A stretch of DNA of 64,000 nucleotides from Rhizobium phaseoli (GTDB lineage: Bacteria; Pseudomonadota; Alphaproteobacteria; Rhizobiales; Rhizobiaceae), in assembly GCF_010668805.1 (NCBI RefSeq), contig NZ_WUFT01000004.1, positions 248,001-312,000 of the forward strand. Reading direction: 5' to 3'. Position 1 is the first letter of the stretch. Each line of letters begins with the position of its first letter. Of the stretch, positions 1 through 64,000 are shown piece after piece. Position numbers and translations under genes: made by a program. A model generated the notes under the pieces. It did not search any database. It was not told the origin of the DNA and was given only the letters and a program-made list of their open reading frames with translations.

Positions 1-110
1 GGCGGAAGAACGACCGTCACCACGGCCGGCAGGCCGCCGGTCGAAAGCGCGGGCATCAAACCCGGGCTGATCTCGAGGGTCTTCATATCCGACGCATTTG
101 GCTCCGACAT
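1..110 (-). CDS. Unknown protein, N-terminal fragment cut by the window edge
   Basis: An open frame reads leftwards from an ATG at 110 to the window edge, giving 36 residues that begin MSEPNASDMKTLEIS. A Shine-Dalgarno-like AGGGA lies about 8 bases upstream of this ATG. A second in-frame ATG at 86 (MKTLEIS) is an alternative start. The visible part turns hydrophobic (AVVTVVLP) at the edge. It is too short to recognise a family, so no function is proposed. Confidence 0.5.
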   Translation of the reverse strand, partial: MSEPNASDMKTLEISPGLMPALSTGGLPAVVTVVLP

Positions 111-333
111 GCCGTCAATCCCTTTTATTCGGCCCTATAGTCTGCCGGCGCCTCCCGGCGCGATTCCCCAACACACGCAAAGATTGAGAAATCTAGTTGT
201 AAAATCAGCGAGAATGTAACCGAAGGCATTCCACTGGGCAACATATGGTCCACGAACTAAAGTCAATTGACAGCGCTGTTATAGACGCCAGAGACCGGAT
301 GCACCTGGCATAAATCAACGTCTATGCGGCACG

Positions 334-1290
334 CTAGCCCTTTTTCGGCGTCTCCGGCACCGGTGTCAGCGCTGCACCTTTCTCGAACCAGGCGATGAGA
401 TTGTCGGCGACCAGATCGGCCATCGCATTGCGCGTCGGCACCGATGCGGAGGCGACATGCGGCAGCAGCACGGCATTGGTCGGCTCCAGCAGGTCGCCCG
501 GTACGGTCGGCTCTTCATAAAAGACGTCGAGGCCGGCCGCCCCGAGAGCGCCGGAGATAAGGGCGGCGCTCAGTGCCGCCTCGTCCACCGTCCAGCCGCG
601 TCCGACATTGACCAGAATGCCGTTCGGGCCGAGTGCTGCCAGAATATCGGCGTCGATCGTCTTATGCGTCTGCGACGTCTTCGGAACGATGGCGATCAGC
701 GTGTCCACCGCTTCCGCCAGCCCCTTCAGCGTCGGGTGATAATCGTAGGGTGCATCGGCATGGCGCGACCGTGTATGGTAACTGATCTTCACCTTGAACG
801 GCTCCAGCCGCTTGGCGATCTCAAGCCCGATGCGGCCAAGGCCATAAAGCCCGACATGACGGCCCTTGAGCGAGAAGCGCGACAGCGGATAGGTCGCGCC
901 CGGCTTCCAGTTGCCCGCACGTAGCCAGGCCTCGGCCCGCGGCAGCTCTCGGACGGTATTGAGCAGCAGGCCGATCGCCGTATCGGCCACCTCGTCGTTC
1001 AGCACATCAGGCGTGTTGGTGACGACGATACCCCTTCCCGCGGCATGTTTCACATCGACGCCATCGTAGCCGACACCGAAATTGGCGACCACCTCGACAT
1101 GCGGCAGCTGGTCCATCCAGGCGCCGGGGAACGAGCCCGAGACAGCGACGCCGCGGATGCGGCCGGCTGTGTCGCCGTCGAGGGCAAGCCTTTCCTCGCG
1201 GGTGACGGCAATGATCTCAAAACGATCCTTCAGCCTTTCGACAACACGTTCGTGTATCTTCCCAGGAACGAGAATGGCGATGCGGGACAT
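334..1290 (-). CDS. D-isomer-specific 2-hydroxyacid dehydrogenase (glyoxylate/hydroxypyruvate reductase type)
   Basis: This 318-residue protein has the full layout of NAD(P)-dependent D-2-hydroxyacid dehydrogenases. The nucleotide-binding motif GLGRIG is near residues 150-155. The catalytic triad is visible as Arg231 in VNVGRG, Glu260 in DVFYEEP and His278 in LLPHVAS. Such enzymes reduce glyoxylate, hydroxypyruvate or related 2-oxo acids in the cytoplasm; the exact substrate cannot be read from sequence. It starts 29 bases after the stop of a LacI regulator on the same strand, so the two are probably cotranscribed and the regulator probably controls it. Confidence 0.9.
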   Translation of the reverse strand: MSRIAILVPGKIHERVVERLKDRFEIIAVTREERLALDGDTAGRIRGVAVSGSFPGAWMDQLPHVEVVANFGVGYDGVDVKHAAGRGIVVTNTPDVLNDEVADTAIGLLLNTVRELPRAEAWLRAGNWKPGATYPLSRFSLKGRHVGLYGLGRIGLEIAKRLEPFKVKISYHTRSRHADAPYDYHPTLKGLAEAVDTLIAIVPKTSQTHKTIDADILAALGPNGILVNVGRGWTVDEAALSAALISGALGAAGLDVFYEEPTVPGDLLEPTNAVLLPHVASASVPTRNAMADLVADNLIAWFEKGAALTPVPETPKKG

Positions 1291-1319
1291 GGCTTTTCCT
1301 CTTGGATGACCGTCTTGGC

Positions 1320-2342
1320 TCAGGCGCGGGGCCGATGGGGGCTGGTGGACTGACGAATGCGCATTTCCGGCTTGATCAGATGCATGCCGTCGGGCTCGTG
1401 GCTGCCGGCAAGGCGATCGAGCAGAGCGCGGGCCGCCAGGCGCCCGACCTCGGTCTGGCCGTTCCAGACGGTCGTCAGCGCCGGGGTGGCGATCGAGGCC
1501 TCCTCGAGATCGTCGTAGCCGGTGACGGAAATGTCGCGTCCCGGCACCAGGCCGGCGCGCGCAATGCCGTTCATCAGGCCGATCGCCACGAGATCGTTCC
1601 AGCAGACCGCGGCCGTCGGCTTCTGCGGCAGCGACAGGAAATGCACGGCGGCCTCGAAACCACCCTGCTTCGAGCGCGGGCCGGGAATGCGCAGGTTCGG
1701 ATCGACCTCGATGCCGGCCTTGCGCAGCGCATTGACGTAACCCTGGTAGCGGTCGCGGCCGGTGGACGTCTGGTCCGTGCCGCCGATCATCGCAATCGAG
1801 CGGTGGCCGAGGCCGATCAGGTGGTTGGTGGCCAGCGAGATGCCATAGCTGTCGTCGCCGCGATAGGTCGGCAGGTCTTGGCCCTCCATCGAGCGCGCAA
1901 CCAGGATCGCCGGCATGCCATTGTCTTCCGCCAGTTGCACGTCCTCAGGCGGCGTACCGATCGCCGGTGACATGATGACGCCGTCGCCGCCGAGCTGCAG
2001 GAGCGTTTCGATGAAGGTGCGCTGCTTCTCGACATTGTCGTAATGGTTGGAAAGGATGAAGGTGTGGCGGCTGCGATCGAGCTCGCTTTCGATCGCCTTC
2101 AGGATCTCCCCGTAGAAGGGGTTCATGATGTCGTGCACGACGACGCCGATAATGCCGGAACGCGAGGTGCGAAGGCTGGCAGCGCGGCGATTGTAGATAT
2201 AGCCGAGCGCGCGCGCCTGTTCCTTGATCTTGTCCCGCGTATTGCTGGCGACGAGCGGACTGTCGCGTAAGGCAAGCGATACGGTCGCCGTTGAAATGCC
2301 GAGCGTTTCGGCGATCGTCGAAAGCTTGATCTTCTGGACCAC
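1320..2342 (-). CDS. LacI-family transcriptional regulator
   Basis: A 340-residue LacI/GalR-type repressor. The N-terminal helix-turn-helix (IAETLGISTATVSLAL) begins within ten residues of the chosen start, followed by the hinge helix and a periplasmic-binding-protein-like sugar domain ending with VTGYDDLEEA. I chose the GTG at 2342 because GGAGGA lies just upstream; an upstream in-frame ATG at 2363 would add seven residues (MLPGGGH) overlapping that Shine-Dalgarno. It is the first gene of a two-gene unit with the hydroxyacid dehydrogenase. The effector is unknown. Confidence 0.88.
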   Translation of the reverse strand: MVQKIKLSTIAETLGISTATVSLALRDSPLVASNTRDKIKEQARALGYIYNRRAASLRTSRSGIIGVVVHDIMNPFYGEILKAIESELDRSRHTFILSNHYDNVEKQRTFIETLLQLGGDGVIMSPAIGTPPEDVQLAEDNGMPAILVARSMEGQDLPTYRGDDSYGISLATNHLIGLGHRSIAMIGGTDQTSTGRDRYQGYVNALRKAGIEVDPNLRIPGPRSKQGGFEAAVHFLSLPQKPTAAVCWNDLVAIGLMNGIARAGLVPGRDISVTGYDDLEEASIATPALTTVWNGQTEVGRLAARALLDRLAGSHEPDGMHLIKPEMRIRQSTSPHRPRA

Positions 2343-2408
2343 GTGTCCTCCTCCAGGCAGCACGCAAGCAGCAAGAGCCGCCGGAAAACCGGCGCGGCCC
2401 TTAAAATG

Positions 2409-2418
2409 TTTAATTAAA
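2409..2418. promoter_or_regulatory. AT-rich palindrome upstream of the LacI gene, possible operator
   Basis: TTTAATTAAA is a perfect 10-base palindrome in an AT-rich patch about 70 bases upstream of the LacI start, in otherwise GC-rich DNA. Its position would fit an autoregulatory operator. The palindrome is short and lacks the central CG common in LacI sites, so this is only a candidate. Confidence 0.25.
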
Positions 2419-2458
2419 AGATTTAATCGGTGGAAGCAATTCGTCTTTCTGCGAAATT

Positions 2459-2971
2459 TCAGTCTTCATCCGGATCTTCGATATGAAGAGCTTCCGCCTG
2501 CAGATTGGCATCGATCGCCTTCAGCAGGCGGACGAGATTGCGGATTTCCTTTTCGGAGAATTCCAGCGTCGCCAGCCTGTCGCAGGCTGCGGCCGCCATC
2601 TCGATCCCCTCCACGCTGCCGCGGCCGAGCTCGGTGAGATAGACTTTGGTGAGGCGCGCGTCCTCGGCGTCTGGCTTGCGCTCGAGGAAGCCCTGCGCCT
2701 CCATGCGGCCGATGGTGCGCGTCATCGTCGGCGCCTTGACGCCGAGCCTCTGGGCAAGGCCGCCGGCCGTCATGCCGTCGCTCTCGGCAAGCGAGAGGAT
2801 GACACCGTCCTGGCCGGCATAGAGGCCGCTTTCGAGAAGGTTGCGCGACAGCACCGTGCGCATGGAACGAGCCGCCTGGGTGAGCGCTGGAGAGAGGTCG
2901 ACGAGCGTATACTCGGTCTTGTCCTTCTTCTTGGACTTGTGCTTCTTGCCGTCCTTCTGCTTCTTTCCCAT
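2459..2971 (-). CDS. MarR-family transcriptional regulator
   Basis: A 170-residue winged-helix regulator. After a very lysine-rich N-terminus (MGKKQKDGKKHKSKKKDK) the MarR fold runs from about residue 25 to 150. It includes the recognition helix region AQRLGVKAPTMTRTIGRMEAQGFLERK and the wing motif DARLTKVYLTELG. The start at 2971 is preceded by AAAGGG at six bases; ATGs further upstream lack such spacing. It is transcribed away from the creatininase-family gene and is its most likely target. The basic N-terminal tail is unusual and may add DNA contacts. Confidence 0.85.
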   Translation of the reverse strand: MGKKQKDGKKHKSKKKDKTEYTLVDLSPALTQAARSMRTVLSRNLLESGLYAGQDGVILSLAESDGMTAGGLAQRLGVKAPTMTRTIGRMEAQGFLERKPDAEDARLTKVYLTELGRGSVEGIEMAAAACDRLATLEFSEKEIRNLVRLLKAIDANLQAEALHIEDPDED

Positions 2972-3056
2972 AGCCATCCCTTTGATCTTTAAGCCTTGGC
3001 GCCGCTGCGATATGACATTGCCCAGGATCTCGTCATAAACAAGAGGCAACGACTGG

Positions 3057-3845
3057 ATGATGACGCCTTCGCCCCGTTTCGAAGACAGCGACCCGGCCTC
3101 TGCCGTTGACGTGCACCGCCTGATCGCCGTGCTGCCGCTCGGCGCTCATGAACAGCACGGCCCGCATCTGCCCTTCGAAACCGACTCGCTGATTGCCGAA
3201 GGCATCGCCGGGCGATTGAGGACGGCCCTACCGGCGGGGCTCCCCGTCACATTCCTGCCCGTCGAATCCGTCGGCTATTCCATAGAGCATAAGGATGTTG
3301 AAGGAACGAAGACGCTTGCCTTCGACCAAGCGGTGAACCGCTGGCTCGGCATCGCCGAAGGTTTGGCGAAGCAAGGCATCCGCAAATTGGTGATGCTGAA
3401 TGCTCATGGCGGCAATTCGCCTATCATGACCATCGTCGCGACCGAGGCGCGGGTCCGCTTTGCCATGCTGGCGGTGGCGACCAGCTGGACCCGCTTCGAC
3501 CTGCCCGATGGCGTCATCCCGCCGGAGGAAAAGGCACTCGGCATCCATGGCGGCGATATCGAGACCTCGGTGATGCTGGCGCTTCATCCGAGCAGGGTTG
3601 ACATGGCGAAAGCGGCGGATTTCCCTTCGCGGCAGAGTGAATTTGCCAGGCGCTTCAAGCATCTGCGCGCCTATGGGCCGCACGCCTTCGGCTGGAAGAT
3701 GGCCGATCTCAATCCGCAAGGCGTGACGGGCAACGCCGCAGGGGCGACGGCTGAAAAGGGCGAGGCGCTGATTGCGCATGCGGTCAAGGGACTGGTGGAG
3801 TTGTTGGAAGATGTCGATGCCTTCGATGTCACGCAGCTCCGATGA
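3057..3845 (+). CDS. Creatininase-family amidohydrolase
   Basis: This 262-residue protein carries the metal-binding signatures of the creatininase family: LPLGAHEQHGPHLPFETD near residues 26-43, LNAHGGN near 114 and HGGDIETS near 164. Members hydrolyse cyclic amides such as creatinine, or act on formylated amines in flavin and mycofactocin pathways; the substrate here is not predictable. Two ATG codons in tandem (3057, 3060) compete as starts, with AGAGGC about ten bases upstream. It is divergent from the MarR gene, with 85 bases between the two starts. Confidence 0.87.
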   Translation: MMTPSPRFEDSDPASAVDVHRLIAVLPLGAHEQHGPHLPFETDSLIAEGIAGRLRTALPAGLPVTFLPVESVGYSIEHKDVEGTKTLAFDQAVNRWLGIAEGLAKQGIRKLVMLNAHGGNSPIMTIVATEARVRFAMLAVATSWTRFDLPDGVIPPEEKALGIHGGDIETSVMLALHPSRVDMAKAADFPSRQSEFARRFKHLRAYGPHAFGWKMADLNPQGVTGNAAGATAEKGEALIAHAVKGLVELLEDVDAFDVTQLR

Positions 3846-3870
3846 ATGGTCATCTGCGCCGGACGGATGA

Positions 3871-3890
3871 TGTGATCTTATAACATTATA
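3871..3890. promoter_or_regulatory. Possible Zur (zinc uptake regulator) box
   Basis: TGTGATCTTA and TAACATTATA form a 20-base imperfect inverted repeat with 7 of 10 paired positions, centred on TTATAA. The AT-rich arms resemble alphaproteobacterial Zur sites. It lies about 100 bases upstream of the CobW GTPase gene, a family often repressed by Zur. The match was made by eye and no matrix was scored. Confidence 0.4.
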
Positions 3891-3990
3891 AAACCCTTTG
3901 AACTGCCGCGCCCATGCCATTATATGAGACCAACCGTTCAAGCAGCCGATCTGAAGCTACTCGGCCGCACGCCTAATCCTAGAGGTTCTC

Positions 3991-5079
3991 ATGACCGACG
4001 CGATCCCCACCCAGAAGCCTATTCCCGTTACCGTGCTCACCGGATATCTCGGCGCCGGCAAGACGACGTTGCTCAACCGCATCCTTTCCGAAAACCACGG
4101 CAAGAAATATGCGGTCATCGTCAATGAATTCGGCGAAATCGGCATCGACAACGACCTGATCGTCGAGTCGGATGAAGAAATCTACGAGATGAACAATGGC
4201 TGCGTCTGTTGCACCGTGCGCGGCGACCTGATCCGCGTCGTCGAAGGGCTGATGCGCCGTCCCGGCCGCTTCGACGGCATCATCGTCGAAACCACCGGTC
4301 TTGCCGATCCGGTGCCGGTTGCCCAAACCTTCTTCATGGACGACGATGTGCGCGCCAAGACCGAGCTCGACGCGGTCATCGCACTGGTCGACGCCAAGCA
4401 CCTGCCGCTGCGCCTGAAGGACAGCCGCGAGGCCGAAGACCAGATCGCCTTCGCCGACGTCGTCATTATCAACAAGACCGACCTCGTGACCCCGGAAGAG
4501 CTTGATGTGATCGACGACATCGTCCGCGCCATCAACCCGGCCGCCCGCGTCTACAAGACCAGCCGCTCCGGCGTCGACCTCGCCCGCGTGCTCGATCAGG
4601 GCGCCTTCAACCTGGAGCGCGCGCTCGAAAACGATCCGCATTTCCTCGAGCACGGCCACGACGACCATGTCTGCGGCCCGGATTGTGATCACGACCACCA
4701 TCATCACGATCATGATCATGATCATGATCACCATGGGCATGAGCATCATCACCATGGCGCCATGTCGGCGATCCATGATGTGACGGTGCAGTCGGTATCG
4801 CTGCGCGGCGGCGAGATGAACGCGGAGCGCTTCTTCCCCTGGATCCAGAAGATCACCCAGACGCAGGGACCGAACATTCTCCGCCTCAAGGGCATCATCG
4901 CCTTCAAGGATGATCCCGAGCGTTACGTCGTGCAGGGCGTGCACATGATCATCGAAGGTGATCACCAGCGGCCGTGGAAGGAAGGCGAAAAGCACGAGAG
5001 CCGTCTCGTCTTCATCGGCCGCGATCTTGACCGCGAGAAGCTCGAAGCCTCCTTCAAGGCCTGCGAGGCAGCCGCCTGA
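3991..5079 (+). CDS. CobW/COG0523-family GTPase with a histidine-rich metal-binding loop
   Basis: A 362-residue G3E-type P-loop GTPase. Walker A is GYLGAGKT at residues 18-25, the diagnostic metal site CVCC is at 71-74, and the guanine-specificity motif NKTD is near 161. A striking Asp/His-rich loop with about 20 histidines occupies roughly residues 218-252, followed by the CobW C-terminal domain. COG0523 proteins act as zinc or cobalt metallochaperones in the cytoplasm. The possible Zur box upstream and the histidine loop favour a zinc role. The stop codon overlaps the start of the WD40 gene (TGATG), implying translational coupling. Confidence 0.9.
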
Positions 5080-6068
5080 TGCCGACAGTTGCGCCGCTTG
5101 ATCTCGACGGCCACGTTCTGGCCGTCGAATTTTTAGGTGATGTCCCCTTCTTCGCCAGCGCCGACGGCACGTTTCACCGGCTAGACGGCGGCGACAGGGT
5201 TTGCGAAGCCCATCAGGGCATGCTCACCGCCATCCGCGATCCCTATAGCGAGAGCCTGATCTCCGGCGGCGAGGACGGCAAGGTGCTGCGCATTTCGGCC
5301 GACGGCAGCGTCAGCGAGATTGCCACCGCGCCGCGCAAGTGGATTTCGCAGGTCGCAGCCGGCCCGCAAGGGGCCGTTGCCTATTCCTACGGCAAGAGTT
5401 CGCTCGTGCGCCTTGCCGATGGCACGACGAAGGAATTTGCCGAGGAGCGCACCGTCGAAGGCCTTGCCTTTGCGCCGAAGGGCCTGCGCATCGCGGCCGC
5501 GCGGTATAACGGCGTGTCGCTGCACTGGATCGGCATGACCGCCAAACCGGTCGATTTGGAATGGAAGGGTGCGCATACCGGCGTCACCTTCTCGCCGGAT
5601 GGTAATTTCCTCGTCACTTCGATGCAGGAAAACGCGTTGCACGGCTGGAAACTCGACAGCAAGCCGGGCTCCGAAGCCCGCCACATGCGGATGACCGGCT
5701 ACCCCGCCAAGGTCAAATCGCTCTCCTGGTCGGTCAAGGGCAAATGGCTCGCCTCGTCAGGCGCGCCGGCCGCCATCGTCTGGCCCTTCCAGGGCAAGGA
5801 CGGACCGATGGGCAAGGCGCCGCTCGAACTCGGCACCCGCGCCAATATCATGGCAACCGCGGTGAAATTCCATCCGCTGGAAGATATCCTCGCCATCGGC
5901 TTCATCGACGGCATGATTCTGGCCGTCCGCATCGCCGACAGCAAGGAGGCGCTGTTGCGCCGCCCAGGCAAAGGCGCCGTCACGGCGATGAGCTGGAGCA
6001 AGAACGGCAAGCTGCTCGCCTTCGCTTCCGAAGCCGGCGATTGCGGCGTCATCGATATTTCGTCTTGA
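5079..6068 (+). CDS. WD40-repeat protein translationally coupled to the CobW GTPase
   Basis: A 329-residue protein made of degenerate WD40-like blades. Recurrent segments such as GLAFAPKGLRIAAARYNGVSL, GVTFSPDGNFLVTSM and AMSWSKNGKLLAFAS mark the repeats, with no signal peptide. Its ATG shares bases with the stop of the GTPase gene, so the two are made together. WD40 propellers are scaffolds, which suggests a partner for the metallochaperone or its client. A WD40 gene next to a COG0523 GTPase recurs in alphaproteobacteria. No catalytic residues are evident. Confidence 0.8.
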   Translation: MPTVAPLDLDGHVLAVEFLGDVPFFASADGTFHRLDGGDRVCEAHQGMLTAIRDPYSESLISGGEDGKVLRISADGSVSEIATAPRKWISQVAAGPQGAVAYSYGKSSLVRLADGTTKEFAEERTVEGLAFAPKGLRIAAARYNGVSLHWIGMTAKPVDLEWKGAHTGVTFSPDGNFLVTSMQENALHGWKLDSKPGSEARHMRMTGYPAKVKSLSWSVKGKWLASSGAPAAIVWPFQGKDGPMGKAPLELGTRANIMATAVKFHPLEDILAIGFIDGMILAVRIADSKEALLRRPGKGAVTAMSWSKNGKLLAFASEAGDCGVIDISS

Positions 6069-6083
6069 CGCACATTGGCGGCA

Positions 6084-6581
6084 ATGGACGACATCCCGAT
6101 TGAGCCTGAAGTCGTGACGCTCACCGCCGACCACATGCAAGCCGCAGCCGGAATCAGGCGTGTCTCCCTCCGGCAACGACTGCCTTGGCTGCCGGATCTG
6201 CATACGCCCGAAGAGGAAGAACAGTACTGGCGCATGCATCTGCTGCCGAACTGCACGATCCTTGGCGCCGCCTTGGAAAACCGGCTCGTCGGTGTCATCG
6301 CCTATGGCGACGGCTGGATAGAGCAGCTTTACGTTCTCCCGGATTTCCAGGGTTTTGGCATCGGCTCTCTGCTCCTCGGCTGTGCCAAGCAGAAAATGGA
6401 CGAGATCAGGCTCTGGGCGTTTCAGCGCAATACCGGCGCACGGGCGTTCTACGTACGACACGGTTTTGCCGCCGAGGAGGAGACCGACGGTGCTGATAAT
6501 GAGGAAAGAGAGCCGGATGTGCTCTATCATTGGCGCAGGCTTCCGGAGCTGACACCCGGCCTGCAGCCGTCTGGCGGCTAA
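6084..6581 (+). CDS. GNAT-family N-acetyltransferase
   Basis: A 165-residue acetyltransferase. The acetyl-CoA-binding segment reads LYVLPDFQGFGIGSLLLGCAK, matching the Q/RxxGxG/A signature. The C-terminal part (RNTGARAFYVRHGF) is the usual beta-strand and helix end of the fold. The ATG at 6084 gives a typical N-terminus; an in-frame TTG at 6075 would add three residues. It follows the WD40 gene by about 15 bases, so it may be in the same operon. The acceptor substrate is unknown. Confidence 0.8.
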   Translation: MDDIPIEPEVVTLTADHMQAAAGIRRVSLRQRLPWLPDLHTPEEEEQYWRMHLLPNCTILGAALENRLVGVIAYGDGWIEQLYVLPDFQGFGIGSLLLGCAKQKMDEIRLWAFQRNTGARAFYVRHGFAAEEETDGADNEEREPDVLYHWRRLPELTPGLQPSGG

Positions 6582-6693
6582 AACAACGGACCTAAGGCCG
6601 CAGAATGCCGGGCTTGCCAAATGTCTTGCCCGGACGAAACATGAGCCTACGCAGGGAGCGCCTTGCACCGCTTTGCTGACAGAGGAAACGAGA

Positions 6694-7512
6694 ATGTCGA
6701 AATCGACCGACCTCGGTTTGGCCGAGCAACAGCCGCAGCCTTTGGGCGGCGCATCCGTCTGGGCCGTCATCCGCGCCGAGGCAATTGCGCTTGCCGCACG
6801 CGAGCCGATTTTGCAGCAATTGCTTGCGGTGCAGATAACCAACGCTGCAGGCAACAAAGAAATCATCGCCCATGTGCTGGCCGCGCGCCTGTCCGTGACG
6901 CAGGTGGCAGCGGGCGATCTGTTCGATCTCATCCTGTCCATGCTTGATGATGATATCATGCGGAAGATCGAGGCGGATCTTGTCGCCGTCCGTGAACGCG
7001 ATCCGGCCTGCACGACATGTCTGCACGCGCTCCTGAACCTCAAGGGCTTCCATGCGCTGCAGACCCACCGCATCGCCCACGCGCTTTGGAACGCCGGCCG
7101 GCCGGAGATCGCCTCGTGGCTCGCCAATCTCGCCTCGCTGGTCTTCGGCCCGGATATCCATCCGGCCGCGCGGATCGGCGCTTCCATCATGCTTGATCAC
7201 GGCTCGGGCATCGTCATCGGCGAAACGGCGGTGATCGAGGATGAGGTATCGATCCTGCAGAACGTCACGCTCGGCGGCACCGGCAAAGAGACCGGCGATC
7301 GCCACCCGAAGATACGCCATGGCGTGATGATCGGCGCGGGCGCCAAGATCCTCGGCAATATCGAAATCGGCGCCTTCAGCAAGATCGCCGCCGGCAGCGT
7401 CGTACTGAAGCCGGTTCCCGAACATTGCACGGTCGCCGGCGTGCCGGCAACGCTCGTGCGCGTCCACCGCGCCGACGAAATCCCGGCCGAGACGATGGAC
7501 CAAAATATCTAG
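6694..7512 (+). CDS. cysE: Serine O-acetyltransferase
   Basis: A 272-residue enzyme that transfers acetyl from acetyl-CoA to L-serine, the first step of cysteine synthesis. The N-terminal helical serine acetyltransferase domain (SVWAVIRAEA onward) is followed by a left-handed beta-helix of hexapeptide repeats containing MLDHGSGIVIGETAVI and LQNVTLGGTGKETGDRHPKI, which are diagnostic for CysE. The tail reaches DEIPAETMDQNI. The start at 6694 has GAGGA seven bases upstream. It stands alone, followed by a highly structured intergenic region. Confidence 0.95.
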   Translation: MSKSTDLGLAEQQPQPLGGASVWAVIRAEAIALAAREPILQQLLAVQITNAAGNKEIIAHVLAARLSVTQVAAGDLFDLILSMLDDDIMRKIEADLVAVRERDPACTTCLHALLNLKGFHALQTHRIAHALWNAGRPEIASWLANLASLVFGPDIHPAARIGASIMLDHGSGIVIGETAVIEDEVSILQNVTLGGTGKETGDRHPKIRHGVMIGAGAKILGNIEIGAFSKIAAGSVVLKPVPEHCTVAGVPATLVRVHRADEIPAETMDQNI

Positions 7513-7521
7513 AATCATTCT

Positions 7522-7622
7522 GTTGGCTCAAACGGAGTCGGATGGTCGACCGGCCGGTGCGCGTCGTAGCCCAGCTCTACGGCCAAGCCGGCCGGTCGAT
7601 CAGCCGGCCCGTTTCAGCCAAC
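7522..7622. repeat. 101-base nested palindrome downstream of cysE
   Basis: Three nested inverted repeats share one centre. The outer arms (7522-7535 and 7609-7622) start GTTGGCTCAAACGG and pair over 13 of 14 positions. The middle arms (7546-7557 and 7588-7599) pair TCGACCGGCCGG perfectly. The inner arms CGTAG/CTACG are at 7565-7569 and 7577-7581. The element begins ten bases after the cysE stop. It could be a terminator, an mRNA-stabilising hairpin or a palindromic intergenic repeat; there is no clear T-run. Confidence 0.7.
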
Positions 7623-7653
7623 CCGAAGGGCCGGGCATCTTTCCGCCAGGATC

Positions 7654-7760
7654 AGAGGCGATCGGCTCGGACGTACCAAGGGGTATGCCTTTCGCCAATC
7701 GCCTCTGCCCTGACGAAAACCTGCTCCGGCAGAATGCTTCAATCTAACCAGGAAAGGCTC
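7654..7760. repeat. Second palindromic segment and shared repeat tail
   Basis: Nine-base arms AGAGGCGAT (7654-7662) and ATCGCCTCT (7698-7706) pair perfectly. The following tail contains CAATCTAACCAGGAAAGGCT, ending at 7757 or nearby, which closely matches the right arm of the hairpin at 60278-60327. This suggests a dispersed intergenic repeat family. The stretch from 7513 to 7796 shows no credible gene. Confidence 0.5.
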
Positions 7761-7796
7761 TAGAACCCCTTTGAGATCGGCGAGTTCGCGCCGTTC

Positions 7797-8954
7797 CTAC
7801 GCGGCTTGGTGCGTTTCTCCGAAGGCTTCGACCCGGTTGCGGCCTTCCCGCTTCGAACGATAGAGCGCCTCGTCCGCCTTCTGCATCAGTCTTTCAAAAT
7901 CTCCGCCGTTTTGCCCACACGCGGCAACGCCGATACTCAGTGTCGGAAAGACGGCCAGATCGGGCCGCTGCATCACGGCGGCGGCGAAGGCGAGACGGAT
8001 GCGCTCGGCAATCACCACAGCATCTTCGAGGGAGAAATTTTTCAGCACGGCCAGAAACTCATCGCCGCCTTGACGGGCGAGCAGATCGTCCGAGCGCATG
8101 ATGCCTCTCGAAACGCTGGCGAAAAGCCGCAGGATATCGTCGCCGGCGGCGTGGCCATGCCGGTCGTTCAACTGCTTGAAATGATCGATATCGATGATGA
8201 GCAGCGATACCGGCTGCGAATTGAGAGCGGGCAGATGCTGGGCAAGGCCACCGCGATTGAGCGCGCCGGTCAGCGGGTCGTGGTGGGCGAGTTCGGTTAA
8301 CTGATTTCGGCTGCGCTCGGCAGCCATCAGCACCATGGCCATGCTGCGAAGCATGATGAAAGCAACCGCCGATACCGCCATCCAGCTATGAACGACACTG
8401 CTGCCGAAAGGATCCGGCCCGCCGATTTCGCCGGTCGCCGCAAGAACACTGCGAACCGCAAAGATCGAGGCAGTGCAGACATAGAGGCCGACGAGCAGGG
8501 CTGCCGAATACAGCCTCTCGCGCCGGGCAATACCGATTGCCTCCCCCGCGACGGCGAGATCGCAGAGGCAGCAGATGACCGAGACATAGAGAAGCCTCGC
8601 CGACACTGCCGAGGGATCTCTGACGATAAGTGCGACAGGCACGCTGACGAGAAAGATGGCAAGCCAGAAATAGCGCTGCTCAAGCGCCCGGCCCGAAAAG
8701 ACGCGCACGGCAAAGAACATCAGCATGTAGCCGGCGATGGTCACTACATTGCCACCGTCGATCGAGACGGAGTAGGGAACGAGATTGCGCAAGGCGACGA
8801 GAAAGGAACCGACGCCGACAAGAATATTGCTCAGGCCCCACCACAGCGGCCACCTCTCGAAGCGGCCGGTCGCATAGGCTGCAAGCTGGAGAATGCCCAG
8901 CACGAAGCAGCTCACGGCCACAATGAAATAGATTGTCCTGAGATCCAGCAGCAT
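7797..8954 (-). CDS. Membrane-bound diguanylate cyclase (GGDEF)
   Basis: A 385-residue protein. About six hydrophobic segments fill residues 5-215, forming a membrane sensor domain with no named match. A GGDEF domain follows, with the active-site signature GGDEF at 296-300 intact. An RxxD inhibitory site (RSDD) lies five residues before it, so product inhibition is predicted. The enzyme makes cyclic di-GMP from two GTP at the inner membrane. It is monocistronic, and the sensed signal is unknown. Confidence 0.88.
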   Translation of the reverse strand: MLLDLRTIYFIVAVSCFVLGILQLAAYATGRFERWPLWWGLSNILVGVGSFLVALRNLVPYSVSIDGGNVVTIAGYMLMFFAVRVFSGRALEQRYFWLAIFLVSVPVALIVRDPSAVSARLLYVSVICCLCDLAVAGEAIGIARRERLYSAALLVGLYVCTASIFAVRSVLAATGEIGGPDPFGSSVVHSWMAVSAVAFIMLRSMAMVLMAAERSRNQLTELAHHDPLTGALNRGGLAQHLPALNSQPVSLLIIDIDHFKQLNDRHGHAAGDDILRLFASVSRGIMRSDDLLARQGGDEFLAVLKNFSLEDAVVIAERIRLAFAAAVMQRPDLAVFPTLSIGVAACGQNGGDFERLMQKADEALYRSKREGRNRVEAFGETHQAA

Positions 8955-9185
8955 GACGCTTTCTCGAAATTCTCTCGGAACATACAGGAGGCGTTTTGCG
9001 GTTTGATTGGGGGCTTCGCTAAAAATTTAACGATTGTGGTTTTTTCCCCGCTGCACGCCACCACGCGCCGCAGCACCCGAAAAATAATCCGCGCCGCAAC
9101 CACGGCAGGCCCGCCTGCCTCCATGGTCAAGCGGCGCGGATATTGCCGGCCAGGTGGAACGAGTCCAACCCGACCGGACGTTGCT

Positions 9186-9776
9186 TCAGGCTGCGCGGCG
9201 AACCGGCGCGCCAGCCAGCATGCGTCCCGAGGGGACGATCATGCCGGCCGCGCCGTCGAGCCAGCCTTCCGTGAGTTCGAGCGCCAGAAAGCGCGAGCGT
9301 TCGAACGGACCCGGCATGACGAGATGGCGAGCCTTCTCGGCAAAAAAGCCGAAACGCTCGTAATAGGCGGCGTCACCGACGAGCAGGACGGCACCATGCC
9401 CACGCTTCTTGGCTTCGAGTATCGCCGCACGCATCAGCGCCGAACCGATCCCCTTGCCGCCGTGATGCGGCGCAACGGCGAGCGGACCGAGCAGCAGCGC
9501 ATTGATCGGCGTGCCCTCGTCATTGACGCCGGCCTCGATATTCCAGAGCCGCACCGAGCCGATGACATGGCCGTCGCGATCGCGCGCGACCAGCGCCAGG
9601 CCCTCGGCCGGAACACGGTTGCGGCGGATTTTTTCCGACGACTTCTTGCGGCGGTCTGCGCCCATGACCCGGTCGAGCAGGTTTTCACGGGCAACGACGT
9701 CCGACGGATTTTCGGCGTCGATGGCGAAAGTGGTAGGCGCAAAGAATGCGCGGACAGAATCAAGAACAGCGGCCAT
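9186..9776 (-). CDS. GNAT-family N-acetyltransferase (YhbS-like)
   Basis: A 196-residue acetyltransferase. The acetyl-CoA loop is visible in LLLGPLAVAPHHGGKGIGSALM near residues 93-114, and the YhbS-like continuation reads VLLVGDAAYYERFGF. The start has GGGAGG six bases upstream. It lies downstream of the lysine/ornithine decarboxylase gene on the same strand, separated by a terminator-like hairpin, so cotranscription is uncertain. The substrate is unknown; an amine or protein N-terminus is possible. Confidence 0.83.
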   Translation of the reverse strand: MAAVLDSVRAFFAPTTFAIDAENPSDVVARENLLDRVMGADRRKKSSEKIRRNRVPAEGLALVARDRDGHVIGSVRLWNIEAGVNDEGTPINALLLGPLAVAPHHGGKGIGSALMRAAILEAKKRGHGAVLLVGDAAYYERFGFFAEKARHLVMPGPFERSRFLALELTEGWLDGAAGMIVPSGRMLAGAPVRRAA

Positions 9777-9833
9777 CTTGGCCTCCCGTACCCAATACCG
9801 TTATCAGCGGCGATGAAGGAAAATTGTGAAATT

Positions 9834-9860
9834 GCCGCCCCGGTTGGTTACGGGGCCGGC
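9834..9860 (-). terminator. Hairpin after the decarboxylase gene
   Basis: GCCG-CCCCG pairs with CGGGG-CGGC around an eight-base loop, with a single bulge. On the minus strand it starts about 11 bases after the decarboxylase stop and is followed by an AT-rich run (AATTTCACAATTTTCC). It is a plausible but weak intrinsic terminator. Confidence 0.45.
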
Positions 9861-9870
9861 GGAAACGACC

Positions 9871-11004
9871 TTAGATGACGTAGGCCTTCAGCGGCTCGAA
9901 ACCGTTGAATGCGACCGCCGAATAGGTCGTCGTATAGGCGCCGGTGCCTTCGATCAGGACCTCGTCGCCGATCGAAAGGGAGATCGGCAGCGGATAGAGG
10001 TTCTTCTCGTAGAGCACGTCGGCCGAATCGCAGGTCGGGCCGGCGATGACGCAGGGCTCCATCTCATCGCCGTCGTGCTCCGTGCGGATCGGATAGCGGA
10101 TGGCTTCGTCCATCGTCTCGGCGAGACCGCCGAACTTGCCGATGTCGAGGAATACCCAGCGCGCATCGTCATTGTCCGACTTCTTCGAGATCAGCACGAC
10201 TTCCGCCTTGATGACGCCGGCATTGCCGACCATGCCGCGGCCCGGTTCGATGATCGTCTGCGGGATCTGGTTGCCGAAATGCGTGCGCAGCGCCTGGTAG
10301 ATCGACTTGCCGTAAGCTTCTGCGGACGGAACGTCGCGCAGGTACTTGGTCGGGAAGCCGCCGCCCATGTTGACCATCTGCAGGTGGATGCCCTGCTTGG
10401 CAAGCGAGACGAAGACGCGCTTGGCATCGGCAAGCGCCGAATCCCAGGCATCGACCTTGGTCATCTGCGAACCGACATGGAACGAGACGCCGTAGGACTG
10501 CAGGCCAAGCTGATGGGCGTAGACGAGAACGTCGACAGCCATCTGCGGAACGCAGCCGAACTTGCGCGACAGTGGCCATTCAGCCCCTTCGCCATCCGTC
10601 AGCACGCGGCAGAAGACGCGGGCGCCGGGAGCGGCGCGCGAAATCTTCTCGACTTCCTCGTGGCTGTCGACCGCAAACAGGCTGACGCCGAGCGCATGCG
10701 CGCGGGCAACGTCACGTTCCTTCTTGATCGTATTGCCGTAGGAGATGCGGGCGGCGGTCGCACCGGCTTCGAGCGCCATTTCGATTTCGGCAACGGATGC
10801 GCAATCGAAATTGGAGCCGAGGCCTGCGAGCAGCTTCAGCACTTCCGGGGCCGGGTTGGCCTTGACGGCGTAGTAGATGGCGCTGTCCGGCATTGCGTGA
10901 CGGAAGGCGTGGAAATTGTCGCTGATGACGTCGAGGTCAACCACGAGGCAGGGACCATCGGGACGTCGGGTTGCGAGAAAGTCGCGGATGCGCTGGGTGG
11001 TCAT
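9871..11004 (-). CDS. Lysine/ornithine decarboxylase (PLP-dependent, fold III)
   Basis: A 377-residue alanine-racemase-fold decarboxylase. The PLP lysine is Lys48 in YYAVKANP. Family motifs follow in order: SFHVGSQ, MGGGFPTKY, EPGRGMVGNAG and the catalytic loop GPTCDSADVLYE. It converts ornithine to putrescine and, in rhizobial homologues, lysine to cadaverine. The ATG at 11004 has GAGGGA seven bases upstream; the same frame stays open upstream to 11487, but that stretch has no conserved protein features and is better read as an RNA leader. It is divergent from a LysR gene. Confidence 0.92.
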   Translation of the reverse strand: MTTQRIRDFLATRRPDGPCLVVDLDVISDNFHAFRHAMPDSAIYYAVKANPAPEVLKLLAGLGSNFDCASVAEIEMALEAGATAARISYGNTIKKERDVARAHALGVSLFAVDSHEEVEKISRAAPGARVFCRVLTDGEGAEWPLSRKFGCVPQMAVDVLVYAHQLGLQSYGVSFHVGSQMTKVDAWDSALADAKRVFVSLAKQGIHLQMVNMGGGFPTKYLRDVPSAEAYGKSIYQALRTHFGNQIPQTIIEPGRGMVGNAGVIKAEVVLISKKSDNDDARWVFLDIGKFGGLAETMDEAIRYPIRTEHDGDEMEPCVIAGPTCDSADVLYEKNLYPLPISLSIGDEVLIEGTGAYTTTYSAVAFNGFEPLKAYVI

Positions 11005-11400
11005 ATCGATTCCCTCTTCCAGTTCCAGAGCTCCGGCATGAACCGGAGGACAAAGGGCATACGGGAACTCGCATTGGAACCAGCCGGTGGAGACCCCGGA
11101 ACCATAGCAAACGCTCGATGCGCAGATAGTGAACCAACGCCGCCATGCGGTGTAAGTTCGGCTTTGTCTGCCATGGATTGGAGGGAGAATCCCAACCGCA
11201 CTTCCGGCAATGATGGTGTGCCTCTTCAGTAACCCCCGCTGATGGAAAGCAGGGAGAGAACAAAAAGGCCCGCACCGTCGTTGCTTCAGGCGTCCTCGCA
11301 TTTTCCGGTTGGCCGGAATAGCGACTGGAGGGGTTAATTCCAGGTACCTTACCGATTTCCTCACCAATTCGAGGGTTCGGCGGACACCCATGGGCACGTG
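11005..11400 (-). ncRNA. Long structured leader of the decarboxylase gene, candidate speF RNA element
   Basis: No gene fits the 529 bases between the decarboxylase and the LysR gene. On the minus strand the last part forms a hairpin with CTCCGG/CCGGAG (11031-11036, 11043-11048) inside outer arms at 11022-11026 and 11064-11068, ending just before the Shine-Dalgarno at 11011-11016. Another GC-rich hairpin lies near 11232-11253. A conserved leader called the speF element is known upstream of alphaproteobacterial ornithine decarboxylase genes. Assignment rests on position and structure, not on a covariance-model hit. Confidence 0.5.
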
Positions 11401-11533
11401 CGACTTTGGGCTGAGGTGGAGATAAGAATATTCGCCTTCATAATCAAGCGATTTTTTGATCGCGGGGCCAAAAAAATAATTGAACAAAACGAGCCGATTT
11501 GTTCAACATTCCGAAACAGCGTAAGGGATGTCC

Positions 11534-12427
11534 ATGGATACCTTGACCCGCATACGTGCTTTCATCGATGTCGTCGAAGCCGAAGGTTTCTCCGCCGCCG
11601 CGCGGCGCACCGGCCGCTCCAAGGCGCTGCTTTCCAAATACGTGCGTGAGCTGGAGGATGAGCTCGGCGCACTGCTGCTCAACCGCACCACCCGGCAGTT
11701 CTCCATGACCGAGGCCGGCCACACCTACTACCGCACCGCCTCCGATATTCTCAAGGAGATCGACAACCTCGCCGATCTCGTGCGCGAAAACAATGCGCAG
11801 CTCAAAGGACGGCTTCGCATCTCCGTACCGCGCACCTTCGTCGATGCCGATGTCGGCCAGTCGCTGATCGATTTTGCCAAGGAGAACCCGGACCTTTCAC
11901 TGGAGATCGCCGCCGACGACCGCTTTGTCGATCTGATCGAAGAAGGCTTCGACGTGGCGATCCGCATCACCAAGCTCGAGGATTCCGGCATGATCGCCCG
12001 CAAGATCTCCGATTTCCGTATCCATCTCTGCGCCACGCCGGAATTTCTCGAGCGCTATCCCAACATCGAGCATCCGACCGATATTTCCAACGTCCCCTTC
12101 ATCGTCGATACCAATGCGCGCACCCAGGCGAGCATCCGCTTCCACAACCCCGATAATACCTCGTTCGCCGTTGCCGTTTCCGGGCCGATAGAGATTAACA
12201 GTCCGCATGCGACATTGCGCGCCGCACTCGCCGGCATCGGCATTGCCTTCATCCCGGATTTCATCGCTCGCAAGCCGATCGAGAACGGTGAACTGGTCAC
12301 ACTGTTCAATGACTATATCCCGACCGACCGCGGCATCTATGCCGTTTATCCGCACCGCCGCTACCTGCCCGCCAAGGTGAGGATCTTCGTCGACTACCTC
12401 AACAACTGGTTCAAGAAACATCCGTAG
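11534..12427 (+). CDS. LysR-family transcriptional regulator
   Basis: A 297-residue LysR regulator. The N-terminal winged helix-turn-helix reads FIDVVEAEGFSAAARRTGRSKALLSKYVRELEDELG in effect (residues 10-45), followed by the dimer helix and the two-lobed effector domain. The ATG at 11534 has AAGGG at seven bases; the ATG at 11528 lies too close to it. It is divergent from the decarboxylase leader and could regulate it. Its effector region resembles the CrgA-like branch (GLVTLFNDY-type ending), which does not reveal a ligand. Confidence 0.88.
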   Translation: MDTLTRIRAFIDVVEAEGFSAAARRTGRSKALLSKYVRELEDELGALLLNRTTRQFSMTEAGHTYYRTASDILKEIDNLADLVRENNAQLKGRLRISVPRTFVDADVGQSLIDFAKENPDLSLEIAADDRFVDLIEEGFDVAIRITKLEDSGMIARKISDFRIHLCATPEFLERYPNIEHPTDISNVPFIVDTNARTQASIRFHNPDNTSFAVAVSGPIEINSPHATLRAALAGIGIAFIPDFIARKPIENGELVTLFNDYIPTDRGIYAVYPHRRYLPAKVRIFVDYLNNWFKKHP

Positions 12428-12559
12428 CGCCGCCCTTGCGGCTGCGACATCGCGACCCGTGCCAACCCGCGGCTATCTGAATCCAGTAGCGAATCCGGTC
12501 CCAATTCCGTCCCAATTTCTGGCAAGAAGTCAGGGTCACCGAACAGGGCAGCGGACTAG

Positions 12560-13201
12560 ATGAGATATTCGACGATACTGATGGCCGCGCTTGTTTCGCT
12601 GGCGCCGGCCGCCGCCCTTGCCCATCCGCACATCTTCGTGGAGGCCCGCCTCGAGGTCGTCGCCGACAAGGATGGCAACGTCGAGGAACTGCGCAACGTC
12701 TGGCGCTTCGACGAAGTCTTCTCTTCCTCAGTGGTCATGGATTTCGACAAGAACACCGACCTGAAGCTGGAGCCGAATGAGCTCGCGGAGGTCGGCAAAA
12801 CGGTGAAGCAGTCGCTTTCCGAATATGATTATTACATGAACCTGACCATCAACGGGAAAAACATCACCGTTCAGAAGCCCGACATCATCCATGTCGACTA
12901 TAAGGACGGCCAGCTGCTGATGTTTTTCGCGGTCAAGCCGGTGGAGAAGATGCCGCTTAAGGGCAGGCTCACCTTCGGCGTCTACGACCCGACGCTCTAC
13001 ACCTCAATCGACTTTCCCACAGACAACGAACTGGCAATCGTCGGCGACGGCTTCAAGGCCTGCAAACATCAGGTGGTGCGACCGGATGCCGACCAGGTGA
13101 TCTCGCAGAACAAGCAATCGCTGACCGACGCCTTCTTCAATGATCCCACTGGCACCAACATGTCCAAACTCTTCGCCACTCGGCTGGAGGTCACATGCTG
13201 A
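12560..13201 (+). CDS. DUF1007-family periplasmic protein
   Basis: A 213-residue protein with a signal peptide (MRYSTILMAALVSLAPAAALA, cleavage expected before HPHIF). The mature start HPHIFVEARLEVV is the signature of DUF1007, a family repeatedly encoded next to NicO-type metal exporters. The exposed histidines could bind metal at the mature N-terminus. It overlaps the transporter gene by seven bases, so the two are coupled and probably act together in the envelope. Confidence 0.88.
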   Translation: MRYSTILMAALVSLAPAAALAHPHIFVEARLEVVADKDGNVEELRNVWRFDEVFSSSVVMDFDKNTDLKLEPNELAEVGKTVKQSLSEYDYYMNLTINGKNITVQKPDIIHVDYKDGQLLMFFAVKPVEKMPLKGRLTFGVYDPTLYTSIDFPTDNELAIVGDGFKACKHQVVRPDADQVISQNKQSLTDAFFNDPTGTNMSKLFATRLEVTC

Positions 13202-14271
13202 CGAAACGCGTGTGCGTCATCTTTTCTGCCGCGGTCTTGGCGCTTCTGGCGGCGGCAAGTCTTGTCCATGCGCAATCGCCGCTCGGCATCGGCACGGCGG
13301 AGCCAAGCTTCCAGCCGACCGGCGGGCCGCTCGCACCCCTCTTGCTCTATGTGAACTATGAGCAGCAGGCCTTCTACCGGGCGCTGACCGACGCATTAAA
13401 GGGCATGCGCCAAGACCCATGGCAATTGACCTCGCTGATCGGCCTCTCCTTCGCCTATGGCGTCTTTCATGCCGCCGGCCCCGGCCACGGCAAGGCGGTC
13501 ATCTCCTCCTACATGATCGCCAACGAGATCGAGCTGAAGCGCGGCGTGGTGATCTCCTTCATTTCGGCTTTCGTCCAGGGCGTGGTGGCGGTGGCCCTAG
13601 TCGGCGGCGCCTGGCTGGTGCTGCGCGGCACCGGCATCACGTTGACGGCGGCGACCCATGCGATGGAGATCGCAAGCTTCGTCATGGTCATCCTGTTCGG
13701 CGGCTGGCTGCTGTTCCGTAAACTGCGTTCGATGACGGCCAACATACCGCGTCGCCGTCTGGTGGCGACACCTGCCGGTTCGGTCAGCATGATGCTCGAT
13801 TGGAAGGACAATGCCGTCGAACGCCAGACCTATGCCTTCAACGGCAAGGCGCAGCCTGTCGACGCCGCCCATACCTTCGTTCCCGGCATGGCCTGCGAGA
13901 CCTGCGGCAATGCCCATGTGCCTGATCCCGCCATGCTCGCCGGCGACAGGTTCAGCGCCCGCGAGGCCTGGTCGGCCATCGTCGCCGTTGGTCTTCGCCC
14001 CTGCTCCGGCGCATTGCTGGTCATGACCTTCTCGCTGCTCAACGGGCTCTATCTCGGTGGCGTGTTGTCGGTCGCCGCCATGTCGCTCGGCACGGCGATT
14101 ACCGTTTCCCTGCTTGCCACGCTTGCCGTCACTGCCAAGAGTGCCGCCGTGCGCCTCTCCGGGCGCGGCTCGACCGCCTCGATCTGGATCGGCAACGCCA
14201 TCGAAATCCTCGGCGCCGTGCTCGTCATGCTGATGGGCGCCCTGCTGCTCGCGGCCTCGCTGCAGGGGTAG
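13195..14271 (+). CDS. NicO-family nickel/cobalt exporter (RcnA-like)
   Basis: A 358-residue inner-membrane protein with an apparent signal sequence and about six transmembrane segments. Characteristic motifs are FGVFHAAGPGHGKAVISSYM-like (residues 84-103) and GLRPCSGALLVM, both typical of the NicO/RcnA export family. A soluble central loop (residues 185-255) includes CETCGNAH, which may bind metal. It likely exports nickel or cobalt; the metal cannot be fixed from sequence. It is cotranscribed with the DUF1007 gene. Confidence 0.87.
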   Translation: MLTKRVCVIFSAAVLALLAAASLVHAQSPLGIGTAEPSFQPTGGPLAPLLLYVNYEQQAFYRALTDALKGMRQDPWQLTSLIGLSFAYGVFHAAGPGHGKAVISSYMIANEIELKRGVVISFISAFVQGVVAVALVGGAWLVLRGTGITLTAATHAMEIASFVMVILFGGWLLFRKLRSMTANIPRRRLVATPAGSVSMMLDWKDNAVERQTYAFNGKAQPVDAAHTFVPGMACETCGNAHVPDPAMLAGDRFSAREAWSAIVAVGLRPCSGALLVMTFSLLNGLYLGGVLSVAAMSLGTAITVSLLATLAVTAKSAAVRLSGRGSTASIWIGNAIEILGAVLVMLMGALLLAASLQG

Positions 14272-14273
14272 GC

Positions 14274-14480
14274 CTACTTTCCCCTGCTCCGTTGATAGCG
14301 CGCTCGTAGCCAGAAGACCGCGAAAAACGCTAGGATCAGGCCGGCGCCGACTGCGATGCCGAGCGTCGGAGAGAAATTGCCGATCCAAAGCACGATGCTT
14401 GGCAGGAAATAGATGACGAGGCCGGCGCCAAGCAAGATGACGGCGGCGGCAATGGCCTGCGAGCGGCTCTCCGGGCTCAC
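14274..14480 (-). CDS. Small membrane protein, two transmembrane segments
   Basis: A 68-residue protein with two hydrophobic helices (AIAAAVILLGAGLVIYFLPSI and GIAVGAGLILAFFAVFWLR) and a basic C-terminus. The GTG start at 14480 overlaps the stop of the upstream acetyltransferase gene as GTGA and has AGGAAAGG upstream. A longer frame from 14600 exists, but it would overlap the acetyltransferase gene completely in that part. No family was recognised. Translational coupling suggests it is made together with the acetyltransferase. Confidence 0.65.
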   Translation of the reverse strand: MSPESRSQAIAAAVILLGAGLVIYFLPSIVLWIGNFSPTLGIAVGAGLILAFFAVFWLRARYQRSRGK

Positions 14481-15172
14481 GCGAGCCTTTCCTTTTCCAG
14501 ATCGGCGCGGATATCTTGCAGGCGACGGATCTGGTTGCCGGCGGCGTCGAAATTTTCCGGCGAAAGCCAGGTTTCGAAGGCATCGTTGATCAGCGGCCAT
14601 TCCGTATCGATCATCGAGAACCAGGCAGTGTCACGGTTGCGACGCTTGGAGATCATGTGCTGGCGGAAAACCCCTTCGAAGCTGAAGCCGTAACGGGCGG
14701 CCGTCGTCTTGCTCGCCTCGTTGTTATTGTCGCATTTCCATTCGTAGCGACGGTAGCCGAGATCCTCGAAGACATGCTTGGCCATCAGGTAATGCACTTC
14801 CGTCGACAGCGGCGAACGCTTCATCTCAGGCCCGTGCGCTACCCCGCCGATCTCGACGACGCCGTTTGCCGGGTCCGCCCTCATATAGTTCGCCATGCCC
14901 AGAATCTTGCCGGTGGCATTGTCGCGGAAGATATGGGTGAGCCAGCCGGACTTGGTGTAGACGGTTTCCAGCCAGTTGGCGAAATCCTCGATGCCGGAGA
15001 AATCGTCCTGCGCAAAATAGAGAAGCAGCGGATTGATGCCCATGCCGCCAAGCCCGTCCCACAGCGCTTCGAGATGTTCGGCGCGCCGATAGGGTTCGAC
15101 GGTGACGAAACGGCCCTTCAGTGTCACCGGCTTCGGCGCCGGGCAGCCCTTGAAATTTGTTAGATCGCGCAT
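14477..15172 (-). CDS. GNAT-family acetyltransferase (RimJ/RimL-like)
   Basis: A 231-residue acetyltransferase of the Acetyltransf_3 type. The central region reads GKILGMANYMRADPANGVVEIGGV and then EVHYLMAKHVFEDLGYRRYEWKCD, with the typical NEASKTTAARYGFSFEGVFRQ end of RimL-like enzymes. The ATG at 15172 has GGGGAG upstream; the frame continues to 15571 but that part overlaps the DUF533 gene on the same strand. The substrate is unknown. It is coupled to the small membrane protein gene. Confidence 0.85.
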   Translation of the reverse strand: MRDLTNFKGCPAPKPVTLKGRFVTVEPYRRAEHLEALWDGLGGMGINPLLLYFAQDDFSGIEDFANWLETVYTKSGWLTHIFRDNATGKILGMANYMRADPANGVVEIGGVAHGPEMKRSPLSTEVHYLMAKHVFEDLGYRRYEWKCDNNNEASKTTAARYGFSFEGVFRQHMISKRRNRDTAWFSMIDTEWPLINDAFETWLSPENFDAAGNQIRRLQDIRADLEKERLA

Positions 15173-15239
15173 GTTCACTCCCCTTGTCCAGGAGTGGAGT
15201 GGATAGGCCAGCCGCCCGACAAAGGCAACCGGCCTGATG

Positions 15240-15959
15240 TTACTGTGACAAGGTAACCTTGGCGGAAGACACTGTCGCCTCGATATGGTCGACCAGCTGG
15301 TCGGCAAGGCCGAGCCTGCCGGCAAGCAGATCGAGATAACCGCGCTCGGCGCGCGAATCCGGCTCGATGGTGAGCCGCGAGGCGGTGTAGAGTTCGACCC
15401 GTTGTTCTTCCGTCGTTGCGGCGGCCACCAGCGCATCGATATCGGTCGGTGAAGCGAGTTCGCGCTCGATGAAGGCGGCAGCCTCGCCGCTGACATCGGC
15501 GGCCTTGACCTTGTCCATAATGAGGGCGCGTTCGGCATCGTCGATATGGCCGTCGGCCTTGGCGGCGGCAATCATCGCGCGGATCAGCACCAGCACGAAT
15601 TCGTTGCTGCCTGCCGGCGACGCCGGCCCGAAACCGGATTCGACAGGCGGCGGCAGGAGAACCGGATTGTTGGCCGAGGGCGCATCCGAAGGGGCTGCGG
15701 GCGCCTGCCCTGACTGATAATTTTTGTAGGCCTGGTAGCCGAGGCCGGCGATGGCGGCAAGACCGCCGATCGCCAGTGCATTGCCGGCAATACCCCGGCC
15801 TGTCTTGGTGCCGAGAAGCGCGGCGGCGATCGCGCCTGCCGCCAGCGGATTGTTTCTGGCCGTCTGAGCCGCATCACCTGCCCGGTCGCGGACCGAACCA
15901 CCAAGACCCGGCACCTGCGAACCCAAGAACTGGTCGAGAAGCTTCTTTGCGTCGAACAT
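15240..15959 (-). CDS. DUF533 (YebE-like) membrane-associated protein
   Basis: A 239-residue protein. The N-terminal MFDAKKLLDQFLGSQVPG and the glycine/alanine-rich hydrophobic stretch AGNALAIGGLAAIAGLGYQAYKNYQ in residues 58-82 are typical of DUF533. A Pro/Ala linker follows. The C-terminal TerB-like helical domain (LIRAMIAAAKADGHIDDAERALIM) carries the acidic DGHID motif. The start has GACGAGGA directly upstream. Function is unknown; the family is linked to the envelope. Confidence 0.83.
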   Translation of the reverse strand: MFDAKKLLDQFLGSQVPGLGGSVRDRAGDAAQTARNNPLAAGAIAAALLGTKTGRGIAGNALAIGGLAAIAGLGYQAYKNYQSGQAPAAPSDAPSANNPVLLPPPVESGFGPASPAGSNEFVLVLIRAMIAAAKADGHIDDAERALIMDKVKAADVSGEAAAFIERELASPTDIDALVAAATTEEQRVELYTASRLTIEPDSRAERGYLDLLAGRLGLADQLVDHIEATVSSAKVTLSQ

Positions 15960-16072
15960 TCCTCGTCATCTCCCTGTTTGAAGCTGGAAGCGTACATAGG
16001 TTTGCGACGGCTGGAATACAAATCGGGGGCAAGCGGGGTTGTAGCGCGAGGCTCCCCGCCGTCTACCGAACG

Positions 16073-16711
16073 TCAGGCCTTCAGTGCCGCCGCTTCGGCC
16101 GCAAGCTTGGTGATCCCCGCCCAGTCGCCGGCTGTGACCAGCTCCTTCGGCGCCACCCAAGAGCCGCCGACGCAGATGACGTTCGGCAGCGAGAGATAAT
16201 CATGGGCGTTCTTCAGCGAAATGCCGCCGGTCGGGCAGAACAGCGTGCCGGCAAGCGGCGAGGAGAGCGCCTTGAGATAGGCGGCGCCACCGGCCTGCTC
16301 GGCCGGGAAGAATTTCAGCACCTGGTAGCCTTCTTCGCGCAGCGCCATGACTTCGCTGGCAGTCGCAGCACCAGGAAGCAGCGGCACGTTCGAATCAGCG
16401 GCGGCATCGAGCAGTTCCTGGGTCGTGCCCGGGCTGACGATGAATTTAGAACCGGCCTCGACAGCGGCTTCCCAATGAGCGGCATTGAGGATCGTGCCGG
16501 CGCCGACTTCGGCGCCCTCGACCTCGGCGGCGACGGCGCGTACGGCCTCGAGTGCCGCCGGCGTGCGCATGGTGATCTCGATCGCCCTCAAGCCGCCTGC
16601 AACGAGCGCGCGGGCCAGCAGTACAGACGACTTCACATCGTCGACGATCAGGACCGGAACGACCGGCTGGAGTTTCAGAATGGAAAGGAGCTTCTCTGTT
16701 TTCTCGCCCAT
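16073..16711 (-). CDS. eda: 2-dehydro-3-deoxy-6-phosphogluconate aldolase
   Basis: A 212-residue class I aldolase that splits KDPG into pyruvate and glyceraldehyde 3-phosphate, the last step of the Entner-Doudoroff pathway. Visible motifs are VPVLIVDD, the catalytic Glu in AIEITMRTP, GAGTIL, FIVSPG, and the Schiff-base lysine in VLKFFPAE. The ATG at 16711 gives the normal family length; upstream codons in frame are not conserved in type. The gene is monocistronic here, divergent from the CYTH gene. Confidence 0.93.
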   Translation of the reverse strand: MGEKTEKLLSILKLQPVVPVLIVDDVKSSVLLARALVAGGLRAIEITMRTPAALEAVRAVAAEVEGAEVGAGTILNAAHWEAAVEAGSKFIVSPGTTQELLDAAADSNVPLLPGAATASEVMALREEGYQVLKFFPAEQAGGAAYLKALSSPLAGTLFCPTGGISLKNAHDYLSLPNVICVGGSWVAPKELVTAGDWAGITKLAAEAAALKA

Positions 16712-16864
16712 GGTCGCGCGACTTCCTTGAAACGATTGAATTCGGTTCCCGAATAACGCCCTCGCGGAACCTTGTCGAGATAAAACCGGGCGATATGTCA
16801 AGATGGGTAGGAAATGCGCGGAAATTGGACTACCGTGCCGTCATCGTCACCAAAGGTTCACCGT

Positions 16865-17353
16865 ATGGCGAAAGAGATTGAGCGGAAGTTTCTCGTACGC
16901 AGCGATGGATGGCGTTCAGCCGTCGAGACGAAGTCTGCCCTGAGGCAGGGTTACATCGCCTCGATGGACGACCGGTCCGTCCGCGTGCGTATCCTTGACG
17001 GCAGGAAGGCAAGGCTGACGATCAAGATCGGCCGCAGCACCATCACCCGCGACGAATTCGAATATGATATCCCGATCGCCGAGGCCAAAGAGCTGTTGCA
17101 GAACGCCATCGGCATCGTCATCGAGAAGACCCGTTACCGCGTCCCGTATGAGGGCTTCGTCTGGGAGGTTGATGTCTTTGCCGGCGAGCATCGCGGACTG
17201 GTAATTGCCGAGGTGGAGATGAGGTCGGAAACCGATAATCCAGCCCTGCCCCGTTGGCTTGGCCGTGAAGTGACCGGCGATTTCCGCTATTCCAACCAAG
17301 CCCTTGCCACAGAATACGAGCGCGACAGGCATGGGCTATCGCATTCGGCCTGA
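16865..17353 (+). CDS. CYTH-domain protein (inorganic triphosphatase type)
   Basis: A 162-residue protein. The N-terminal EIERKFLV is the ExExK signature of the CYTH tunnel fold, and further basic/acidic strand residues (RVRILDGRKARLTIK, EFEYDIP, WEVDVFAGEHRGLVIAEVEM) complete it. Single-domain bacterial members usually hydrolyse inorganic triphosphate with a metal. The start at 16865 has AAAGG nine bases upstream. It overlaps the CHAD gene by 23 bases; the two domains are often fused in other bacteria. Confidence 0.88.
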   Translation: MAKEIERKFLVRSDGWRSAVETKSALRQGYIASMDDRSVRVRILDGRKARLTIKIGRSTITRDEFEYDIPIAEAKELLQNAIGIVIEKTRYRVPYEGFVWEVDVFAGEHRGLVIAEVEMRSETDNPALPRWLGREVTGDFRYSNQALATEYERDRHGLSHSA

Positions 17354-18239
17354 CGCCGATTTCACCAAGGCGTTCCGCAGCGTCGCGACGCATCAGCTGG
17401 AACGCGCCGTCATCGTTCTCGACGAGCAGCCGGACGGCGCGCATAAGGCGATCCATTCCTTCCGCAAGAACCTGAAGCGATTGCGCTCGCTCTACCGCCT
17501 CGTGGCGCGCGAGGTGCCGGATTTCCAGGACCGCGAAAATGCCAGGCTGCGCGATGCCGCACGCTCGCTCTCAGCAATCCGCGACGCGGCTGCCCTCATC
17601 GGCACGGCGCAGTATCTGCAGCATGCAGCCCGCGGGAACGAGGAAAGCGAGGCACTCGCCCGTATCGTCACGATTCTCCAGGGCCGCCGTGACTGGATGG
17701 TGGAAGCCGAAAGCGGCCTGGAACAGCGGCTGAAGGAAACTTCCGACGTTCTGAAGGCGGCGATCACCGCCCTGGATGCGGTCTCCTTTGATGGCGGCCA
17801 CCGCAAGAATGCCCGCATGCTGGCAAAGAGCTGGCGCCGCACCGCTGGGAAGGCCAAGGCAGCACTCGCAGCTTGCCACGGCGAGGCATCGGCCGACGAT
17901 TTCCACGATCTGCGCAAACGCACCTACGACTATCAGCTTTATCACGGCCTGTTGCGCGACGTCTGGCCCGGCGCGATGAAGGCCAAGCGCGATGCGGCCA
18001 AGGAACTCGCCGAGGATCTCGGCCACATTCACGATCTTGCCGTGCTCTGCGAACTGGTCGAGGCCGAGCCGCAGCTCTTCCCCCGCAATGACGACCTCGC
18101 CCATCTGCTCGACGCCATCATCTTCCGCCAGCAGGAAGACCGGCGGCAAGCGCTTCTTAAAGCCAAAACCGTCTTCGCCGATGATCCCGACGAGGAAGCA
18201 CAACGCATCGAGCTTCTCTGGCTGACGGCCGGGAGGTGA
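17331..18239 (+). CDS. CHAD-domain protein
   Basis: A 302-residue alpha-helical protein with conserved histidines spread across the CHAD domain: [21 protein letters not shown] near residue 40 and [23 protein letters not shown] near 195, then [13 protein letters not shown] domains bind polyphosphate and often accompany CYTH triphosphatases. The start at 17331 (MGYRIRPD) lies inside the CYTH gene, with no strong Shine-Dalgarno, so translation is probably coupled. A role in polyphosphate handling is inferred from the pairing. Confidence 0.87.
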
Positions 18240-18295
18240 GAGGCGCACCAGCGAAGGCAATTGCGCGACCCGCCGATTTTCTGTATTTCCGCCCC

Positions 18296-19225
18296 ATGAC
18301 CGACAGCCTCACACACACCAGCCCGTTCCTCGTGGCCGCACTCTACCATTTCGTTTCCGTGCCGCGCTTTGAGAGCCTGCAGAGCCCGTTGCAGACGCTT
18401 TGCGAGGAGAACGGCGTCAAGGGGACACTGCTTGTGGCGCATGAGGGTATCAACGGCACGATCGCCGGCCCGGATGCCGGCATTTACGCCGTGCTTTCCT
18501 TCCTGCGCGCCCAGCCGGAATTTTCAAGCCTGGAGCATAAGGAAAGCCGCGCCTCGAAAATGCCTTTCCTGCGCATGAAGGTGAAGCTGAAAAAGGAAAT
18601 CGTCACCATGGGCGTCGAGGACATCGACCCCAACAAGGTGGTCGGCACCTATGTCGCGGCGAAGGACTGGAACGCGCTGATTTCCGATCCCGATACGATC
18701 GTCATCGACACCCGCAACGACTACGAAACGGCAATCGGTACCTTCCGCGGCGCGCTCGACCCGAAAACCAAGACCTTCCGCGAATTTCCCGATTGGGTGC
18801 GCGACAATCCCGGCCTGCACAATAAGCCGAAGGTCGCCATGTACTGCACCGGCGGCATACGCTGCGAGAAGGCGACGGCCTTCATGAAGGCTGAGGGCTT
18901 CGACGAGGTCTATCACCTGAAGGGCGGAATTCTGAAATATCTCGAGGAGGTGCCACAGGAGGAAAGCCTCTGGGATGGCGCCTGCTTCGTCTTCGACGAA
19001 CGCGTGTCCGTCGAGCATGGGTTGAAGCAAGGCGAACACCGGCTATGCCACGCCTGCCGCAACCCGATCACTTCAGAGGAGGTCACCTCGCCGCACTACG
19101 AGGAAGGCGTTTCCTGCAGCCACTGCTATCACACGCGGACGGAAGAAGACCGGCTGCGTTATCGTCAGCGGCAGCACCAGATCGCCCTCGCACGAAAGCG
19201 CGGCCAGCGGCATATCGGCAGCTGA
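18296..19225 (+). CDS. trhO: tRNA uridine-34 5-hydroxylase, rhodanese family (UPF0176/YceA)
   Basis: A 309-residue protein of the TrhO/YceA family. An N-terminal acylphosphatase-like domain ([13 protein letters not shown]) precedes a rhodanese domain (VIDTRNDYE) with the reactive cysteine in [14 protein letters not shown]-terminal cysteine-rich part ([14 protein letters not shown]) may bind zinc. E. coli TrhO makes 5-hydroxyuridine at the wobble position of tRNA using prephenate. I chose the ATG at 18296 by family length; there is no clear Shine-Dalgarno. Confidence 0.9.
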
Positions 19226-19273
19226 GCCGATATTCAGGGGATCAGCCTTGCTGTCTGAGGCAGGCGTTGCCGG

Positions 19274-21487
19274 TCAGGCTGCGCCGATGCGGCGCCGGGC
19301 CGCCGGTTCCGCTGCGCGTCGCTCGTTCAGCATCTCAGTGATAAGCTCGGCCGTCACCGGCTTTCCGAACAGATAGCCCTGCAGGCAATCGCAGCCGAAG
19401 AGGCGCATGGCTATTGCCTGCTCCTCGGTCTCGATGCCTTCGGCCGTCACCGGAATGTCGAGCGAGCGGGCAAGCGCCACCGTCGCCTGCAGCATCTCGC
19501 GCTGACGTTTGTCCTCGTTGACACCCATCACCAGCGAGCGGTCGATCTTGATCCGGTCGAAACCGAACTGCCTGAGATAACCGATCGAGGAGAAGCCGGA
19601 GCCGAAATCGTCGAGCGCCACTTTGACACCCAGCGCCTTCAGCCGGTCGATCGACTGGCGGGTGCGCTGCGGATTCTGGATCATGTAGCCTTCGGTGATC
19701 TCGAGCGTGATACGGCCGGCCTCGATTTCGGTTTGCTTCAGCACGTAGCGCACATAGTCGGCAAAGGCGGGATTGCGGAACTGGCCGGGCGAGACGTTGA
19801 CCGAGACGTTGAGTTCCGGCCATTGCTTGGCTGTCTCGCAGGCCTTGCGCAGCACGAACAGACCGAGCGATTCGATGAGACCGCTGGTCTCGGCGATCGG
19901 GATGAAGACCTCGGGCGAGATAGGGCCATGGCCCGGACGGTTCCAGCGCACCAGTGCCTCGACACCGGTCGGCGCATGGGAGGCCGCATCGATCAGCGGC
20001 TGGTAGGCGAGCGTCAGGTCGCCGCTCTCAATGGCGATCCGGAGATCGAGCTCCAGCGCATTGCGCTGCTCTCGATCCGCATCCATCGACGGATCGTAGA
20101 GCATCATCCGCGCACGGCCGGCTTCCTTCGCCTTGTACATGGCAAGGTCGGAGCGGCGCACCAGTTCTTCACGCTCGATCATGCCGCAAGGCGACATGGC
20201 GATGCCGATGCTTGCTCCGACGACAACGACGCGGCGGCCAATCTCCAGCGGCTCGACAAGAAAATCGAGGATCTGCTCGGCTAGCTGCAGTGCGGCGGCA
20301 TTCTCGCCGTCGGAGAGAAAGGCGATCGCGAATTCATCGCCGCCGATGCGGGCGAGAACCGCGCCTTGCGGGATGAGCACGTCGAGACCGGCAGCGACCG
20401 CGCGGATCAACTGGTCGCCGGTGCCGTGGCCATAACTGTCATTGACCTCCTTGAAGCCGTCGAGGTCGAGATAAAGGAGCAGCACGTTGCGCTTGGACTG
20501 GCGAGCCTCGACGACGAAGCGGTCGACGGCAAGCCCGAGACCATCGCGATTGGAAAGACCGCTCAGCCGGTCACGTAGCGCCTCCTCGCGGGCGCTGTTT
20601 TCCTCGGCCTTCAGCCGGCGGCCGGCAAGCCAGCCGATGACCAGCAGCACCACGAAGAACAGCCCGACCAGGCCGAGCGCCTGGATAACCATCGGCCGCA
20701 CCTGTGCGTAGCCGACATCACCCGGTGAACGCGAGGTCCAGACGAGCTTTTTGAGTATTCCCCCGGACGGATCGACGATCGGCACGAAATAATCGGCCTC
20801 GAAGCTCGCCGGCGCCAGCCTCAGCCCGCCGATGACATAGGTCTGGCCGAGCGCGGCCACCCGGTCATTGTCGAGATGGCGGGCAAAAACGAGATAGCGG
20901 TGTTGGCCGGCAGGCACATCAAGCGCGCCGGATTTTTTCCGCACCAGGGCGACACCGACAGCGGCAACACCGCGTTTGGTAGTGACGAACCCGACCGCTT
21001 GGGGAGTACCGGCTAGGCCGGCCGCCTTCGCCGTCTCGAACAGGGTCCAGAGCGACGGCGCGAAGTAATCCGCGAGCGGCTCCTCCATCGGCTTGCCGTC
21101 GCGATAGGCCATGATCGGCGTCTTCCCGTCATCGATGATGATCGCCATGTCGAAAAGCGCGCTGTTGACCGACATCTCGCCGTAATTGCTCGCCGTCCAG
21201 GCCATGCCGTCTGGCGAATAGACATTGACGGCGGCATCGTCCCAGGCGGCGTAATCGTCGAGCGTCGCGCCGAGCTGGTCCTCGAAAGTCTTCAACGCCC
21301 CGATCGTCGTTTCGCGCGAGCGCTCATCATCGAGGAGATTGGAATTCTCGGCCACGCGTTCGAGCGCCGTCAGCACCATCACGGTGACGATTGCGACGAT
21401 GACGGCAAAGGAGAAAAGTACGCCCGTGACGGTAATGTGACGGCCTATTCCCAATCCCTTGCTCTGCGGCTTTCCGGCTGTCTGCAT
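19274..21487 (-). CDS. CHASE4-GGDEF-EAL cyclic di-GMP turnover protein
   Basis: A 737-residue inner-membrane signalling protein. A first membrane segment near residues 20-42 and a second near 270-290 flank a periplasmic CHASE4-like sensor (contains DDYAAWDDA). The GGDEF domain has an intact RIGGDEF signature but no RxxD inhibitory site. The EAL domain keeps its metal and catalytic residues: GVEALVRW, NVSPGQF, EITEGY, DDFGSGFSS, KIDRS and LQGYLFG. Both synthesis and breakdown of cyclic di-GMP look possible. AGGGAG lies six bases before the start. Confidence 0.92.
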   Translation of the reverse strand: MQTAGKPQSKGLGIGRHITVTGVLFSFAVIVAIVTVMVLTALERVAENSNLLDDERSRETTIGALKTFEDQLGATLDDYAAWDDAAVNVYSPDGMAWTASNYGEMSVNSALFDMAIIIDDGKTPIMAYRDGKPMEEPLADYFAPSLWTLFETAKAAGLAGTPQAVGFVTTKRGVAAVGVALVRKKSGALDVPAGQHRYLVFARHLDNDRVAALGQTYVIGGLRLAPASFEADYFVPIVDPSGGILKKLVWTSRSPGDVGYAQVRPMVIQALGLVGLFFVVLLVIGWLAGRRLKAEENSAREEALRDRLSGLSNRDGLGLAVDRFVVEARQSKRNVLLLYLDLDGFKEVNDSYGHGTGDQLIRAVAAGLDVLIPQGAVLARIGGDEFAIAFLSDGENAAALQLAEQILDFLVEPLEIGRRVVVVGASIGIAMSPCGMIEREELVRRSDLAMYKAKEAGRARMMLYDPSMDADREQRNALELDLRIAIESGDLTLAYQPLIDAASHAPTGVEALVRWNRPGHGPISPEVFIPIAETSGLIESLGLFVLRKACETAKQWPELNVSVNVSPGQFRNPAFADYVRYVLKQTEIEAGRITLEITEGYMIQNPQRTRQSIDRLKALGVKVALDDFGSGFSSIGYLRQFGFDRIKIDRSLVMGVNEDKRQREMLQATVALARSLDIPVTAEGIETEEQAIAMRLFGCDCLQGYLFGKPVTAELITEMLNERRAAEPAARRRIGAA

Positions 21488-21624
21488 TACGGCTCCCTGA
21501 CCGTCCGACTTTGCCAGTCAAGGGTTCAAAAACGTTTAAGCAACCGCCTGTTGAATCTTTGCGAGACCTTATTCTTTGCCTGCCGATGACGGAAAATTCA
21601 GGAAAGCAATGTCAACCGCCCCAT

Positions 21625-22998
21625 CTAACCCGCCTTGTGATTGCCCTTCGGGAATTGTGCTGCGAGGTCGCGATACCACTTGCCGCTTTTCTTCACCGTG
21701 CGCAGCTGGGTCTGATAATCGACATGCACGAGACCGAAGCGCATGCGGTAGCCCTCCGCCCATTCGAAATTGTCCATCAGGCTCCAGGCGAAATAGCCGC
21801 GCATGGGATAGCCGTCTTTGATGAGACCGGCCACGACATCGAGATGGTCGCCGAGATAGTCCAGGCGCATCTTATCGTCGACCACGCCGCCAACGACATC
21901 GGTGTTGTCGCAGGCGCCGTTCTCGGTGATGTAGCATTCCGGCAGTTCATAGCGGCGGTAAAGGCCCTCGACCAGGAGCTTCAATCCCGGCGCATAGACT
22001 TCCCAGCCGATATCGGTTTTGACGTCGCTTGTCGGCGGCGCTTTCACCGTCCACGGGAAATCGCCCTTGCGTTCGGCATCGTCGGTGACCCGCTCCGGCG
22101 TGTAGTAATTCAGACCCCACCAGTCGAGTTTCTGGCTGATGAGCTTCATGTCGCCATCCTCGATGGCGGGCATGCGGTCGCCAAGCGCCTCGACGAATTC
22201 TTTCGGATATTCGCCCTTGAAGACGGGATCGAAGAAGGCGCCGTTGTGGAACTGGTGCGCACGCTCAGTGGCTGCAAGATCGGTCGGGCTGTCGGAACCG
22301 GGGATGATCGAAGCGGCGTTGAGCACAAGCCCGACGGGAACATCGGGGGCTTCCGAGCGGATCGCCTCGACGCCGAGGCCATGGGCGAGGTTCATATAAT
22401 GCATGGCGTGAAGGGCGGCCTGCATATTGCGTTCGCCCGGAGCGTGGATGCCGTAGAGATGGCTCAGCCAGACGATGCACCAGGGCTCATTGAAGGTCGC
22501 GACCTTATCGAGGCGATCGCCAAGGCGGTTCATCACTGTCTTGGCATAGCGCTGAAACGCATAGGCGGTTGAGCGCGCCGTCCAGCCGCCGTCGCCGGCA
22601 AGCAGCAGAGGCAGATCCCAATGGTAGAGCGTCGCGTAGGTCTTGATCCCCCGCGCCTTGCAGCCGTCGACCAGCCGATCGTAGAAATCGAGACCGGCCT
22701 CATTCACCGGACCCGTGCCGTCGGGGATAATGCGCGGCCAGGCGATCGAGAAGCGATAGGCTTCAACGCCCATCTCCTTGATGAGATCGAGGTCCTGCTC
22801 CAGCCGGTTATAGTGGTCGCAGGCGACGTCGCCATTGTCGCGATGATAGACGCGGCCGGGCATATTGCAGAAGGCATCCCAGATCGACGGCTTGCGGCCA
22901 TCCGCCTTGCTGGCGCCCTCAATTTGGAAGGCGGCGGTGGCAACGCCGAAGGTGAAGTCGCCGGGGAAGCGCTGTGCGAGTTTTTTCGGATCGATCAC
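21625..22998 (-). CDS. Family 1 beta-glucosidase
   Basis: A 457-residue glycoside hydrolase family 1 enzyme. The acid/base glutamate is in ATFNEPWC and the nucleophile in YITENGACD. The N-terminal FTFGVATAAFQIEGA and the C-terminal GYFAWSLMDNFEWAEGYRMRFG-type region are standard for the family. It removes beta-linked glucose or galactose from small glycosides; no signal peptide is seen, so it acts in the cytoplasm. The start is a GTG at 22998. The closest well-known relative in this group is the Agrobacterium beta-glucosidase. Confidence 0.93.
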   Translation of the reverse strand: MIDPKKLAQRFPGDFTFGVATAAFQIEGASKADGRKPSIWDAFCNMPGRVYHRDNGDVACDHYNRLEQDLDLIKEMGVEAYRFSIAWPRIIPDGTGPVNEAGLDFYDRLVDGCKARGIKTYATLYHWDLPLLLAGDGGWTARSTAYAFQRYAKTVMNRLGDRLDKVATFNEPWCIVWLSHLYGIHAPGERNMQAALHAMHYMNLAHGLGVEAIRSEAPDVPVGLVLNAASIIPGSDSPTDLAATERAHQFHNGAFFDPVFKGEYPKEFVEALGDRMPAIEDGDMKLISQKLDWWGLNYYTPERVTDDAERKGDFPWTVKAPPTSDVKTDIGWEVYAPGLKLLVEGLYRRYELPECYITENGACDNTDVVGGVVDDKMRLDYLGDHLDVVAGLIKDGYPMRGYFAWSLMDNFEWAEGYRMRFGLVHVDYQTQLRTVKKSGKWYRDLAAQFPKGNHKAG

Positions 22999-23212
22999 CT
23001 TAAAATCCTATCTCTAGCTTGGCCGTTTGCGCGGGATTTAGCCAAGCGTGAAGGCAAAGTACAGGCTGGCGGCGAGAAAAACTGCAACGTTGCAGGAAGT
23101 CCCCCTCTTCCCATCTGCCCGCACTCATAACGGCAATGTCAGCAGGCGTGACTTGCTGTTGAGGCCACGATCCTTACACGGGAAATGGCATCACAAATGT
23201 GAAAGGAATCCC

Positions 23213-23617
23213 ATGCTGTCTTCCGTCCATCTGCTGCAGCCTCATCTGCTGAGCCTGCTGCGCATCGTCTCGTCACTTGTCCTTTTCAGCTACGGAACGC
23301 AGAAGATTTTGCATTTTCCGGTTGCGGCAAGCGTACCGTCTGCCGGCTCGCTCTCCTGGATTGCCGGGCTTATCGAACTCACCCTCGGCTTCCTGGTCCT
23401 GGTGGGATTCCAGACCCGTATCGCAGCCTTCGTGCTCTCCGGCCTGATGGCCTTCGCTTATTTCATCGGGCATGCGCCGAAGGGCATCTATCCCGCCCAG
23501 AACGGCGGCGTCGCGGCAATCCTGTTCTGCTTCGTGTTTCTGTATCTGGTGGCGGCAGGCGCGGGACCGTTGAGCGTGGACAACCTGCTGAAGCGTGGCC
23601 GCACTGCTGCTGCCTGA
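23213..23617 (+). CDS. DoxX-family membrane protein
   Basis: A 134-residue protein with four hydrophobic helices. The signature regions LLRIVSSLVLFSYGTQKI and IAGLIELTLGFLVLVGFQTR match the DoxX family, whose members are small redox-associated or quinone-associated membrane proteins of unclear function. AAAGGA lies seven bases before the ATG. It is monocistronic and followed by a strong terminator. A second DoxX-family gene occurs at 56468. Confidence 0.85.
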   Translation: MLSSVHLLQPHLLSLLRIVSSLVLFSYGTQKILHFPVAASVPSAGSLSWIAGLIELTLGFLVLVGFQTRIAAFVLSGLMAFAYFIGHAPKGIYPAQNGGVAAILFCFVFLYLVAAGAGPLSVDNLLKRGRTAAA

Positions 23618-23630
23618 TCACCATAAACAA

Positions 23631-23668
23631 AACGCCGAGGCGACTTTGAGCCCGCCTCGGCGTTTTTC
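23631..23668. terminator. Strong bidirectional intrinsic terminator
   Basis: AACGCCGAGGCG (23631-23642) pairs perfectly with CGCCTCGGCGTT (23653-23664), followed by T residues on the plus strand and, on the minus strand, by TTGTTT. It sits between the convergent DoxX and Gfo/Idh genes. Confidence 0.85.
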
Positions 23669-23692
23669 ATTGGGCGACGCGGATCTGTAAAC

Positions 23693-24880
23693 TCAGACCT
23701 TGACCCATGCGCCGTTTTTCTTGGAAGAGGCGACGCAAGCCTCGACAAAGGCCACACCCTTCACGCCGTCATCGACGGTGGGGTAGACCACTGCCTTGTC
23801 GACGGCTTTGCCCTTCTTGCGGGCATTGATCGTATGCGCGGCTTCGGTATAGATCGTCGCGAAGGCTTCGAGATAACCCTCGGGATGCCCAGACGGCACG
23901 CGCGAAACGCGGCCGGCAGCCGCGCCTGAACCGGCGCCGCCCCGGGTGATCAGCCGCTTCGGTTCGCCGAACGGTGTGTACCAGAGGTAGTTCGGGTCCT
24001 TCTGAGTCCATTCCAGCCCGCCCTTGGAACCGTAGACGCGGACCATCAGGCCGTTCTCATGGCCGGGCGCCACCTGGCTGCACCAGAGCATGCCCTTGGC
24101 CGGCTTCTCCGAGCCCTTGGCCTTGAAGCGCAGCATGACATGGGCGTTGTCATCCAGCCGGCGGCCGGGAACGAAACTGTCGAGATCGGCGGCGAGACTG
24201 TCGAGCTCCAGGCCTGATATGAAGGCGGCGAGATTATAGGCATGCGTGCCGATATCCCCCGTCGAGCCACCGACGCCGGATTGCGCCGGATCGGTGCGCC
24301 AGGCGGCCTGCTTCTGGCCGGTCTGCTCGACCGCCTCCGTCAGCCAGTCCTGCGGATATTCGGCCTGGACGACTCTTATATCGCCGAGTTCGCCGTTCGC
24401 GATCATCTCGCGCGCCTGGCGGACCATTGGATAACCGGTGTAATTATGCGTCAGCACGAAGAGCGCGCCGCTCTCGTCGGCAATCTTCTTCAGCTTCTTC
24501 GCATCGGCAAGGTTCGATGTCAGCGGCTTGTCGCAGATGACATGGATGCCACGCTTCAGGAATTCCTTGGCCGCATCATAGTGCACATGGTTCGGTGTGA
24601 CGATCGCCACCGCCTCGATGCCGTTCTTCAGTTTCGCCTCGCGGATCGCCATCTCGCGGTAGCTGGAATAGGTCCGCGACGGATCAAGGCCGAGGTCGCG
24701 GCCTGATTGAACCGCCTTTTCAGGCGTCGACGACAGCGCGCCGGCGATGAGCTCGTACTGATCGTCGATGCGTGCCGCGATCCGGTGCACCGCACCGATA
24801 AACGCGCCGGCGCCGCCGCCGACCATGCCGAGCCGGATGCGCGGCTCGCGGGTCTGTTCGGATGATGCTTCGATTGCCAT
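23693..24880 (-). CDS. Gfo/Idh/MocA-family oxidoreductase
   Basis: A 395-residue NAD(P)-dependent sugar or polyol dehydrogenase. The Rossmann motif is GMVGGGAGAFIG near residues 19-30, and the family lysine motif is visible in VICDKPLTSN, followed by DIGTHAYNLA, which supplies the catalytic histidine. AGGAGG lies five bases before the start. It follows the sugar isomerase gene on the same strand across a palindromic repeat and probably shares the pathway of the neighbouring ABC transporter. The substrate is unknown. Confidence 0.9.
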   Translation of the reverse strand: MAIEASSEQTREPRIRLGMVGGGAGAFIGAVHRIAARIDDQYELIAGALSSTPEKAVQSGRDLGLDPSRTYSSYREMAIREAKLKNGIEAVAIVTPNHVHYDAAKEFLKRGIHVICDKPLTSNLADAKKLKKIADESGALFVLTHNYTGYPMVRQAREMIANGELGDIRVVQAEYPQDWLTEAVEQTGQKQAAWRTDPAQSGVGGSTGDIGTHAYNLAAFISGLELDSLAADLDSFVPGRRLDDNAHVMLRFKAKGSEKPAKGMLWCSQVAPGHENGLMVRVYGSKGGLEWTQKDPNYLWYTPFGEPKRLITRGGAGSGAAAGRVSRVPSGHPEGYLEAFATIYTEAAHTINARKKGKAVDKAVVYPTVDDGVKGVAFVEACVASSKKNGAWVKV

Positions 24881-24915
24881 TCTGTCCTCCTGAAATTTAA
24901 ACTTGGTGCGGATGC

Positions 24916-25054
24916 GCCCCTCATCCGGCTGCCGCCACCTTCTCCTCGTTCAAACGGGGAGAAGGGATATGCCGCGCCGCCTCCGTCCCACTCCAACACT
25001 TCGTTGGGCAAGTCCCCTCTCCCCGTTCACGGGGAGAGGGTTAGGGTGAGGGGC
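24916..25054. repeat. Mosaic palindromic intergenic repeat
   Basis: The element is bounded by GCCCCTCA (24916-24923) and TGAGGGGC (25047-25054). Inside it are CTCTCCCCGT and ACGGGGAGAG arms at 25017-25038 and a second hairpin near 24949-24971 with the same CTCC/GGGGAGA theme. A related element with the same boundary theme lies at 32774-32891. It separates the isomerase and Gfo/Idh genes. Confidence 0.75.
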
Positions 25055-25078
25055 AGCCCTCGCGGCACACCCTATGTC

Positions 25079-26131
25079 TCAGAGCCCCAGCATCCGCCGG
25101 TTCGCCGCCTGGTCCGTGCCGCTGCCGGCGAAATCGTCGAAGGCTTTCTCGGTGACGCGGATAATATGGGCGGCAACGAATTCGGCCCCTTCGCGGGCGC
25201 CGTCCTCCGGATGCTTCAGCGCGCATTCCCATTCGACTACGGCCCAGCCGTCAAAATTATTCGCCGTCATCTTCGAGAACACCGCGCCGAAATCGACCTG
25301 GCCGTCGCCGAGCGAGCGGAAGCGGCCGGCCCGTTCCACCCAGCCCTGATAGCCGCCATAGACGCCCTGGCGTCCGGTCGGATTGAATTCCGCATCCTTG
25401 ACGTGGAACATCTTGATGCGGTCTTTGTAGATGTCGATGTTGTCGAGATAATCGAGGCACTGCAGAACGTAGTGCGAGGGATCGTAGAGCATGTTGGCGC
25501 GCGGATGGTTCTTCACCCGCTCCAGGAACATTTCGAACGTGATGCCGTCATGCAGATCTTCGCCGGGATGGATCTCGTAGCAGACGTCGATACCGTTCTC
25601 ATCCGCATGGTTGAGGATCGGCGTCCAGCGGCGGGCGAGTTCGTCGAAGGCGGTTTCGACCAGACCGGCAGGACGCTGCGGCCAGGGATAGATGAACGGC
25701 CAGGCGAGCGCGCCGGAGAAGGTCGCATGCGCCTTGAGGCCGAGGTTTTTCGAAGCCGTCAACGCCATCTTGACCTGCTCAACCGCCCATTCTTGGCGCG
25801 CCTTCGGATTGCCCCGCACCTCGGGTGCGGCAAACCCGTCGAAGGCTTCGTCATAGGCCGGGTGAACGGCGACGAGCTGACCCTGCAGATGGGTGGAGAG
25901 TTCGGTGATCTCGATGCCGTTTTCGCGGGCCTTGCCGGCGAATTCGTCACAATAATCCTTGGACGTGGCGGCCTTCCGCAGATCAATCAGCTGGCTTGCC
26001 CAGGTCGGCACCTGGACGCCCTTGTAACCGATATCGGCCGCCCATTTGGTGATCGCGTCCCACGAGTTGAAAGGAGCGGTATCGCCCGCGAACTGGCCAA
26101 GGAAAAGGCCGGGGCCTTTGATCGTCTTCAT
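25079..26131 (-). CDS. Sugar phosphate isomerase/epimerase (TIM-barrel, xylose isomerase-like)
   Basis: A 350-residue AP-endonuclease-2-type TIM barrel. Metal-binding residues appear as VCYEIHPGEDL, LYDPSHYVLQ, MFHVKDAEF and VVEWECA, the usual Glu/Asp/His/Glu set. The start at 26131 has GGAGGA eight bases upstream. It lies between the sugar transporter genes and the Gfo/Idh dehydrogenase on one strand, so it probably acts on the imported sugar or its oxidised form. The substrate is not known. Confidence 0.88.
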   Translation of the reverse strand: MKTIKGPGLFLGQFAGDTAPFNSWDAITKWAADIGYKGVQVPTWASQLIDLRKAATSKDYCDEFAGKARENGIEITELSTHLQGQLVAVHPAYDEAFDGFAAPEVRGNPKARQEWAVEQVKMALTASKNLGLKAHATFSGALAWPFIYPWPQRPAGLVETAFDELARRWTPILNHADENGIDVCYEIHPGEDLHDGITFEMFLERVKNHPRANMLYDPSHYVLQCLDYLDNIDIYKDRIKMFHVKDAEFNPTGRQGVYGGYQGWVERAGRFRSLGDGQVDFGAVFSKMTANNFDGWAVVEWECALKHPEDGAREGAEFVAAHIIRVTEKAFDDFAGSGTDQAANRRMLGL

Positions 26132-26157
26132 GTCAGATTCCTCCCTGAATATCGACC

Positions 26158-26169
26158 GTAAACGTTTCT
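26158..26169. promoter_or_regulatory. Possible LacI-type operator before the isomerase gene
   Basis: GTAAACGTTTCT contains the palindrome AAACGTTT, close to the LacI-family consensus core TGTAAACGTTTACA. It lies 27 bases upstream of the isomerase start. One arm is imperfect. It may let the regulator at 30303 also control this part of the cluster. Confidence 0.35.
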
Positions 26170-26218
26170 GAAGTGTTGTAGCACGCAATTTGGCGGGCGC
26201 AAGGCACCTATTTACCTT

Positions 26219-26320
26219 ACAGCGCCGCGCGTCTGAAAAGACGCGCAAAGGACGCTGTAACACTTAAAATCGCTGCATAATTTTATCCTTAAATCGATTC
26301 CGATTTAAGGAATTATGCAG
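26219..26320. repeat. Rhizobial two-hairpin mosaic repeat
   Basis: The first hairpin has outer arms ACAGCG (26219-26224) and CGCTGT (26253-26258) and inner arms GCGCGTCT/AGACGCGC (26227-26246). The second has outer arms CTGCATAATT (26273-26282) and AATTATGCAG (26311-26320) and inner arms CCTTAAATCG/CGATTTAAGG (26287-26310). This arrangement matches a very common rhizobial intergenic element. The 351 bases between 26132 and 26482 hold this repeat and a possible operator, and no gene. Confidence 0.85.
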
Positions 26321-26482
26321 TAGCCTGCGGATTTGGCGCAAGGCCGGAAGCCGATGGCGCGAGCTAATCATGGTGGGCTTTGGCGGGCAAGAGGTACGTG
26401 CAGCATTTTCGGCTGGACATTGGATCGACGCATTAAAAATGCGCCCATCCTTTCGAATGGGCGCATGTCTCCAGTCGATGGA

Positions 26483-27430
26483 TCAGAACGGAGAATCCGG
26501 GAAGTAGAAGTCCTTGGCATTGTCCTTGGTGACGAGCGTCGCATCGAGGATGTAGCTGCCGTGAACAGGGACTTGATCGTAGAGTGCTGCCGCCGTCAGC
26601 TCCATGGCCGTACCGACCATTGCCGGCGGATAGAGGACGTCGACCGGGATCAGCTTGTCGCCGTCCATCACCTTCTTGACCATGTCCTTGGAGCCGGCGC
26701 CGGCGACGACATATTTGATGTCGGTGCGCTTGGCCTGCTCGATCGCCTGCAGAACGCCGACCGCCATGTCGTCATCCTGGCACCATACGACGTCGATCTT
26801 CTGATACTTGGTCAGGTAGTCCTGCATGACCTTGAAGGCATCGTCGCGGTTCCAGTTGCCGTACTGGCGGTCGAGAACCTTGACGTTCGAGCCGGCAATG
26901 CCCTTATCGAATCCGTCCTGGCGCTGCTGGTCGATCGGGATCGGCAGACCGCGGATGACGACGACCTGCGCATCAGGCGTGGTGTCCTTGATGTACTTGC
27001 CTGCGACTTCGCCGAGAGCCGGATTGTTGCCGGCGACATAGAGGTCACGCACGGAGTTGTCGTTGCTCGACGGCGCGCGGTCGACGAGGGCGACGAACTT
27101 GCCCTTGCCCTTGACTTCCTTGATGGCGTTGACGAGCGGATCGGGATCCGACGGCAGGATGACGAGAGCGTCGATGCCCTGCGTGTCGAGATCCTGCACA
27201 GCGTTTGCCTGGCTGGCAGCGTCCGGCGAGGTCTTGACGATGACGTTGAGACCAGGATGTTCGGCCATCAACAGCTTGGCGGTGCGCTCGGCATGAAACA
27301 CCACGCCCGACGTCCAGCCATGGTCGGCGGCCGGAATGGACACGCCGATAGTGAATTTCTTGTCCTCGGCGTGAGCGGCGCCGGCAAACGTCACCGCCGC
27401 AACCGCCAGGCCCAACATCAATCTATGCAT
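26483..27430 (-). CDS. Sugar ABC transporter, periplasmic binding protein (ribose type)
   Basis: A 315-residue periplasmic binding protein of the RbsB-like family. The signal peptide is MHRLMLGLAVAAVTFAGAAHA, followed by KKFTIGVSIPAADHGWTSGV. The typical DALVILPSDPDPLV and VVIRGLPIPIDQQRQDGFDK segments are present. The start has GGAGGA about six bases upstream. It is the third gene of a transporter operon with ATPase and permease upstream. The sugar is unknown. Confidence 0.9.
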   Translation of the reverse strand: MHRLMLGLAVAAVTFAGAAHAEDKKFTIGVSIPAADHGWTSGVVFHAERTAKLLMAEHPGLNVIVKTSPDAASQANAVQDLDTQGIDALVILPSDPDPLVNAIKEVKGKGKFVALVDRAPSSNDNSVRDLYVAGNNPALGEVAGKYIKDTTPDAQVVVIRGLPIPIDQQRQDGFDKGIAGSNVKVLDRQYGNWNRDDAFKVMQDYLTKYQKIDVVWCQDDDMAVGVLQAIEQAKRTDIKYVVAGAGSKDMVKKVMDGDKLIPVDVLYPPAMVGTAMELTAAALYDQVPVHGSYILDATLVTKDNAKDFYFPDSPF

Positions 27431-27542
27431 GCTATTTCCTCCCAAATTTCAGGGACTTTTCCATATCGGGACCGGACGCCCTGAAGCCCGATCAATTGCA
27501 AGGTCGTCAATTGCAAGCTTGGTCAAAGCAAACCGGGTCGAT

Positions 27543-28547
27543 TCATGATTTGCGCACCAGCGAGCGTTGCACGAACATGGCGATGATGATGATCGCACCC
27601 TGGATGGCGCCGATCAGATACTCGCTGATGAAGTTCGACAGCAGCATGATGTTGCCGACGAGTTCGAGAATGAAGGCGCCGCAGATCGTCCCCCAGACCC
27701 TGCCGGCGCCGCCCTTCAGCGCCGTGCCGCCGACGACGACGGCTGTGATCGCCTGCAGCTCCCACAGGATTCCGGTCGTTGCCGACGTCGAGCCGAGACG
27801 GGGAACATAGAGCAACACGGCAATGGCGACGCACAGGCCCTGGATGACGAAGGCAATCGTCCTGACGCGATTGACCGCGATGCCGGAATAGCGGGCAACA
27901 TCGCTGTTTGATCCCACAGCGACGACGTGGCGCCCGTAGCGGGTGCGATAGAGGATAAAGGCCGCAACCGCCGTCACTGCCAGGATCAGCACGATCGGTA
28001 CCGGCACACCGGCGATACTGCCGAAATAAGCAGGACGATAGAGCGTCTGGATATCGGCGGAGCGAAGGGTGATCGCGCCGCCCTGCGACAGCCATGTCGT
28101 CAGGCCACGATAGATGCCCATCGTTCCGAGCGTCGCGATGAAGGGCTCGATCTTGCCCACCGTGGTGATCAGGCCATTTGCCAGGCCGCAGAGCGCACCG
28201 GCGACGATCGTGAAGACGGCCGCAACCGTCAGCATCAGCACCGGGTTTTCGATGGCGCCCGAATTCATCAGCAGGATCATCAGGCTGGCGACGAAGGCCA
28301 CCATCGAGCCCACCGACAGGTCGAGATCGCCTGCTGAGATTACGAAGGTCGCCCCGACCGCGATGATGGCGATGAAGGCGCTGCGCGTCGCGACATTGGC
28401 AAGGTTGGTGATGCCGATGAAATTGGGATTGACCAGGGCTCCGACGATCAGAAGCAGCGCCAGGGCGACGAAAGGCGCGACCGCACGCAGATCGACATCC
28501 CGCCAGGATCGGCGCCGGATTTCCCTGGTCTCCTCGTTGACGCTCAT
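27543..28547 (-). CDS. Sugar ABC transporter permease (RbsC-like)
   Basis: A 334-residue inner-membrane permease of the ribose/xylose/galactose class, with about ten hydrophobic segments. The family motif is visible in GATFVISAGDLDLSVGSMVAF near residues 60-80 and in AVGSNSDVARYSGI in the cytoplasmic loop that contacts the ATPase. The ATG at 28547 is preferred; an in-frame TTG at 28559 overlaps the Shine-Dalgarno. It works with the ATPase and binding protein on either side. Confidence 0.9.
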   Translation of the reverse strand: MSVNEETREIRRRSWRDVDLRAVAPFVALALLLIVGALVNPNFIGITNLANVATRSAFIAIIAVGATFVISAGDLDLSVGSMVAFVASLMILLMNSGAIENPVLMLTVAAVFTIVAGALCGLANGLITTVGKIEPFIATLGTMGIYRGLTTWLSQGGAITLRSADIQTLYRPAYFGSIAGVPVPIVLILAVTAVAAFILYRTRYGRHVVAVGSNSDVARYSGIAVNRVRTIAFVIQGLCVAIAVLLYVPRLGSTSATTGILWELQAITAVVVGGTALKGGAGRVWGTICGAFILELVGNIMLLSNFISEYLIGAIQGAIIIIAMFVQRSLVRKS

Positions 28548-28606
28548 TTCCAAAACCAACCTCCCGCCCCATCTTTTTTGGGCATTTTATCTGTCCGCTT
28601 CAGCCC

Positions 28607-30133
28607 TCAGGCCGCCGCCTTCTTCTTCAGCCCGGCGGCGTAACGCATGATCTCCTGCTCGGAAATCTCGTCGCCCTCGAGCATGCCGACGATATGTCCT
28701 TCGCGCATCACCACCACCCGCGTGCAGAGGCCAATGACCTCCGGCATCTCCGACGAGACGACGATGATCGAGCGGCCGTCCCGCGCCAGCGCCGAGATGA
28801 AATGATAGATCTGCTGTTTGGTGCCAACATCGATGCCGCGCGTCGGCTCGTCGATGATGATGATGTCGGGCTCGGTCTCCATGACCTTGGCCAGCAGCAG
28901 CTTCTGCTGGTTTCCACCCGACATCCGGCCGGCGACGATATTGCCGTCGCGCACCCGGATATCGAAACGCCGCTTGGCCTTCGCCAGAGCAGCCGCTTCG
29001 CTGCCGGGGCTGAGATAACCGCGGCGCGAATGCCTTCCGAGCGATTGCAGCGTCAAATTGGCCATCATGCCGGAGCGCAGCAGCAGGCCCTTCGACTTGC
29101 GGTCCTTGGTCATGTAGGCGAGCCCGCAGCGATTGGCGGCATGGACATCACCGGAGGGAACCGTTTCCCCTTTGATGACCACCTCACCCTCGAGACGGGT
29201 CCGCAACCCGGCGATCGCTTCCATCAGCTCGGTGCGGCCGGAGCCGATCATGCCGGAAAAACCGATGATCTCGCCTTTGCGAACCTCGAAGCTCGCATCC
29301 CTCACATAACCCGTCGACACCGAGGCGACGCTGAGGACGATCTCCTCGTCGACATCAGGCTCGACCTTGGCGGGATAGAGACTGGAAAGTTCGCGGCCGA
29401 CCATCAATTGCGCGATCGATTCCCCGTCCAGAATCGATGTCTGCGACGTCTTGATCCATTGGCCGTCGCGCAGCACCGTGACACGATCGGTCAGCTCCAT
29501 CACCTCGTCGAGCTTGTGGGACACGAAGACGAAGCTGGTGCCCTGGTCACGCAGCTTGCGAACCTGCTTGAAGAGCATATTGGTCTCTTCCCGCGACAGC
29601 ACCGCGGTCGGCTCATCCATGAACACCACCCGCGCTTCGCGGCTGATTGCCTTGGCGATTTCGACCATCTGCTTGTCGGCGATGGAAAGCGTGCTGATCA
29701 GCGCATTCTCATCGACATGCGAACCGAGCACATCAAGAACCTTGCGTGTCTCCGAACGCATGTATTTGCGGTCGAGCACACCGAAGCGCGTGACTTCGCG
29801 CCCGAGAAAGAGGCTCTCCGTCACCGTCAGATGTTCGGCGAGGTTGAATTCCTGGTGAATGATGACGATGCCGAGCGCCTCGGCGGCACCGTTGGGCGGC
29901 AGGACGACAGGTTTGCCGTCAAGCAGAATTTCGCCGGAACTCGGCTGTTCGAAACCGGACAATACCTTGACAAGCGTGGATTTGCCGGCGCCATTTTCAC
30001 CCATCAGCGCATGGATTTCGCCGGCGCGGAGATCGAAATTCACGCTGAAGAGGACCTGCACCCCACTGAAGGATTTGCATATGCGCCTGGCGGACAGCAC
30101 CACGGGTGCGGTGTCGGCAGTCTCCACGGTCAT
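28607..30133 (-). CDS. Sugar ABC transporter, duplicated ATP-binding protein (RbsA/MglA-like)
   Basis: A 508-residue protein with two ABC domains. The first has Walker A GENGAGKST near residue 45 and signature region LSIADKQMVEIAKAIS followed by VFMDEPTAVLS. The second has the degenerate Walker A GMIGSGRTELMEA typical of this class, then GGNQQKLLLAK and IIIDEPTRGIDVG. It energises sugar uptake at the inner membrane. GGAGGA lies six bases before the start. The gene is divergent from a LacI regulator, with twin operators between them. Confidence 0.93.
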   Translation of the reverse strand: MTVETADTAPVVLSARRICKSFSGVQVLFSVNFDLRAGEIHALMGENGAGKSTLVKVLSGFEQPSSGEILLDGKPVVLPPNGAAEALGIVIIHQEFNLAEHLTVTESLFLGREVTRFGVLDRKYMRSETRKVLDVLGSHVDENALISTLSIADKQMVEIAKAISREARVVFMDEPTAVLSREETNMLFKQVRKLRDQGTSFVFVSHKLDEVMELTDRVTVLRDGQWIKTSQTSILDGESIAQLMVGRELSSLYPAKVEPDVDEEIVLSVASVSTGYVRDASFEVRKGEIIGFSGMIGSGRTELMEAIAGLRTRLEGEVVIKGETVPSGDVHAANRCGLAYMTKDRKSKGLLLRSGMMANLTLQSLGRHSRRGYLSPGSEAAALAKAKRRFDIRVRDGNIVAGRMSGGNQQKLLLAKVMETEPDIIIIDEPTRGIDVGTKQQIYHFISALARDGRSIIVVSSEMPEVIGLCTRVVVMREGHIVGMLEGDEISEQEIMRYAAGLKKKAAA

Positions 30134-30174
30134 CAGATCCTCCCCAAGCGGTTCTCCGGCCGCTAAGCACCTTA

Positions 30175-30209
30175 TGTAAACCTTTACATACATCGTGTAA
30201 AGGTTTACA
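30175..30209. promoter_or_regulatory. Twin LacI-family operators in the divergent promoter region
   Basis: Two perfect 14-base palindromes, TGTAAACCTTTACA (30175-30188) and TGTAAAGGTTTACA (30196-30209), differ only in their central bases and lie 21 bases apart, two helical turns. They match the LacI/GalR core TGTAAA-NN-TTTACA. They sit between the transporter ATPase and the LacI gene, so the regulator probably represses both directions cooperatively. Confidence 0.85.
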
Positions 30210-30302
30210 TCGTTGATTTACACAGATCAGTTGAAGCCTGCCTTTGACCTCCCGACAAGTCTGTGTAGTGTCGCGGCGAAGACAGCCCCAAGGCAGAGCC
30301 CA

Positions 30303-31334
30303 GTGTCGAATTCCACGCCCGCAACAATCGAAGACGTCGCCCGGATCGCCGAGGTCTCCATCGCGACGGTGTCCCGGGCAATCCATATGCCAGAGAAGGT
30401 CGCCAATTCCACCCGCCTCAAGGTCAACCAGGCGATCGCCATCACCGGTTACACCACCAATGCCATGGCGCGCAGCCTGAGGCTCGGCCGCTCCAACATG
30501 ATCCTCGTCGTGGCGCCCGATATCGGCGACCCCAATTTCTCCAACATTCTCGTCGGGCTGGAAAACGAGGCCCGCGCCCACGGCTACGGCATCCTGATCG
30601 GCCACACGCAGAACGACGCCCAGCGCGGCCTCGAATATCTGAAATTCCTGAATTCCAACCAGGCAGCCGGGCTGATCCTGTTTACCGGCATCCTGCCCTT
30701 CGGGCATCAGACGATGACTGCGCGGCTGCCGCCGAGCGTCGGCGTTTTCGAGCCTGTTTTCAACGGCGGCATTCCCTATGTCGGCGTCGACGATACCGAG
30801 GGCGCCAGGAAAGCGGTGGACCTGCTGCTGGCCGAAGGGCATCGCAAGATCGCCTTCATCGGCGATTCGCGCACCCGGCTTGCCTATACCAGGCGCCGCA
30901 TGGGTTATGATGCCGGCCTCGACGCCGCCGGCGTCCCGCCGGACTTGCGGATCGTGCTCGAAGGCGATGGCACGATCGAGAGCGGGCGGCATGCGGTCGA
31001 ACAGCTTTTCATGCGCGACACGCTTCCGACCGCCTTCATGTGCGTCAACGACCAGACGGCGATCGGCGTCATGGTCGGGCTCGGCGCGCGAGGCTACGAC
31101 ATTCCGGGAGATTTCTCGGTGACCGGTTTCGACGACGTGCCGCAGGCCGTCTTCATATCACCGCCGCTGACTACGATCCGCCAGCCGAGAACGGCGATCG
31201 GCAAACAGGCGATGGCGCTGCTGCTCGAACTCCTGTCCGATGGCCGGCCGACCGAAACGGAAATCCTGCTCCGGCCGGATCTAGTGGTTCGAAACTCCGT
31301 CTCTGCGCCGTCGCGCAACTGGTCGAAGCGTTGA
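30303..31334 (+). CDS. LacI-family regulator of the sugar transporter operon
   Basis: A 343-residue LacI-type repressor. The helix-turn-helix IEDVARIAEVSIATVSRAI starts about nine residues from the chosen GTG at 30303, which gives the normal family length. The frame remains open upstream to 30213, but that stretch covers promoter DNA. The effector domain ends with SVTGFDDVPQAVFISPPLTT. The twin operators upstream and the divergent transporter indicate a local repressor. The inducer sugar is unknown. Confidence 0.9.
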   Translation: MSNSTPATIEDVARIAEVSIATVSRAIHMPEKVANSTRLKVNQAIAITGYTTNAMARSLRLGRSNMILVVAPDIGDPNFSNILVGLENEARAHGYGILIGHTQNDAQRGLEYLKFLNSNQAAGLILFTGILPFGHQTMTARLPPSVGVFEPVFNGGIPYVGVDDTEGARKAVDLLLAEGHRKIAFIGDSRTRLAYTRRRMGYDAGLDAAGVPPDLRIVLEGDGTIESGRHAVEQLFMRDTLPTAFMCVNDQTAIGVMVGLGARGYDIPGDFSVTGFDDVPQAVFISPPLTTIRQPRTAIGKQAMALLLELLSDGRPTETEILLRPDLVVRNSVSAPSRNWSKR

Positions 31335-31382
31335 GCCGATAGAGGCTGAGGACTGAGCGCCCGCAGCCATTCTGAAAGGGTT

Positions 31383-31409
31383 GCGCCGGCGACCGCTGGC
31401 CGCCGGCGC
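31383..31409. terminator. GC-rich hairpin between convergent genes
   Basis: GCGCCGGCG (31383-31391) pairs perfectly with CGCCGGCGC (31401-31409) between the convergent LacI and xylA genes. There is no long T-run on either side, so termination efficiency is uncertain. Confidence 0.5.
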
Positions 31410-31415
31410 GCTTGA

Positions 31416-32726
31416 TCAGACGTAACGATTGACGACGTTCTCGAGCAGTTCCTGCTTGCCTGATCTCGGCTGCGGATTGACGTCCTTGGTCTCGACCCAG
31501 GTCGTGATCTCATCCAGCGAATACTCGCCGCGGAAGAGCTTCTGCGCCTCGGCGGATTCCCAGCCGGCATAACGATCGGCGAGCGGCTGCGACAGAGCCT
31601 TGTCCTCGATCATCCTGGCAGCGGCCTTCAGGCCGCGGGCGCAGCAATCCATCCCGCCGATGTGACCGATCAGCAGATCCGCCGGGTCGAGAGACTGGCG
31701 GCGCAGCTTCGAGTCGAAATTGGTGCCGCCGGTTTTGAAGCCGCCGCCTGCCAGAACGTGATAGTAAGCGAGCGCCATTTCGGGAACATTGTTCGGGAAC
31801 TGGTCGGTATCCCAGCCGGACTGGTAGTCGTTGCGGTTCATGTCGATCGAGCCGAAGATGCCGAGCGCATTGGCAAGCGCCAGCTCGTGCTCGAAGGAGT
31901 GGCCGGCAAGGATCGCGTGGCCCTGCTCGATATTGAGCTTCACCTCGTTTTCAAGTCCGTGCTTCTTGAGGAAGCCATAGACGGTCGCAACGTCGTAATC
32001 ATACTGGTGCTTGGTCGGCTCCTGCGGCTTCGGCTCAATCAGGATCGTGCCCTTGTAACCGATCTTGTGCTTGTATTCGACGACGAGGTTGAGGAAGCGT
32101 CCGAGCTGGTCGAGTTCACGCTTGAGATCGGTGTTGAGCAGCGTCTCGTAGCCTTCGCGGCCGCCCCAGAGAACGTAGTTTTCACCGCCCAGCTTCTGCG
32201 TGGCGTCGATGCAGGTCTTGACCGTCGCAGCGGCGAAAGCAAAAACGTCAGGATCCGGATTGGTCGCCGCACCCGACATGTAACGGCGGTTCGAGAAGAG
32301 GTTCGCCGTGCCCCAGAGCAGCTTGGTGCCGGTGGAAGCCTGCTTTTCGGCGAAGTAGTCGACAATCTCGTTCAGGTTCTTGGTGTTTTCGGCAAAATTC
32401 TTGCCCTCCGGACGCACGTCGGCGTCATGGAAGCAGTAATAGGGCGAGCCGAGCAGCGAGAAGAATTCGAAAGCGACGTCAGCCTTAAGCTTGGCAGCCT
32501 TCATCGTGTCTTCGAACCAGGGACGCAGGAAGGTCTGACCACCGAAGGGGTCACCGCCCGGCCAGGTGAAGGTGTGCCAGTAGGCGACGGCAAAACGCAG
32601 ATGGTCTTCCATGCGCTTGCCCATGACGATTTCATCAGGCTGGTAATGGCGGAAGGCCAGCGGATTAGTGCTGTCGGGGCCTTCGTATTTTATTTTCTGG
32701 ATATCGCCGAAAAATCCGGTGCTCAT
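31416..32726 (-). CDS. xylA: Xylose isomerase
   Basis: A 436-residue xylose isomerase of the longer class II type. The active-site histidine region is [13 protein letters not shown] near residue 100, and the metal ligands appear in [33 protein letters not shown] and [10 protein letters not shown]. It converts D-xylose to D-xylulose in the cytoplasm. AAGGAG lies eight bases upstream of the ATG. It follows xylB on the same strand across a palindromic repeat, forming a regulator-xylB-xylA cluster. Confidence 0.96.
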
Positions 32727-32773
32727 CTTGGGTCTCCTTGGGTCGTAGTTCAGTCTTGTCGTTTGTGCCGTCT

Positions 32774-32891
32774 GGCCCCCTCATCCGACCCTTCGGGCCA
32801 CCTTCTCCCCCAGGGGAGAAGGTGATGAGGCGCCGCCGCGTGTCTCTTCTCCCCAGCGGGGGGAAAGTGCCGGCAGGCGGATGAGGGGGCC
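32774..32891. repeat. Palindromic intergenic repeat between xylB and xylA
   Basis: Perfect 14-base boundary arms GGCCCCCTCATCCG (32774-32787) and CGGATGAGGGGGCC (32878-32891) enclose two further CTTCTCCCC/GGGGAGAA hairpins. The boundary theme is shared with the element at 24916-25054. It would fold strongly in the xylBA transcript. Confidence 0.8.
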
Positions 32892-32905
32892 GCTGGCTCC
32901 AGTTC

Positions 32906-34360
32906 TCAATGCGCCAGCGATTTGATCGCCGGATAGAGTGCGCGGTAACGCTTGTAGGCATCCTCATAAGCGCCGCTCAGTGCTGACACTGGCTCGATCG
33001 TGCCCGATGTCACCGGCGGCGTGCAGACGGCAATCGGATCTGCCCCGGTTGCCGCGATCAGGCCGAGGCGGGCGGCGCCGAAGGCCGCGCCGAAATCGCC
33101 ATCGGCGGGGAGGTCGACCGGAACGCCGAGCGCGGTCGCGATCGACGCCAGCCAGTAACGCGAGCGCGAACCGCCGCCGATCGCCGTGACGCGGGATATG
33201 CCGGTGCCGGCCGAGCGCAGCGCTTCGAGATTGTCTCGGATGGCAAAGGCAACACCTTCGAGCACCGCCTGGGTGAGAACGACACGGCTGCTTTCATGTT
33301 CAAGGCCGACGAAGGCCCCACGGATGACGGCATCATTGTGCGGCGTGCGCTCGCCGGAGAGATAGGGGAGAAAGCTGACGCCGGTCGGCGCCTTCAACGT
33401 CTCACCGAGTTCTCCGGTCAGGTCGGCGGCCGATTTGCCGGTGACGCCGGAATGCCAGTTAAGTGCATCTGTGGCCGACAGGATGACGCCCATCTGGTGC
33501 CAGGTGTTCGGCAACGCGTGGCAGAAGGCATGCACGGCGCTTTCCGGCTTCGGCAGATAGGAACCGTTGGCGGCAAAAAGCACGCCTGACGTGCCGAGCG
33601 AGACGAAGGCGGCGCCATCGCTGACCGTGCCCATGCCGCAGGCCGAGGCTGCGTTGTCGCCGGCGCCGCCCGCAACGACGGCATCGCCGGAAATACCCCA
33701 TTGCGCAGCAAGTTCCGCCCGCAGCTTGCCGGCCTGCCCGGTGCCTTCGACGAGTGCCGGCATCTGCTCCTCGGAAAGATTGGTGGCGGCCAGCAGTTCG
33801 GACGACCAGGCCCGCTTGCCGGTATCGAGCCAGGCGGTGCCGGCCGAATCCGACATTTCGGAGATATAGTCGCCGGTCAGCCAAAGACGCAGATAATCCT
33901 TCGGCAAGAGCACCTTAGCGATCCTGGCGAAGATATCGGGCTCATGCTTCTCGACCCAGGCGAGCTTCGGCGCGGTAAAGCCCGGGAAGACGATATTGCC
34001 GGTAAGCGCGCGAAAGCGCGGATCGGCATCGAGGGCCGCAGCCTCGACGTGGCTGCGCGTGTCGTTCCAAAGGATGCAAGGACGCAGCACCTTATCAGTG
34101 GCATCGATGAGCGTCGCGCCGTGCATCTGACCGGAAAGGCCGATGCCCTTGACTGCAGCCAACTCCTTCGGATGTTTCGCCTTGAGCCCGGCGACAGCCT
34201 CCTCCGTCGCACGCACCCAGTGGGCCGGCTCCTGCTCCGACCAGCCGGAATGCGGGCGCGAGACGTCGAGCGAACCATTGGCCGAGCCGACGATCTTCTG
34301 ATCGCCGTCGATCAGCATCGCCTTGACGCCGGACGTTCCGAGATCGAGACCGAGATACAT
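32906..34360 (-). CDS. xylB: Xylulokinase
   Basis: A 484-residue FGGY-family sugar kinase. The N-terminal phosphate motif is LGLDLGTSGVKAMLID, the substrate region SGQMHGATLID, and the C-terminal nucleotide motif RVTAIGGGSRSRYW. It phosphorylates D-xylulose to xylulose 5-phosphate, feeding the pentose phosphate pathway. AAGGAG lies about eight bases before the ATG. It starts 19 bases after a LacI regulator and is followed by xylA, which confirms the assignment. Confidence 0.95.
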   Translation of the reverse strand: MYLGLDLGTSGVKAMLIDGDQKIVGSANGSLDVSRPHSGWSEQEPAHWVRATEEAVAGLKAKHPKELAAVKGIGLSGQMHGATLIDATDKVLRPCILWNDTRSHVEAAALDADPRFRALTGNIVFPGFTAPKLAWVEKHEPDIFARIAKVLLPKDYLRLWLTGDYISEMSDSAGTAWLDTGKRAWSSELLAATNLSEEQMPALVEGTGQAGKLRAELAAQWGISGDAVVAGGAGDNAASACGMGTVSDGAAFVSLGTSGVLFAANGSYLPKPESAVHAFCHALPNTWHQMGVILSATDALNWHSGVTGKSAADLTGELGETLKAPTGVSFLPYLSGERTPHNDAVIRGAFVGLEHESSRVVLTQAVLEGVAFAIRDNLEALRSAGTGISRVTAIGGGSRSRYWLASIATALGVPVDLPADGDFGAAFGAARLGLIAATGADPIAVCTPPVTSGTIEPVSALSGAYEDAYKRYRALYPAIKSLAH

Positions 34361-34379
34361 GGGGTATTCTCCTTTGCCG

Positions 34380-35402
34380 TTACGGCAGATTGTCTTTCAG
34401 GAATATGTCGAGGCGGATGCGCTCCTGCGCTTCGATGACGGCAAGCCCGTCCGCCTTAGCTTTCAATACACGGATGGCGCTGCGCACCTCATGGCCGGCA
34501 TCCTGGTTGAGGATCGCGTCGATCGTATTGTCGACAAGTGCTGCGCGCGTATGGGCGGTGAGCTCATGGGCAATGACCGTCAGCGTCCGGTCGACGGCCT
34601 TCTCCTTCAACGCCCGGATCAGACCGCGATTGCCGGCGCCAAGGCTGTAGACGCCGATGATACCGGCATTCCCGAGCGCGTCGGCGACGAGCCTATGGGC
34701 GACTTCGGGGTCATCGCGGCCTTCGAGAACCGGCAGGATCGCAAGATGAGGAAATTCCGCGGCCATAACAGCGGCAAAGCCCTCCAACCGCTCACGATGG
34801 TCGCGCACCAGCATGGAACCGGCAAGCACCGCAATCTCACCCTTTCGCGGCCCGAGAAAGCGCCCGAGCAGGCGGGCCGCCGTGCGGCCGGCCGCAATGT
34901 TGTCGACGCCGGCATAGTGATGGCGCAGCGACCCGGTGAGATCGGAAACCAGAGTGACGATAGGAAAGCGCTCGCGCACCAGCCTGTCGACGGTGGCGCG
35001 CACCTCAGGCGCATCGGTCGCGACCATCGCGATGCCGCAAGGCCTCTCCCGGGAAAGCTCTTCGAGCACAAAAACAAGGGCGGCCGGATCGAAAGCCGGC
35101 ACCTCGATGGTGCGGATATCGGTACGCTCGGCCGGCGAGCGGAGCACCGCCTGCCGGATCTCGGCATTGAGCCCGTGCATGAAGGAATTGTCGCTGGCCG
35201 GCAGGATGAACACCAATGGATACGTACGTCCCTTGGCGAGATTGGCGGCGGCGACGTCTCTGATATAACCGAGCTCACGGATCGCCGTTTCGACCTTCTC
35301 CCGCGTGACGTGACGCACACCGGGACGCTGGTTGAGAACCCGGTCGACAGTCGCGAGACTGACACCGGCGGCAGCGGCGATATCGTGAACTGTTGGCCTC
35401 AT
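34380..35402 (-). CDS. LacI-family regulator heading the xylBA cluster
   Basis: A 340-residue LacI-type regulator. The helix-turn-helix VHDIAAAAGVSLATVDRVLNQ begins at residue 5 of the chosen start, with AGGAGG five bases upstream. The effector domain is of the ribose-binding type (FILPASDNSFMHGLNAEI onward), a branch often found with sugar and polyol operons. It precedes xylB by 19 bases, so it is probably cotranscribed and controls its own operon through the palindrome at 35434-35453. Confidence 0.9.
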   Translation of the reverse strand: MRPTVHDIAAAAGVSLATVDRVLNQRPGVRHVTREKVETAIRELGYIRDVAAANLAKGRTYPLVFILPASDNSFMHGLNAEIRQAVLRSPAERTDIRTIEVPAFDPAALVFVLEELSRERPCGIAMVATDAPEVRATVDRLVRERFPIVTLVSDLTGSLRHHYAGVDNIAAGRTAARLLGRFLGPRKGEIAVLAGSMLVRDHRERLEGFAAVMAAEFPHLAILPVLEGRDDPEVAHRLVADALGNAGIIGVYSLGAGNRGLIRALKEKAVDRTLTVIAHELTAHTRAALVDNTIDAILNQDAGHEVRSAIRVLKAKADGLAVIEAQERIRLDIFLKDNLP

Positions 35403-35433
35403 CGTTCCTCCTGACGAGACAATTAGCGCCAAA

Positions 35434-35453
35434 TTTGATGTACGTAAATCAAA
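35434..35453. promoter_or_regulatory. Near-perfect operator palindrome before the xyl-cluster LacI gene
   Basis: TTTGATGTACGTAAATCAAA is a 20-base inverted repeat with one mismatched pair, centred on TACGTA. It lies 32 bases upstream of the regulator start, a position expected for autorepression. The CG at the centre is typical of LacI-family sites. Confidence 0.75.
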
Positions 35454-35560
35454 AAATCGAACAAGCCGATTTCCTCACCGATTTTCCGGCATTGATACCT
35501 GCTTCGGACTGATCCCGCCAGCGATCATCCGCCCGATGGCATAGAGGTCGGAAACCGGCA

Positions 35561-35588
35561 ACAAAAAGGCCCTCCGGAGAGGGCCTTT
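35561..35588 (-). terminator. Intrinsic terminator of the efflux operon
   Basis: AAAGGCCCTC and GAGGGCCTTT form a perfect ten-base stem around a CGGA loop (35565-35588). On the minus strand the stem is followed by TTTTTGT, and it lies 22 bases after the stop of the efflux permease gene. Confidence 0.88.
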
Positions 35589-35609
35589 CAAGGGGCGGCA
35601 GGCCGGAGG

Positions 35610-37211
35610 TCAGTGGCCGCCACCGCCTCCCCCGCCTTGCGGCGCAGGTTTCTTGATCATCGCGACACCGAGGATCATCGCAACGAAAAGCGCGGTCAGG
35701 ATGAGGAACACGTCGCTGAAAGAGAGGACAATCGCCTGCTTGGTGGCCAGACCGACCATCTGCTTAATCGCGACCGAGGCGCCATCCATGCCATAGGTGT
35801 TGAAATTGGCGGTCATGTTATTCATCTGGTCGATCGCGGCCGGATTGCCCCAGTCCAAATTCTCCCGCAGCCGTTCGTAGTGCACGTCCTGCCGGTTGGT
35901 GAGTACGGTGTTGATGACCGCAAGACCGACGGCACCGCCGAGGTTTCTGGTCAGGTTGAACAGGCCGGATGCGCCGCGGATGCGCGACGGCGGCATGGTG
36001 CCGAGCGCTATATTGTTGATCGGCACCATGCACATCATCAGCCCGAAACCGCGCAGGATCTGCGGGATGAACAGTTCGTAGAAATCCCAATCCGCCGTCA
36101 GGTGTATCATGATGTAGGTACCGGCGGCGAAGCTGGTGAAACCGATCACCATCATCAGGCGCAGGTCCATCTTCGTCGACAGCCGACCGGCAATCGGCGC
36201 GGTGAAGAACATCGCAAGCCCGGACACGAACATCGTCTGGCCGATCATCAGTGAATCATAGCCACGAATGCGTCCGAGATAGACCGGATAGATATAGGTG
36301 AGGCCATAGAGGCCGATTCCCATGACGAAGGAGAAGATCGAGCCGAATGAGAAATTCCGGTTCGAAAAGGCCCTGAGGTCGACGACGGGGAACTCCACCG
36401 TGAAGGCACGATAGAAGAAGATGACGGCCGCAACGCCCGAGGCGACGGCGGCGATGACGATGGAGCTGTCGTTGAACCAATCGTTCGAATTGCCCTCTTC
36501 GAGCACGTATTCCATCGCACCGAGAAAGATGCCCATCGAGAAAAGCCCCCACCAGTCGAACTTCTTGAAGAGCGACAGTTCCGGCTTGTCGAAATCGATG
36601 AAGTTCCAGGTGACGAGCGTGACGATGATGCCGGGGACGATATTGACGAGGAACAGCCAGTGCCAGGAAAAGGCATGACTGAGATAACCGCCGACCGTGG
36701 GACCAATGGTCGGCGCCAGCGTGGCGATCAGGCCGATGATCGGCGAAACGATGCTGCGCTTCGACGCCGGAAAGATGGTGAAGGCAGCCGCGAAGACCGA
36801 TGGGATCATGCCGCCGCCGATAAAACCCTGGATGGCGCGGTAGACGATCATCTGGTCGATATTCGTCGCCGTCGCCGCAAGCGCGCTCGCCATGGTGAAA
36901 CCGGCAGCCGAGATTGCGAAGAGATAACGTGTCGAGATGATGCGCGCCAGCGTACCCGAAAGCGGGATCATGATCACTTCGGCGATCAGATAGGCTGTCT
37001 GCACCCAGCCGACTTCGTCGCTGCCGGCCGAAAGGCCGGCCTGGATTTCGGCAAGCGAAGCCGAGACGATTTGGATGTCGAGGATTGACATGAACATGCC
37101 GAGCACCATCGCGAAGAAGGCGATGAGCTTCCTCGGATCCATATGATCCTCGGCATGGGGGGCGGGCGCTGCCGGAATCGTCCCTGCTGTTGCTGTCGCA
37201 CTTCCGGCCAT
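35610..37211 (-). CDS. DHA2-family MFS multidrug efflux permease (EmrB-like)
   Basis: A 533-residue inner-membrane transporter with about 14 hydrophobic segments. The DHA2 motif LDIQIVSASLAEIQAGL occurs in the first helix, followed by WVQTAYLIAEVIMIPLSG and the antiporter region GPTVGGYLSHAFSWHWLF. The C-terminus is a run of glycines ending GGH. GGAGG precedes the start by seven bases. It follows the membrane fusion protein gene by 27 bases. The pair likely exports hydrophobic toxic compounds across the envelope with an outer membrane partner encoded elsewhere. Confidence 0.92.
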   Translation of the reverse strand: MAGSATATAGTIPAAPAPHAEDHMDPRKLIAFFAMVLGMFMSILDIQIVSASLAEIQAGLSAGSDEVGWVQTAYLIAEVIMIPLSGTLARIISTRYLFAISAAGFTMASALAATATNIDQMIVYRAIQGFIGGGMIPSVFAAAFTIFPASKRSIVSPIIGLIATLAPTIGPTVGGYLSHAFSWHWLFLVNIVPGIIVTLVTWNFIDFDKPELSLFKKFDWWGLFSMGIFLGAMEYVLEEGNSNDWFNDSSIVIAAVASGVAAVIFFYRAFTVEFPVVDLRAFSNRNFSFGSIFSFVMGIGLYGLTYIYPVYLGRIRGYDSLMIGQTMFVSGLAMFFTAPIAGRLSTKMDLRLMMVIGFTSFAAGTYIMIHLTADWDFYELFIPQILRGFGLMMCMVPINNIALGTMPPSRIRGASGLFNLTRNLGGAVGLAVINTVLTNRQDVHYERLRENLDWGNPAAIDQMNNMTANFNTYGMDGASVAIKQMVGLATKQAIVLSFSDVFLILTALFVAMILGVAMIKKPAPQGGGGGGGH

Positions 37212-37238
37212 CGAAGAACCTCCGCCTTGTCTAAAGGC

Positions 37239-38447
37239 TTACTTGCTCGGCGCCGTGCGGGTATCGACGTCGACGACGACGCTCAGGCCGGCGCGCAGAC
37301 GCCCGCTATCGAGCGCATCCTGCGGCAGCGCGATGCGCACCGGCACGCGCTGGATCACCTTGGTGAAGTTGCCCGTGGCATTTTCCGGCGGCAGCAGCGA
37401 GAAGACTGAGCCGGAAGCCGGCGAGATCGATTCCACGGTGCCGACAACAGGATGGTCGCTATAGGCATCGACATGGACGTTAACCTTCGAGCCGGGAACC
37501 AGATGCTGTATCTGCGTTTCCTTGAAGTTGGCGTCGATATAGAGCTCATGCACCGGAACGAGCGCCATCAGACGCTGGCCCGGCGAAACGAGATCGCCTT
37601 CCTGGACCGAGCGGTTGCCGACGATGCCGTCATAAGGCGCCTTGAGCACGGTGAAGGAGAGGTCGCGGGCGGCCTTGTCGCGCGAAATTTCCAGCGAACG
37701 GACCGAACCTTCGGCCTCCTTGCGCTGCGCCTGGAGGATGGTGATGTTGGCCTGCGCGGCGGTGATATTGGCGTCGCCGCCGGCAAGATTGGCCTTGGCC
37801 TGGTCGAGCGCGATATTGGCATTGTCGAGATCGGCGGCAGTGCCGACCGACTTCGCTTGCAGCTCGCTCTGGCGCTTCTGGGTAATCTCGGCACCGCGAA
37901 CGGCCGCTTCGAGTGCCACCTTTTGCGCCCGCGCCTGTAAGAGGCTGGCATTGGCGCCTTCTATCTGCGCGTCGATGCGCTGCAGCGAAAGCTGTTCGGT
38001 GGCGATCTGGGCCTCGGCCTGATCGAGGGCGTTCTGATAGTCGCCGTTATCAAGCGTGGCAAGCACGTCGCCCGCTTTGACTTCCTGGTTGGCGACTACA
38101 TTCACCTTCGCGACGTAGCCCGTGACCTTCGGCGATATCGTTGCAATATCGCCCTCGATATAGGCGTCGTCTGTCGACACCATGAAGCGGCCGTTCGTCC
38201 ACCATTCGTAACCATACCAGCCGCCGCCCGCCAGAATGGCGAGAACAACGATCGGCAGCACCGGGCTGCGGCGCTTCTTCGCAGCTGCAGGTGCAGCGAC
38301 CGGCGCCGACTGCGCAGGCGCCGATGGTTTCTCGCGGGCTTCCGCCGTCGGAGCTTCTGCAACCGCCGCGACTTCGGCCTTCACCTCTTCGGCTTCGGCG
38401 TTTTCGCTGACAATCCGCGCGACGCTGCTTTTCTGGTTGCTCGACAT
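37239..38447 (-). CDS. HlyD/EmrA-type membrane fusion protein
   Basis: A 402-residue periplasmic adaptor. A cytoplasmic Ala/Pro-rich N-terminus leads to one membrane helix (SPVLPIVVLAILAGGGWYGY) near residue 62. The lipoyl-like half (YIEGDIATISPKVTGYVAKV), a long alpha-helical hairpin (residues 145-255) and the second lipoyl half (VLKAPYDGIVGNRSVQEGDL) follow. The ATG at 38447 is preferred over the in-frame GTG at 38453. It links the MFS permease to an outer membrane channel and is the first gene of the operon. Confidence 0.92.
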   Translation of the reverse strand: MSSNQKSSVARIVSENAEAEEVKAEVAAVAEAPTAEAREKPSAPAQSAPVAAPAAAKKRRSPVLPIVVLAILAGGGWYGYEWWTNGRFMVSTDDAYIEGDIATISPKVTGYVAKVNVVANQEVKAGDVLATLDNGDYQNALDQAEAQIATEQLSLQRIDAQIEGANASLLQARAQKVALEAAVRGAEITQKRQSELQAKSVGTAADLDNANIALDQAKANLAGGDANITAAQANITILQAQRKEAEGSVRSLEISRDKAARDLSFTVLKAPYDGIVGNRSVQEGDLVSPGQRLMALVPVHELYIDANFKETQIQHLVPGSKVNVHVDAYSDHPVVGTVESISPASGSVFSLLPPENATGNFTKVIQRVPVRIALPQDALDSGRLRAGLSVVVDVDTRTAPSK

Positions 38448-38479
38448 GGCCACTTTACCGATCTTGGAGTAAATAATCG

Positions 38480-38552
38480 AACTGAACGGTTCGGTTCAGT
38501 TGACTTAAACCTGTTTTACCGTCATATCAAGATGTATAGAACCAATCGGTTC
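38480..38552. promoter_or_regulatory. Two palindromes in the efflux/TetR divergent promoter
   Basis: AACTGAAC (38480-38487) and GTTCAGTT (38494-38501) are perfect arms around GGTTCG. A second palindrome, GAACCAATCGGTTC, lies at 38539-38552. Both contain GAAC/GTTC halves. They sit between the divergent efflux operon and the TetR gene and are good candidates for its binding sites. Confidence 0.7.
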
Positions 38553-38599
38553 GATTTCTTTTAAAGAAAAAACGAAACCGTGAATACGGTTAAGGATAA

Positions 38600-39280
38600 A
38601 TGACGCTGAAACCCGACCACGCCGCCGTCTTCAGCCCTCCCATTGGCGGAGGCCGGTTTGCCGCGGGCGAAGACCCGGCCAAGCGCCAGCAGATTCTCGC
38701 CGGCGCCAAGCGCGTCTTCATGAAGATGGGCTTCGACGCCGCCAGCATGAACGACGTGACGCGCGAGGCCGGCGTCTCCAAGGGAACGCTCTACGTCTAT
38801 TTCACCAACAAGGAAGAACTGTTTTCGGCAATGATCGAGGCCGAGCGCGCCGCCTTCGTGGCGGCCGTGCGCACGGCGCTTGCCGAACATGACGATCCCG
38901 AAACCGGTCTGTACGAATTCGGGGTAAGCTTCGTCACCCATATGACCGATGAAAAGGTCATCAGCGCCATGCGCACCGTTCTTGGCGTGCGCGACCGCAT
39001 GCCGGTGCTCTGTCAACGCTTCTTCAAGGGCCCGGAAAACCTGCGCACCATCATGCGCGATTTTCTCGAACGACAGATCACCGAAGGCAGGCTCGAGATC
39101 GACGATATCGATCTGGCCGCCGGCCAGTTTCTCGACCTCGCCAGCGGCAGTTTCTTCAAGCTCCGTCTGTTCGGAAGCATGGAAGAGCCGCCCCATCGCG
39201 ACGAAATCGAGCGCGTCATTCGCGGCGCGATCCGGGTCTTCATGGCCGCTTACGGCGCGCGCCAGCACGAGAGCCCCTGA
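38600..39280 (+). CDS. TetR/AcrR-family repressor of the efflux operon
   Basis: A 226-residue TetR-type regulator. The helix-turn-helix segment FDAASMNDVTREAGVSKGTLYVYFTNKEELF occupies about residues 47-77 after a proline-rich N-terminal tail. The C-terminal ligand domain reads FFKLRLFGSMEEPPHRDEIERV near its end. AAGGA lies directly before the ATG. It is divergent from the EmrAB-like genes, and the palindromes between them suggest it represses both. The inducing compound is unknown. Confidence 0.9.
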   Translation: MTLKPDHAAVFSPPIGGGRFAAGEDPAKRQQILAGAKRVFMKMGFDAASMNDVTREAGVSKGTLYVYFTNKEELFSAMIEAERAAFVAAVRTALAEHDDPETGLYEFGVSFVTHMTDEKVISAMRTVLGVRDRMPVLCQRFFKGPENLRTIMRDFLERQITEGRLEIDDIDLAAGQFLDLASGSFFKLRLFGSMEEPPHRDEIERVIRGAIRVFMAAYGARQHESP

Positions 39281-39384
39281 CCACATCCTTGACGGTCGCT
39301 CCCCGCCGACCGAAACTCCGCAACAACGATCAAACCCGGCTGCCGGCATTTCTCTAAGAAGGAGCGGTAACCAGGGGAGTAAGG

Positions 39385-40224
39385 ATGAGCGCCATCGCAC
39401 GGGCGATATGGTTCATAGAGAGCCATTTCGAAAGCGATCTATCGCTGGAAGAGATATCGGAAGCAGCCGGATTGTCGCGTTACCATCTGTCACGCGTCTT
39501 CGGGCTCGTCACCGGCCACTCGATCAGCGGCTATATCAGAGGGCGGCGCCTCAGCCGCGCCTTGCCCACGCTTGTTAGCGGCTCGTCCACCATTCTCGAG
39601 GTTGCGCTTTGCGCGGGCTACGGCTCGCACGAAGCTTTCACCCGTGCCTTCCGCGACCAGTTCGGCATGACGCCGGATGCGGTGCGCCGGCAGGGGCACG
39701 CCCGCAACCTTGTCTTGCTGGAGCCGATCAGAATGGACCCCGCCCACCTCAACGACCTCGAACCGCCCCGCTTCGAAACCCTTCAGCCGATGCTCTTTGC
39801 CGGTCTGCAGGAGATCTACCCCTATGGCGGCAATGCCGCCATTCCTTCGCTCTGGCAGAAGTTCAATGCCCATTTCGGCCATATACCAGGCCAGAAAGGC
39901 AACGTCGCCTACGGCATCTGCACGCATATCGACGGCGAAGCGGAGAAATTCCGCTACATGGCCGCGGCCGAAATCTCCGATGCGGGTGATCTGCCGGCGG
40001 ATTTTGCAACGCTCAAGCTTCCCGGCCAGCGCTACGTCGTCTTCACTCATCGCGGCCATGTCTCCGGCATTCCCGCGACCATGCACCGGATTTTCGGCAC
40101 ATGGTGGCCGACCTCCGGCCTGGAGCATGGCGAGACCCCCGACATGTTCGAACGCTACGACGAGCGCTTCGACCCCTATACCGGCATGGGCGTCACCGAA
40201 ATCTGGTTGCCGATCAGAGCATGA
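39385..40224 (+). CDS. AraC-family regulator with a GyrI-like effector domain
   Basis: A 279-residue regulator. Two AraC helix-turn-helix motifs occupy residues 8-105 (LEEISEAAGLSRYHLSRVF and EVALCAGYGSHEAFTRAFRDQFG). The C-terminal half is a GyrI/BacR-like small-molecule domain (FETLQPMLFAGLQEIYPYG through YTGMGVTEIWLPI). Proteins of this layout respond to drugs or cationic compounds. It follows the TetR gene on the same strand but with a 104-base gap, so it is probably transcribed separately. Confidence 0.88.
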   Translation: MSAIARAIWFIESHFESDLSLEEISEAAGLSRYHLSRVFGLVTGHSISGYIRGRRLSRALPTLVSGSSTILEVALCAGYGSHEAFTRAFRDQFGMTPDAVRRQGHARNLVLLEPIRMDPAHLNDLEPPRFETLQPMLFAGLQEIYPYGGNAAIPSLWQKFNAHFGHIPGQKGNVAYGICTHIDGEAEKFRYMAAAEISDAGDLPADFATLKLPGQRYVVFTHRGHVSGIPATMHRIFGTWWPTSGLEHGETPDMFERYDERFDPYTGMGVTEIWLPIRA

Positions 40225-40275
40225 CGCCGAAAAGTGTGAGCGGTTTTCTCATGACATCGTCCTGTTCTAGGGAAT
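40218..40275. repeat. Degenerate RIME-like intergenic palindrome
   Basis: AGAGCATGACGCCGAAAAGT, followed by GTGAGCGGTTTTC and then CATGACATCGTCCTGTTCT, resembles the rhizobial RIME palindrome, with the left arm beginning inside the AraC stop region. The right arm has diverged. The call rests on remembered family sequence and visible partial symmetry. Confidence 0.4.
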
Positions 40276-40383
40276 AAAAGTCACATCGATTTCGTATACC
40301 CCCTTGCGGTGCTTGCGTAGCAGGCTACCCAAACTACATTGCGCGCGTCATTCACGCATGTGACGCAAGAGGGATATACGCTT

Positions 40384-41133
40384 ATGCAGGAAATCATGAC
40401 GCTCATTCAGGATCCGGCCGCCTGGGTGGCGCTCATCACGCTGGTGGTGATGGAAGTCGTTCTCGGGATCGACAACCTGATCTTCATTTCCATTCTCACC
40501 AACAAACTGCCGCCTGAACACCGGGAGAAGGCTCGCAAGATCGGCATCGGTCTTGCGCTCGTCATGCGCCTCGCACTCCTCGGCACCGTCGCCTGGATCG
40601 TGCAACTGACCGAACCTCTATTCGAGGCCTTCGGACACGGCTTCTCCTGGAAGGATCTGATCCTGATCGCCGGCGGCTTGTTCCTGGTCTGGAAAGCCAC
40701 CAAGGAAATTCACCACAGCGTCGATCCTGTAGACCAGCAGGAGGATTTCATCGCGAAATCCACCACGACAGGCTTTGCATCGGCGATCGGCCAGATCCTG
40801 CTGCTCGACCTGGTCTTTTCGGTCGACAGCATCATCACTGCGGTCGGCATGACGCCGCATCTGCCGATCATGGTGGTCGCCGTCGTCGCCGCCGTTACCG
40901 TCATGCTGGTTGCCGCGACCCCGCTTGCCAACTTCATCGAGCGGAACCCGACGATCGTCATGCTGGCGCTCGCCTTCCTGCTGATGATCGGCACGACGCT
41001 GATCGCCGAAGGCATGGGCTTCCATGTGCCGAAGGGCTACGTCTACGCCGCCATGGCCTTCTCGGCGCTGGTCGAGGTGCTGAACATGTTCGCGCGCAAT
41101 GCCCGCAAGCGCAAGCGCGAAAGCGCGCATTGA
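40384..41133 (+). CDS. TerC-family integral membrane protein
   Basis: A 249-residue membrane protein with about seven hydrophobic helices. The two conserved acidic motifs of the TerC family are present in [14 protein letters not shown] near residue 27 and [14 protein letters not shown] near 142, and the C-terminus is strongly basic ([12 protein letters not shown]). Family members are linked to tellurium resistance or metal-ion export, often manganese. No partner gene is adjacent. I saw no yybP-ykoY-like riboswitch upstream. Confidence 0.88.
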
Positions 41134-41142
41134 GGCTGAAGC

Positions 41143-41174
41143 GAGAAGGCGCGGCGAAACCGGCGCGCCTTCTC
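41143..41174 (+). terminator. Hairpin after the TerC gene
   Basis: GAGAAGGCGCG (41143-41153) pairs perfectly with CGCGCCTTCTC (41164-41174) ten bases after the TerC stop. The T-run that follows is short (CTTCC), so it may be a weak terminator. Confidence 0.6.
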
Positions 41175-41370
41175 TTCCATCGGGCCTTTGCAGGCGGTTT
41201 TTCTTGACGCGCCGGTTGAATATGGCCTAAGGCCAGCCGAACGGACGATCGGCGGATAATGCGGGCGTATGCCCTTTTTCGGCCGGTTTGCCGATGAAGA
41301 TATCTGCATCCTTCGACCGAACGTCGCTTTCCCCGGAAAGCCGTCCGGCGTTCATTGACGGGCCATACCA

Positions 41371-42825
41371 ATGACAACTTCCGGCGTCCGCGTCCGCATC
41401 GCTCCCTCGCCGACCGGCGAGCCGCATGTCGGCACCGCTTACATCGCTCTCTTCAACTACCTTTTCGCCAAGAAGCACGGCGGCGAGTTCATCCTGCGCA
41501 TTGAGGATACCGACGCGGCGCGCTCGACCCCGGAATTCGAGACGAAGGTGTTGGACGCCCTGAAATGGTGCGGCCTGGAATGGAAGGAAGGCCCGGATAT
41601 CGGCGGTCCCTACGGCCCTTATCGCCAGTCCGACCGCAAGCCGATGTACCAGCCATACGCCGAGGAGTTGCTGGAAAAGGGCCATGCTTTCCGCTGTTTC
41701 TGCACGCCCGCGCGCCTCGAACAGATGCGCGAAACTCAGCGCGCCGCCGGCAAGCCGCCAAAGTATGATGGCCTCTGCCTCAATCTGACGGCCGAGGAAG
41801 TGACCTCGCGCATGGCAGCCGGAGAGACGACCGTCATCCGGATGAAGATCCCGGCCGAAGGCTCGTGCGACTTCACCGACGGCGTCTACGGCGATGTCTC
41901 CATCCCCTGGGATTCCGTCGACATGCAGGTGCTGGTCAAGGCCGACGGCATGCCGACCTATCACATGGCCAACGTCATCGACGACCATCTGATGAAGATC
42001 ACCCATGTCGCACGCGGCGAAGAATGGTTGGCTTCAGTGCCGAAGCACATCCTGCTCTACCGCTATTTCGGTTGGGACCAGCCGGTCTTCATGCATCTGT
42101 CGCTGATGCGCAACGCCGACAAATCGAAACTGTCGAAGCGCAAGAACCCAACCTCGATCTCCTATTATTCCGCGCTCGGCTATATCCCCGAAGCCCTGAT
42201 GAACTTCCTCGGCCTGTTCTTCATCCAGATCGCCGAAGGTGAGGAGCTGTTGACGATGGATGAGCTTTCGGAGAAGTTCGACCCGGAAATGCTCTCCAAG
42301 GCCGGCGCGATCTTCGACATCCAGAAGCTCGATTGGCTGAATGGCCGCTGGATCCGCGAGAAGCTTTCCGAAGAGGAATTCCAGGCTCGTGTGCTGAGCT
42401 GGGCGATGGAAAACGACCGCCTGAAGGCCGGCTTGCGCCTATCGCAGACGCGTATTTCCAAGCTCGGCGAGCTGCCCGATCTCGCCGGCTTCCTGCTGAA
42501 GTCCGATCTCGGCCTGCAGCCTTCCGACTTCGCCAAGATCAAGTCGCCGCCGGAAGAGATCCTGGAGATCCTCAACACCGTTCAGCCGGATCTCGAAAAG
42601 ATCCTGGAATGGAATGTCGAGACGATCGAGGCAGAGCTGCGCGCGATTGCCGACCGCATGGGCAAGAAGCTGAAGGTGGTGGTCTCGCCACTCTTTGTCG
42701 CCGTGTCCGGCTCGTCGCGTTCGCTGCCGCTCTTCGATTCCATGGCGATCCTCGGCCGGTCCGTCGTGCGTCAGCGCCTGAAGCTCGCCTCGCAGGCGGT
42801 TGCCGCCCTCGTTGGCTCGAAGTAA
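41371..42825 (+). CDS. gltX: Glutamyl-tRNA synthetase
   Basis: A 484-residue class I aminoacyl-tRNA synthetase. The HIGH-type motif appears as APSPTGEPHVGTAYIALFNY near residue 10, and the KMSKS-type motif as DKSKLSKRKNP near residue 250. It charges tRNA-Glu, and in alphaproteobacteria also tRNA-Gln for later amidation. The Shine-Dalgarno is weak. It lies 22 bases upstream of lysS on the same strand, so the two synthetase genes form an operon. Confidence 0.95.
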   Translation: MTTSGVRVRIAPSPTGEPHVGTAYIALFNYLFAKKHGGEFILRIEDTDAARSTPEFETKVLDALKWCGLEWKEGPDIGGPYGPYRQSDRKPMYQPYAEELLEKGHAFRCFCTPARLEQMRETQRAAGKPPKYDGLCLNLTAEEVTSRMAAGETTVIRMKIPAEGSCDFTDGVYGDVSIPWDSVDMQVLVKADGMPTYHMANVIDDHLMKITHVARGEEWLASVPKHILLYRYFGWDQPVFMHLSLMRNADKSKLSKRKNPTSISYYSALGYIPEALMNFLGLFFIQIAEGEELLTMDELSEKFDPEMLSKAGAIFDIQKLDWLNGRWIREKLSEEEFQARVLSWAMENDRLKAGLRLSQTRISKLGELPDLAGFLLKSDLGLQPSDFAKIKSPPEEILEILNTVQPDLEKILEWNVETIEAELRAIADRMGKKLKVVVSPLFVAVSGSSRSLPLFDSMAILGRSVVRQRLKLASQAVAALVGSK

Positions 42826-42847
42826 GAACAGTCAGAGGATTTCGACA

Positions 42848-44344
42848 GTGGCTGACAACAAGACCGAAAACACCCTTTCCTCCGACGCGACTGAGGTGCG
42901 CGCCCAGAAGCTGAAGCTGCTGCGCGAGCAGATCGGCGACGTCTACCCGGCGCATTTCCACCGGACGATGACCAATGCCGAGCTCGGCGCCAAATACGAA
43001 TCTCTGGAACCCGACGTCGAGACGCAGGACATCGTGACCGTTGCCGGTCGCGTTTATTCCTCGCGTAACTCCGGCATGTTCATGGATATCCACGACGCCG
43101 GCGGCAAGATCCAGATTTTCAGTCACAAGGACACGACCCCGGAAGAAGCCCGGGCGCTGCTGCCGATGATCGATATCGGCGATATCATCGGCGTCACCGG
43201 CATCGTGCGCCGCACCAAGCGCGGCGAACTGACGATCAACGCCCAGAAGATCGAAATGCTGACCAAGTCGCTGCTGCCGATGCCCGAAAAGTGGCACGGG
43301 CTCTCCGACATCGAGCTGCGTTATCGCAAGCGCCATCTCGACATCATGACCAACGAGGATTCGAAGCTTCGCTTCCAGCAGCGCTCGAAGATCGTCTCCG
43401 GCATCCGACGCTTCATGGAGAATGACGGCTTCATGGAAGTCGAGACGCCGATGCTGCAATCGATCTATGGCGGCGCCACCGCCGAGCCGTTCAAGACGCA
43501 TCACAACACGCTGAAGCTCGACATGTATCTGCGCATCGCGCCAGAACTGTTCTTGAAGCGCACGCTGGTCTCGGGCCTCACTGACAAGGTCTTCGAGATC
43601 AACCGGAACTTCCGGAACGAAGGCGTCTCCACCCGGCACAATCCTGAATTCACCATGATGGAGTGTTATTGGGCCTATGCCGATTACGAGGACATGATGG
43701 ACCTCGTCGAGCGGCTGTTCGAGACCCTGGCGCTCTCCATCCATGGCACCACCGAATTCGAATTCGGCGACAAGCGCCTGTCCTTCAAGGGGCCGTTCAA
43801 GCGGGTGCCGATGCCTGATGCCGTCAAGGAAGTCACCGGCATCGACTTCCTGGCGATGAAGACGGACGAGGAAGCCCGCGCTGCCGCCAAGGCCGCCGGC
43901 TTCGAGGTCGAGAAAGACTGGACCTGGGGCGAATGCCTCGCCTTCATCTTCGAAGAGAAGGTGGAGCAGACGCTGATCCAGCCCTCGCACGTCACCCACT
44001 TCCCGAAGGACATCTCGCCCTTCGCCAAGGAAGTGCCGGGCGAGCCGCGCCTCGTCGAGCGCTTCGAGACCTATTGCAATGCCTGGGAACTCGGCAACGC
44101 TTTCTCGGAGCTGAACGATCCCGAAGAGCAGCGCCGCCGCATGGTCGAACAACTCGAACAGGCGCATGCCCGCGGCGAAAAGGAAAAGCAGCTGGACGAG
44201 GAATTCCTCGATGCGATCGACCAGGGCATGCCGCCGGCAGGCGGCCTCGGCATCGGCGTCGACCGCCTCATCATGCTGCTGACCAACGCGCCGTCGATCC
44301 GCGACGTCATCCTCTTCCCGGCCCGCCGCAACAAGGCCGACTGA
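42848..44344 (+). CDS. lysS: Lysyl-tRNA synthetase, class II
   Basis: A 498-residue class II synthetase. The OB-fold anticodon domain (VTVAGRVYSSRNSGMFMDIHD) is followed by motif 1 around RRFMENDGFMEVETP, motif 2 around FEINRNFRNEGVSTRHNPEF and motif 3 in GGLGIGVDRLIMLLT. The GTG start at 42848 has AGAGGA about eight bases upstream and gives VADNKTEN; upstream codons in frame overlap gltX. It charges tRNA-Lys and is followed by a strong terminator. Confidence 0.96.
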   Translation: MADNKTENTLSSDATEVRAQKLKLLREQIGDVYPAHFHRTMTNAELGAKYESLEPDVETQDIVTVAGRVYSSRNSGMFMDIHDAGGKIQIFSHKDTTPEEARALLPMIDIGDIIGVTGIVRRTKRGELTINAQKIEMLTKSLLPMPEKWHGLSDIELRYRKRHLDIMTNEDSKLRFQQRSKIVSGIRRFMENDGFMEVETPMLQSIYGGATAEPFKTHHNTLKLDMYLRIAPELFLKRTLVSGLTDKVFEINRNFRNEGVSTRHNPEFTMMECYWAYADYEDMMDLVERLFETLALSIHGTTEFEFGDKRLSFKGPFKRVPMPDAVKEVTGIDFLAMKTDEEARAAAKAAGFEVEKDWTWGECLAFIFEEKVEQTLIQPSHVTHFPKDISPFAKEVPGEPRLVERFETYCNAWELGNAFSELNDPEEQRRRMVEQLEQAHARGEKEKQLDEEFLDAIDQGMPPAGGLGIGVDRLIMLLTNAPSIRDVILFPARRNKAD

Positions 44345-44371
44345 CAGAAATAAAATATCGAACAAAATAAG

Positions 44372-44400
44372 CGGAGTGCCGGCCGGCGCTCCGTTTTTTT
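44372..44400 (+). terminator. Intrinsic terminator of the gltX-lysS operon
   Basis: CGGAGTGCCGG and CCGGCGCTCCG pair with one mismatch (44372-44393), followed by seven T residues. It begins 28 bases after the lysS stop. Confidence 0.9.
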
Positions 44401-44411
44401 GTGCTGCCCGT

Positions 44412-45152
44412 TCAGTGGGTCTTTGGCGCTTCCGCCGGCGACTCTTCGGCCGGTGCCTCCGCGCCGACATCGGCGCCGCCGCTCTCCGCAGCAGGCGCGG
44501 CCTTGCTTTCGGCCGCCGGTGCTGCGCCATGTGCGCCGCCTGCGGCCTTCTTGCCCTTTTCCCCGTTCTTCGTGGAGCCAACCGCGACCGGATCGACACA
44601 ATCCTCGGGATCCTTGAAACCGGAACTGATCATGGCGATTTCGTCGGAAGGCATATCTATGCGCTCACCGAAGAACAGCCCGTTTTCGCTGGCCTTGCCG
44701 TCATAGTAGCGCGCCGTATACGGCTTGTCGTCGAGGCCGGGAACGGTCTTGTCGGGATGCGGGATATAGACGACGTCGGCGCCGATGGCTCGGCCGCGGA
44801 TGTCGGCGCGCAATGTCGGGCCGTTCTCGTCGAGCACCACCACCTGGACCAGATCCGGCTTCTGCGCTTCATAAACGGCCTGGGCGACCCGAAGCGCGGT
44901 TTTGACGCGCGTCATCCCATCGGTCGGTTCGGTCTTGATGTATTTGCGTACCCAGATGTGGTCCTGCTTCCGGATCGTCACCAGGTTGATGTCGCTACAT
45001 TCGAGCCCGTAGCCACCACCGGCGGCACCCATCAGCCTGTCCTTGCCGACATAAACAGCCGCGCCGCCGGAAACGCCCGCCAGAAGAGCGACTCCACCGA
45101 TGATGATTGCCAATTTCCGGGAAGGCCGGAACATGCGCAGTAAGGCCTTCAC
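44412..45152 (-). CDS. Hypothetical membrane-anchored protein with an Ala/Glu-rich tail
   Basis: A 246-residue protein that I do not recognise. A single N-terminal membrane helix (LAIIIGGVALLAGVSGGAAVYV) follows a short basic segment. The middle part is soluble (CSDINLVTIRKQDHIWVRKYI onward) and probably periplasmic, with two cysteines that could pair (CSD, EDCVDP). The last 50 residues are rich in Ala, Glu, Lys and Pro and look disordered. The GTG at 45152 has GGAG eight bases upstream; the ATG at 45134 is an alternative. It is monocistronic. Confidence 0.7.
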   Translation of the reverse strand: MKALLRMFRPSRKLAIIIGGVALLAGVSGGAAVYVGKDRLMGAAGGGYGLECSDINLVTIRKQDHIWVRKYIKTEPTDGMTRVKTALRVAQAVYEAQKPDLVQVVVLDENGPTLRADIRGRAIGADVVYIPHPDKTVPGLDDKPYTARYYDGKASENGLFFGERIDMPSDEIAMISSGFKDPEDCVDPVAVGSTKNGEKGKKAAGGAHGAAPAAESKAAPAAESGGADVGAEAPAEESPAEAPKTH

Positions 45153-45331
45153 GCCAACTGCTCCGCCATCTGAAACTCCAACGCAGGACAAGTGCTGATA
45201 ATGCTAAGGAAATGACGTTTCCGAAAGTTTAAGTGGGGGTGAAAAGCCTGCGCCATTTTGAGAAAACACCAAAAAAGGTCCGCTTTCGCCGACCGCTTGC
45301 CACGGCCTGTTCCGCCATGCTCTAAACGCCC

Positions 45332-46240
45332 ATGGCCTTCACGCTTCGCCAGGTTCAATATTTCGTCGCCGTCGCCGAGCAGGGTTCGGTAACGCGCGCC
45401 GCACAGAACCTGTCGATCTCGCAATCCTCGGTGACGGAAGCGCTGAAGGAGCTCGAAACGGATCTCGGCGTTACGCTCTTCGAGCGCCACCCGCGCGGCC
45501 TGACGATCACCCATAACGGCCACCAGTTCCTGCGTCACGCGACGAAGATCCTCGCCTCCGTTTCCGATGCGCGCACCAGCTTCTCCGGCCAGCAAAGCGC
45601 CCTTTCCGGCACGCTGAACATCGGCGTCACTTCGCTTGTTGCCGGCTACGTGCTTTCCGACCTCCTGGCGCGATATCGGCGCGCCTGCCCTGGCATCGAG
45701 GTCAGCGCCATTGAGGACAATGGCGGCTACCTCGAACACCTCCTGGTCGGCGGCGAACTCGATGTCGCCGTCATGGTGATATCAAACCTGCGCGACCGCA
45801 TGGCGCTCCAGGCGGAAATCCTCGAAACTTCGCCCTATCGGCTCTGGCTGCCGATGGGCCATCCGCTGGTCTCGGCCGACATCATCTCGGTCGCCGACAT
45901 CGCCCGCGAACCGCTGATCATGCTGACGGTTGATGAAATCGAGGAGAATACCGGCAAGCTGCTCTCGGCGCTTGGCGCCCGCCCGCATGTCGCCTTCCGC
46001 ACCCGATCGGTGGAGGCGGTGCGCAGCCTGGTTGCCACAGGCGCCGGCGTGGCGCTGCTTCCCGATCTGGTCTATCGCCCGTGGTCGCTTGAAGGCGACC
46101 GTATCGAAAGCCGCGACGTCTCCGGCTCGCTGCCGGTCGTCCAGGTCGGCATGGTCTGGCGCAAGGGCTCCAGCCTGCCGCAGGCGGCACGCGATTTCGT
46201 CGGCATTGCCGAGAGTCTGCGGTCTGGACGCATCCGCTGA
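45332..46240 (+). CDS. LysR-family regulator next to the polyamine-type transporter
   Basis: A 302-residue LysR regulator. The helix-turn-helix occupies residues 3-62 (VAEQGSVTRAAQNLSISQSSVTEALKELE in the core), followed by a periplasmic-binding-like effector domain. No Shine-Dalgarno is visible before the ATG, so the transcript may be nearly leaderless. It is on the same strand as, and directly upstream of, the transporter and dehydrogenase genes, and is their most likely regulator. The ligand is unknown but may be an amine. Confidence 0.88.
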   Translation: MAFTLRQVQYFVAVAEQGSVTRAAQNLSISQSSVTEALKELETDLGVTLFERHPRGLTITHNGHQFLRHATKILASVSDARTSFSGQQSALSGTLNIGVTSLVAGYVLSDLLARYRRACPGIEVSAIEDNGGYLEHLLVGGELDVAVMVISNLRDRMALQAEILETSPYRLWLPMGHPLVSADIISVADIAREPLIMLTVDEIEENTGKLLSALGARPHVAFRTRSVEAVRSLVATGAGVALLPDLVYRPWSLEGDRIESRDVSGSLPVVQVGMVWRKGSSLPQAARDFVGIAESLRSGRIR

Positions 46241-46356
46241 TATCGGAATTTCCGATAACGCCTTTCTGATAAATGAATTTGCGAAAGCGGCCTTTTCGCG
46301 TCACCTTTTCATCCGGGAACAAACCGCCACAAAAGTGGCACCAGACCGGGAGACGG

Positions 46357-47520
46357 ATGATGACGCATCTCTTGAAATCCTGCACGGCAGCGCTCGCCTG
46401 CCTGAGCTTCGCGACGCAGGGGATCGCCGCCGAACCGCTGAAGGCGCTCGGCAAGGGCGAAGGAGCGGTCAGCATCGTCGCCTGGGCCGGCTATATCGAG
46501 CGCGGCGAAACCGACAAGAACTACGACTGGGTCACCGATTTCGAAAAGGAAACCGGCTGCAAGGTTTCCGTCAAGACCGCCGCTACCTCGGATGAAATGG
46601 TATCGCTGATGAACGAGGGCGGCTTCGATCTCGTCACGGCATCGGGCGACGCCTCGCTTCGCCTCATCGCCGGCAAGCGGGTCCAGCCGATCAACACCGA
46701 CCTGATCCCGAGCTTCAAGACCGTCGACGAGCGTTTGCAGAAAGGCCCATGGTATACGGTCGGCGACGTCCATTACGGCGTGCCCTACCTTTGGGGTCCG
46801 AATGTGCTGATGTACAATACCGATGCCTTCAAGGACAAGGCGCCGACCAGCTGGAATGTCGTCTTCGAGGAGCAGACGCTGCCGGACGGCAAATCGAACA
46901 AGGGTCGCGTTCAGGCCTATGACGGCGCGATCTATATCGCCGACGCGGCGATGTATCTGATGGCGCATAAGCCGGATCTCGGCATCAAGGATCCTTACGA
47001 ACTGACAGAGGACCAGTACAAGGCGGCCCTCGATCTGCTGCGCGGCCAGCGCAAGCTCGTCTCCCGCTACTGGCACGACGCGATGATCCAGATCGACGAC
47101 TTCAAGAACGAAGGCGTCGTCGCCTCCGGCTCCTGGCCCTTCCAGGTGAACCTGCTGCAGGCCGACAAACAGAAGATCGCCTCGACTTTCCCCGATGAAG
47201 GCGTCACCGGCTGGGCCGACACCACCATGCTGCACGCCGACAGCGAACATCCGAACTGCGCCTATATGTGGATGGAACATTCGCTGCAGGCCAAAGTCCA
47301 GGGCGATGCCGCCGCCTGGTTCGGCGCCGTGCCCTCCGTCCCCGCCGCCTGCAAGGGCAACGCACTGATGGGAGACGCCGGCTGCGCCACCAACGGCTTC
47401 GATCACTTCGACAAGATCAAGTTCTGGAAAACCCCGGTCGCCAAATGCACCACGCAGAGCGAATGCGTGCCCTATCATCGTTGGGTGTCGGATTATATCG
47501 GCGTGATCGGCGGACGGTAA
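46357..47520 (+). CDS. Polyamine-type ABC transporter binding protein (YdcS-like)
   Basis: A 387-residue periplasmic binding protein of the spermidine/putrescine class. A signal peptide (MMTHLLKSCTAALACLSFA, cleaving near GIAAEP) precedes VSIVAWAGYIERGETD. The PotD-type segments VPYLWGPNVLMYNTDAF and EGVVASGSWPFQVNLLQ follow. The tandem ATG codons at 46357 and 46360 have GGGAG upstream. The gene order with ATPase, two permeases and an aldehyde dehydrogenase matches E. coli ydcSTUV-patD, supporting putrescine or a related amine as substrate. Confidence 0.88.
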   Translation: MMTHLLKSCTAALACLSFATQGIAAEPLKALGKGEGAVSIVAWAGYIERGETDKNYDWVTDFEKETGCKVSVKTAATSDEMVSLMNEGGFDLVTASGDASLRLIAGKRVQPINTDLIPSFKTVDERLQKGPWYTVGDVHYGVPYLWGPNVLMYNTDAFKDKAPTSWNVVFEEQTLPDGKSNKGRVQAYDGAIYIADAAMYLMAHKPDLGIKDPYELTEDQYKAALDLLRGQRKLVSRYWHDAMIQIDDFKNEGVVASGSWPFQVNLLQADKQKIASTFPDEGVTGWADTTMLHADSEHPNCAYMWMEHSLQAKVQGDAAAWFGAVPSVPAACKGNALMGDAGCATNGFDHFDKIKFWKTPVAKCTTQSECVPYHRWVSDYIGVIGGR

Positions 47521-47543
47521 CAGCCAAGTCAGCTTGTGTGGTT

Positions 47544-47689
47544 GAAGACCCCGCCCCAACCCCTCCCCACAAGGGGGAGGGGCTACAAGTGGCACCGCCG
47601 AATCCTGCCGAAACACCAAGGTATTTGCGAAAGGGTACGGCAGGTTAAGCCCCTCCCCCTTGTGGGGAGGGGTTTGGGGCGGGGTCTTC
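47544..47689. repeat. Long near-perfect inverted repeat inside the transporter cluster
   Basis: Arms of about 41 bases (47544-47584 and 47648-47689) are identical in inverse orientation except for one extra base; they begin GAAGACCCCGCCCCAA. Each arm also holds an internal CCCCTCCCC/GGGGAGGGG hairpin. The 63-base loop contains CTGCCG and CGGCAG arms. It lies between the binding protein and ATPase genes and could attenuate or stabilise parts of the transcript. Confidence 0.85.
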
Positions 47690-47740
47690 GCTAGCCAAGA
47701 CCCAAGCCCTCTCTGAACATGCAAGGCCCGGAGTTCCCCA

Positions 47741-48727
47741 ATGACGTCAGCCGTCCGCTTCCAGCAGGTATCGCGCCATTTCGGCCAGGTTCGCGCCGTC
47801 GACGGCGTCGATCTCGAGATCGCGCCCGGCGAATTCTTCGCCATGCTCGGACCGTCAGGTTCCGGCAAGACGACCTGCCTGAGATTGATCGCCGGCTTCG
47901 AGCAACCGACCGCCGGCCATATCCAGATCTTCGGCGAAACGGCCGACGGCGTTCCACCCTATCGCCGCAACGTCAACACCGTCTTCCAGGATTACGCGCT
48001 CTTCCCGCATCTCAATATCCTCGACAACGTCGCCTACGGGCTGATGGTCAAGGGCGTCGGCAAGGTCGAGCGGATGAAAGCGGCGGGCGAAGCCCTCGAT
48101 CTCGTCAAGTTGCCGGGCTATGGCGCCCGCCGTCCCGGTCAACTGTCCGGCGGCCAGCGCCAGCGCGTGGCGCTCGCCCGCGCGCTGGTCAACAAGCCGA
48201 AGGTGCTGCTGCTCGACGAGCCGCTCGGCGCCCTGGACCTGAAGCTGCGCGAGCTGATGCAGGAGGAGTTGAAAAGCCTGCAGCGCGCCCTCGGCATCAC
48301 CTTCGTCTTCGTCACGCATGATCAGGGCGAAGCGCTGTCGATGGCCGATCGCGTCGCCGTCTTCAACGATGGCAACATCGTTCAACAGGGCACGCCGCAG
48401 GATATCTATCGCTGCCCGAAGACCCGCTTCGTCGCCGATTTCGTCGGCTCATCGAACGTGATTGCGCCTGATCTGATGGCCCTCCTCGGCGGTGAGAAGC
48501 GCTGGACAAGCCTCCGCCCCGAAGCCATCCGCCTGGCAAGCGACGGCATCGAGGCAAAAGTCGAAAATGCAAGCTTCCTCGGCGCTGCCACCCGCCTCAG
48601 CGTCGCTCTGAAGGGCAGCAGGCTGCATGTCATGCTGCCGGCCGGCGTGCCGGTGCCCGAAGTCGGCGCCGGCATCCGTCTCGCCTGGCAGCCTGCCGAT
48701 GTCCATTACATGGACGATGCGGCATGA
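47741..48727 (+). CDS. Polyamine-type ABC transporter ATP-binding protein (PotA/YdcT-like)
   Basis: A 328-residue ABC ATPase. Walker A is GPSGSGKTTCLR near residue 38, the signature LSGGQRQRVALARALVN near 130 and Walker B VLLLDEPLGALD. The C-terminal TOBE-like domain (SLRPEAIRLASDGIEAKVENASFLG) is typical of the spermidine/putrescine class. GGAG lies about eight bases before the ATG. Its stop overlaps the next permease start as ATGA, so the genes are coupled. Confidence 0.92.
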   Translation: MTSAVRFQQVSRHFGQVRAVDGVDLEIAPGEFFAMLGPSGSGKTTCLRLIAGFEQPTAGHIQIFGETADGVPPYRRNVNTVFQDYALFPHLNILDNVAYGLMVKGVGKVERMKAAGEALDLVKLPGYGARRPGQLSGGQRQRVALARALVNKPKVLLLDEPLGALDLKLRELMQEELKSLQRALGITFVFVTHDQGEALSMADRVAVFNDGNIVQQGTPQDIYRCPKTRFVADFVGSSNVIAPDLMALLGGEKRWTSLRPEAIRLASDGIEAKVENASFLGAATRLSVALKGSRLHVMLPAGVPVPEVGAGIRLAWQPADVHYMDDAA

Positions 48728-49686
48728 CGGCGCTCACTCTGTCAGGCGGCAAGGCATCGATCCTGCCGGGACGCAGCGGGCTCTTCGGCCGGCTGTCGGA
48801 CGCCTTCTGGCGGCACCCGAAATTGCTGCTCTTCCTGATGCTGACGCCGCCGCTGCTCTGGCTCGGCATCATTTATGTCGGCTCGCTGATCGCCCTGCTG
48901 CTGCAGAGCTTCTTCTCGATCGATGATTTTTCCGGACTGGTGAATTACGAATTCACCCTCTCGACCTATGCCCAGCTTCTGAGCCCGACGAATTTCGACA
49001 TCATCATCCGCACTGTCGTCATGGCGGCGCTGGTCACCGTCGCTGCCGCCCTGATCGCTTTCCCGATCGCCTATTACGCGGCGCGTTATGCCCAGGGCAA
49101 GTGGAAGGCGCTCTTCTATCTCGGCGTCATGCTGCCGCTCTGGTCGAGCTATCTCGTCAAGATCTACGCCTGGAAACTGATCCTCGCCAAGGAAGGCATC
49201 CTCACCTGGATCTTCGAGAAGCTTCACCTCGCCTGGCTGCTCGACGGCATTCTCAATCTGCCGGTCGTCGGCGGCAATTCGCTGTCGGTGAGCTACCTCG
49301 GCACATTCATCGTCTTTGTCTACATCTGGCTTCCCTATATGATCCTGCCGACCCAAGCGGCCCTCGAACGCGTGCCCGCCAACCTGATCGAGGCCTCGGG
49401 CGATCTCGGCGCCACCCCACGGCAGACCTTCCGCACCGTGCTGCTGCCTTTGGCGCTGCCCGGCATCGTCGCCGGTTCGATCTTCACCTTCTCGTTGACA
49501 TTGGGCGATTACATCATCCCGCAGATCATCGGTTCGTCCAGGCTCTTCATCGGCCAGGCCGTGTATGCTCAGCAGGGAACGGCCGGCAACGTGCCGCTCG
49601 CCGCCGCCTTCTCCGTCGTGCCGATCGTCATCATGACGCTCTATCTATCGCTCGCCAAGAAACTGGGAGCCTTCGATGCGCTCTGA
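48724..49686 (+). CDS. Polyamine-type ABC transporter permease (PotB/YdcU-like)
   Basis: A 320-residue inner-membrane permease with about six transmembrane segments. The binding-protein-dependent permease loop reads [31 protein letters not shown] near residue 220, which contacts the ATPase. It overlaps the ATPase gene by four bases and the second permease gene by 11, indicating one coupled operon. It forms the membrane channel together with the second permease. Confidence 0.92.
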
Positions 49687-50488
49687 CCTCAAACGATCGC
49701 CGCTGGCCTTGAAGATCGCCGCAGCCGTCGGATTGCTCTTCCTGCACCTGCCGATCCTGCTGATCTTCGTCTATGCCTTCACGACCGAGGAAAAGAGCTA
49801 TCAGTGGCCGCCGCCCGGCCTGACGCTGCAATGGTTCGCCGTTGCCTGGAACCGGCCGGACGTCTGGTCGGCGCTTGGCCTCTCCGTGCAGGTCGCCGTC
49901 ATCGCCACAGCGATCGCGCTCCTCCTCGGCACGCTCTGCGCGGCAGCCGTCAGCCAGACGAAATTTTTCGGCCGCGAGGCGATCTCGCTGCTGGTCATCC
50001 TGCCGATCGCCCTTCCCGGCATTATCACCGGCATTGCGCTACGCTCCGCCTTCAGTCTGTTTGACATTCCGTTTTCGGTGTGGACCATCGTGCTCGGCCA
50101 CGCGACCTTCTGCGTGGTCGTCGTCTACAACAATGCGGTCGCCCGCTTCCGCCGCACCTCCGGTTCCCTAATCGAAGCTTCGATGGATCTCGGCGCCGAC
50201 GGCTTCCAGACCTTTCGTCATATCATCCTGCCGAATATCGGCACCGCTCTTCTTGCCGGCGGCATGCTCGCTTTCGCTCTTTCCTTCGATGAGGTCATCG
50301 TCACCACTTTCACCGGCGGCCAGCAATCGACCTTGCCGATCTGGATGCTGGAAGAACTCATCCGCCCGCGCCAGCGCCCGGTCACCAATGTGGTCGCCAT
50401 GGTCGTGGTGCTCGTCACCTTCCTGCCGATCCTGGCAGCCTATTACCTCACCCGCGACGGCGATCAGATCGCCGGTGCCGGCAAATAA
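49676..50488 (+). CDS. Polyamine-type ABC transporter permease (PotC/YdcV-like)
   Basis: A 270-residue permease with about six membrane helices. The ATPase-contact loop is [32 protein letters not shown] near residue 165, and [13 protein letters not shown] is typical for PotC-type proteins. It starts inside the end of the other permease gene. The following dehydrogenase gene begins 13 bases after its stop. Confidence 0.92.
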
Positions 50489-50501
50489 CAGGGAGAACAT
50501 C

Positions 50502-51929
50502 ATGGACATCCAAATGCTGATCGGTTCCCGCTTTGAAAAAGGCACGGAGACGGAAGAGCGCATCCTGAACCCGAAGACCGGCGAGACGGTAATCGACCTT
50601 CCTGAAGCCTCGCTTTCCCAAGTCGACGCCGCCGTCGATGCCGCCGAAAAAGCCTTCGCAAGCTGGTCGCGGACGACGCCGGGCGAACGTTCCGGCTACC
50701 TGTTGAGGATTGCCGACGCCATCGAGAAGGATGCCGCCGGCTTCGCGACGCTTGAGGCGCTGAATTGCGGCAAGCCGATCAATGCAGTGCTGAACGACGA
50801 AATCCCGGCGATCGTCGATTGTTATCGCTTCTTTGCCGGTGCCGTGCGAAATCTGCACGGACCGGCCGCCGGTGAATACCTGCCCGGCCATACGTCGATG
50901 ATCCGGCGCGATCCGATCGGCATCGTCGGCTCGATTGCGCCCTGGAACTATCCGCTGATGATGATGGCCTGGAAGCTGGCGCCGGCGATCGCCGGCGGCA
51001 ATACGGTCGTCTTCAAGCCCTCGGAGCAGACGCCGCTGACGGCGCTGAAGATGGCCAAACTGCTCTCGGATATTCTTCCCGAAGGCGTCGTCAACCTCAT
51101 CCTCGGCCGCGGCGAAAGTGTCGGCAACGCCCTGATCAATCATGCCAAGATCGGCATGGTCTCGATTACCGGCGATATCGCTACCGGCAAGAAGGTGCTG
51201 CAGGCGGCCGCCAAGACCGTCAAGCGCACGCACCTGGAACTCGGCGGCAAGGCACCGGTCATCGTCTTCGACGATGCCGATATCGACGCCGTCGTCGCCG
51301 GCATCCGCACCTTCGGCTACTACAATGCCGGCCAGGACTGCACCGCCGCCTGCCGCATCTATGCCGACGCCAGGGTCTACGACAATTTTGTCGCCGATCT
51401 CTCCTCGGCGGTGTCGAGCATCCGCTTCAACCAAGCCGACGATACCGAAAACGAGATCGGTCCGCTGATCTCCAAGCGCCAGCGCGACCGCGTCGAAAGC
51501 TTCGTCGCCCGCGCTTCCGAACACAAGCACATGGAGATCACCACCGGCGGCAAAGTCTCCGGCGACAAGGGCTTCTTCTTTACCCCGACCGTCATATCGG
51601 GCGCCACGCAGGACGACGAGATCGTCCGCCGTGAAGTCTTCGGCCCGGTGGTTTCGGTCACCCGATTTACCGACGCCGAGGATGCCGTCACCTGGGCAAA
51701 CGACAGCGACTACGGCCTCGCCTCTTCCGTCTGGACCAAGGATATCGGCCGCGGCATGAAGACTGCCGCTCGCCTGCAATATGGCTGCACCTGGATCAAC
51801 ACGCATTTCATGCTGGTCAACGAGATGCCGCATGGCGGCCTCAAACAGTCGGGATACGGCAAGGACATGTCGGTCTACGCGCTGGAAGATTACACCGCCG
51901 TGCGCCACGTGATGATCAATCACGGCTGA
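50502..51929 (+). CDS. patD: Gamma-aminobutyraldehyde dehydrogenase-type NAD-dependent aldehyde dehydrogenase
   Basis: A 475-residue aldehyde dehydrogenase. The catalytic glutamate is in [12 protein letters not shown] and the catalytic cysteine in [13 protein letters not shown]. The GQDC form, in place of GQ-C-C or GQVC, is common in aminobutyraldehyde and betaine aldehyde dehydrogenases of this type. It oxidises the aldehyde made from putrescine to 4-aminobutyrate. GGGAG lies eight bases upstream. Placement at the end of a YdcSTUV-like operon supports the assignment; betaine aldehyde remains an alternative. Confidence 0.87.
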
Positions 51930-52139
51930 GCGGCGAAAAGCTAGGATCCGCGGAGACTCGGGCGGTGTGGCGGCAAAGCGCCAGCACTCGCCCGCCGCCG
52001 GTCCGGATCATGGCGCGCGCGTAGACGATGAACTGCACAAGGAGCGTTATTTCTCCGCAGAGACGCCATCCCATTCAAACGACTTGGAACATTTTCCCGG
52101 TTGACGCGTCTTTCTCGGATAGGTGCAAAGGATCACGTC

Positions 52140-52313
52140 ATGTTGAAATGGGCTTTGATATTTTTCGTGATTTCACTGATCGCCGGCTTCTTCGGTTTTT
52201 CCGGCGTGTCCGCGGCCACTGCGACGATCGCCCGCGTTCTCTTCGGCATTGCGCTGGTGATCTTCCTCATCTTCCTGGTCCTGGCACTGATGGCCGGCCA
52301 GGCGATCTTGTGA
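52140..52313 (+). CDS. DUF1328-family small membrane protein (YtjA-like)
   Basis: A 57-residue protein with two hydrophobic helices: [20 protein letters not shown] and [20 protein letters not shown], joined by SGVSAATAT. This is the complete DUF1328/YtjA pattern. AAGGA lies about eight bases before the ATG at 52140. Function is unknown; family members are common in proteobacteria and often stress-induced. It is convergent with the lipoprotein gene, whose open frame runs antisense through it. Confidence 0.85.
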
Positions 52314-52994
52314 GCGGAACGCAGCCCTCCTACAGCTGTTGAACTCGGCAAGCAGAGCGTCGGCACCTTTGCGGACGCCTACCTTTGAGGCTTCCAATGC
52401 CGTGAAGCTGGCACCGATATTCATCGCATTGGGATATTGCTTGGTGACGTATGACGACAGCAGACGATTGCTCGCAGCATCATAGATCTCCACGGCATAA
52501 TTCACCGATCCGGTCATCGAGCCTTCTCGGCCACGAGCGGCCTGGACGGTGTTGTACAAACCGCCCGCAACGTCGATGTGTGAGGCCGTTCCGAGCACCG
52601 CGGTCGTCGCCTTTGCGCCCGTCAGCGTCACGTGCAATCGGAGCGTTGCCGGAGCAGGCGCGCTGACGATGGCAAAGCGCGTCTTCAACTGTTCCGTGAA
52701 TTGAGCCTGCATATAGTCGGCAAGCAACGCCTTGTCTTTTTCAGGGAACTTGCCGAACTGATTGTCGGGACCGTTATAGACCGTGACCGGATCGATGATG
52801 ATCCTGGTGTATTGGCTCCAGCTGACATTCGTCTGATAACGATAAGGCACGCGGCCGGTCTTGTCCGCCATATTCGGCTGAAGCTGCGAGGCCGAAGCGA
52901 GTCCGGAATAGACAGTCGGATCAGGAGTCGAGCATCCGGCGATGGCCGAACTGGCGAGCATCAATGCGGCACCGACTTTTATTGTCTTTATCAA
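52173..52994 (-). CDS. DUF3313-type lipoprotein, C-terminus probably altered by a frameshift
   Basis: The N-terminus is a lipoprotein signal, [21 protein letters not shown], with the lipobox cysteine at residue 21. Residues 22-223 ([20 protein letters not shown] through [14 protein letters not shown]) resemble the DUF3313 family. The last 50 residues ([20 protein letters not shown] onward) are low-complexity and are read antisense through the DUF1328 gene, which is implausible. A TAG in the +1 frame at 52332-52330 would end the protein about 221 residues in and leave a clean convergent gap. A one-base loss near 52335 is therefore suspected. Confidence 0.65.
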
Positions 52995-53155
52995 GGTTTG
53001 GCTCCAGCTTTGGAAATGCCGAACGGCATCGATCTGGGACCGGTTTTATGGAATTCGAATATTGCTGTGTTTGCTATAATATGCGGAAATGTTCGCGAGC
53101 ATTTTGCGACGCAGGCACGACGCCAAGCTTGACGACGCCGCCGGCCGGCCGGAAT

Positions 53156-54529
53156 TTAATGTGATGAAGGGATCGACGGCGGGTCTTCAGGCTGGGCCAA
53201 CTGACCGGCGGGAAGATCGATCACGACGACCAAGCCGCTCGGCTTCCTGTCCAGCAACGTCAATTCTCCGTTGTGCCCTTTGGTGACGATCCCCTTGGCG
53301 ATCGGCAGACCGAGCCCAAGCCCGGAACCGCCTTGGGCGCCGATCTGTCGCGATTTATCCGCTTTGAAGAACGGCTCTAAAACCTTTGTCTTGAGCTCAT
53401 CCGTCAAGCCGGGGCCGTTGTCGCTCACCCTTATTTCGATCCCGCCATCATTGCGGCATTCCAAGCCGATTTCGACCTGCGCCGCGTAACGGGACGCATT
53501 CTCCACCAGATTCGTAATCGCGCGGCTGAGCGCCTGGGGTTTGCAGATAAACGCCAGCCGCCGCGGGCCGGTGAAACTCACATCGACGCCGGTGTCGGCG
53601 AAATCGGTCGCGATCGTCTGCAGCAGGCTCGAGATATCGACCTTTCGATCGACCGCCCTCACCAACGGGTCTTTGAAATAGGCCAGGCACTCGTCGATCA
53701 TGAAGCTCAAGGTGGCGATATCGGCCAGCATCAGGCTGCGAAGTTCCGGCTCAGCGGAGCGCTCGGCCCGCATCCGCAGTCTCGTCAGCGGCGTCCTCAG
53801 ATCATGACCCACTCCGCTCAGCATTCTTGTCCGATCCTCCGCCATGCTCTGGATTCGATCGCTCATGACATTGAGTGATTCCGCAAGACTGCGAATCTCG
53901 GCTGCACCGTCCGGTTCGAAAGGTTGTTCCAGATTGCCTTCCATGCATGCTTGTTTGGCAGCGGCAGCAAACCGCCTGAGAGGTTCGGTGATCAGCCGGC
54001 TGCTGAAATAGGCGAGCAGCACCAAAGGAATGACGATCTTCAGAAATCCGCTTGCAGCTGCCGGAACGAACCACAAGTAGCTGGGAAAAACCGGCAGTTG
54101 GAAGACGAGGGCGCGCTTACCGTCAATTTCGACAGTCAAGACGTCAGGGTGCGATTGACCCATGACGAAGCGATGAAATGCCGTCAAAACATTGTCGGCG
54201 AGCATCGCGCCGATACGCGCCACCAACTCGCTTGGAGGTATCCGTTGTTCCCCTGCGCCGGACCGATCCAAGGGCGTCCTTTGGACCGTAATGCCGAGGG
54301 CTGCAGCTCGCTCGAGGACGACGTCTTCGCCCTCCGCCGATCTTGCCTCAGCAAATTGCTCCGCAATCATCGCCGCCCTCGCAGCAAACAGCCCGTTTTG
54401 AAAGCCGCGATCATGACGGCCGTAGATGAATGGCTCCATGGCGGTCGCCACCACGGAAACCAGCACGACAAGGAGGGTCGCCAGGATGAGGATCTGGTTC
54501 TGGATTGAAGCGCGCCGAAAATTTCTCAA
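53156..54529 (-). CDS. Sensor histidine kinase, EnvZ type
   Basis: A 457-residue inner-membrane kinase. A first membrane helix (ILILATLLVVLVSVVATAM) near residues 13-31 and a second near 157-178 flank a periplasmic domain. HAMP follows, then the H-box GVGHDLRTPLTRLRMRAE with phosphoryl-accepting His242. The catalytic domain has NLVENASRYA, DNGPGL and GSGLGLGLPIAKGI. It overlaps the response regulator gene by four bases (ATGA), so the pair is coupled. The layout is like EnvZ but the stimulus is unknown. Confidence 0.92.
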   Translation of the reverse strand: MRNFRRASIQNQILILATLLVVLVSVVATAMEPFIYGRHDRGFQNGLFAARAAMIAEQFAEARSAEGEDVVLERAAALGITVQRTPLDRSGAGEQRIPPSELVARIGAMLADNVLTAFHRFVMGQSHPDVLTVEIDGKRALVFQLPVFPSYLWFVPAAASGFLKIVIPLVLLAYFSSRLITEPLRRFAAAAKQACMEGNLEQPFEPDGAAEIRSLAESLNVMSDRIQSMAEDRTRMLSGVGHDLRTPLTRLRMRAERSAEPELRSLMLADIATLSFMIDECLAYFKDPLVRAVDRKVDISSLLQTIATDFADTGVDVSFTGPRRLAFICKPQALSRAITNLVENASRYAAQVEIGLECRNDGGIEIRVSDNGPGLTDELKTKVLEPFFKADKSRQIGAQGGSGLGLGLPIAKGIVTKGHNGELTLLDRKPSGLVVVIDLPAGQLAQPEDPPSIPSSH

Positions 54530-55266
54530 GAGAGACGCTCTACCTTGGATGCGAAAAGATAGCCGCCCAGCCGCACCGTCTTTATGAACGTCGGATCTTT
54601 CAGGTTCGGCTCTATCTTTTGCCTGACCCGGCTGATGTGGGCGTCGATGCTGCGCTCAACCGGTCCCGCCGATCCGGCATGCGTCATCGACAGAAGTTGT
54701 TCGCGGGTCAAAACCTTGTTCGGATTGCAGCAGAATGCCAGGAGAATATCGAACTCCGCGGTGGTCATCGAAACCTGCGCTCCGTCCGCGTCGTGGAGCT
54801 GACGGCTTTTGGGATCGATGCGCCACCCCGAGAACGTCATGAGGCCAAGTGCTTCCTCCTGATGAAGAGCATATGACGCTCTGCGGAGAATACTCTTGAT
54901 CCTGGCCAGCAGCTCGCGGGAGTTGAATGGTTTCGTGACATAATCGTCGGCTCCGAGCTCCAAGCCCAGAATGCGGTCGATATCTTCCTGAAGCGCCGTC
55001 AGCATCAAGATCGGTACCGGGCACGAAGCACGAAGCCGCCTGCAGATGCTGAAGCCGTCCTCGCCCGGAAGCATCGCGTCGAGGACGATGAGATCGAATT
55101 GCTCGCGCGCCATCAGTCGATCCATAGCCGCGCCGTTCTCCACCGACGAGGCCCCAAAGCCGCCGCTTCGAAGAAGGTCCACCAGCATATCCGCGATCGC
55201 GGGATCGTCCTCGACGATGAGGATACGAACGTGATTGGGAACTGCCATTTCATATGCCATCGTCAT
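54526..55266 (-). CDS. OmpR-family response regulator
   Basis: A 246-residue two-domain regulator. The receiver domain contains ILIVEDDPAIADML, the phosphorylation site in DLIVLDAMLPGEDGF and the conserved lysine in YVTKPFNSRELL. The C-terminal winged helix reads LTREQLLSMTHAGSAGPVERSIDAHISRVRQKIE. Starts at 55266, 55260 and 55248 are all possible, since none has a clear Shine-Dalgarno; all keep the receiver intact. It is upstream of and coupled to the sensor kinase. Confidence 0.9.
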   Translation of the reverse strand: MTMAYEMAVPNHVRILIVEDDPAIADMLVDLLRSGGFGASSVENGAAMDRLMAREQFDLIVLDAMLPGEDGFSICRRLRASCPVPILMLTALQEDIDRILGLELGADDYVTKPFNSRELLARIKSILRRASYALHQEEALGLMTFSGWRIDPKSRQLHDADGAQVSMTTAEFDILLAFCCNPNKVLTREQLLSMTHAGSAGPVERSIDAHISRVRQKIEPNLKDPTFIKTVRLGGYLFASKVERLS

Positions 55267-55455
55267 TCGTTCTGTTGCCGGGAGCTGCGGCGCGAAATTA
55301 CCATGTTTCACCATGGCCGGGTCAAAGATCTCGGAGGGATGCCACACGATGCCAGCCGCCGCGCCGGACGCCGCCTTCAGCATATCAGGTGTCGTGCGAT
55401 GATATGTTCGATAATGTTGAGATATGTTGCGGGGATCTCCGAGATGGATCCGGCG

Positions 55456-55734
55456 TCAAAACTGGCTTCCAGGACTGCCGCTGATTTCCATCTTGTCACC
55501 TTGAATTGCGCAATCGATGATCACGGTGGCGATGAAACACATCCGAACAACCAGCAGGCAAAAGAACACCAAAGAGGTGGCAGCCGTCGCATAATGCTTC
55601 AAGGCTGAGCGCTTCGGCAGCCCTGCGGTGAATCTATAAAGGGCGTTTCTGGCGAGACGACCGACCGCCACGAGCAGGAACAATGCCGTGATGATATAGC
55701 CGCTTATCGAAGCTGCTCCTAACAACTGAAACAT
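55456..55734 (-). CDS. Hypothetical small membrane protein
   Basis: A 92-residue protein, if started at the ATG at 55734. Two hydrophobic segments (SISGYIITALFLLVAVGRLA and ATSLVFFCLLVVRMCFIATVII) are separated by a basic loop (LYRFTAGLPKRSALKHY). No family was recognised and the Shine-Dalgarno is weak. The frame is open further upstream to 55875, but that part (MGKLPPPTGRTLRLVPGG) looks non-protein-like. The membrane topology is the main reason to believe it is real. Confidence 0.45.
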   Translation of the reverse strand: MFQLLGAASISGYIITALFLLVAVGRLARNALYRFTAGLPKRSALKHYATAATSLVFFCLLVVRMCFIATVIIDCAIQGDKMEISGSPGSQF

Positions 55735-55877
55735 GACAAGACACCCGCACCAAGTGAAAAGCTCCGGTTTCGGAACTACGCCTTCAAGCCGACGAGACCA
55801 GGCAGAAATATGCCCATCGGATCCGCCCGGAACGAGGCGCAGCGTCCGGCCCGTCGGCGGTGGCAGTTTGCCCACGT

Positions 55878-56360
55878 CTAATCAGCCCGCTCTGCATTTG
55901 ACGTGGCGCGGTGGCTTAAAAGAAGAGATGTGGCAGCACGCCAGCGAGATGCCTTGACCGTGCTTGCAATCGACCTCTCGCCTGCCATCGGGGCTTTCTG
56001 GACTGCAGCAATCCTGCTTGTTCTTGACTCCGTGAGGGCAGCGATTCTTCTCAGAAATGCGTCGCTGTCGAATTCTTTCGCGGATTGAGCAGACTTTTTT
56101 GCCGGCTGGGCAGCATGGAAAAACACCTCCAGATTGATGACCGGTATCGGCTTGATGTTCCGGACCATATCGATATCCGACCGCATTGTTACGGCCAGAA
56201 AATATCGGTCAGAACGCAAGGCATCGAAGAGCTCCGGCACCGAGGATACAGCCGCCGCGGCATACCCGTTCTCATTCAATTTCGAGACGATATCGCAGGC
56301 AGCGCCTTTTGCGAGAAAGACGAGAATTGGTTTTTGCTGACTGCGTTGCGCGGAAGACAT
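55878..56360 (-). CDS. Hypothetical protein with a receiver-like N-terminal half
   Basis: A 160-residue protein. The first 85 residues (KPILVFLAKGAACDIVSKL, then FDALRSDRYFLAVTMRSD and IPVINLEVFF) have the alternating strand-helix pattern of a CheY-like domain, but the usual acidic pocket and phosphorylatable Asp are not evident. The C-terminal half is basic and Ser/Arg-rich. AGGAG lies ten bases before the ATG at 56360. No partner or family was recognised. It could be a divergent receiver or an unrelated Rossmann-like fold. Confidence 0.55.
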   Translation of the reverse strand: MSSAQRSQQKPILVFLAKGAACDIVSKLNENGYAAAAVSSVPELFDALRSDRYFLAVTMRSDIDMVRNIKPIPVINLEVFFHAAQPAKKSAQSAKEFDSDAFLRRIAALTESRTSRIAAVQKAPMAGERSIASTVKASRWRAATSLLLSHRATSNAERAD

Positions 56361-56467
56361 CACTGGCACACTCCTGACCTGTCGCCATAAGTGTAGCCCG
56401 CATCGACGCTTCCGTTTGTTCGGTTTTATTCGGTTTTATTGCGCCGGGGAGGTTCGCGAAGCTTTGA

Positions 56468-56914
56468 CTACAGCACCGCCCGGAGCCAGGGATGCAGTCT
56501 GTTTGTTCGCTTTTGCAGCAGCTTGTCGATCGATATCGATCCCGCGCCTGAAGCCGCCAGGACGAACATGCCGCCGGCGATCGCCAGGTCCTTCTCGAAA
56601 TGCAGCAGCTCGTTCTGGCTCGCAAAATTCGTGTGGAAGAGAAAGGCGGTCGCCAGGCAGAAGAGCGCCAATGCAAGCGCGCCAAGCCGGCTGAGGAAAC
56701 CTGCCGCAATAGAAAGGCCAGCGCCGATCTGAAGGACGATCACCGCAAGCGCAACCGGCGCCGACAGGCCGAGCGTTGCGAAAGTGTCGATGGTCGTGGC
56801 GATATTGGTCGCGAGAGACAACCCTTCATGCAGGAAGATCAGCGATAGCAGCAGCCTGCCCAGGAGAAGAACGAGATCGGCCAGTCGCAGCCGGCTTGGG
56901 GCGTTTTCCATCAT
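56468..56914 (-). CDS. DoxX-family membrane protein
   Basis: A 148-residue protein with four hydrophobic helices. DoxX features are LLLGRLLLSLIFLHEGLS near residue 15, IVLQIGAGLSIAAGFLSRLG near 62, and AIAGGMFVLAASGAGSISID near the end. GGAGG precedes the ATG. It is third in line after the MBL-fold and TPR genes, 59 bases from the latter, with a hairpin in between. DoxX proteins often go with oxidative or thiol stress functions. Confidence 0.85.
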   Translation of the reverse strand: MMENAPSRLRLADLVLLLGRLLLSLIFLHEGLSLATNIATTIDTFATLGLSAPVALAVIVLQIGAGLSIAAGFLSRLGALALALFCLATAFLFHTNFASQNELLHFEKDLAIAGGMFVLAASGAGSISIDKLLQKRTNRLHPWLRAVL

Positions 56915-56929
56915 ATCCTCCGGTTTGAG

Positions 56930-56958
56930 AAGAGCAGGCGGTTAGCCCGCCTGCTCTT
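56930..56958 (-). other. Intercistronic hairpin between TPR and DoxX genes
   Basis: AAGAGCAGGCG (56930-56940) pairs perfectly with CGCCTGCTCTT (56948-56958) around a seven-base loop. No T-run follows on the minus strand, and the DoxX Shine-Dalgarno comes right after. It may cause partial termination or protect the upstream mRNA. Confidence 0.65.
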
Positions 56959-56973
56959 ACATTCATATACTCG

Positions 56974-57435
56974 TCAATTCCCACCCTTGGCCGTAATGGC
57001 CTTTTGTAGATCGTCGAGTTCCTCGCAGCCACTCGGGCAAAGTTGCTTCAGTGATGACACCTGCTCCTCGGCCTTCGCCATCTCGCCCGTTTCAACATAG
57101 AGTTCGCCGAGATATTCACGTGCTGCCTTGTGGTCGGGCTGAAGCTCCAGCGCCTTGGTGTAGTAGGTCAGCGACGTTCTGTAGTCGCCCGTCTTGCGCA
57201 GCGTATATCCCATCAGATTATAGACATCTGCCTGCTGGTTGTCCTCGGCAAGGCCGCGAAGCTCCGCCAGGGCGCCGGCATAGTCCTTGGCATCGATCTT
57301 GGCGCGCACCGAGGTCAAGTCGGGAGCGTCCGTCGATTGCATGTTGTCGACGGCAAAGGCGGGAAGCGCCGTCACCGCGGAAAAGCCCGCGCATATGGCA
57401 CAAAGCCAGATGAATCCGAGAATTGCATATTTCAT
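56974..57435 (-). CDS. Periplasmic TPR protein
   Basis: A 153-residue protein with a signal peptide (MKYAILGFIWLCAICAGFSA, cleaving near ALPAFA). Three TPR-like units follow; the clearest is YNLMGYTLRKTGDYRTSLTYYTKALELQP near residues 82-110, then AREYLGELYVETGEMAKAEEQ. Two cysteines (LCPSGCEEL) near the end could form a disulfide or metal site. AAGGAG lies seven bases before the start. It is 20 bases downstream of the MBL-fold gene and clearly in the same operon. Confidence 0.83.
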   Translation of the reverse strand: MKYAILGFIWLCAICAGFSAVTALPAFAVDNMQSTDAPDLTSVRAKIDAKDYAGALAELRGLAEDNQQADVYNLMGYTLRKTGDYRTSLTYYTKALELQPDHKAAREYLGELYVETGEMAKAEEQVSSLKQLCPSGCEELDDLQKAITAKGGN

Positions 57436-57455
57436 GGTGGTCTCCTTTCGGCCTT

Positions 57456-58430
57456 TCAGGCCCGGACTGTCGGTGTAAAGCCATAGGCATTGCCGTCCTT
57501 GACGAACGTGCCCGAGCCGGGGAAAGGGAAATGCGAGCCGCAGATCGCGATATTGTCGGCGATGATGCGGTCGATCAGGCGCCGGCGCGTATCGACGGCC
57601 ATCGGCCCGTCCTGGTCGTAGCTGCCTTCCCATTCGGGATGCGGCGCGAGCAGGGCCGGCACATACATGATGTCAGCCGAGACAAGCAGTTGCTTGCTGC
57701 CCGAGGCGATGAGATAGGCGGAATGGCCGGGCGTATGGCCGGGCGCGGCGACAAGCTGCATGCCGGGGGCAACTTCTGCGCCGTCGACGACGAGCTTCCA
57801 ATTCTTCCATTTCGGGAACACCTCGGCGATGCGCTTGCCGGCCGGCTTTCGGCCTTCGGCGAGCTTTTCGACCCGGCCGGGTTCCGTCCACCAATTGTAT
57901 TCGACGGCGTTGACGATGAGTTCGGCGTTCGGGAAGACGGGATCGTTCGTTCCCTTTTCCATCAGTCCCCAGACGTGGTCTGGATGGAAATGCGAGAGCA
58001 TGATCGTATCGATCTTCTTATAGTCGATGCCGGCAGCCGCCATGTTCGCCGGCAGGTGCGTGGCATTTGCCTGCCATTGACCGACGCCCGAGCCGGCGTC
58101 CATCATGATCAGACGATTGCCGAGCTTCAGGACGACCACCGTCAACGGGATCGGCATGAATTCGGTGGTGAGCCCGGCCTTGGAAAGCGCCTCCTTGGTG
58201 TCCTCGATCGAAGCGTTCTTGATGAAGGTCGGGTCATGCGGCTTTTTCCAGATACCGTCATAGATCGCCGTGACCTCGACATCCCCGACCTTGTATTTGT
58301 AGAAGCCGACCATCGGCTCCAGCGGCGTCGCGGCGAGCGCCGGCATGACGAATTCGAGCTTCGACGACAGACCGAATGCAGCCGCCGCGGCAGCCGATCC
58401 GAGGACCGCGCGACGTGACATGGTAAACAT
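57456..58430 (-). CDS. Secreted metallo-beta-lactamase-fold hydrolase
   Basis: A 324-residue protein. The N-terminus MFTMSRRAVLGSAAAAAAFG is a twin-arginine-type signal. The zinc motif HxHxDH is present in MLSHFHPDHVWG near residue 140, with further ligands in AAPGHTPGHSAYL and in the closing ICGSHFPFPGSG. Such enzymes hydrolyse lactones, thioesters or sulfonyl compounds in the periplasm; the substrate is unknown. GAGGAGG lies eight bases upstream. It heads an operon with TPR and DoxX genes and faces the ECF sigma gene across paired promoters. Confidence 0.88.
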   Translation of the reverse strand: MFTMSRRAVLGSAAAAAAFGLSSKLEFVMPALAATPLEPMVGFYKYKVGDVEVTAIYDGIWKKPHDPTFIKNASIEDTKEALSKAGLTTEFMPIPLTVVVLKLGNRLIMMDAGSGVGQWQANATHLPANMAAAGIDYKKIDTIMLSHFHPDHVWGLMEKGTNDPVFPNAELIVNAVEYNWWTEPGRVEKLAEGRKPAGKRIAEVFPKWKNWKLVVDGAEVAPGMQLVAAPGHTPGHSAYLIASGSKQLLVSADIMYVPALLAPHPEWEGSYDQDGPMAVDTRRRLIDRIIADNIAICGSHFPFPGSGTFVKDGNAYGFTPTVRA

Positions 58431-58503
58431 GGATATGCCTCCTCTTGTTGATGGCATTTCTGGTGGCGAAGACTGGAATTGGTCAGATGCCCTCGCTGCC
58501 GAA

Positions 58504-58532
58504 CTAGATCGCTGGCGAAGCCGGCTTATTCC
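58504..58532 (-). promoter_or_regulatory. Candidate ECF promoter for the MBL-fold operon
   Basis: Read on the minus strand, GGAATAA (58532-58526) is followed by 15 bases and then GATCTAG (58510-58504). The same two blocks with identical spacing occur in the opposite direction at 58634-58662. The expected transcript start is about 65 bases before the MBL-fold start codon. The GGAAT block is typical of ECF sigma -35 elements. Confidence 0.65.
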
Positions 58533-58633
58533 CAGTCTCGGGAGTTATTTCTTCAAGCTGTTGAAAACGTTTTCCGATTTCTATCACGTGCGACTGACGT
58601 CCCACCGCATGCATAAAAAAATGGCGTCGCAGT

Positions 58634-58662
58634 GGAATAAAACCGTGTGCCGATCGGTCTAG
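58634..58662 (+). promoter_or_regulatory. Candidate autoregulatory ECF promoter
   Basis: GGAATAA (58634-58640), 15 bases, then GGTCTAG (58656-58662). It differs from the divergent copy at 58504-58532 by one base in the 14 block positions. It lies about 70 bases upstream of the sigma factor start. The region 58431-58731 holds these two promoters and no gene. Confidence 0.65.
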
Positions 58663-58734
58663 ACGGCAAGGGACCGCATTGCATGCCTGTGGGTCTCACG
58701 CCTAAATTCGGCTGCTGTTGAGGCAGGGAGAATG

Positions 58735-59484
58735 ATGACAAACGCTCAGATCACCTATCCCTTCGGATCGAACGGCTGGTTGCTGCTGGGCCGGCAACCG
58801 TCGAAGACCCGCATTCGACCGTCGCCGCTGGCCGTGCTTCTCGGCGGCGCTGTACGGTTATTCCACCTCATGGTCTCGGAAAAATCGAGCAGCGATCGGG
58901 TCGCTTCGGCAGCCGATGCGATCGTGCAGCATGAGTTCATGCAGCGCTTTCAAGACATGATCGTTCCCCATCTTGACGCGGCGTATAATTTTGCCCGTTT
59001 CCTCAGCCGCGATGCGGATGCCGCACAGGATATTGTCCAGGAAGCGTTCCTGCGCGCCTATCGCAATTTTGAAACCTATCGTGGCGGCGATCCGCGCGCC
59101 TGGCTCTTTGCCATCATCAGGAACTGCTGCCATGTCTGGCGCCAGCAGGATCGACGCAAAGCGCGGTTCGAGCAGCCTTTGGGCAATGACGGCTACGCTG
59201 ACCCCGATGAAGGTGGCGAATACCAGATCGCCTCGGAGGAGGATTCGCCGGAGACGGCGACGATCCGGCGAAGCGAACAGCAGCGCGTACGTGCAGTTAT
59301 CAGCCGACTTCCGGAGGCGATGCGGGAAATCCTTGTCTTGCGCGAGCTTGAAGATCTTTCCTACCGGCAGATCGCGGAGATCATCGATGCGCCGATCGGC
59401 ACGGTCATGTCGCGGCTTGCCAGGGCGCGGCGTGAATTTGGCGAAGCCTGGGATGCATGCGGCAAAAGCGAGACGGCAGGATGA
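58735..59484 (+). CDS. ECF-type RNA polymerase sigma factor
   Basis: A sigma-70 family protein of 249 residues from the ATG at 58735 (GGGAG four bases upstream). Region 2 reads AYNFARFLSRDADAAQDIVQEAFLRAYRNF with AWLFAIIRNCCHVWRQQ, and region 4 reads LPEAMREILVLRELEDLSYRQIAEIIDAPIGTVMSRLARARREF. About 45 N-terminal residues before VSEKSSSD do not look like sigma factor; an ATG at 58870 would remove them (204 residues) but has no Shine-Dalgarno. The stop overlaps the anti-sigma start (ATGA). Confidence 0.9.
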   Translation: MTNAQITYPFGSNGWLLLGRQPSKTRIRPSPLAVLLGGAVRLFHLMVSEKSSSDRVASAADAIVQHEFMQRFQDMIVPHLDAAYNFARFLSRDADAAQDIVQEAFLRAYRNFETYRGGDPRAWLFAIIRNCCHVWRQQDRRKARFEQPLGNDGYADPDEGGEYQIASEEDSPETATIRRSEQQRVRAVISRLPEAMREILVLRELEDLSYRQIAEIIDAPIGTVMSRLARARREFGEAWDACGKSETAG

Positions 59485-60281
59485 GTGGAGCCCAACAGAA
59501 AGGTTGCCCGGAATGGCGCGTCATGCTGCACGGCTTCGTCGATGGCGAACTCGATTCCGTCCATGCAGCGCAATTCGAGGACCATCTTGCCACCTGCGCG
59601 AATTGCCGGGCGGAGATGGAAAGGGTCCGCGGCGTGAGAGAGATCATCGATCAGGATGGCATCAAGTGGAAGCCGCCGGTGGCGCTGCGCTCGCAAGTGC
59701 TGTCAATGCTGTCTTTCGAACAGTCGGCAGTGGTATCCAGCCTGCCGCTGCAGCGTCAGGCGTCGGTCTGGCGCCGCGCCCTGGATTTCTTCCGGCAATG
59801 GAGCTTCGTGCCTTCGCTGGCGGCATTGGCGGCAGGCGCAATCCTGTTCGCCAGCGCGCCATCGCAGACGATGCTTTTGCAGGACCAGATCATGGCAAGC
59901 CATGTCAGGTCGATGATGGCCGATCATCTGACCGACGTGCTGACCTCGGATCAGCACACGGTAAAACCCTGGTTCAACGGCAAGATCGATTTTTCGCCAC
60001 CGGTCAGCGATCTCTCCAAGGATGGCTTTCCGCTGATCGGCGGGCGTGTCGACTATATCGGTGATCGCGCCGTTGCTGCCCTCGTCTACCGGCGCCACGG
60101 CCATGTCATCAACCTGTTCATCTGGCCCGCGGCATCGGCCGCCCAGACGACGACGGTGCATGATGGCTACAACATGACGCAATGGTCGGACGGAGGGCTG
60201 GTGTTCTGGGCAGTTTCGGATGTCGCCGCAGGCGACCTGGCCGAGTTCGAGACCTTTTTCAGGGCGGCGGCGAAGGGTTAG
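59481..60281 (+). CDS. Membrane-anchored zinc-finger anti-sigma factor
   Basis: A 266-residue protein. The N-terminal anti-sigma zinc motif HxxxCxxC is His35-Cys39-Cys42 in FEDHLATCANC. One membrane helix (SFVPSLAALAAGAILFASAP) lies near residues 105-125, and the rest is probably periplasmic. It would hold the sigma factor at the membrane until a signal acts. Its start overlaps the sigma stop, giving coupled synthesis. The zinc cysteines could make it redox-sensitive. Confidence 0.9.
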   Translation: MSGAQQKGCPEWRVMLHGFVDGELDSVHAAQFEDHLATCANCRAEMERVRGVREIIDQDGIKWKPPVALRSQVLSMLSFEQSAVVSSLPLQRQASVWRRALDFFRQWSFVPSLAALAAGAILFASAPSQTMLLQDQIMASHVRSMMADHLTDVLTSDQHTVKPWFNGKIDFSPPVSDLSKDGFPLIGGRVDYIGDRAVAALVYRRHGHVINLFIWPAASAAQTTTVHDGYNMTQWSDGGLVFWAVSDVAAGDLAEFETFFRAAAKG

Positions 60282-60327
60282 AGCCTTTTCCTGGTCAGAG
60301 CTCAATCTGACCGGGAAAGGCTCTAAA
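60278..60327. terminator. Long hairpin between convergent genes
   Basis: TTAGAGCCTTTTCCTGGTCAGA (60278-60299) in effect pairs with 60306-60327 across a six-base loop, with one or two mismatches in 22. The stop codons of the anti-sigma gene (60279-60281) and of the convergent DUF1345 gene (60325-60323) both lie inside the stem. It resembles a dispersed repeat (see 7654-7760) acting as a bidirectional terminator. Confidence 0.75.
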
Positions 60328-60991
60328 GCAGGCTCGCTCCGACATTGATCGCCAGCGCCAGAATCGTCGTATTGAACAGGAAAGACAGCACGGCATGCAG
60401 CAGCGTCAGCTTGCGCATGCTGGTCGAACTGACCGCGACATCCGCCGTCTGCGCAGCAACGCCGATCGTGAAGGAGAAGTAGAGGAAATCCCAATAGCCA
60501 GGTTCTTCGATTCCGTCAGGAAACTTGAGGCCACCCTCCTCGTCCGCCCCACCATAGAAATAATGGGCATAATGGATGGTGAAGAGAGTGTGCAGAAAGA
60601 TCCAGGAGATCAGGATCGTCAGCACCGCGGCCCCTGCCCGGGCCAGCGCGACGTCAGGTGTCGCTTCCTTGATCGAATGAAGCTCGAGGCCGATACCGGC
60701 GACGCTGGCAAGTGCTGCACCGATCGAAAGAGCCAGCAGGACGGTGTCGGAGAAATCGAGATCCGCGGAGCGTTTCCGGATGCTTTCAACCGTTGCCCGC
60801 AGCATCTTGCGCCAACTGAGCACGACAAAAACGCCGGCGCTGACATTCCAGCCGAACAAGATGTTGCCGGCGCTGACGTCGCGCGAGGTCACAGCCAAGA
60901 AGACCACCAGTCCGGCCAGGATAGCGATGATGAAGCTCGCATGCTTGTAGGCAAATGCCGCCAGCGAACTTGCCCGTTTCTCACCCGCCAT
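60323..60991 (-). CDS. DUF1345-family membrane protein
   Basis: A 222-residue protein with about five hydrophobic helices. The DUF1345 pattern is visible in FGWNVSAGVFVVLSWRKML and in the C-terminal GYWDFLYFSFTIGVAAQTADVAVSS, which is the most conserved segment of the family. The ATG at 60991 has GGAG six bases upstream. Function is unknown. It is convergent with the anti-sigma gene, and its stop lies within their shared hairpin. Confidence 0.87.
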   Translation of the reverse strand: MAGEKRASSLAAFAYKHASFIIAILAGLVVFLAVTSRDVSAGNILFGWNVSAGVFVVLSWRKMLRATVESIRKRSADLDFSDTVLLALSIGAALASVAGIGLELHSIKEATPDVALARAGAAVLTILISWIFLHTLFTIHYAHYFYGGADEEGGLKFPDGIEEPGYWDFLYFSFTIGVAAQTADVAVSSTSMRKLTLLHAVLSFLFNTTILALAINVGASLL

Positions 60992-61030
60992 ATTGGTCTC
61001 CAACTGCATATGCCTTTGATAACAGCATGA

Positions 61031-61063
61031 AAAAGGCGCGCCTGCCAGCGGCAGCCGCGCCTT
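61031..61063 (-). terminator. Intrinsic terminator after transaldolase
   Basis: AAGGCGCG (61033-61040) and CGCGCCTT (61056-61063) form the outer stem and CTGCC/GGCAG the inner one. On the minus strand the stem is followed by TTTTTC, 20 bases after the transaldolase stop. Confidence 0.8.
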
Positions 61064-61083
61064 CGATTGCATGCCGGACCTTA

Positions 61084-62049
61084 TCAGGCGGCGGCGAGCT
61101 GCAGTTCCTTCTGCACCATGGTGCGCAACGTTCCCAGATCCTTGGCGAAGGCGCGAATGCCTTCGGCGAGTTTTTCCGTCGCCATCGCGTCTTCGTTCAT
61201 CATCCAGCGGAAGGTCTTCTCATCGACAGAGACCTTCGGATCCGGCTTGCGGCTCTCCGGCGAGAGCTTACGCTCCAGCTTGCCTTCATCCTTGGCAAGC
61301 TCGTCGAGCAGGTTCGGGCTGATGGTCAGGCGGTCGCAGCCGGCAAGGGCTTCGATTTCGCCGGCGCTGCGGAAGGAGGCGCCCATGACGATCGTCTTGA
61401 TGTCGTTCGCCTTGTAGTAGTTGTAGATTTCACGGACGGAGATGACGCCCGGATCCTCCTCGGCCGTGTAGTCCTTGCCGGTTGATTTTTTGTACCAGTC
61501 GAGGATGCGGCCGACGAAGGGCGAGATCAGGAACACCTTGGCATCGGCGCAGGCGATCGCCTGGGCCTTGCTGAACAGAAGCGTCAGGTTGCAGTCGATG
61601 CCTTCCTTCTGCAGCACTTCGGCGGCGCGGATACCTTCCCAGGTGGAAGCGAGCTTGATGAGGATGCGGTCCTGACCGATACCGCGATCCTTGTAGGCGG
61701 CGATGATCGCGCGCGCCTTGGCAAGCGAAGCCTCGGTATCGAAGGAAAGATCGGCGTCGACTTCGGTCGACACGCGGCCCGGGACGAGCTTCACAAGGGC
61801 GGCGCCGACCGAGATGGCGAGGCGGTCGGCGACGGCGGAAGAAACGGCTTCAGGATTGCCACCCTGCTTCTTGCCCCAGGCGACGGCTTCCTTGATGGCA
61901 TCGGCAAACATCGGCGTACCGAGGGCTTTGAGCACGATGCTCGGGTTCGTCGTGCAATCGACAGGCTTCAGGCGGGCGACGGCTTCGATATCGCCAGTGT
62001 CGGCGACGACGGTGGTAATCTCGCGGAGTTGGTCAAGCTTGGATGTCAT
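61084..62049 (-). CDS. tal: Transaldolase
   Basis: A 321-residue class I transaldolase of the TalB type. The signature [12 protein letters not shown] is near residue 30. The Schiff-base lysine lies in [15 protein letters not shown] near residue 130, and [17 protein letters not shown] follows. It exchanges dihydroxyacetone units in the pentose phosphate pathway, linking the xylose and KDPG genes nearby to central metabolism. The ATG at 62049 has AAGGA eight bases upstream. It is divergent from a SorC-family regulator. Confidence 0.95.
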
Positions 62050-62351
62050 GGTCAATATCCTTGTTGAACTTGGGCTGCGACCGGCACGAGTTCCGCCCGG
62101 TAAAGGTGATCTATCGACAGGTTATTTGCATGCTGCAGGCGAAAATGCGCGCATCCGTCACGGATGATTCATAAACGTGAAGGACAGTAGCCGTGTTCCC
62201 GCGGGCAAACCGCACGCCGAACGCAAGCGATATCGCCTGCGGCTGGAAGGCCGGTCGTGACTTTGGGCATGCCCGCACTATGTCCTCCTCGGACGGACAG
62301 GAACGACTTGTATCACCCGGACTATCGCCATTCGCCCAAGGAAAAGTCAAG

Positions 62352-62384
62352 GACATTTGTGCATTTCAATTGACATAAGTGTCA
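62352..62384. promoter_or_regulatory. Repeated motif upstream of the SorC-family gene, possible operator
   Basis: GACATTTGTG (62352-62361) and GACATAAGTG (62372-62381) are direct repeats 20 bases apart, and TGACATAAGTGTCA (62371-62384) is a perfect palindrome apart from its four-base centre. The 423 bases from 62050 to 62472 otherwise show no gene. The position suits an operator for the divergent genes. Confidence 0.5.
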
Positions 62385-62472
62385 CACCCGTCATTATCCC
62401 CCGCAACAAGCGCGTCGTCGCAACCTCTCGCCTCAATGAGGGGTCTAAGGCCAGGAATTGTGCGGAGGAGAT

Positions 62473-63498
62473 GTGGTCAAGCTTAAACGCGGCACGCACA
62501 CGGCCTTTTCGGAAGCATCCTCACTGCGGCTGCGGGCGGCATGGCTCTATTACAACGAGGGCTTGACCCAGAAGGACGTCGCCGAACAACTCGGCATCAG
62601 CCGCACCACCGTGATCCGCCTGCTCGACGAGGCGATGAAGCGCAGCGAAGTCCAGATCTGGATCAACGATTCGATCGGCGACTGCGTCGAGCTTTCGGTG
62701 AGACTGGAGCGCGCCTACGGCCTCGACGAGGCGATTGTTGTACCCGCACCGGTCAATAACGACGTCAATGCGTTGGCGAAAAATGTCGGTCTGGCGCTTG
62801 GCCAGTTCCTCTCCGAAGCCATTCCCGACGATTACACCATCGGCGTCGGCTGGGGCCGCACCATGACCGCCTCGCTGTCGAGCTTCCGGCCGCCACGCCG
62901 CGCCAATTGCAAAATCGTCTCGCTTCTGGGCGGCATCGTCGCCGTGCACCAGACAAACCCGATCGATTTCACATGGCGGCTGGCAAATCAGCTCGGTGCC
63001 GAGTGTTACATGTTCCTGGCACCGCTTCTCGTCGATTCCATCGAGACGAAACGCAATCTGATCGAAAAATGCGGGTTGGACACGATTTACCGTCTCGCCG
63101 AAAACCTCGATCTGGCGATTGTCAGCTGCGGCGACATCGGCCCGCATTCGACCTCGCTGTCGGAAGGCTGGATCTCGAAGGCCGAGCTGCAGGAGTTGAT
63201 CGACGCCGGCTGCGTCTGCGACACCATGTTCAATTTCCTCGACGAGAACGGCAAGTCTGTCGACCACTCGATCAATCGCCGTGTCATGTCCGTCGATCTA
63301 GACACGCTGAAAGAGGCCAAGCATATCGTGCTCTCCTCCGGCGGCGCCCACCGGGCCGTCGCCATACGCGCCACCATCAAGCGCATCGGGTGCAACACGC
63401 TGATCACCGATGAAAGTGCCGCACGGGCATTGCTGGAATTAGCTGAGACATTAACCTCCGGCACTTCTCCCCAGCGGGGAGAAGTGCCGGAGGGTTAG
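62473..63498 (+). CDS. SorC/DeoR-type sugar-binding transcriptional regulator
   Basis: A 341-residue regulator. An N-terminal helix-turn-helix (YYNEGLTQKDVAEQLGISRTTVIRLLDEA) is followed by a SorC-type sugar-phosphate-binding domain (DDYTIGVGWGRTMTASLSSF, AVVSCGDIGPHSTS-like, and the final ITDESAARALLE). I chose the GTG at 62473, which has GGAGGA just upstream. The last 14 residues (SGTSPQRGEVPEG) are encoded by an intergenic palindrome, so the tail was probably added by repeat insertion. It faces the transaldolase gene and may control it or a sugar pathway outside the window. Confidence 0.88.
   Translation: MVKLKRGTHTAFSEASSLRLRAAWLYYNEGLTQKDVAEQLGISRTTVIRLLDEAMKRSEVQIWINDSIGDCVELSVRLERAYGLDEAIVVPAPVNNDVNALAKNVGLALGQFLSEAIPDDYTIGVGWGRTMTASLSSFRPPRRANCKIVSLLGGIVAVHQTNPIDFTWRLANQLGAECYMFLAPLLVDSIETKRNLIEKCGLDTIYRLAENLDLAIVSCGDIGPHSTSLSEGWISKAELQELIDAGCVCDTMFNFLDENGKSVDHSINRRVMSVDLDTLKEAKHIVLSSGGAHRAVAIRATIKRIGCNTLITDESAARALLELAETLTSGTSPQRGEVPEG
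63455..63493. repeat. Perfect palindrome overlapping the 3' end of the SorC-family gene
   Basis: CCTCCGGCACTTCTCCCC (63455-63472) pairs perfectly over 18 bases with 63476-63493 around an AGC loop. The CTTCTCCCC/GGGGAG theme is shared with the intergenic repeats at 24916-25054 and 32774-32891. The stop codon lies just beyond it at 63496-63498. Confidence 0.85.
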
Positions 63499-63533
63499 CG
63501 AGGCGATGAGGGTGAGCGACGGTCGGAACCCTA

Positions 63534-64000
63534 TCAGGCGTGCGCCGATTCCCAGCCCAACATCGCCCGCTTGCGGGTGAGGCCCCAATGGTAACCGGTC
63601 AGTGCGCCGTTCTTGCCGAGCGCCCGGTGGCAGGGCACCACGAAGGAGATCGGGTTGGCCCCGACGGCGGCCCCCACGGCGCGCTGCGCCGTCGGCCGGC
63701 CGATATCATTGGCGATATCGGAATAGGTGACGGCCTTGCCGAACGGGATTTTCATGAGGCTCTGCCAGACACTCACCTGGAAATCCGTGCCGATCAGCAC
63801 GACCCGCAGCGGCTGTTCCGAAGACCATTTGCCAGGCTCGAAGATGCGGGCGGCATAGGGAACCGTCGCCTGCAGGTCCTCGGCATAGCAGGCGTTCGGC
63901 CAGCGGCAGGTCATATCTTCGAGGCAGGCCTTCTCGTCGCCGGAATCGCTGAAGGCAAGGCCGGCAAGGCCGCGGTCGGTCACCATGATCAGTGCGATGC
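63534..64000 (-). CDS. Ada/Ogt-type O6-alkylguanine-DNA alkyltransferase, 5' part missing
   Basis: The frame is open from the window edge (…IALIMVTDRGLAGLAFSD) to 63534. The alkyl-accepting cysteine is in FVVPCHRALGKNGALTGYHWG, and the DNA-binding helix region is FQVSVWQSLMKIPFGKAVTYSDIA with RAVGAAVGANP. It repairs O6-methylguanine by irreversible self-methylation. An ATG at 63986 is not a natural start, since the conserved strand continues upstream of it. An Ada-like fusion with an upstream AraC domain is likely but lies outside the window. Confidence 0.88.
   Translation of the reverse strand, partial: IALIMVTDRGLAGLAFSDSGDEKACLEDMTCRWPNACYAEDLQATVPYAARIFEPGKWSSEQPLRVVLIGTDFQVSVWQSLMKIPFGKAVTYSDIANDIGRPTAQRAVGAAVGANPISFVVPCHRALGKNGALTGYHWGLTRKRAMLGWESAHA

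Follow-up and report, generated by a model that had tools for sequence, protein, structure and literature searches.

The locus considered here lies in a 64,000-nucleotide stretch of Rhizobium phaseoli DNA (the window) and raises the question of whether an ECF sigma factor controls, in addition to its own operon, a divergent operon encoding an MBL-fold hydrolase, a TPR protein and a DoxX protein, and what such a regulon would do. The features are listed in Table 1. The five gene identities, first assigned in a sequence-only reading, are borne out by Pfam (Sigma70_r2/r4, zf-HC2, Lactamase_B, TPR and DoxX), and inspection of the block turned up no additional regulator gene. The sigma and anti-sigma genes overlap by 4 bases, the MBL and TPR genes are separated by 20 bases and the TPR and DoxX genes by 59 bases, and the ATG codons of the MBL gene at 58430 and the sigma gene at 58732 are preceded by AGGAGG and GGGAG, respectively.

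Table 1. Features of the sigma/anti-sigma and MBL-TPR-DoxX locus in window coordinates.
Feature	Coordinates	Strand	Basis
DoxX-family membrane protein gene	56468..56914	-	Pfam
Periplasmic TPR protein gene, near-invariant CxxxC	56974..57435	-	Pfam, alignment
MBL-fold hydrolase gene, methyl parathion hydrolase/lactonase type, twin-arginine signal	57456..58430	-	Pfam, PDB homology, invariant residues
Conserved stretch directly 3' of MBL promoter, GTTCGGCAGCGA here, consensus GTTCGTCAGCGA	58493..58504	-	Column conservation
MBL-TPR-DoxX operon promoter element, GGAATAA-N16-ATCTA	58505..58532	-	Exact match, kept in orthologues
Sigma/anti-sigma operon promoter element, GGAATAA-N16-GTCTA	58634..58661	+	Exact match, kept in orthologues
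ECF sigma factor gene	58732..59484	+	Sigma70_r2 and Sigma70_r4_2 (Pfam)
Membrane anti-sigma factor gene	59481..60281	+	N-terminal zf-HC2, one hydrophobic segment, C-terminal periplasmic domain
Anti-sigma residues 164-266, domain modelled like RseB/MucB C-terminal domain	59970..60278	+	Structure model
Inverted repeat at anti-sigma stop, terminator-like hairpin	60281..60323	unspecified	-32 kcal/mol, strong

The candidate promoters proposed earlier, at 58504-58532 on the minus strand and 58634-58662 on the plus strand, are both present with zero mismatches, the original GGAATAA-N15-GRTCTA corresponding to GGAATAA-N16-RTCTA in the present notation. The description of a single mirrored promoter common to both operons had to be rejected, as these are two separate divergent elements with -35 boxes about 100 bases apart. 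The conserved stretch that follows the MBL-side element is probably the start of the operon leader. Three other matches to the element in the window carry 3 mismatches each, and because the total of five is close to the mean of 3.82 matches obtained with shuffles at 3 mismatches, the significance of the two sites rests on their exactness. Across the genome (6,604,236 bases in 168 contigs), GGAATAA-N16-RTCTA has two matches, both at this locus, and none in the reversed control. A variant that adds G ahead of RTCT and drops the final A has three genome matches, the third on another contig, and GGAATAA-N15-17-GTCT has six versus three in the control. One of the six, a GGAATAA-N16-GTCT site, lies upstream of another sigma gene (L121), and inspection by eye of the remaining four GGAATAA...GTCT matches revealed no plausible target.

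The orthologue scan took one genome per species and kept 80 of 135 loci, in 35 of which (L007-L041) the sigma gene adjoins the MBL gene. The hosts of these 35 are Rhizobium species, isolates labelled 'Rhizobiales', two Phyllobacterium and one Xanthobacteraceae MAG; L008 and L019 are cut by contig ends that hide TPR and DoxX, and in L025 DoxX went undetected. Six loci (L042-L047) keep the sigma and anti-sigma genes with MBL absent and L048-L060 keep sigma only, in a comparison of gene content that left out L061-L086. The paired motif anticipated upstream of orthologues is kept in all 36 regions retaining the block (the window and the 35 loci), both sites having a spacing of exactly N16 and departing from the element at no more than 2 positions each; 21 regions are exact on both sides and 30 have at most 1 mismatch per site, counts that are not independent events given the kinship of the regions. 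No other spacing between 10 and 22 yields a site with 1 mismatch or fewer in more than 4 regions, and among 720 dinucleotide shuffles of 12 of the 36 regions a pair of sites within 2 mismatches each arose once. Across the 36 regions neither site varies in GAATA or TCT, and the spacer letters are more variable. The recurrence of near-identical paired sites in every block makes it likely that one sigma factor switches on both operons. A scan of 148 genomes of the genus found the exact site in 93, with 142 matches in total against about 32 in a reversed control counted by hand. Divergent pairs account for 66 of these matches (33 pairs in 32 genomes, 117-129 bases apart from start to start), and 25 of the 32 genomes bear no further match. 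The other 76 matches are single, some of them being the sigma-side sites of blocks with an MBL-side mismatch, and others may be due to chance. A small autoregulated regulon of two operons, as predicted from these sites, is well supported by their conservation.

A second Rhizobiaceae genus combines an MBL protein 79-82% identical to that of the window with a sigma factor only 39-42% identical (five genomes measured), and its rows fall among the rhizobial ones in the MBL tree, which has several weak forks, but not in the sigma tree. In G668 the sigma, anti-sigma, MBL, TPR and DoxX genes share a strand and are accompanied by three GGAATAA-N16-GTCT sites, and in the other five genomes of this genus the MBL operon is unlinked from sigma. 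Zero-mismatch sites are found 310, 637 and 504 bases upstream of MBL in G073, G443 and G602, respectively, and a 1-mismatch site 212 bases upstream in G505; no site was found upstream of MBL in G1061. The site is kept with the MBL operon in five of the six genomes having the other-lineage sigma. Among 14 other Rhizobiaceae genomes from two genera, the anti-sigma (E <=1e-30) and the MBL orthologue (threshold of at least 79%) are both present in eight and both absent in six, most of the six having weaker homologues; G1061, which was found through its anti-sigma, has both. The earlier proposal of a single sigma factor for both operons would have been refuted by loss of the paired motif in rhizobia that retain the block; it withstands this check, and the persistence of the motif with the MBL operon and the joint presence or absence of anti-sigma and MBL agree with it, control itself being what we infer from these observations.

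The window sigma is an ECF protein consisting of regions 2 and 4 only: Sigma70_r2 and Sigma70_r4_2 score above cut-off in Pfam, with no other domain besides the related Sigma70_r4. Most relatives share an MMTxAQI start, but roughly the first 60 residues, which it opens, form a poorly constrained extension; codon positions 1 and 2 of this extension vary about as often as position 3 in most of eight relatives, and indels occur in three. An RNA-seq map of S. meliloti gives the RpoE1 promoter as GAAT-N18-GTCT, with starts 5-12 bases downstream (PMC3616915), and Table 1 of PMC6180224 and PMC6527743 agree on the promoter type. The locus element is of this type, with GGAAT and GTCT at RpoE1 spacing, except for A in place of G in the -10 on the MBL side. 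As described in PMC3511301, RpoE1 and RpoE4 of S. meliloti are sulfite-responsive, with overlapping targets and cross-activation, and preliminary data there show no induction of RpoE3 and RpoE6 by sulfite. The window sigma is 29-36% identical to RpoE1, RpoE4 and RpoE6, and a midpoint-rooted tree of 33 sigmas places it in a clade of 22 with support 100/99, a separate branch holding RpoE1, RpoE4, RpoE6 and the genome's four other paralogues; the split was less clear in a previous tree, whose branches were longer. The references were L163 for RpoE6 (on pSymA, beside an S8 peptidase), L178/L179 for RpoE4 (promoters within 2 and 3 mismatches of the published one, with a sulfite-oxidase-like gene recognised by eye further downstream in L178) and L203 for RpoE1 (promoter identical to the published SMc01418 promoter). 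Because the tree splits its clade from RpoE1/4/6, the window sigma is described as having an RpoE1-type promoter rather than as a member of ECF26, a label that was dropped.

The RpoE1-EcfR1 and RpoE4-EcfR4 systems share with the window the promoter element, an autoregulated sigma/anti-sigma operon and a very small regulon, but the window sigma, only 29-35% identical, belongs to another clade, its anti-sigma has a zinc-type N-terminus and its predicted targets are MBL, TPR and DoxX rather than sorT or SMc01418. The ECF16 operons (BcrS of Brucella and Caulobacter sigma-F, the latter presumably of this group) likewise have an ECF/anti-sigma pair controlling a small gene set but differ in their promoter (GTAAC-N17-CGAA) and partner genes. 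DoxX is named in the Caulobacter paper PMC3511200.

A competing reading is that a different sigma encoded in this genome, for example L121, the orthologue of RpoE1, is the main user of both sites, with the linked sigma having other targets. L121 has its own site of this form and groups with RpoE1, whose cross-activation with RpoE4 is noted above (PMC3511301), and RpoE1, RpoE4 and RpoE6 each elicit a response from a heterologous ECF26 promoter. This arrangement is nevertheless unlikely, as the exact RTCTA form occurs in the genome at this locus only, the sites follow the linked sigma in the 36 orthologous regions and in relatives from other genera, and in 14 genomes anti-sigma and MBL are present or absent together, a count that takes in these two genes only. 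It is quite improbable, too, that the locus is an ECF26 sulfite response of the RpoE1/RpoE4 kind with an operon handling sulfite or thiosulfate; the promoter element is the same, a portion of the anti-sigma bears weak similarity to that of RpoE1 (32% over 81 residues) and DoxX proteins occur in thiosulfate oxidation, but the clades are split, and a sulfite operon was rejected on finding no sulfite oxidase among the five genes. Finally, the shortness, symmetry and high conservation of the region would suit binding sites for an activator or repressor, but a fixed N16 with variable spacer letters is typical of -35/-10 elements, as is the identity with mapped ECF promoters, and the block shows no regulator gene beyond the sigma pair; activator or repressor sites in place of alternative-sigma promoters are therefore very unlikely.

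The anti-sigma factor expected to govern the linked sigma has 266 residues and is of the zinc type, its N-terminal domain carrying HxxxCxxC with a zf-HC2 match (E 2.6e-10) and a profile match to RsiW (1.9e-7); the zinc-motif cysteines are absent from the anti-sigma of the second Rhizobiaceae genus. Structure models of the clade's anti-sigmas suggest a periplasmic domain most like the C-terminal domain of RseB/MucB, and the lipid-binding N-terminal domain of these proteins is absent from the anti-sigma model. In the RseA-RseB and MucA-MucB pairs of the sigma-E and AlgU envelope stress responses, a membrane anti-sigma is likewise governed from the periplasm, as is predicted here. In those systems, however, RseB/MucB is a separate periplasmic protein and the sigma and targets are unlike those of the window, where the modelled domain is fused to the anti-sigma behind zf-HC2 and a hydrophobic segment. 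A membrane anti-sigma with a modelled RseB-like domain, together with effectors predicted to be exported, makes an envelope stress response plausible.

Of the effectors, the MBL protein has its closest solved counterparts among hydrolases of the methyl parathion hydrolase/lactonase type (PDB matches 5.6e-60 to 5.1e-39). Residues H147, H149, D151, H152, H232, D253 and H300, which we take to be the metal ligands, are invariant in 14 of 14 rows, and this HxHxDH, H, D, H set with near full-length similarity places the protein in the MPH/lactonase branch. Near full-length homology with all metal ligands kept is shared with methyl parathion hydrolase, organophosphorus hydrolase (presumably OPHC2) and AidB-type lactonases, the window protein differing from all of these in its link to an ECF regulon. 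It scores under the NCBIfam cut-off of every named lactonase model listed, including AidB lactonase NF047979 (159.8 bits against 360). With regard to the Tat export proposed earlier, the RR motif is invariant in 14 of 14 rows and no Tat model matched the MBL protein itself, which is probably Tat-exported. No partner genes were found within about 1.5 kb of MBL relatives below 50% identity (28 loci, L089-L116). The CxxxC first noticed in the TPR protein is a conserved feature, with both cysteines kept in nearly all rows and one residue closer together in the L167 relative. At 1e-12, 83 of the 289 genomes examined for the class contain a TPR homologue, and the protein was rejected as a marker of the module since, among 30 loci (the window's own, L133, and L134-L162), only L160 and the window's own have a system hydrolase or sigma. 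The DoxX protein scores 47.6 bits in Pfam against a cut-off of 23.6 and keeps a NELLHFEKD-like motif.

Outside Rhizobiaceae, a different hydrolase mostly accompanies the sigma pair. An anti-sigma profile search of the phylum matched 26 of 398 genomes at 1e-15, with 24 loci, one per genome, at E <=1e-59. A calcineurin-like phosphoesterase lies within about 1.5 kb in 14 of these 24 (with a cupredoxin as well in 7), MBL is beside the pair in 2 (the window and G668) and neither hydrolase is in view in 8, five of which represent the second Rhizobiaceae genus with MBL elsewhere in the genome; in the remaining three, G403, G1104 and G1106, no such hydrolase was seen by eye in 11-12 kb of context. As 7 of the 24 loci are from Rhizobiaceae, the phosphoesterase is beside the sigma pair in 14 of 17 sampled genomes outside that family. 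Trinickia (L045) and a gammaproteobacterial MAG (L044) have a phosphoesterase and a cupredoxin by the sigma pair according to Pfam, and Xanthobacter (L043), which served as search query, has a phosphoesterase recognised by eye. The MBL-TPR-DoxX operon takes its place in Rhizobium and Phyllobacterium, and G157, with a phosphoesterase and a TPR gene divergent from sigma, is a bridge between the two layouts. The nearest PDB entry to the phosphoesterase is phosphohydrolase 2zo9/2dxl (1.5e-7), which we take to be GpdQ. Its export is predicted mainly by eye, since of three phosphoesterases run against NCBIfam (L265, L044 and L167) L044 alone matched a Tat model.

The promoter search on longer loci allowed no more than 1 mismatch to GGAATAA-N16-RT[CA]T and, for every sigma, phosphoesterase or MBL gene matched, ran from 500 bases ahead of the gene to 200 bases into it (43 regions in 25 loci, two of them from G1061 of Rhizobiaceae). 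The site occurs at N16 in 22 of 43 regions, versus 0 to 7 at spacings 10-15 and 17-22, and in 11 of the 14 phosphoesterase loci (missing from G1133, G1116 and G911), both counts being exploratory because the -10 letter was relaxed after GGTAT was seen. The low figure of 1 of 14 obtained with a strict pattern on shorter phosphoesterase loci was an artefact of both. All of the four further named loci, L043-L046, have the site. Mirrored pairs with one site per operon, as in the window, are present in G965, G186 and G157, and in tandem layouts the site is mostly before the first gene, the phosphoesterase.

Taken together, the linked ECF sigma probably transcribes its own operon and MBL-TPR-DoxX from the two divergent sites, with the anti-sigma, whose periplasmic domain is modelled as RseB-like, predicted to hold it until an envelope signal arrives. 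The anti-sigma would keep sigma at the membrane and respond through its periplasmic domain, releasing sigma by proteolysis or a change of shape; released sigma would raise all five proteins, the anti-sigma among them closing the loop. From the nearest solved relatives we infer that the MBL protein would hydrolyse a lactone or phosphoester in the periplasm, and that the TPR protein, with its CxxxC, and DoxX would either support it at the membrane or transfer redox equivalents. The genomic comparisons are best read as showing a probable envelope-stress regulon, small and autoregulated, whose hydrolases and sigma lineages appear to have been exchanged. A tentative extension, possible though doubtful, is that the RseB-like sensor monitors the envelope for a lactone or phosphoester of amphiphilic character and that unrelated exported metallohydrolases, MPH-like MBL in rhizobia and GpdQ-like phosphoesterase elsewhere, are interchangeable behind the same promoter and destroy the inducer.

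The analysis offers a hypothesis leading from promoter to effector for a sigma clade to which, in a search of titles and abstract openings of open-licence papers, no paper was found to be dedicated, and with two exact sites in the genome the regulon is small enough for complete testing in one laboratory strain. The exchange of one hydrolase for another behind a common type of sensor and promoter points to MBL and calcineurin-like enzymes being able to perform equivalent work in the periplasm, and thereby reduces the range of signals and substrates to consider.

The genome's RpoE1 orthologue, assigned by tree (L121, a locus of the same genome), carries upstream a GGAATAA-N16-GTCT site of its own. 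In the sigma N-terminal extension, most relatives keep an MMTxAQI start, and beyond this start change is about equal at all three codon positions in most comparisons. The long inverted repeat at the stop of the anti-sigma gene, which occurs once within the window, may be a terminator or a repeat element.

Coordinates of features in and around the module, and at L121
Feature	Locus	Positions	Strand
Response-regulator-like and histidine-kinase-like genes, tandem, close to the module (by eye)	window	53156-55383	minus
TTCGGTTTTAT TCGGTTTTAT, a short direct repeat past the end of the DoxX gene	window	56420-56440	
Sigma N-terminal extension	window	58732-58917	
Long inverted repeat	window	60281-60323	
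GGAATAA-N16-GTCT site and RpoE1 orthologue	L121	1007-1033 and 1303-2777	

In the copy on a plasmid of R. leguminosarum Vaf10 (L166), the match to the MBL gene is limited to 38 residues and adjoins an IS5-type transposase gene. The match to the sigma falls into two frames there, as it likewise does on an R. grahamii plasmid (L165). Strain Vaf-46 holds the sigma and membrane anti-sigma pair in two copies (L008 and L011), the first of which matches the same 38 residues of the MBL gene as L166.

A TPR gene of the module's family, with the cysteine motif present, precedes a further ECF sigma/anti-sigma pair elsewhere in the same genome (L119, contig C146), and at loci L196-L198 of a Sinorhizobium-type genus a TPR match likewise lies upstream of the sigma gene. 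The gene order TPR-sigma-anti-sigma is thus a second tie of the module's TPR family to ECF sigmas.
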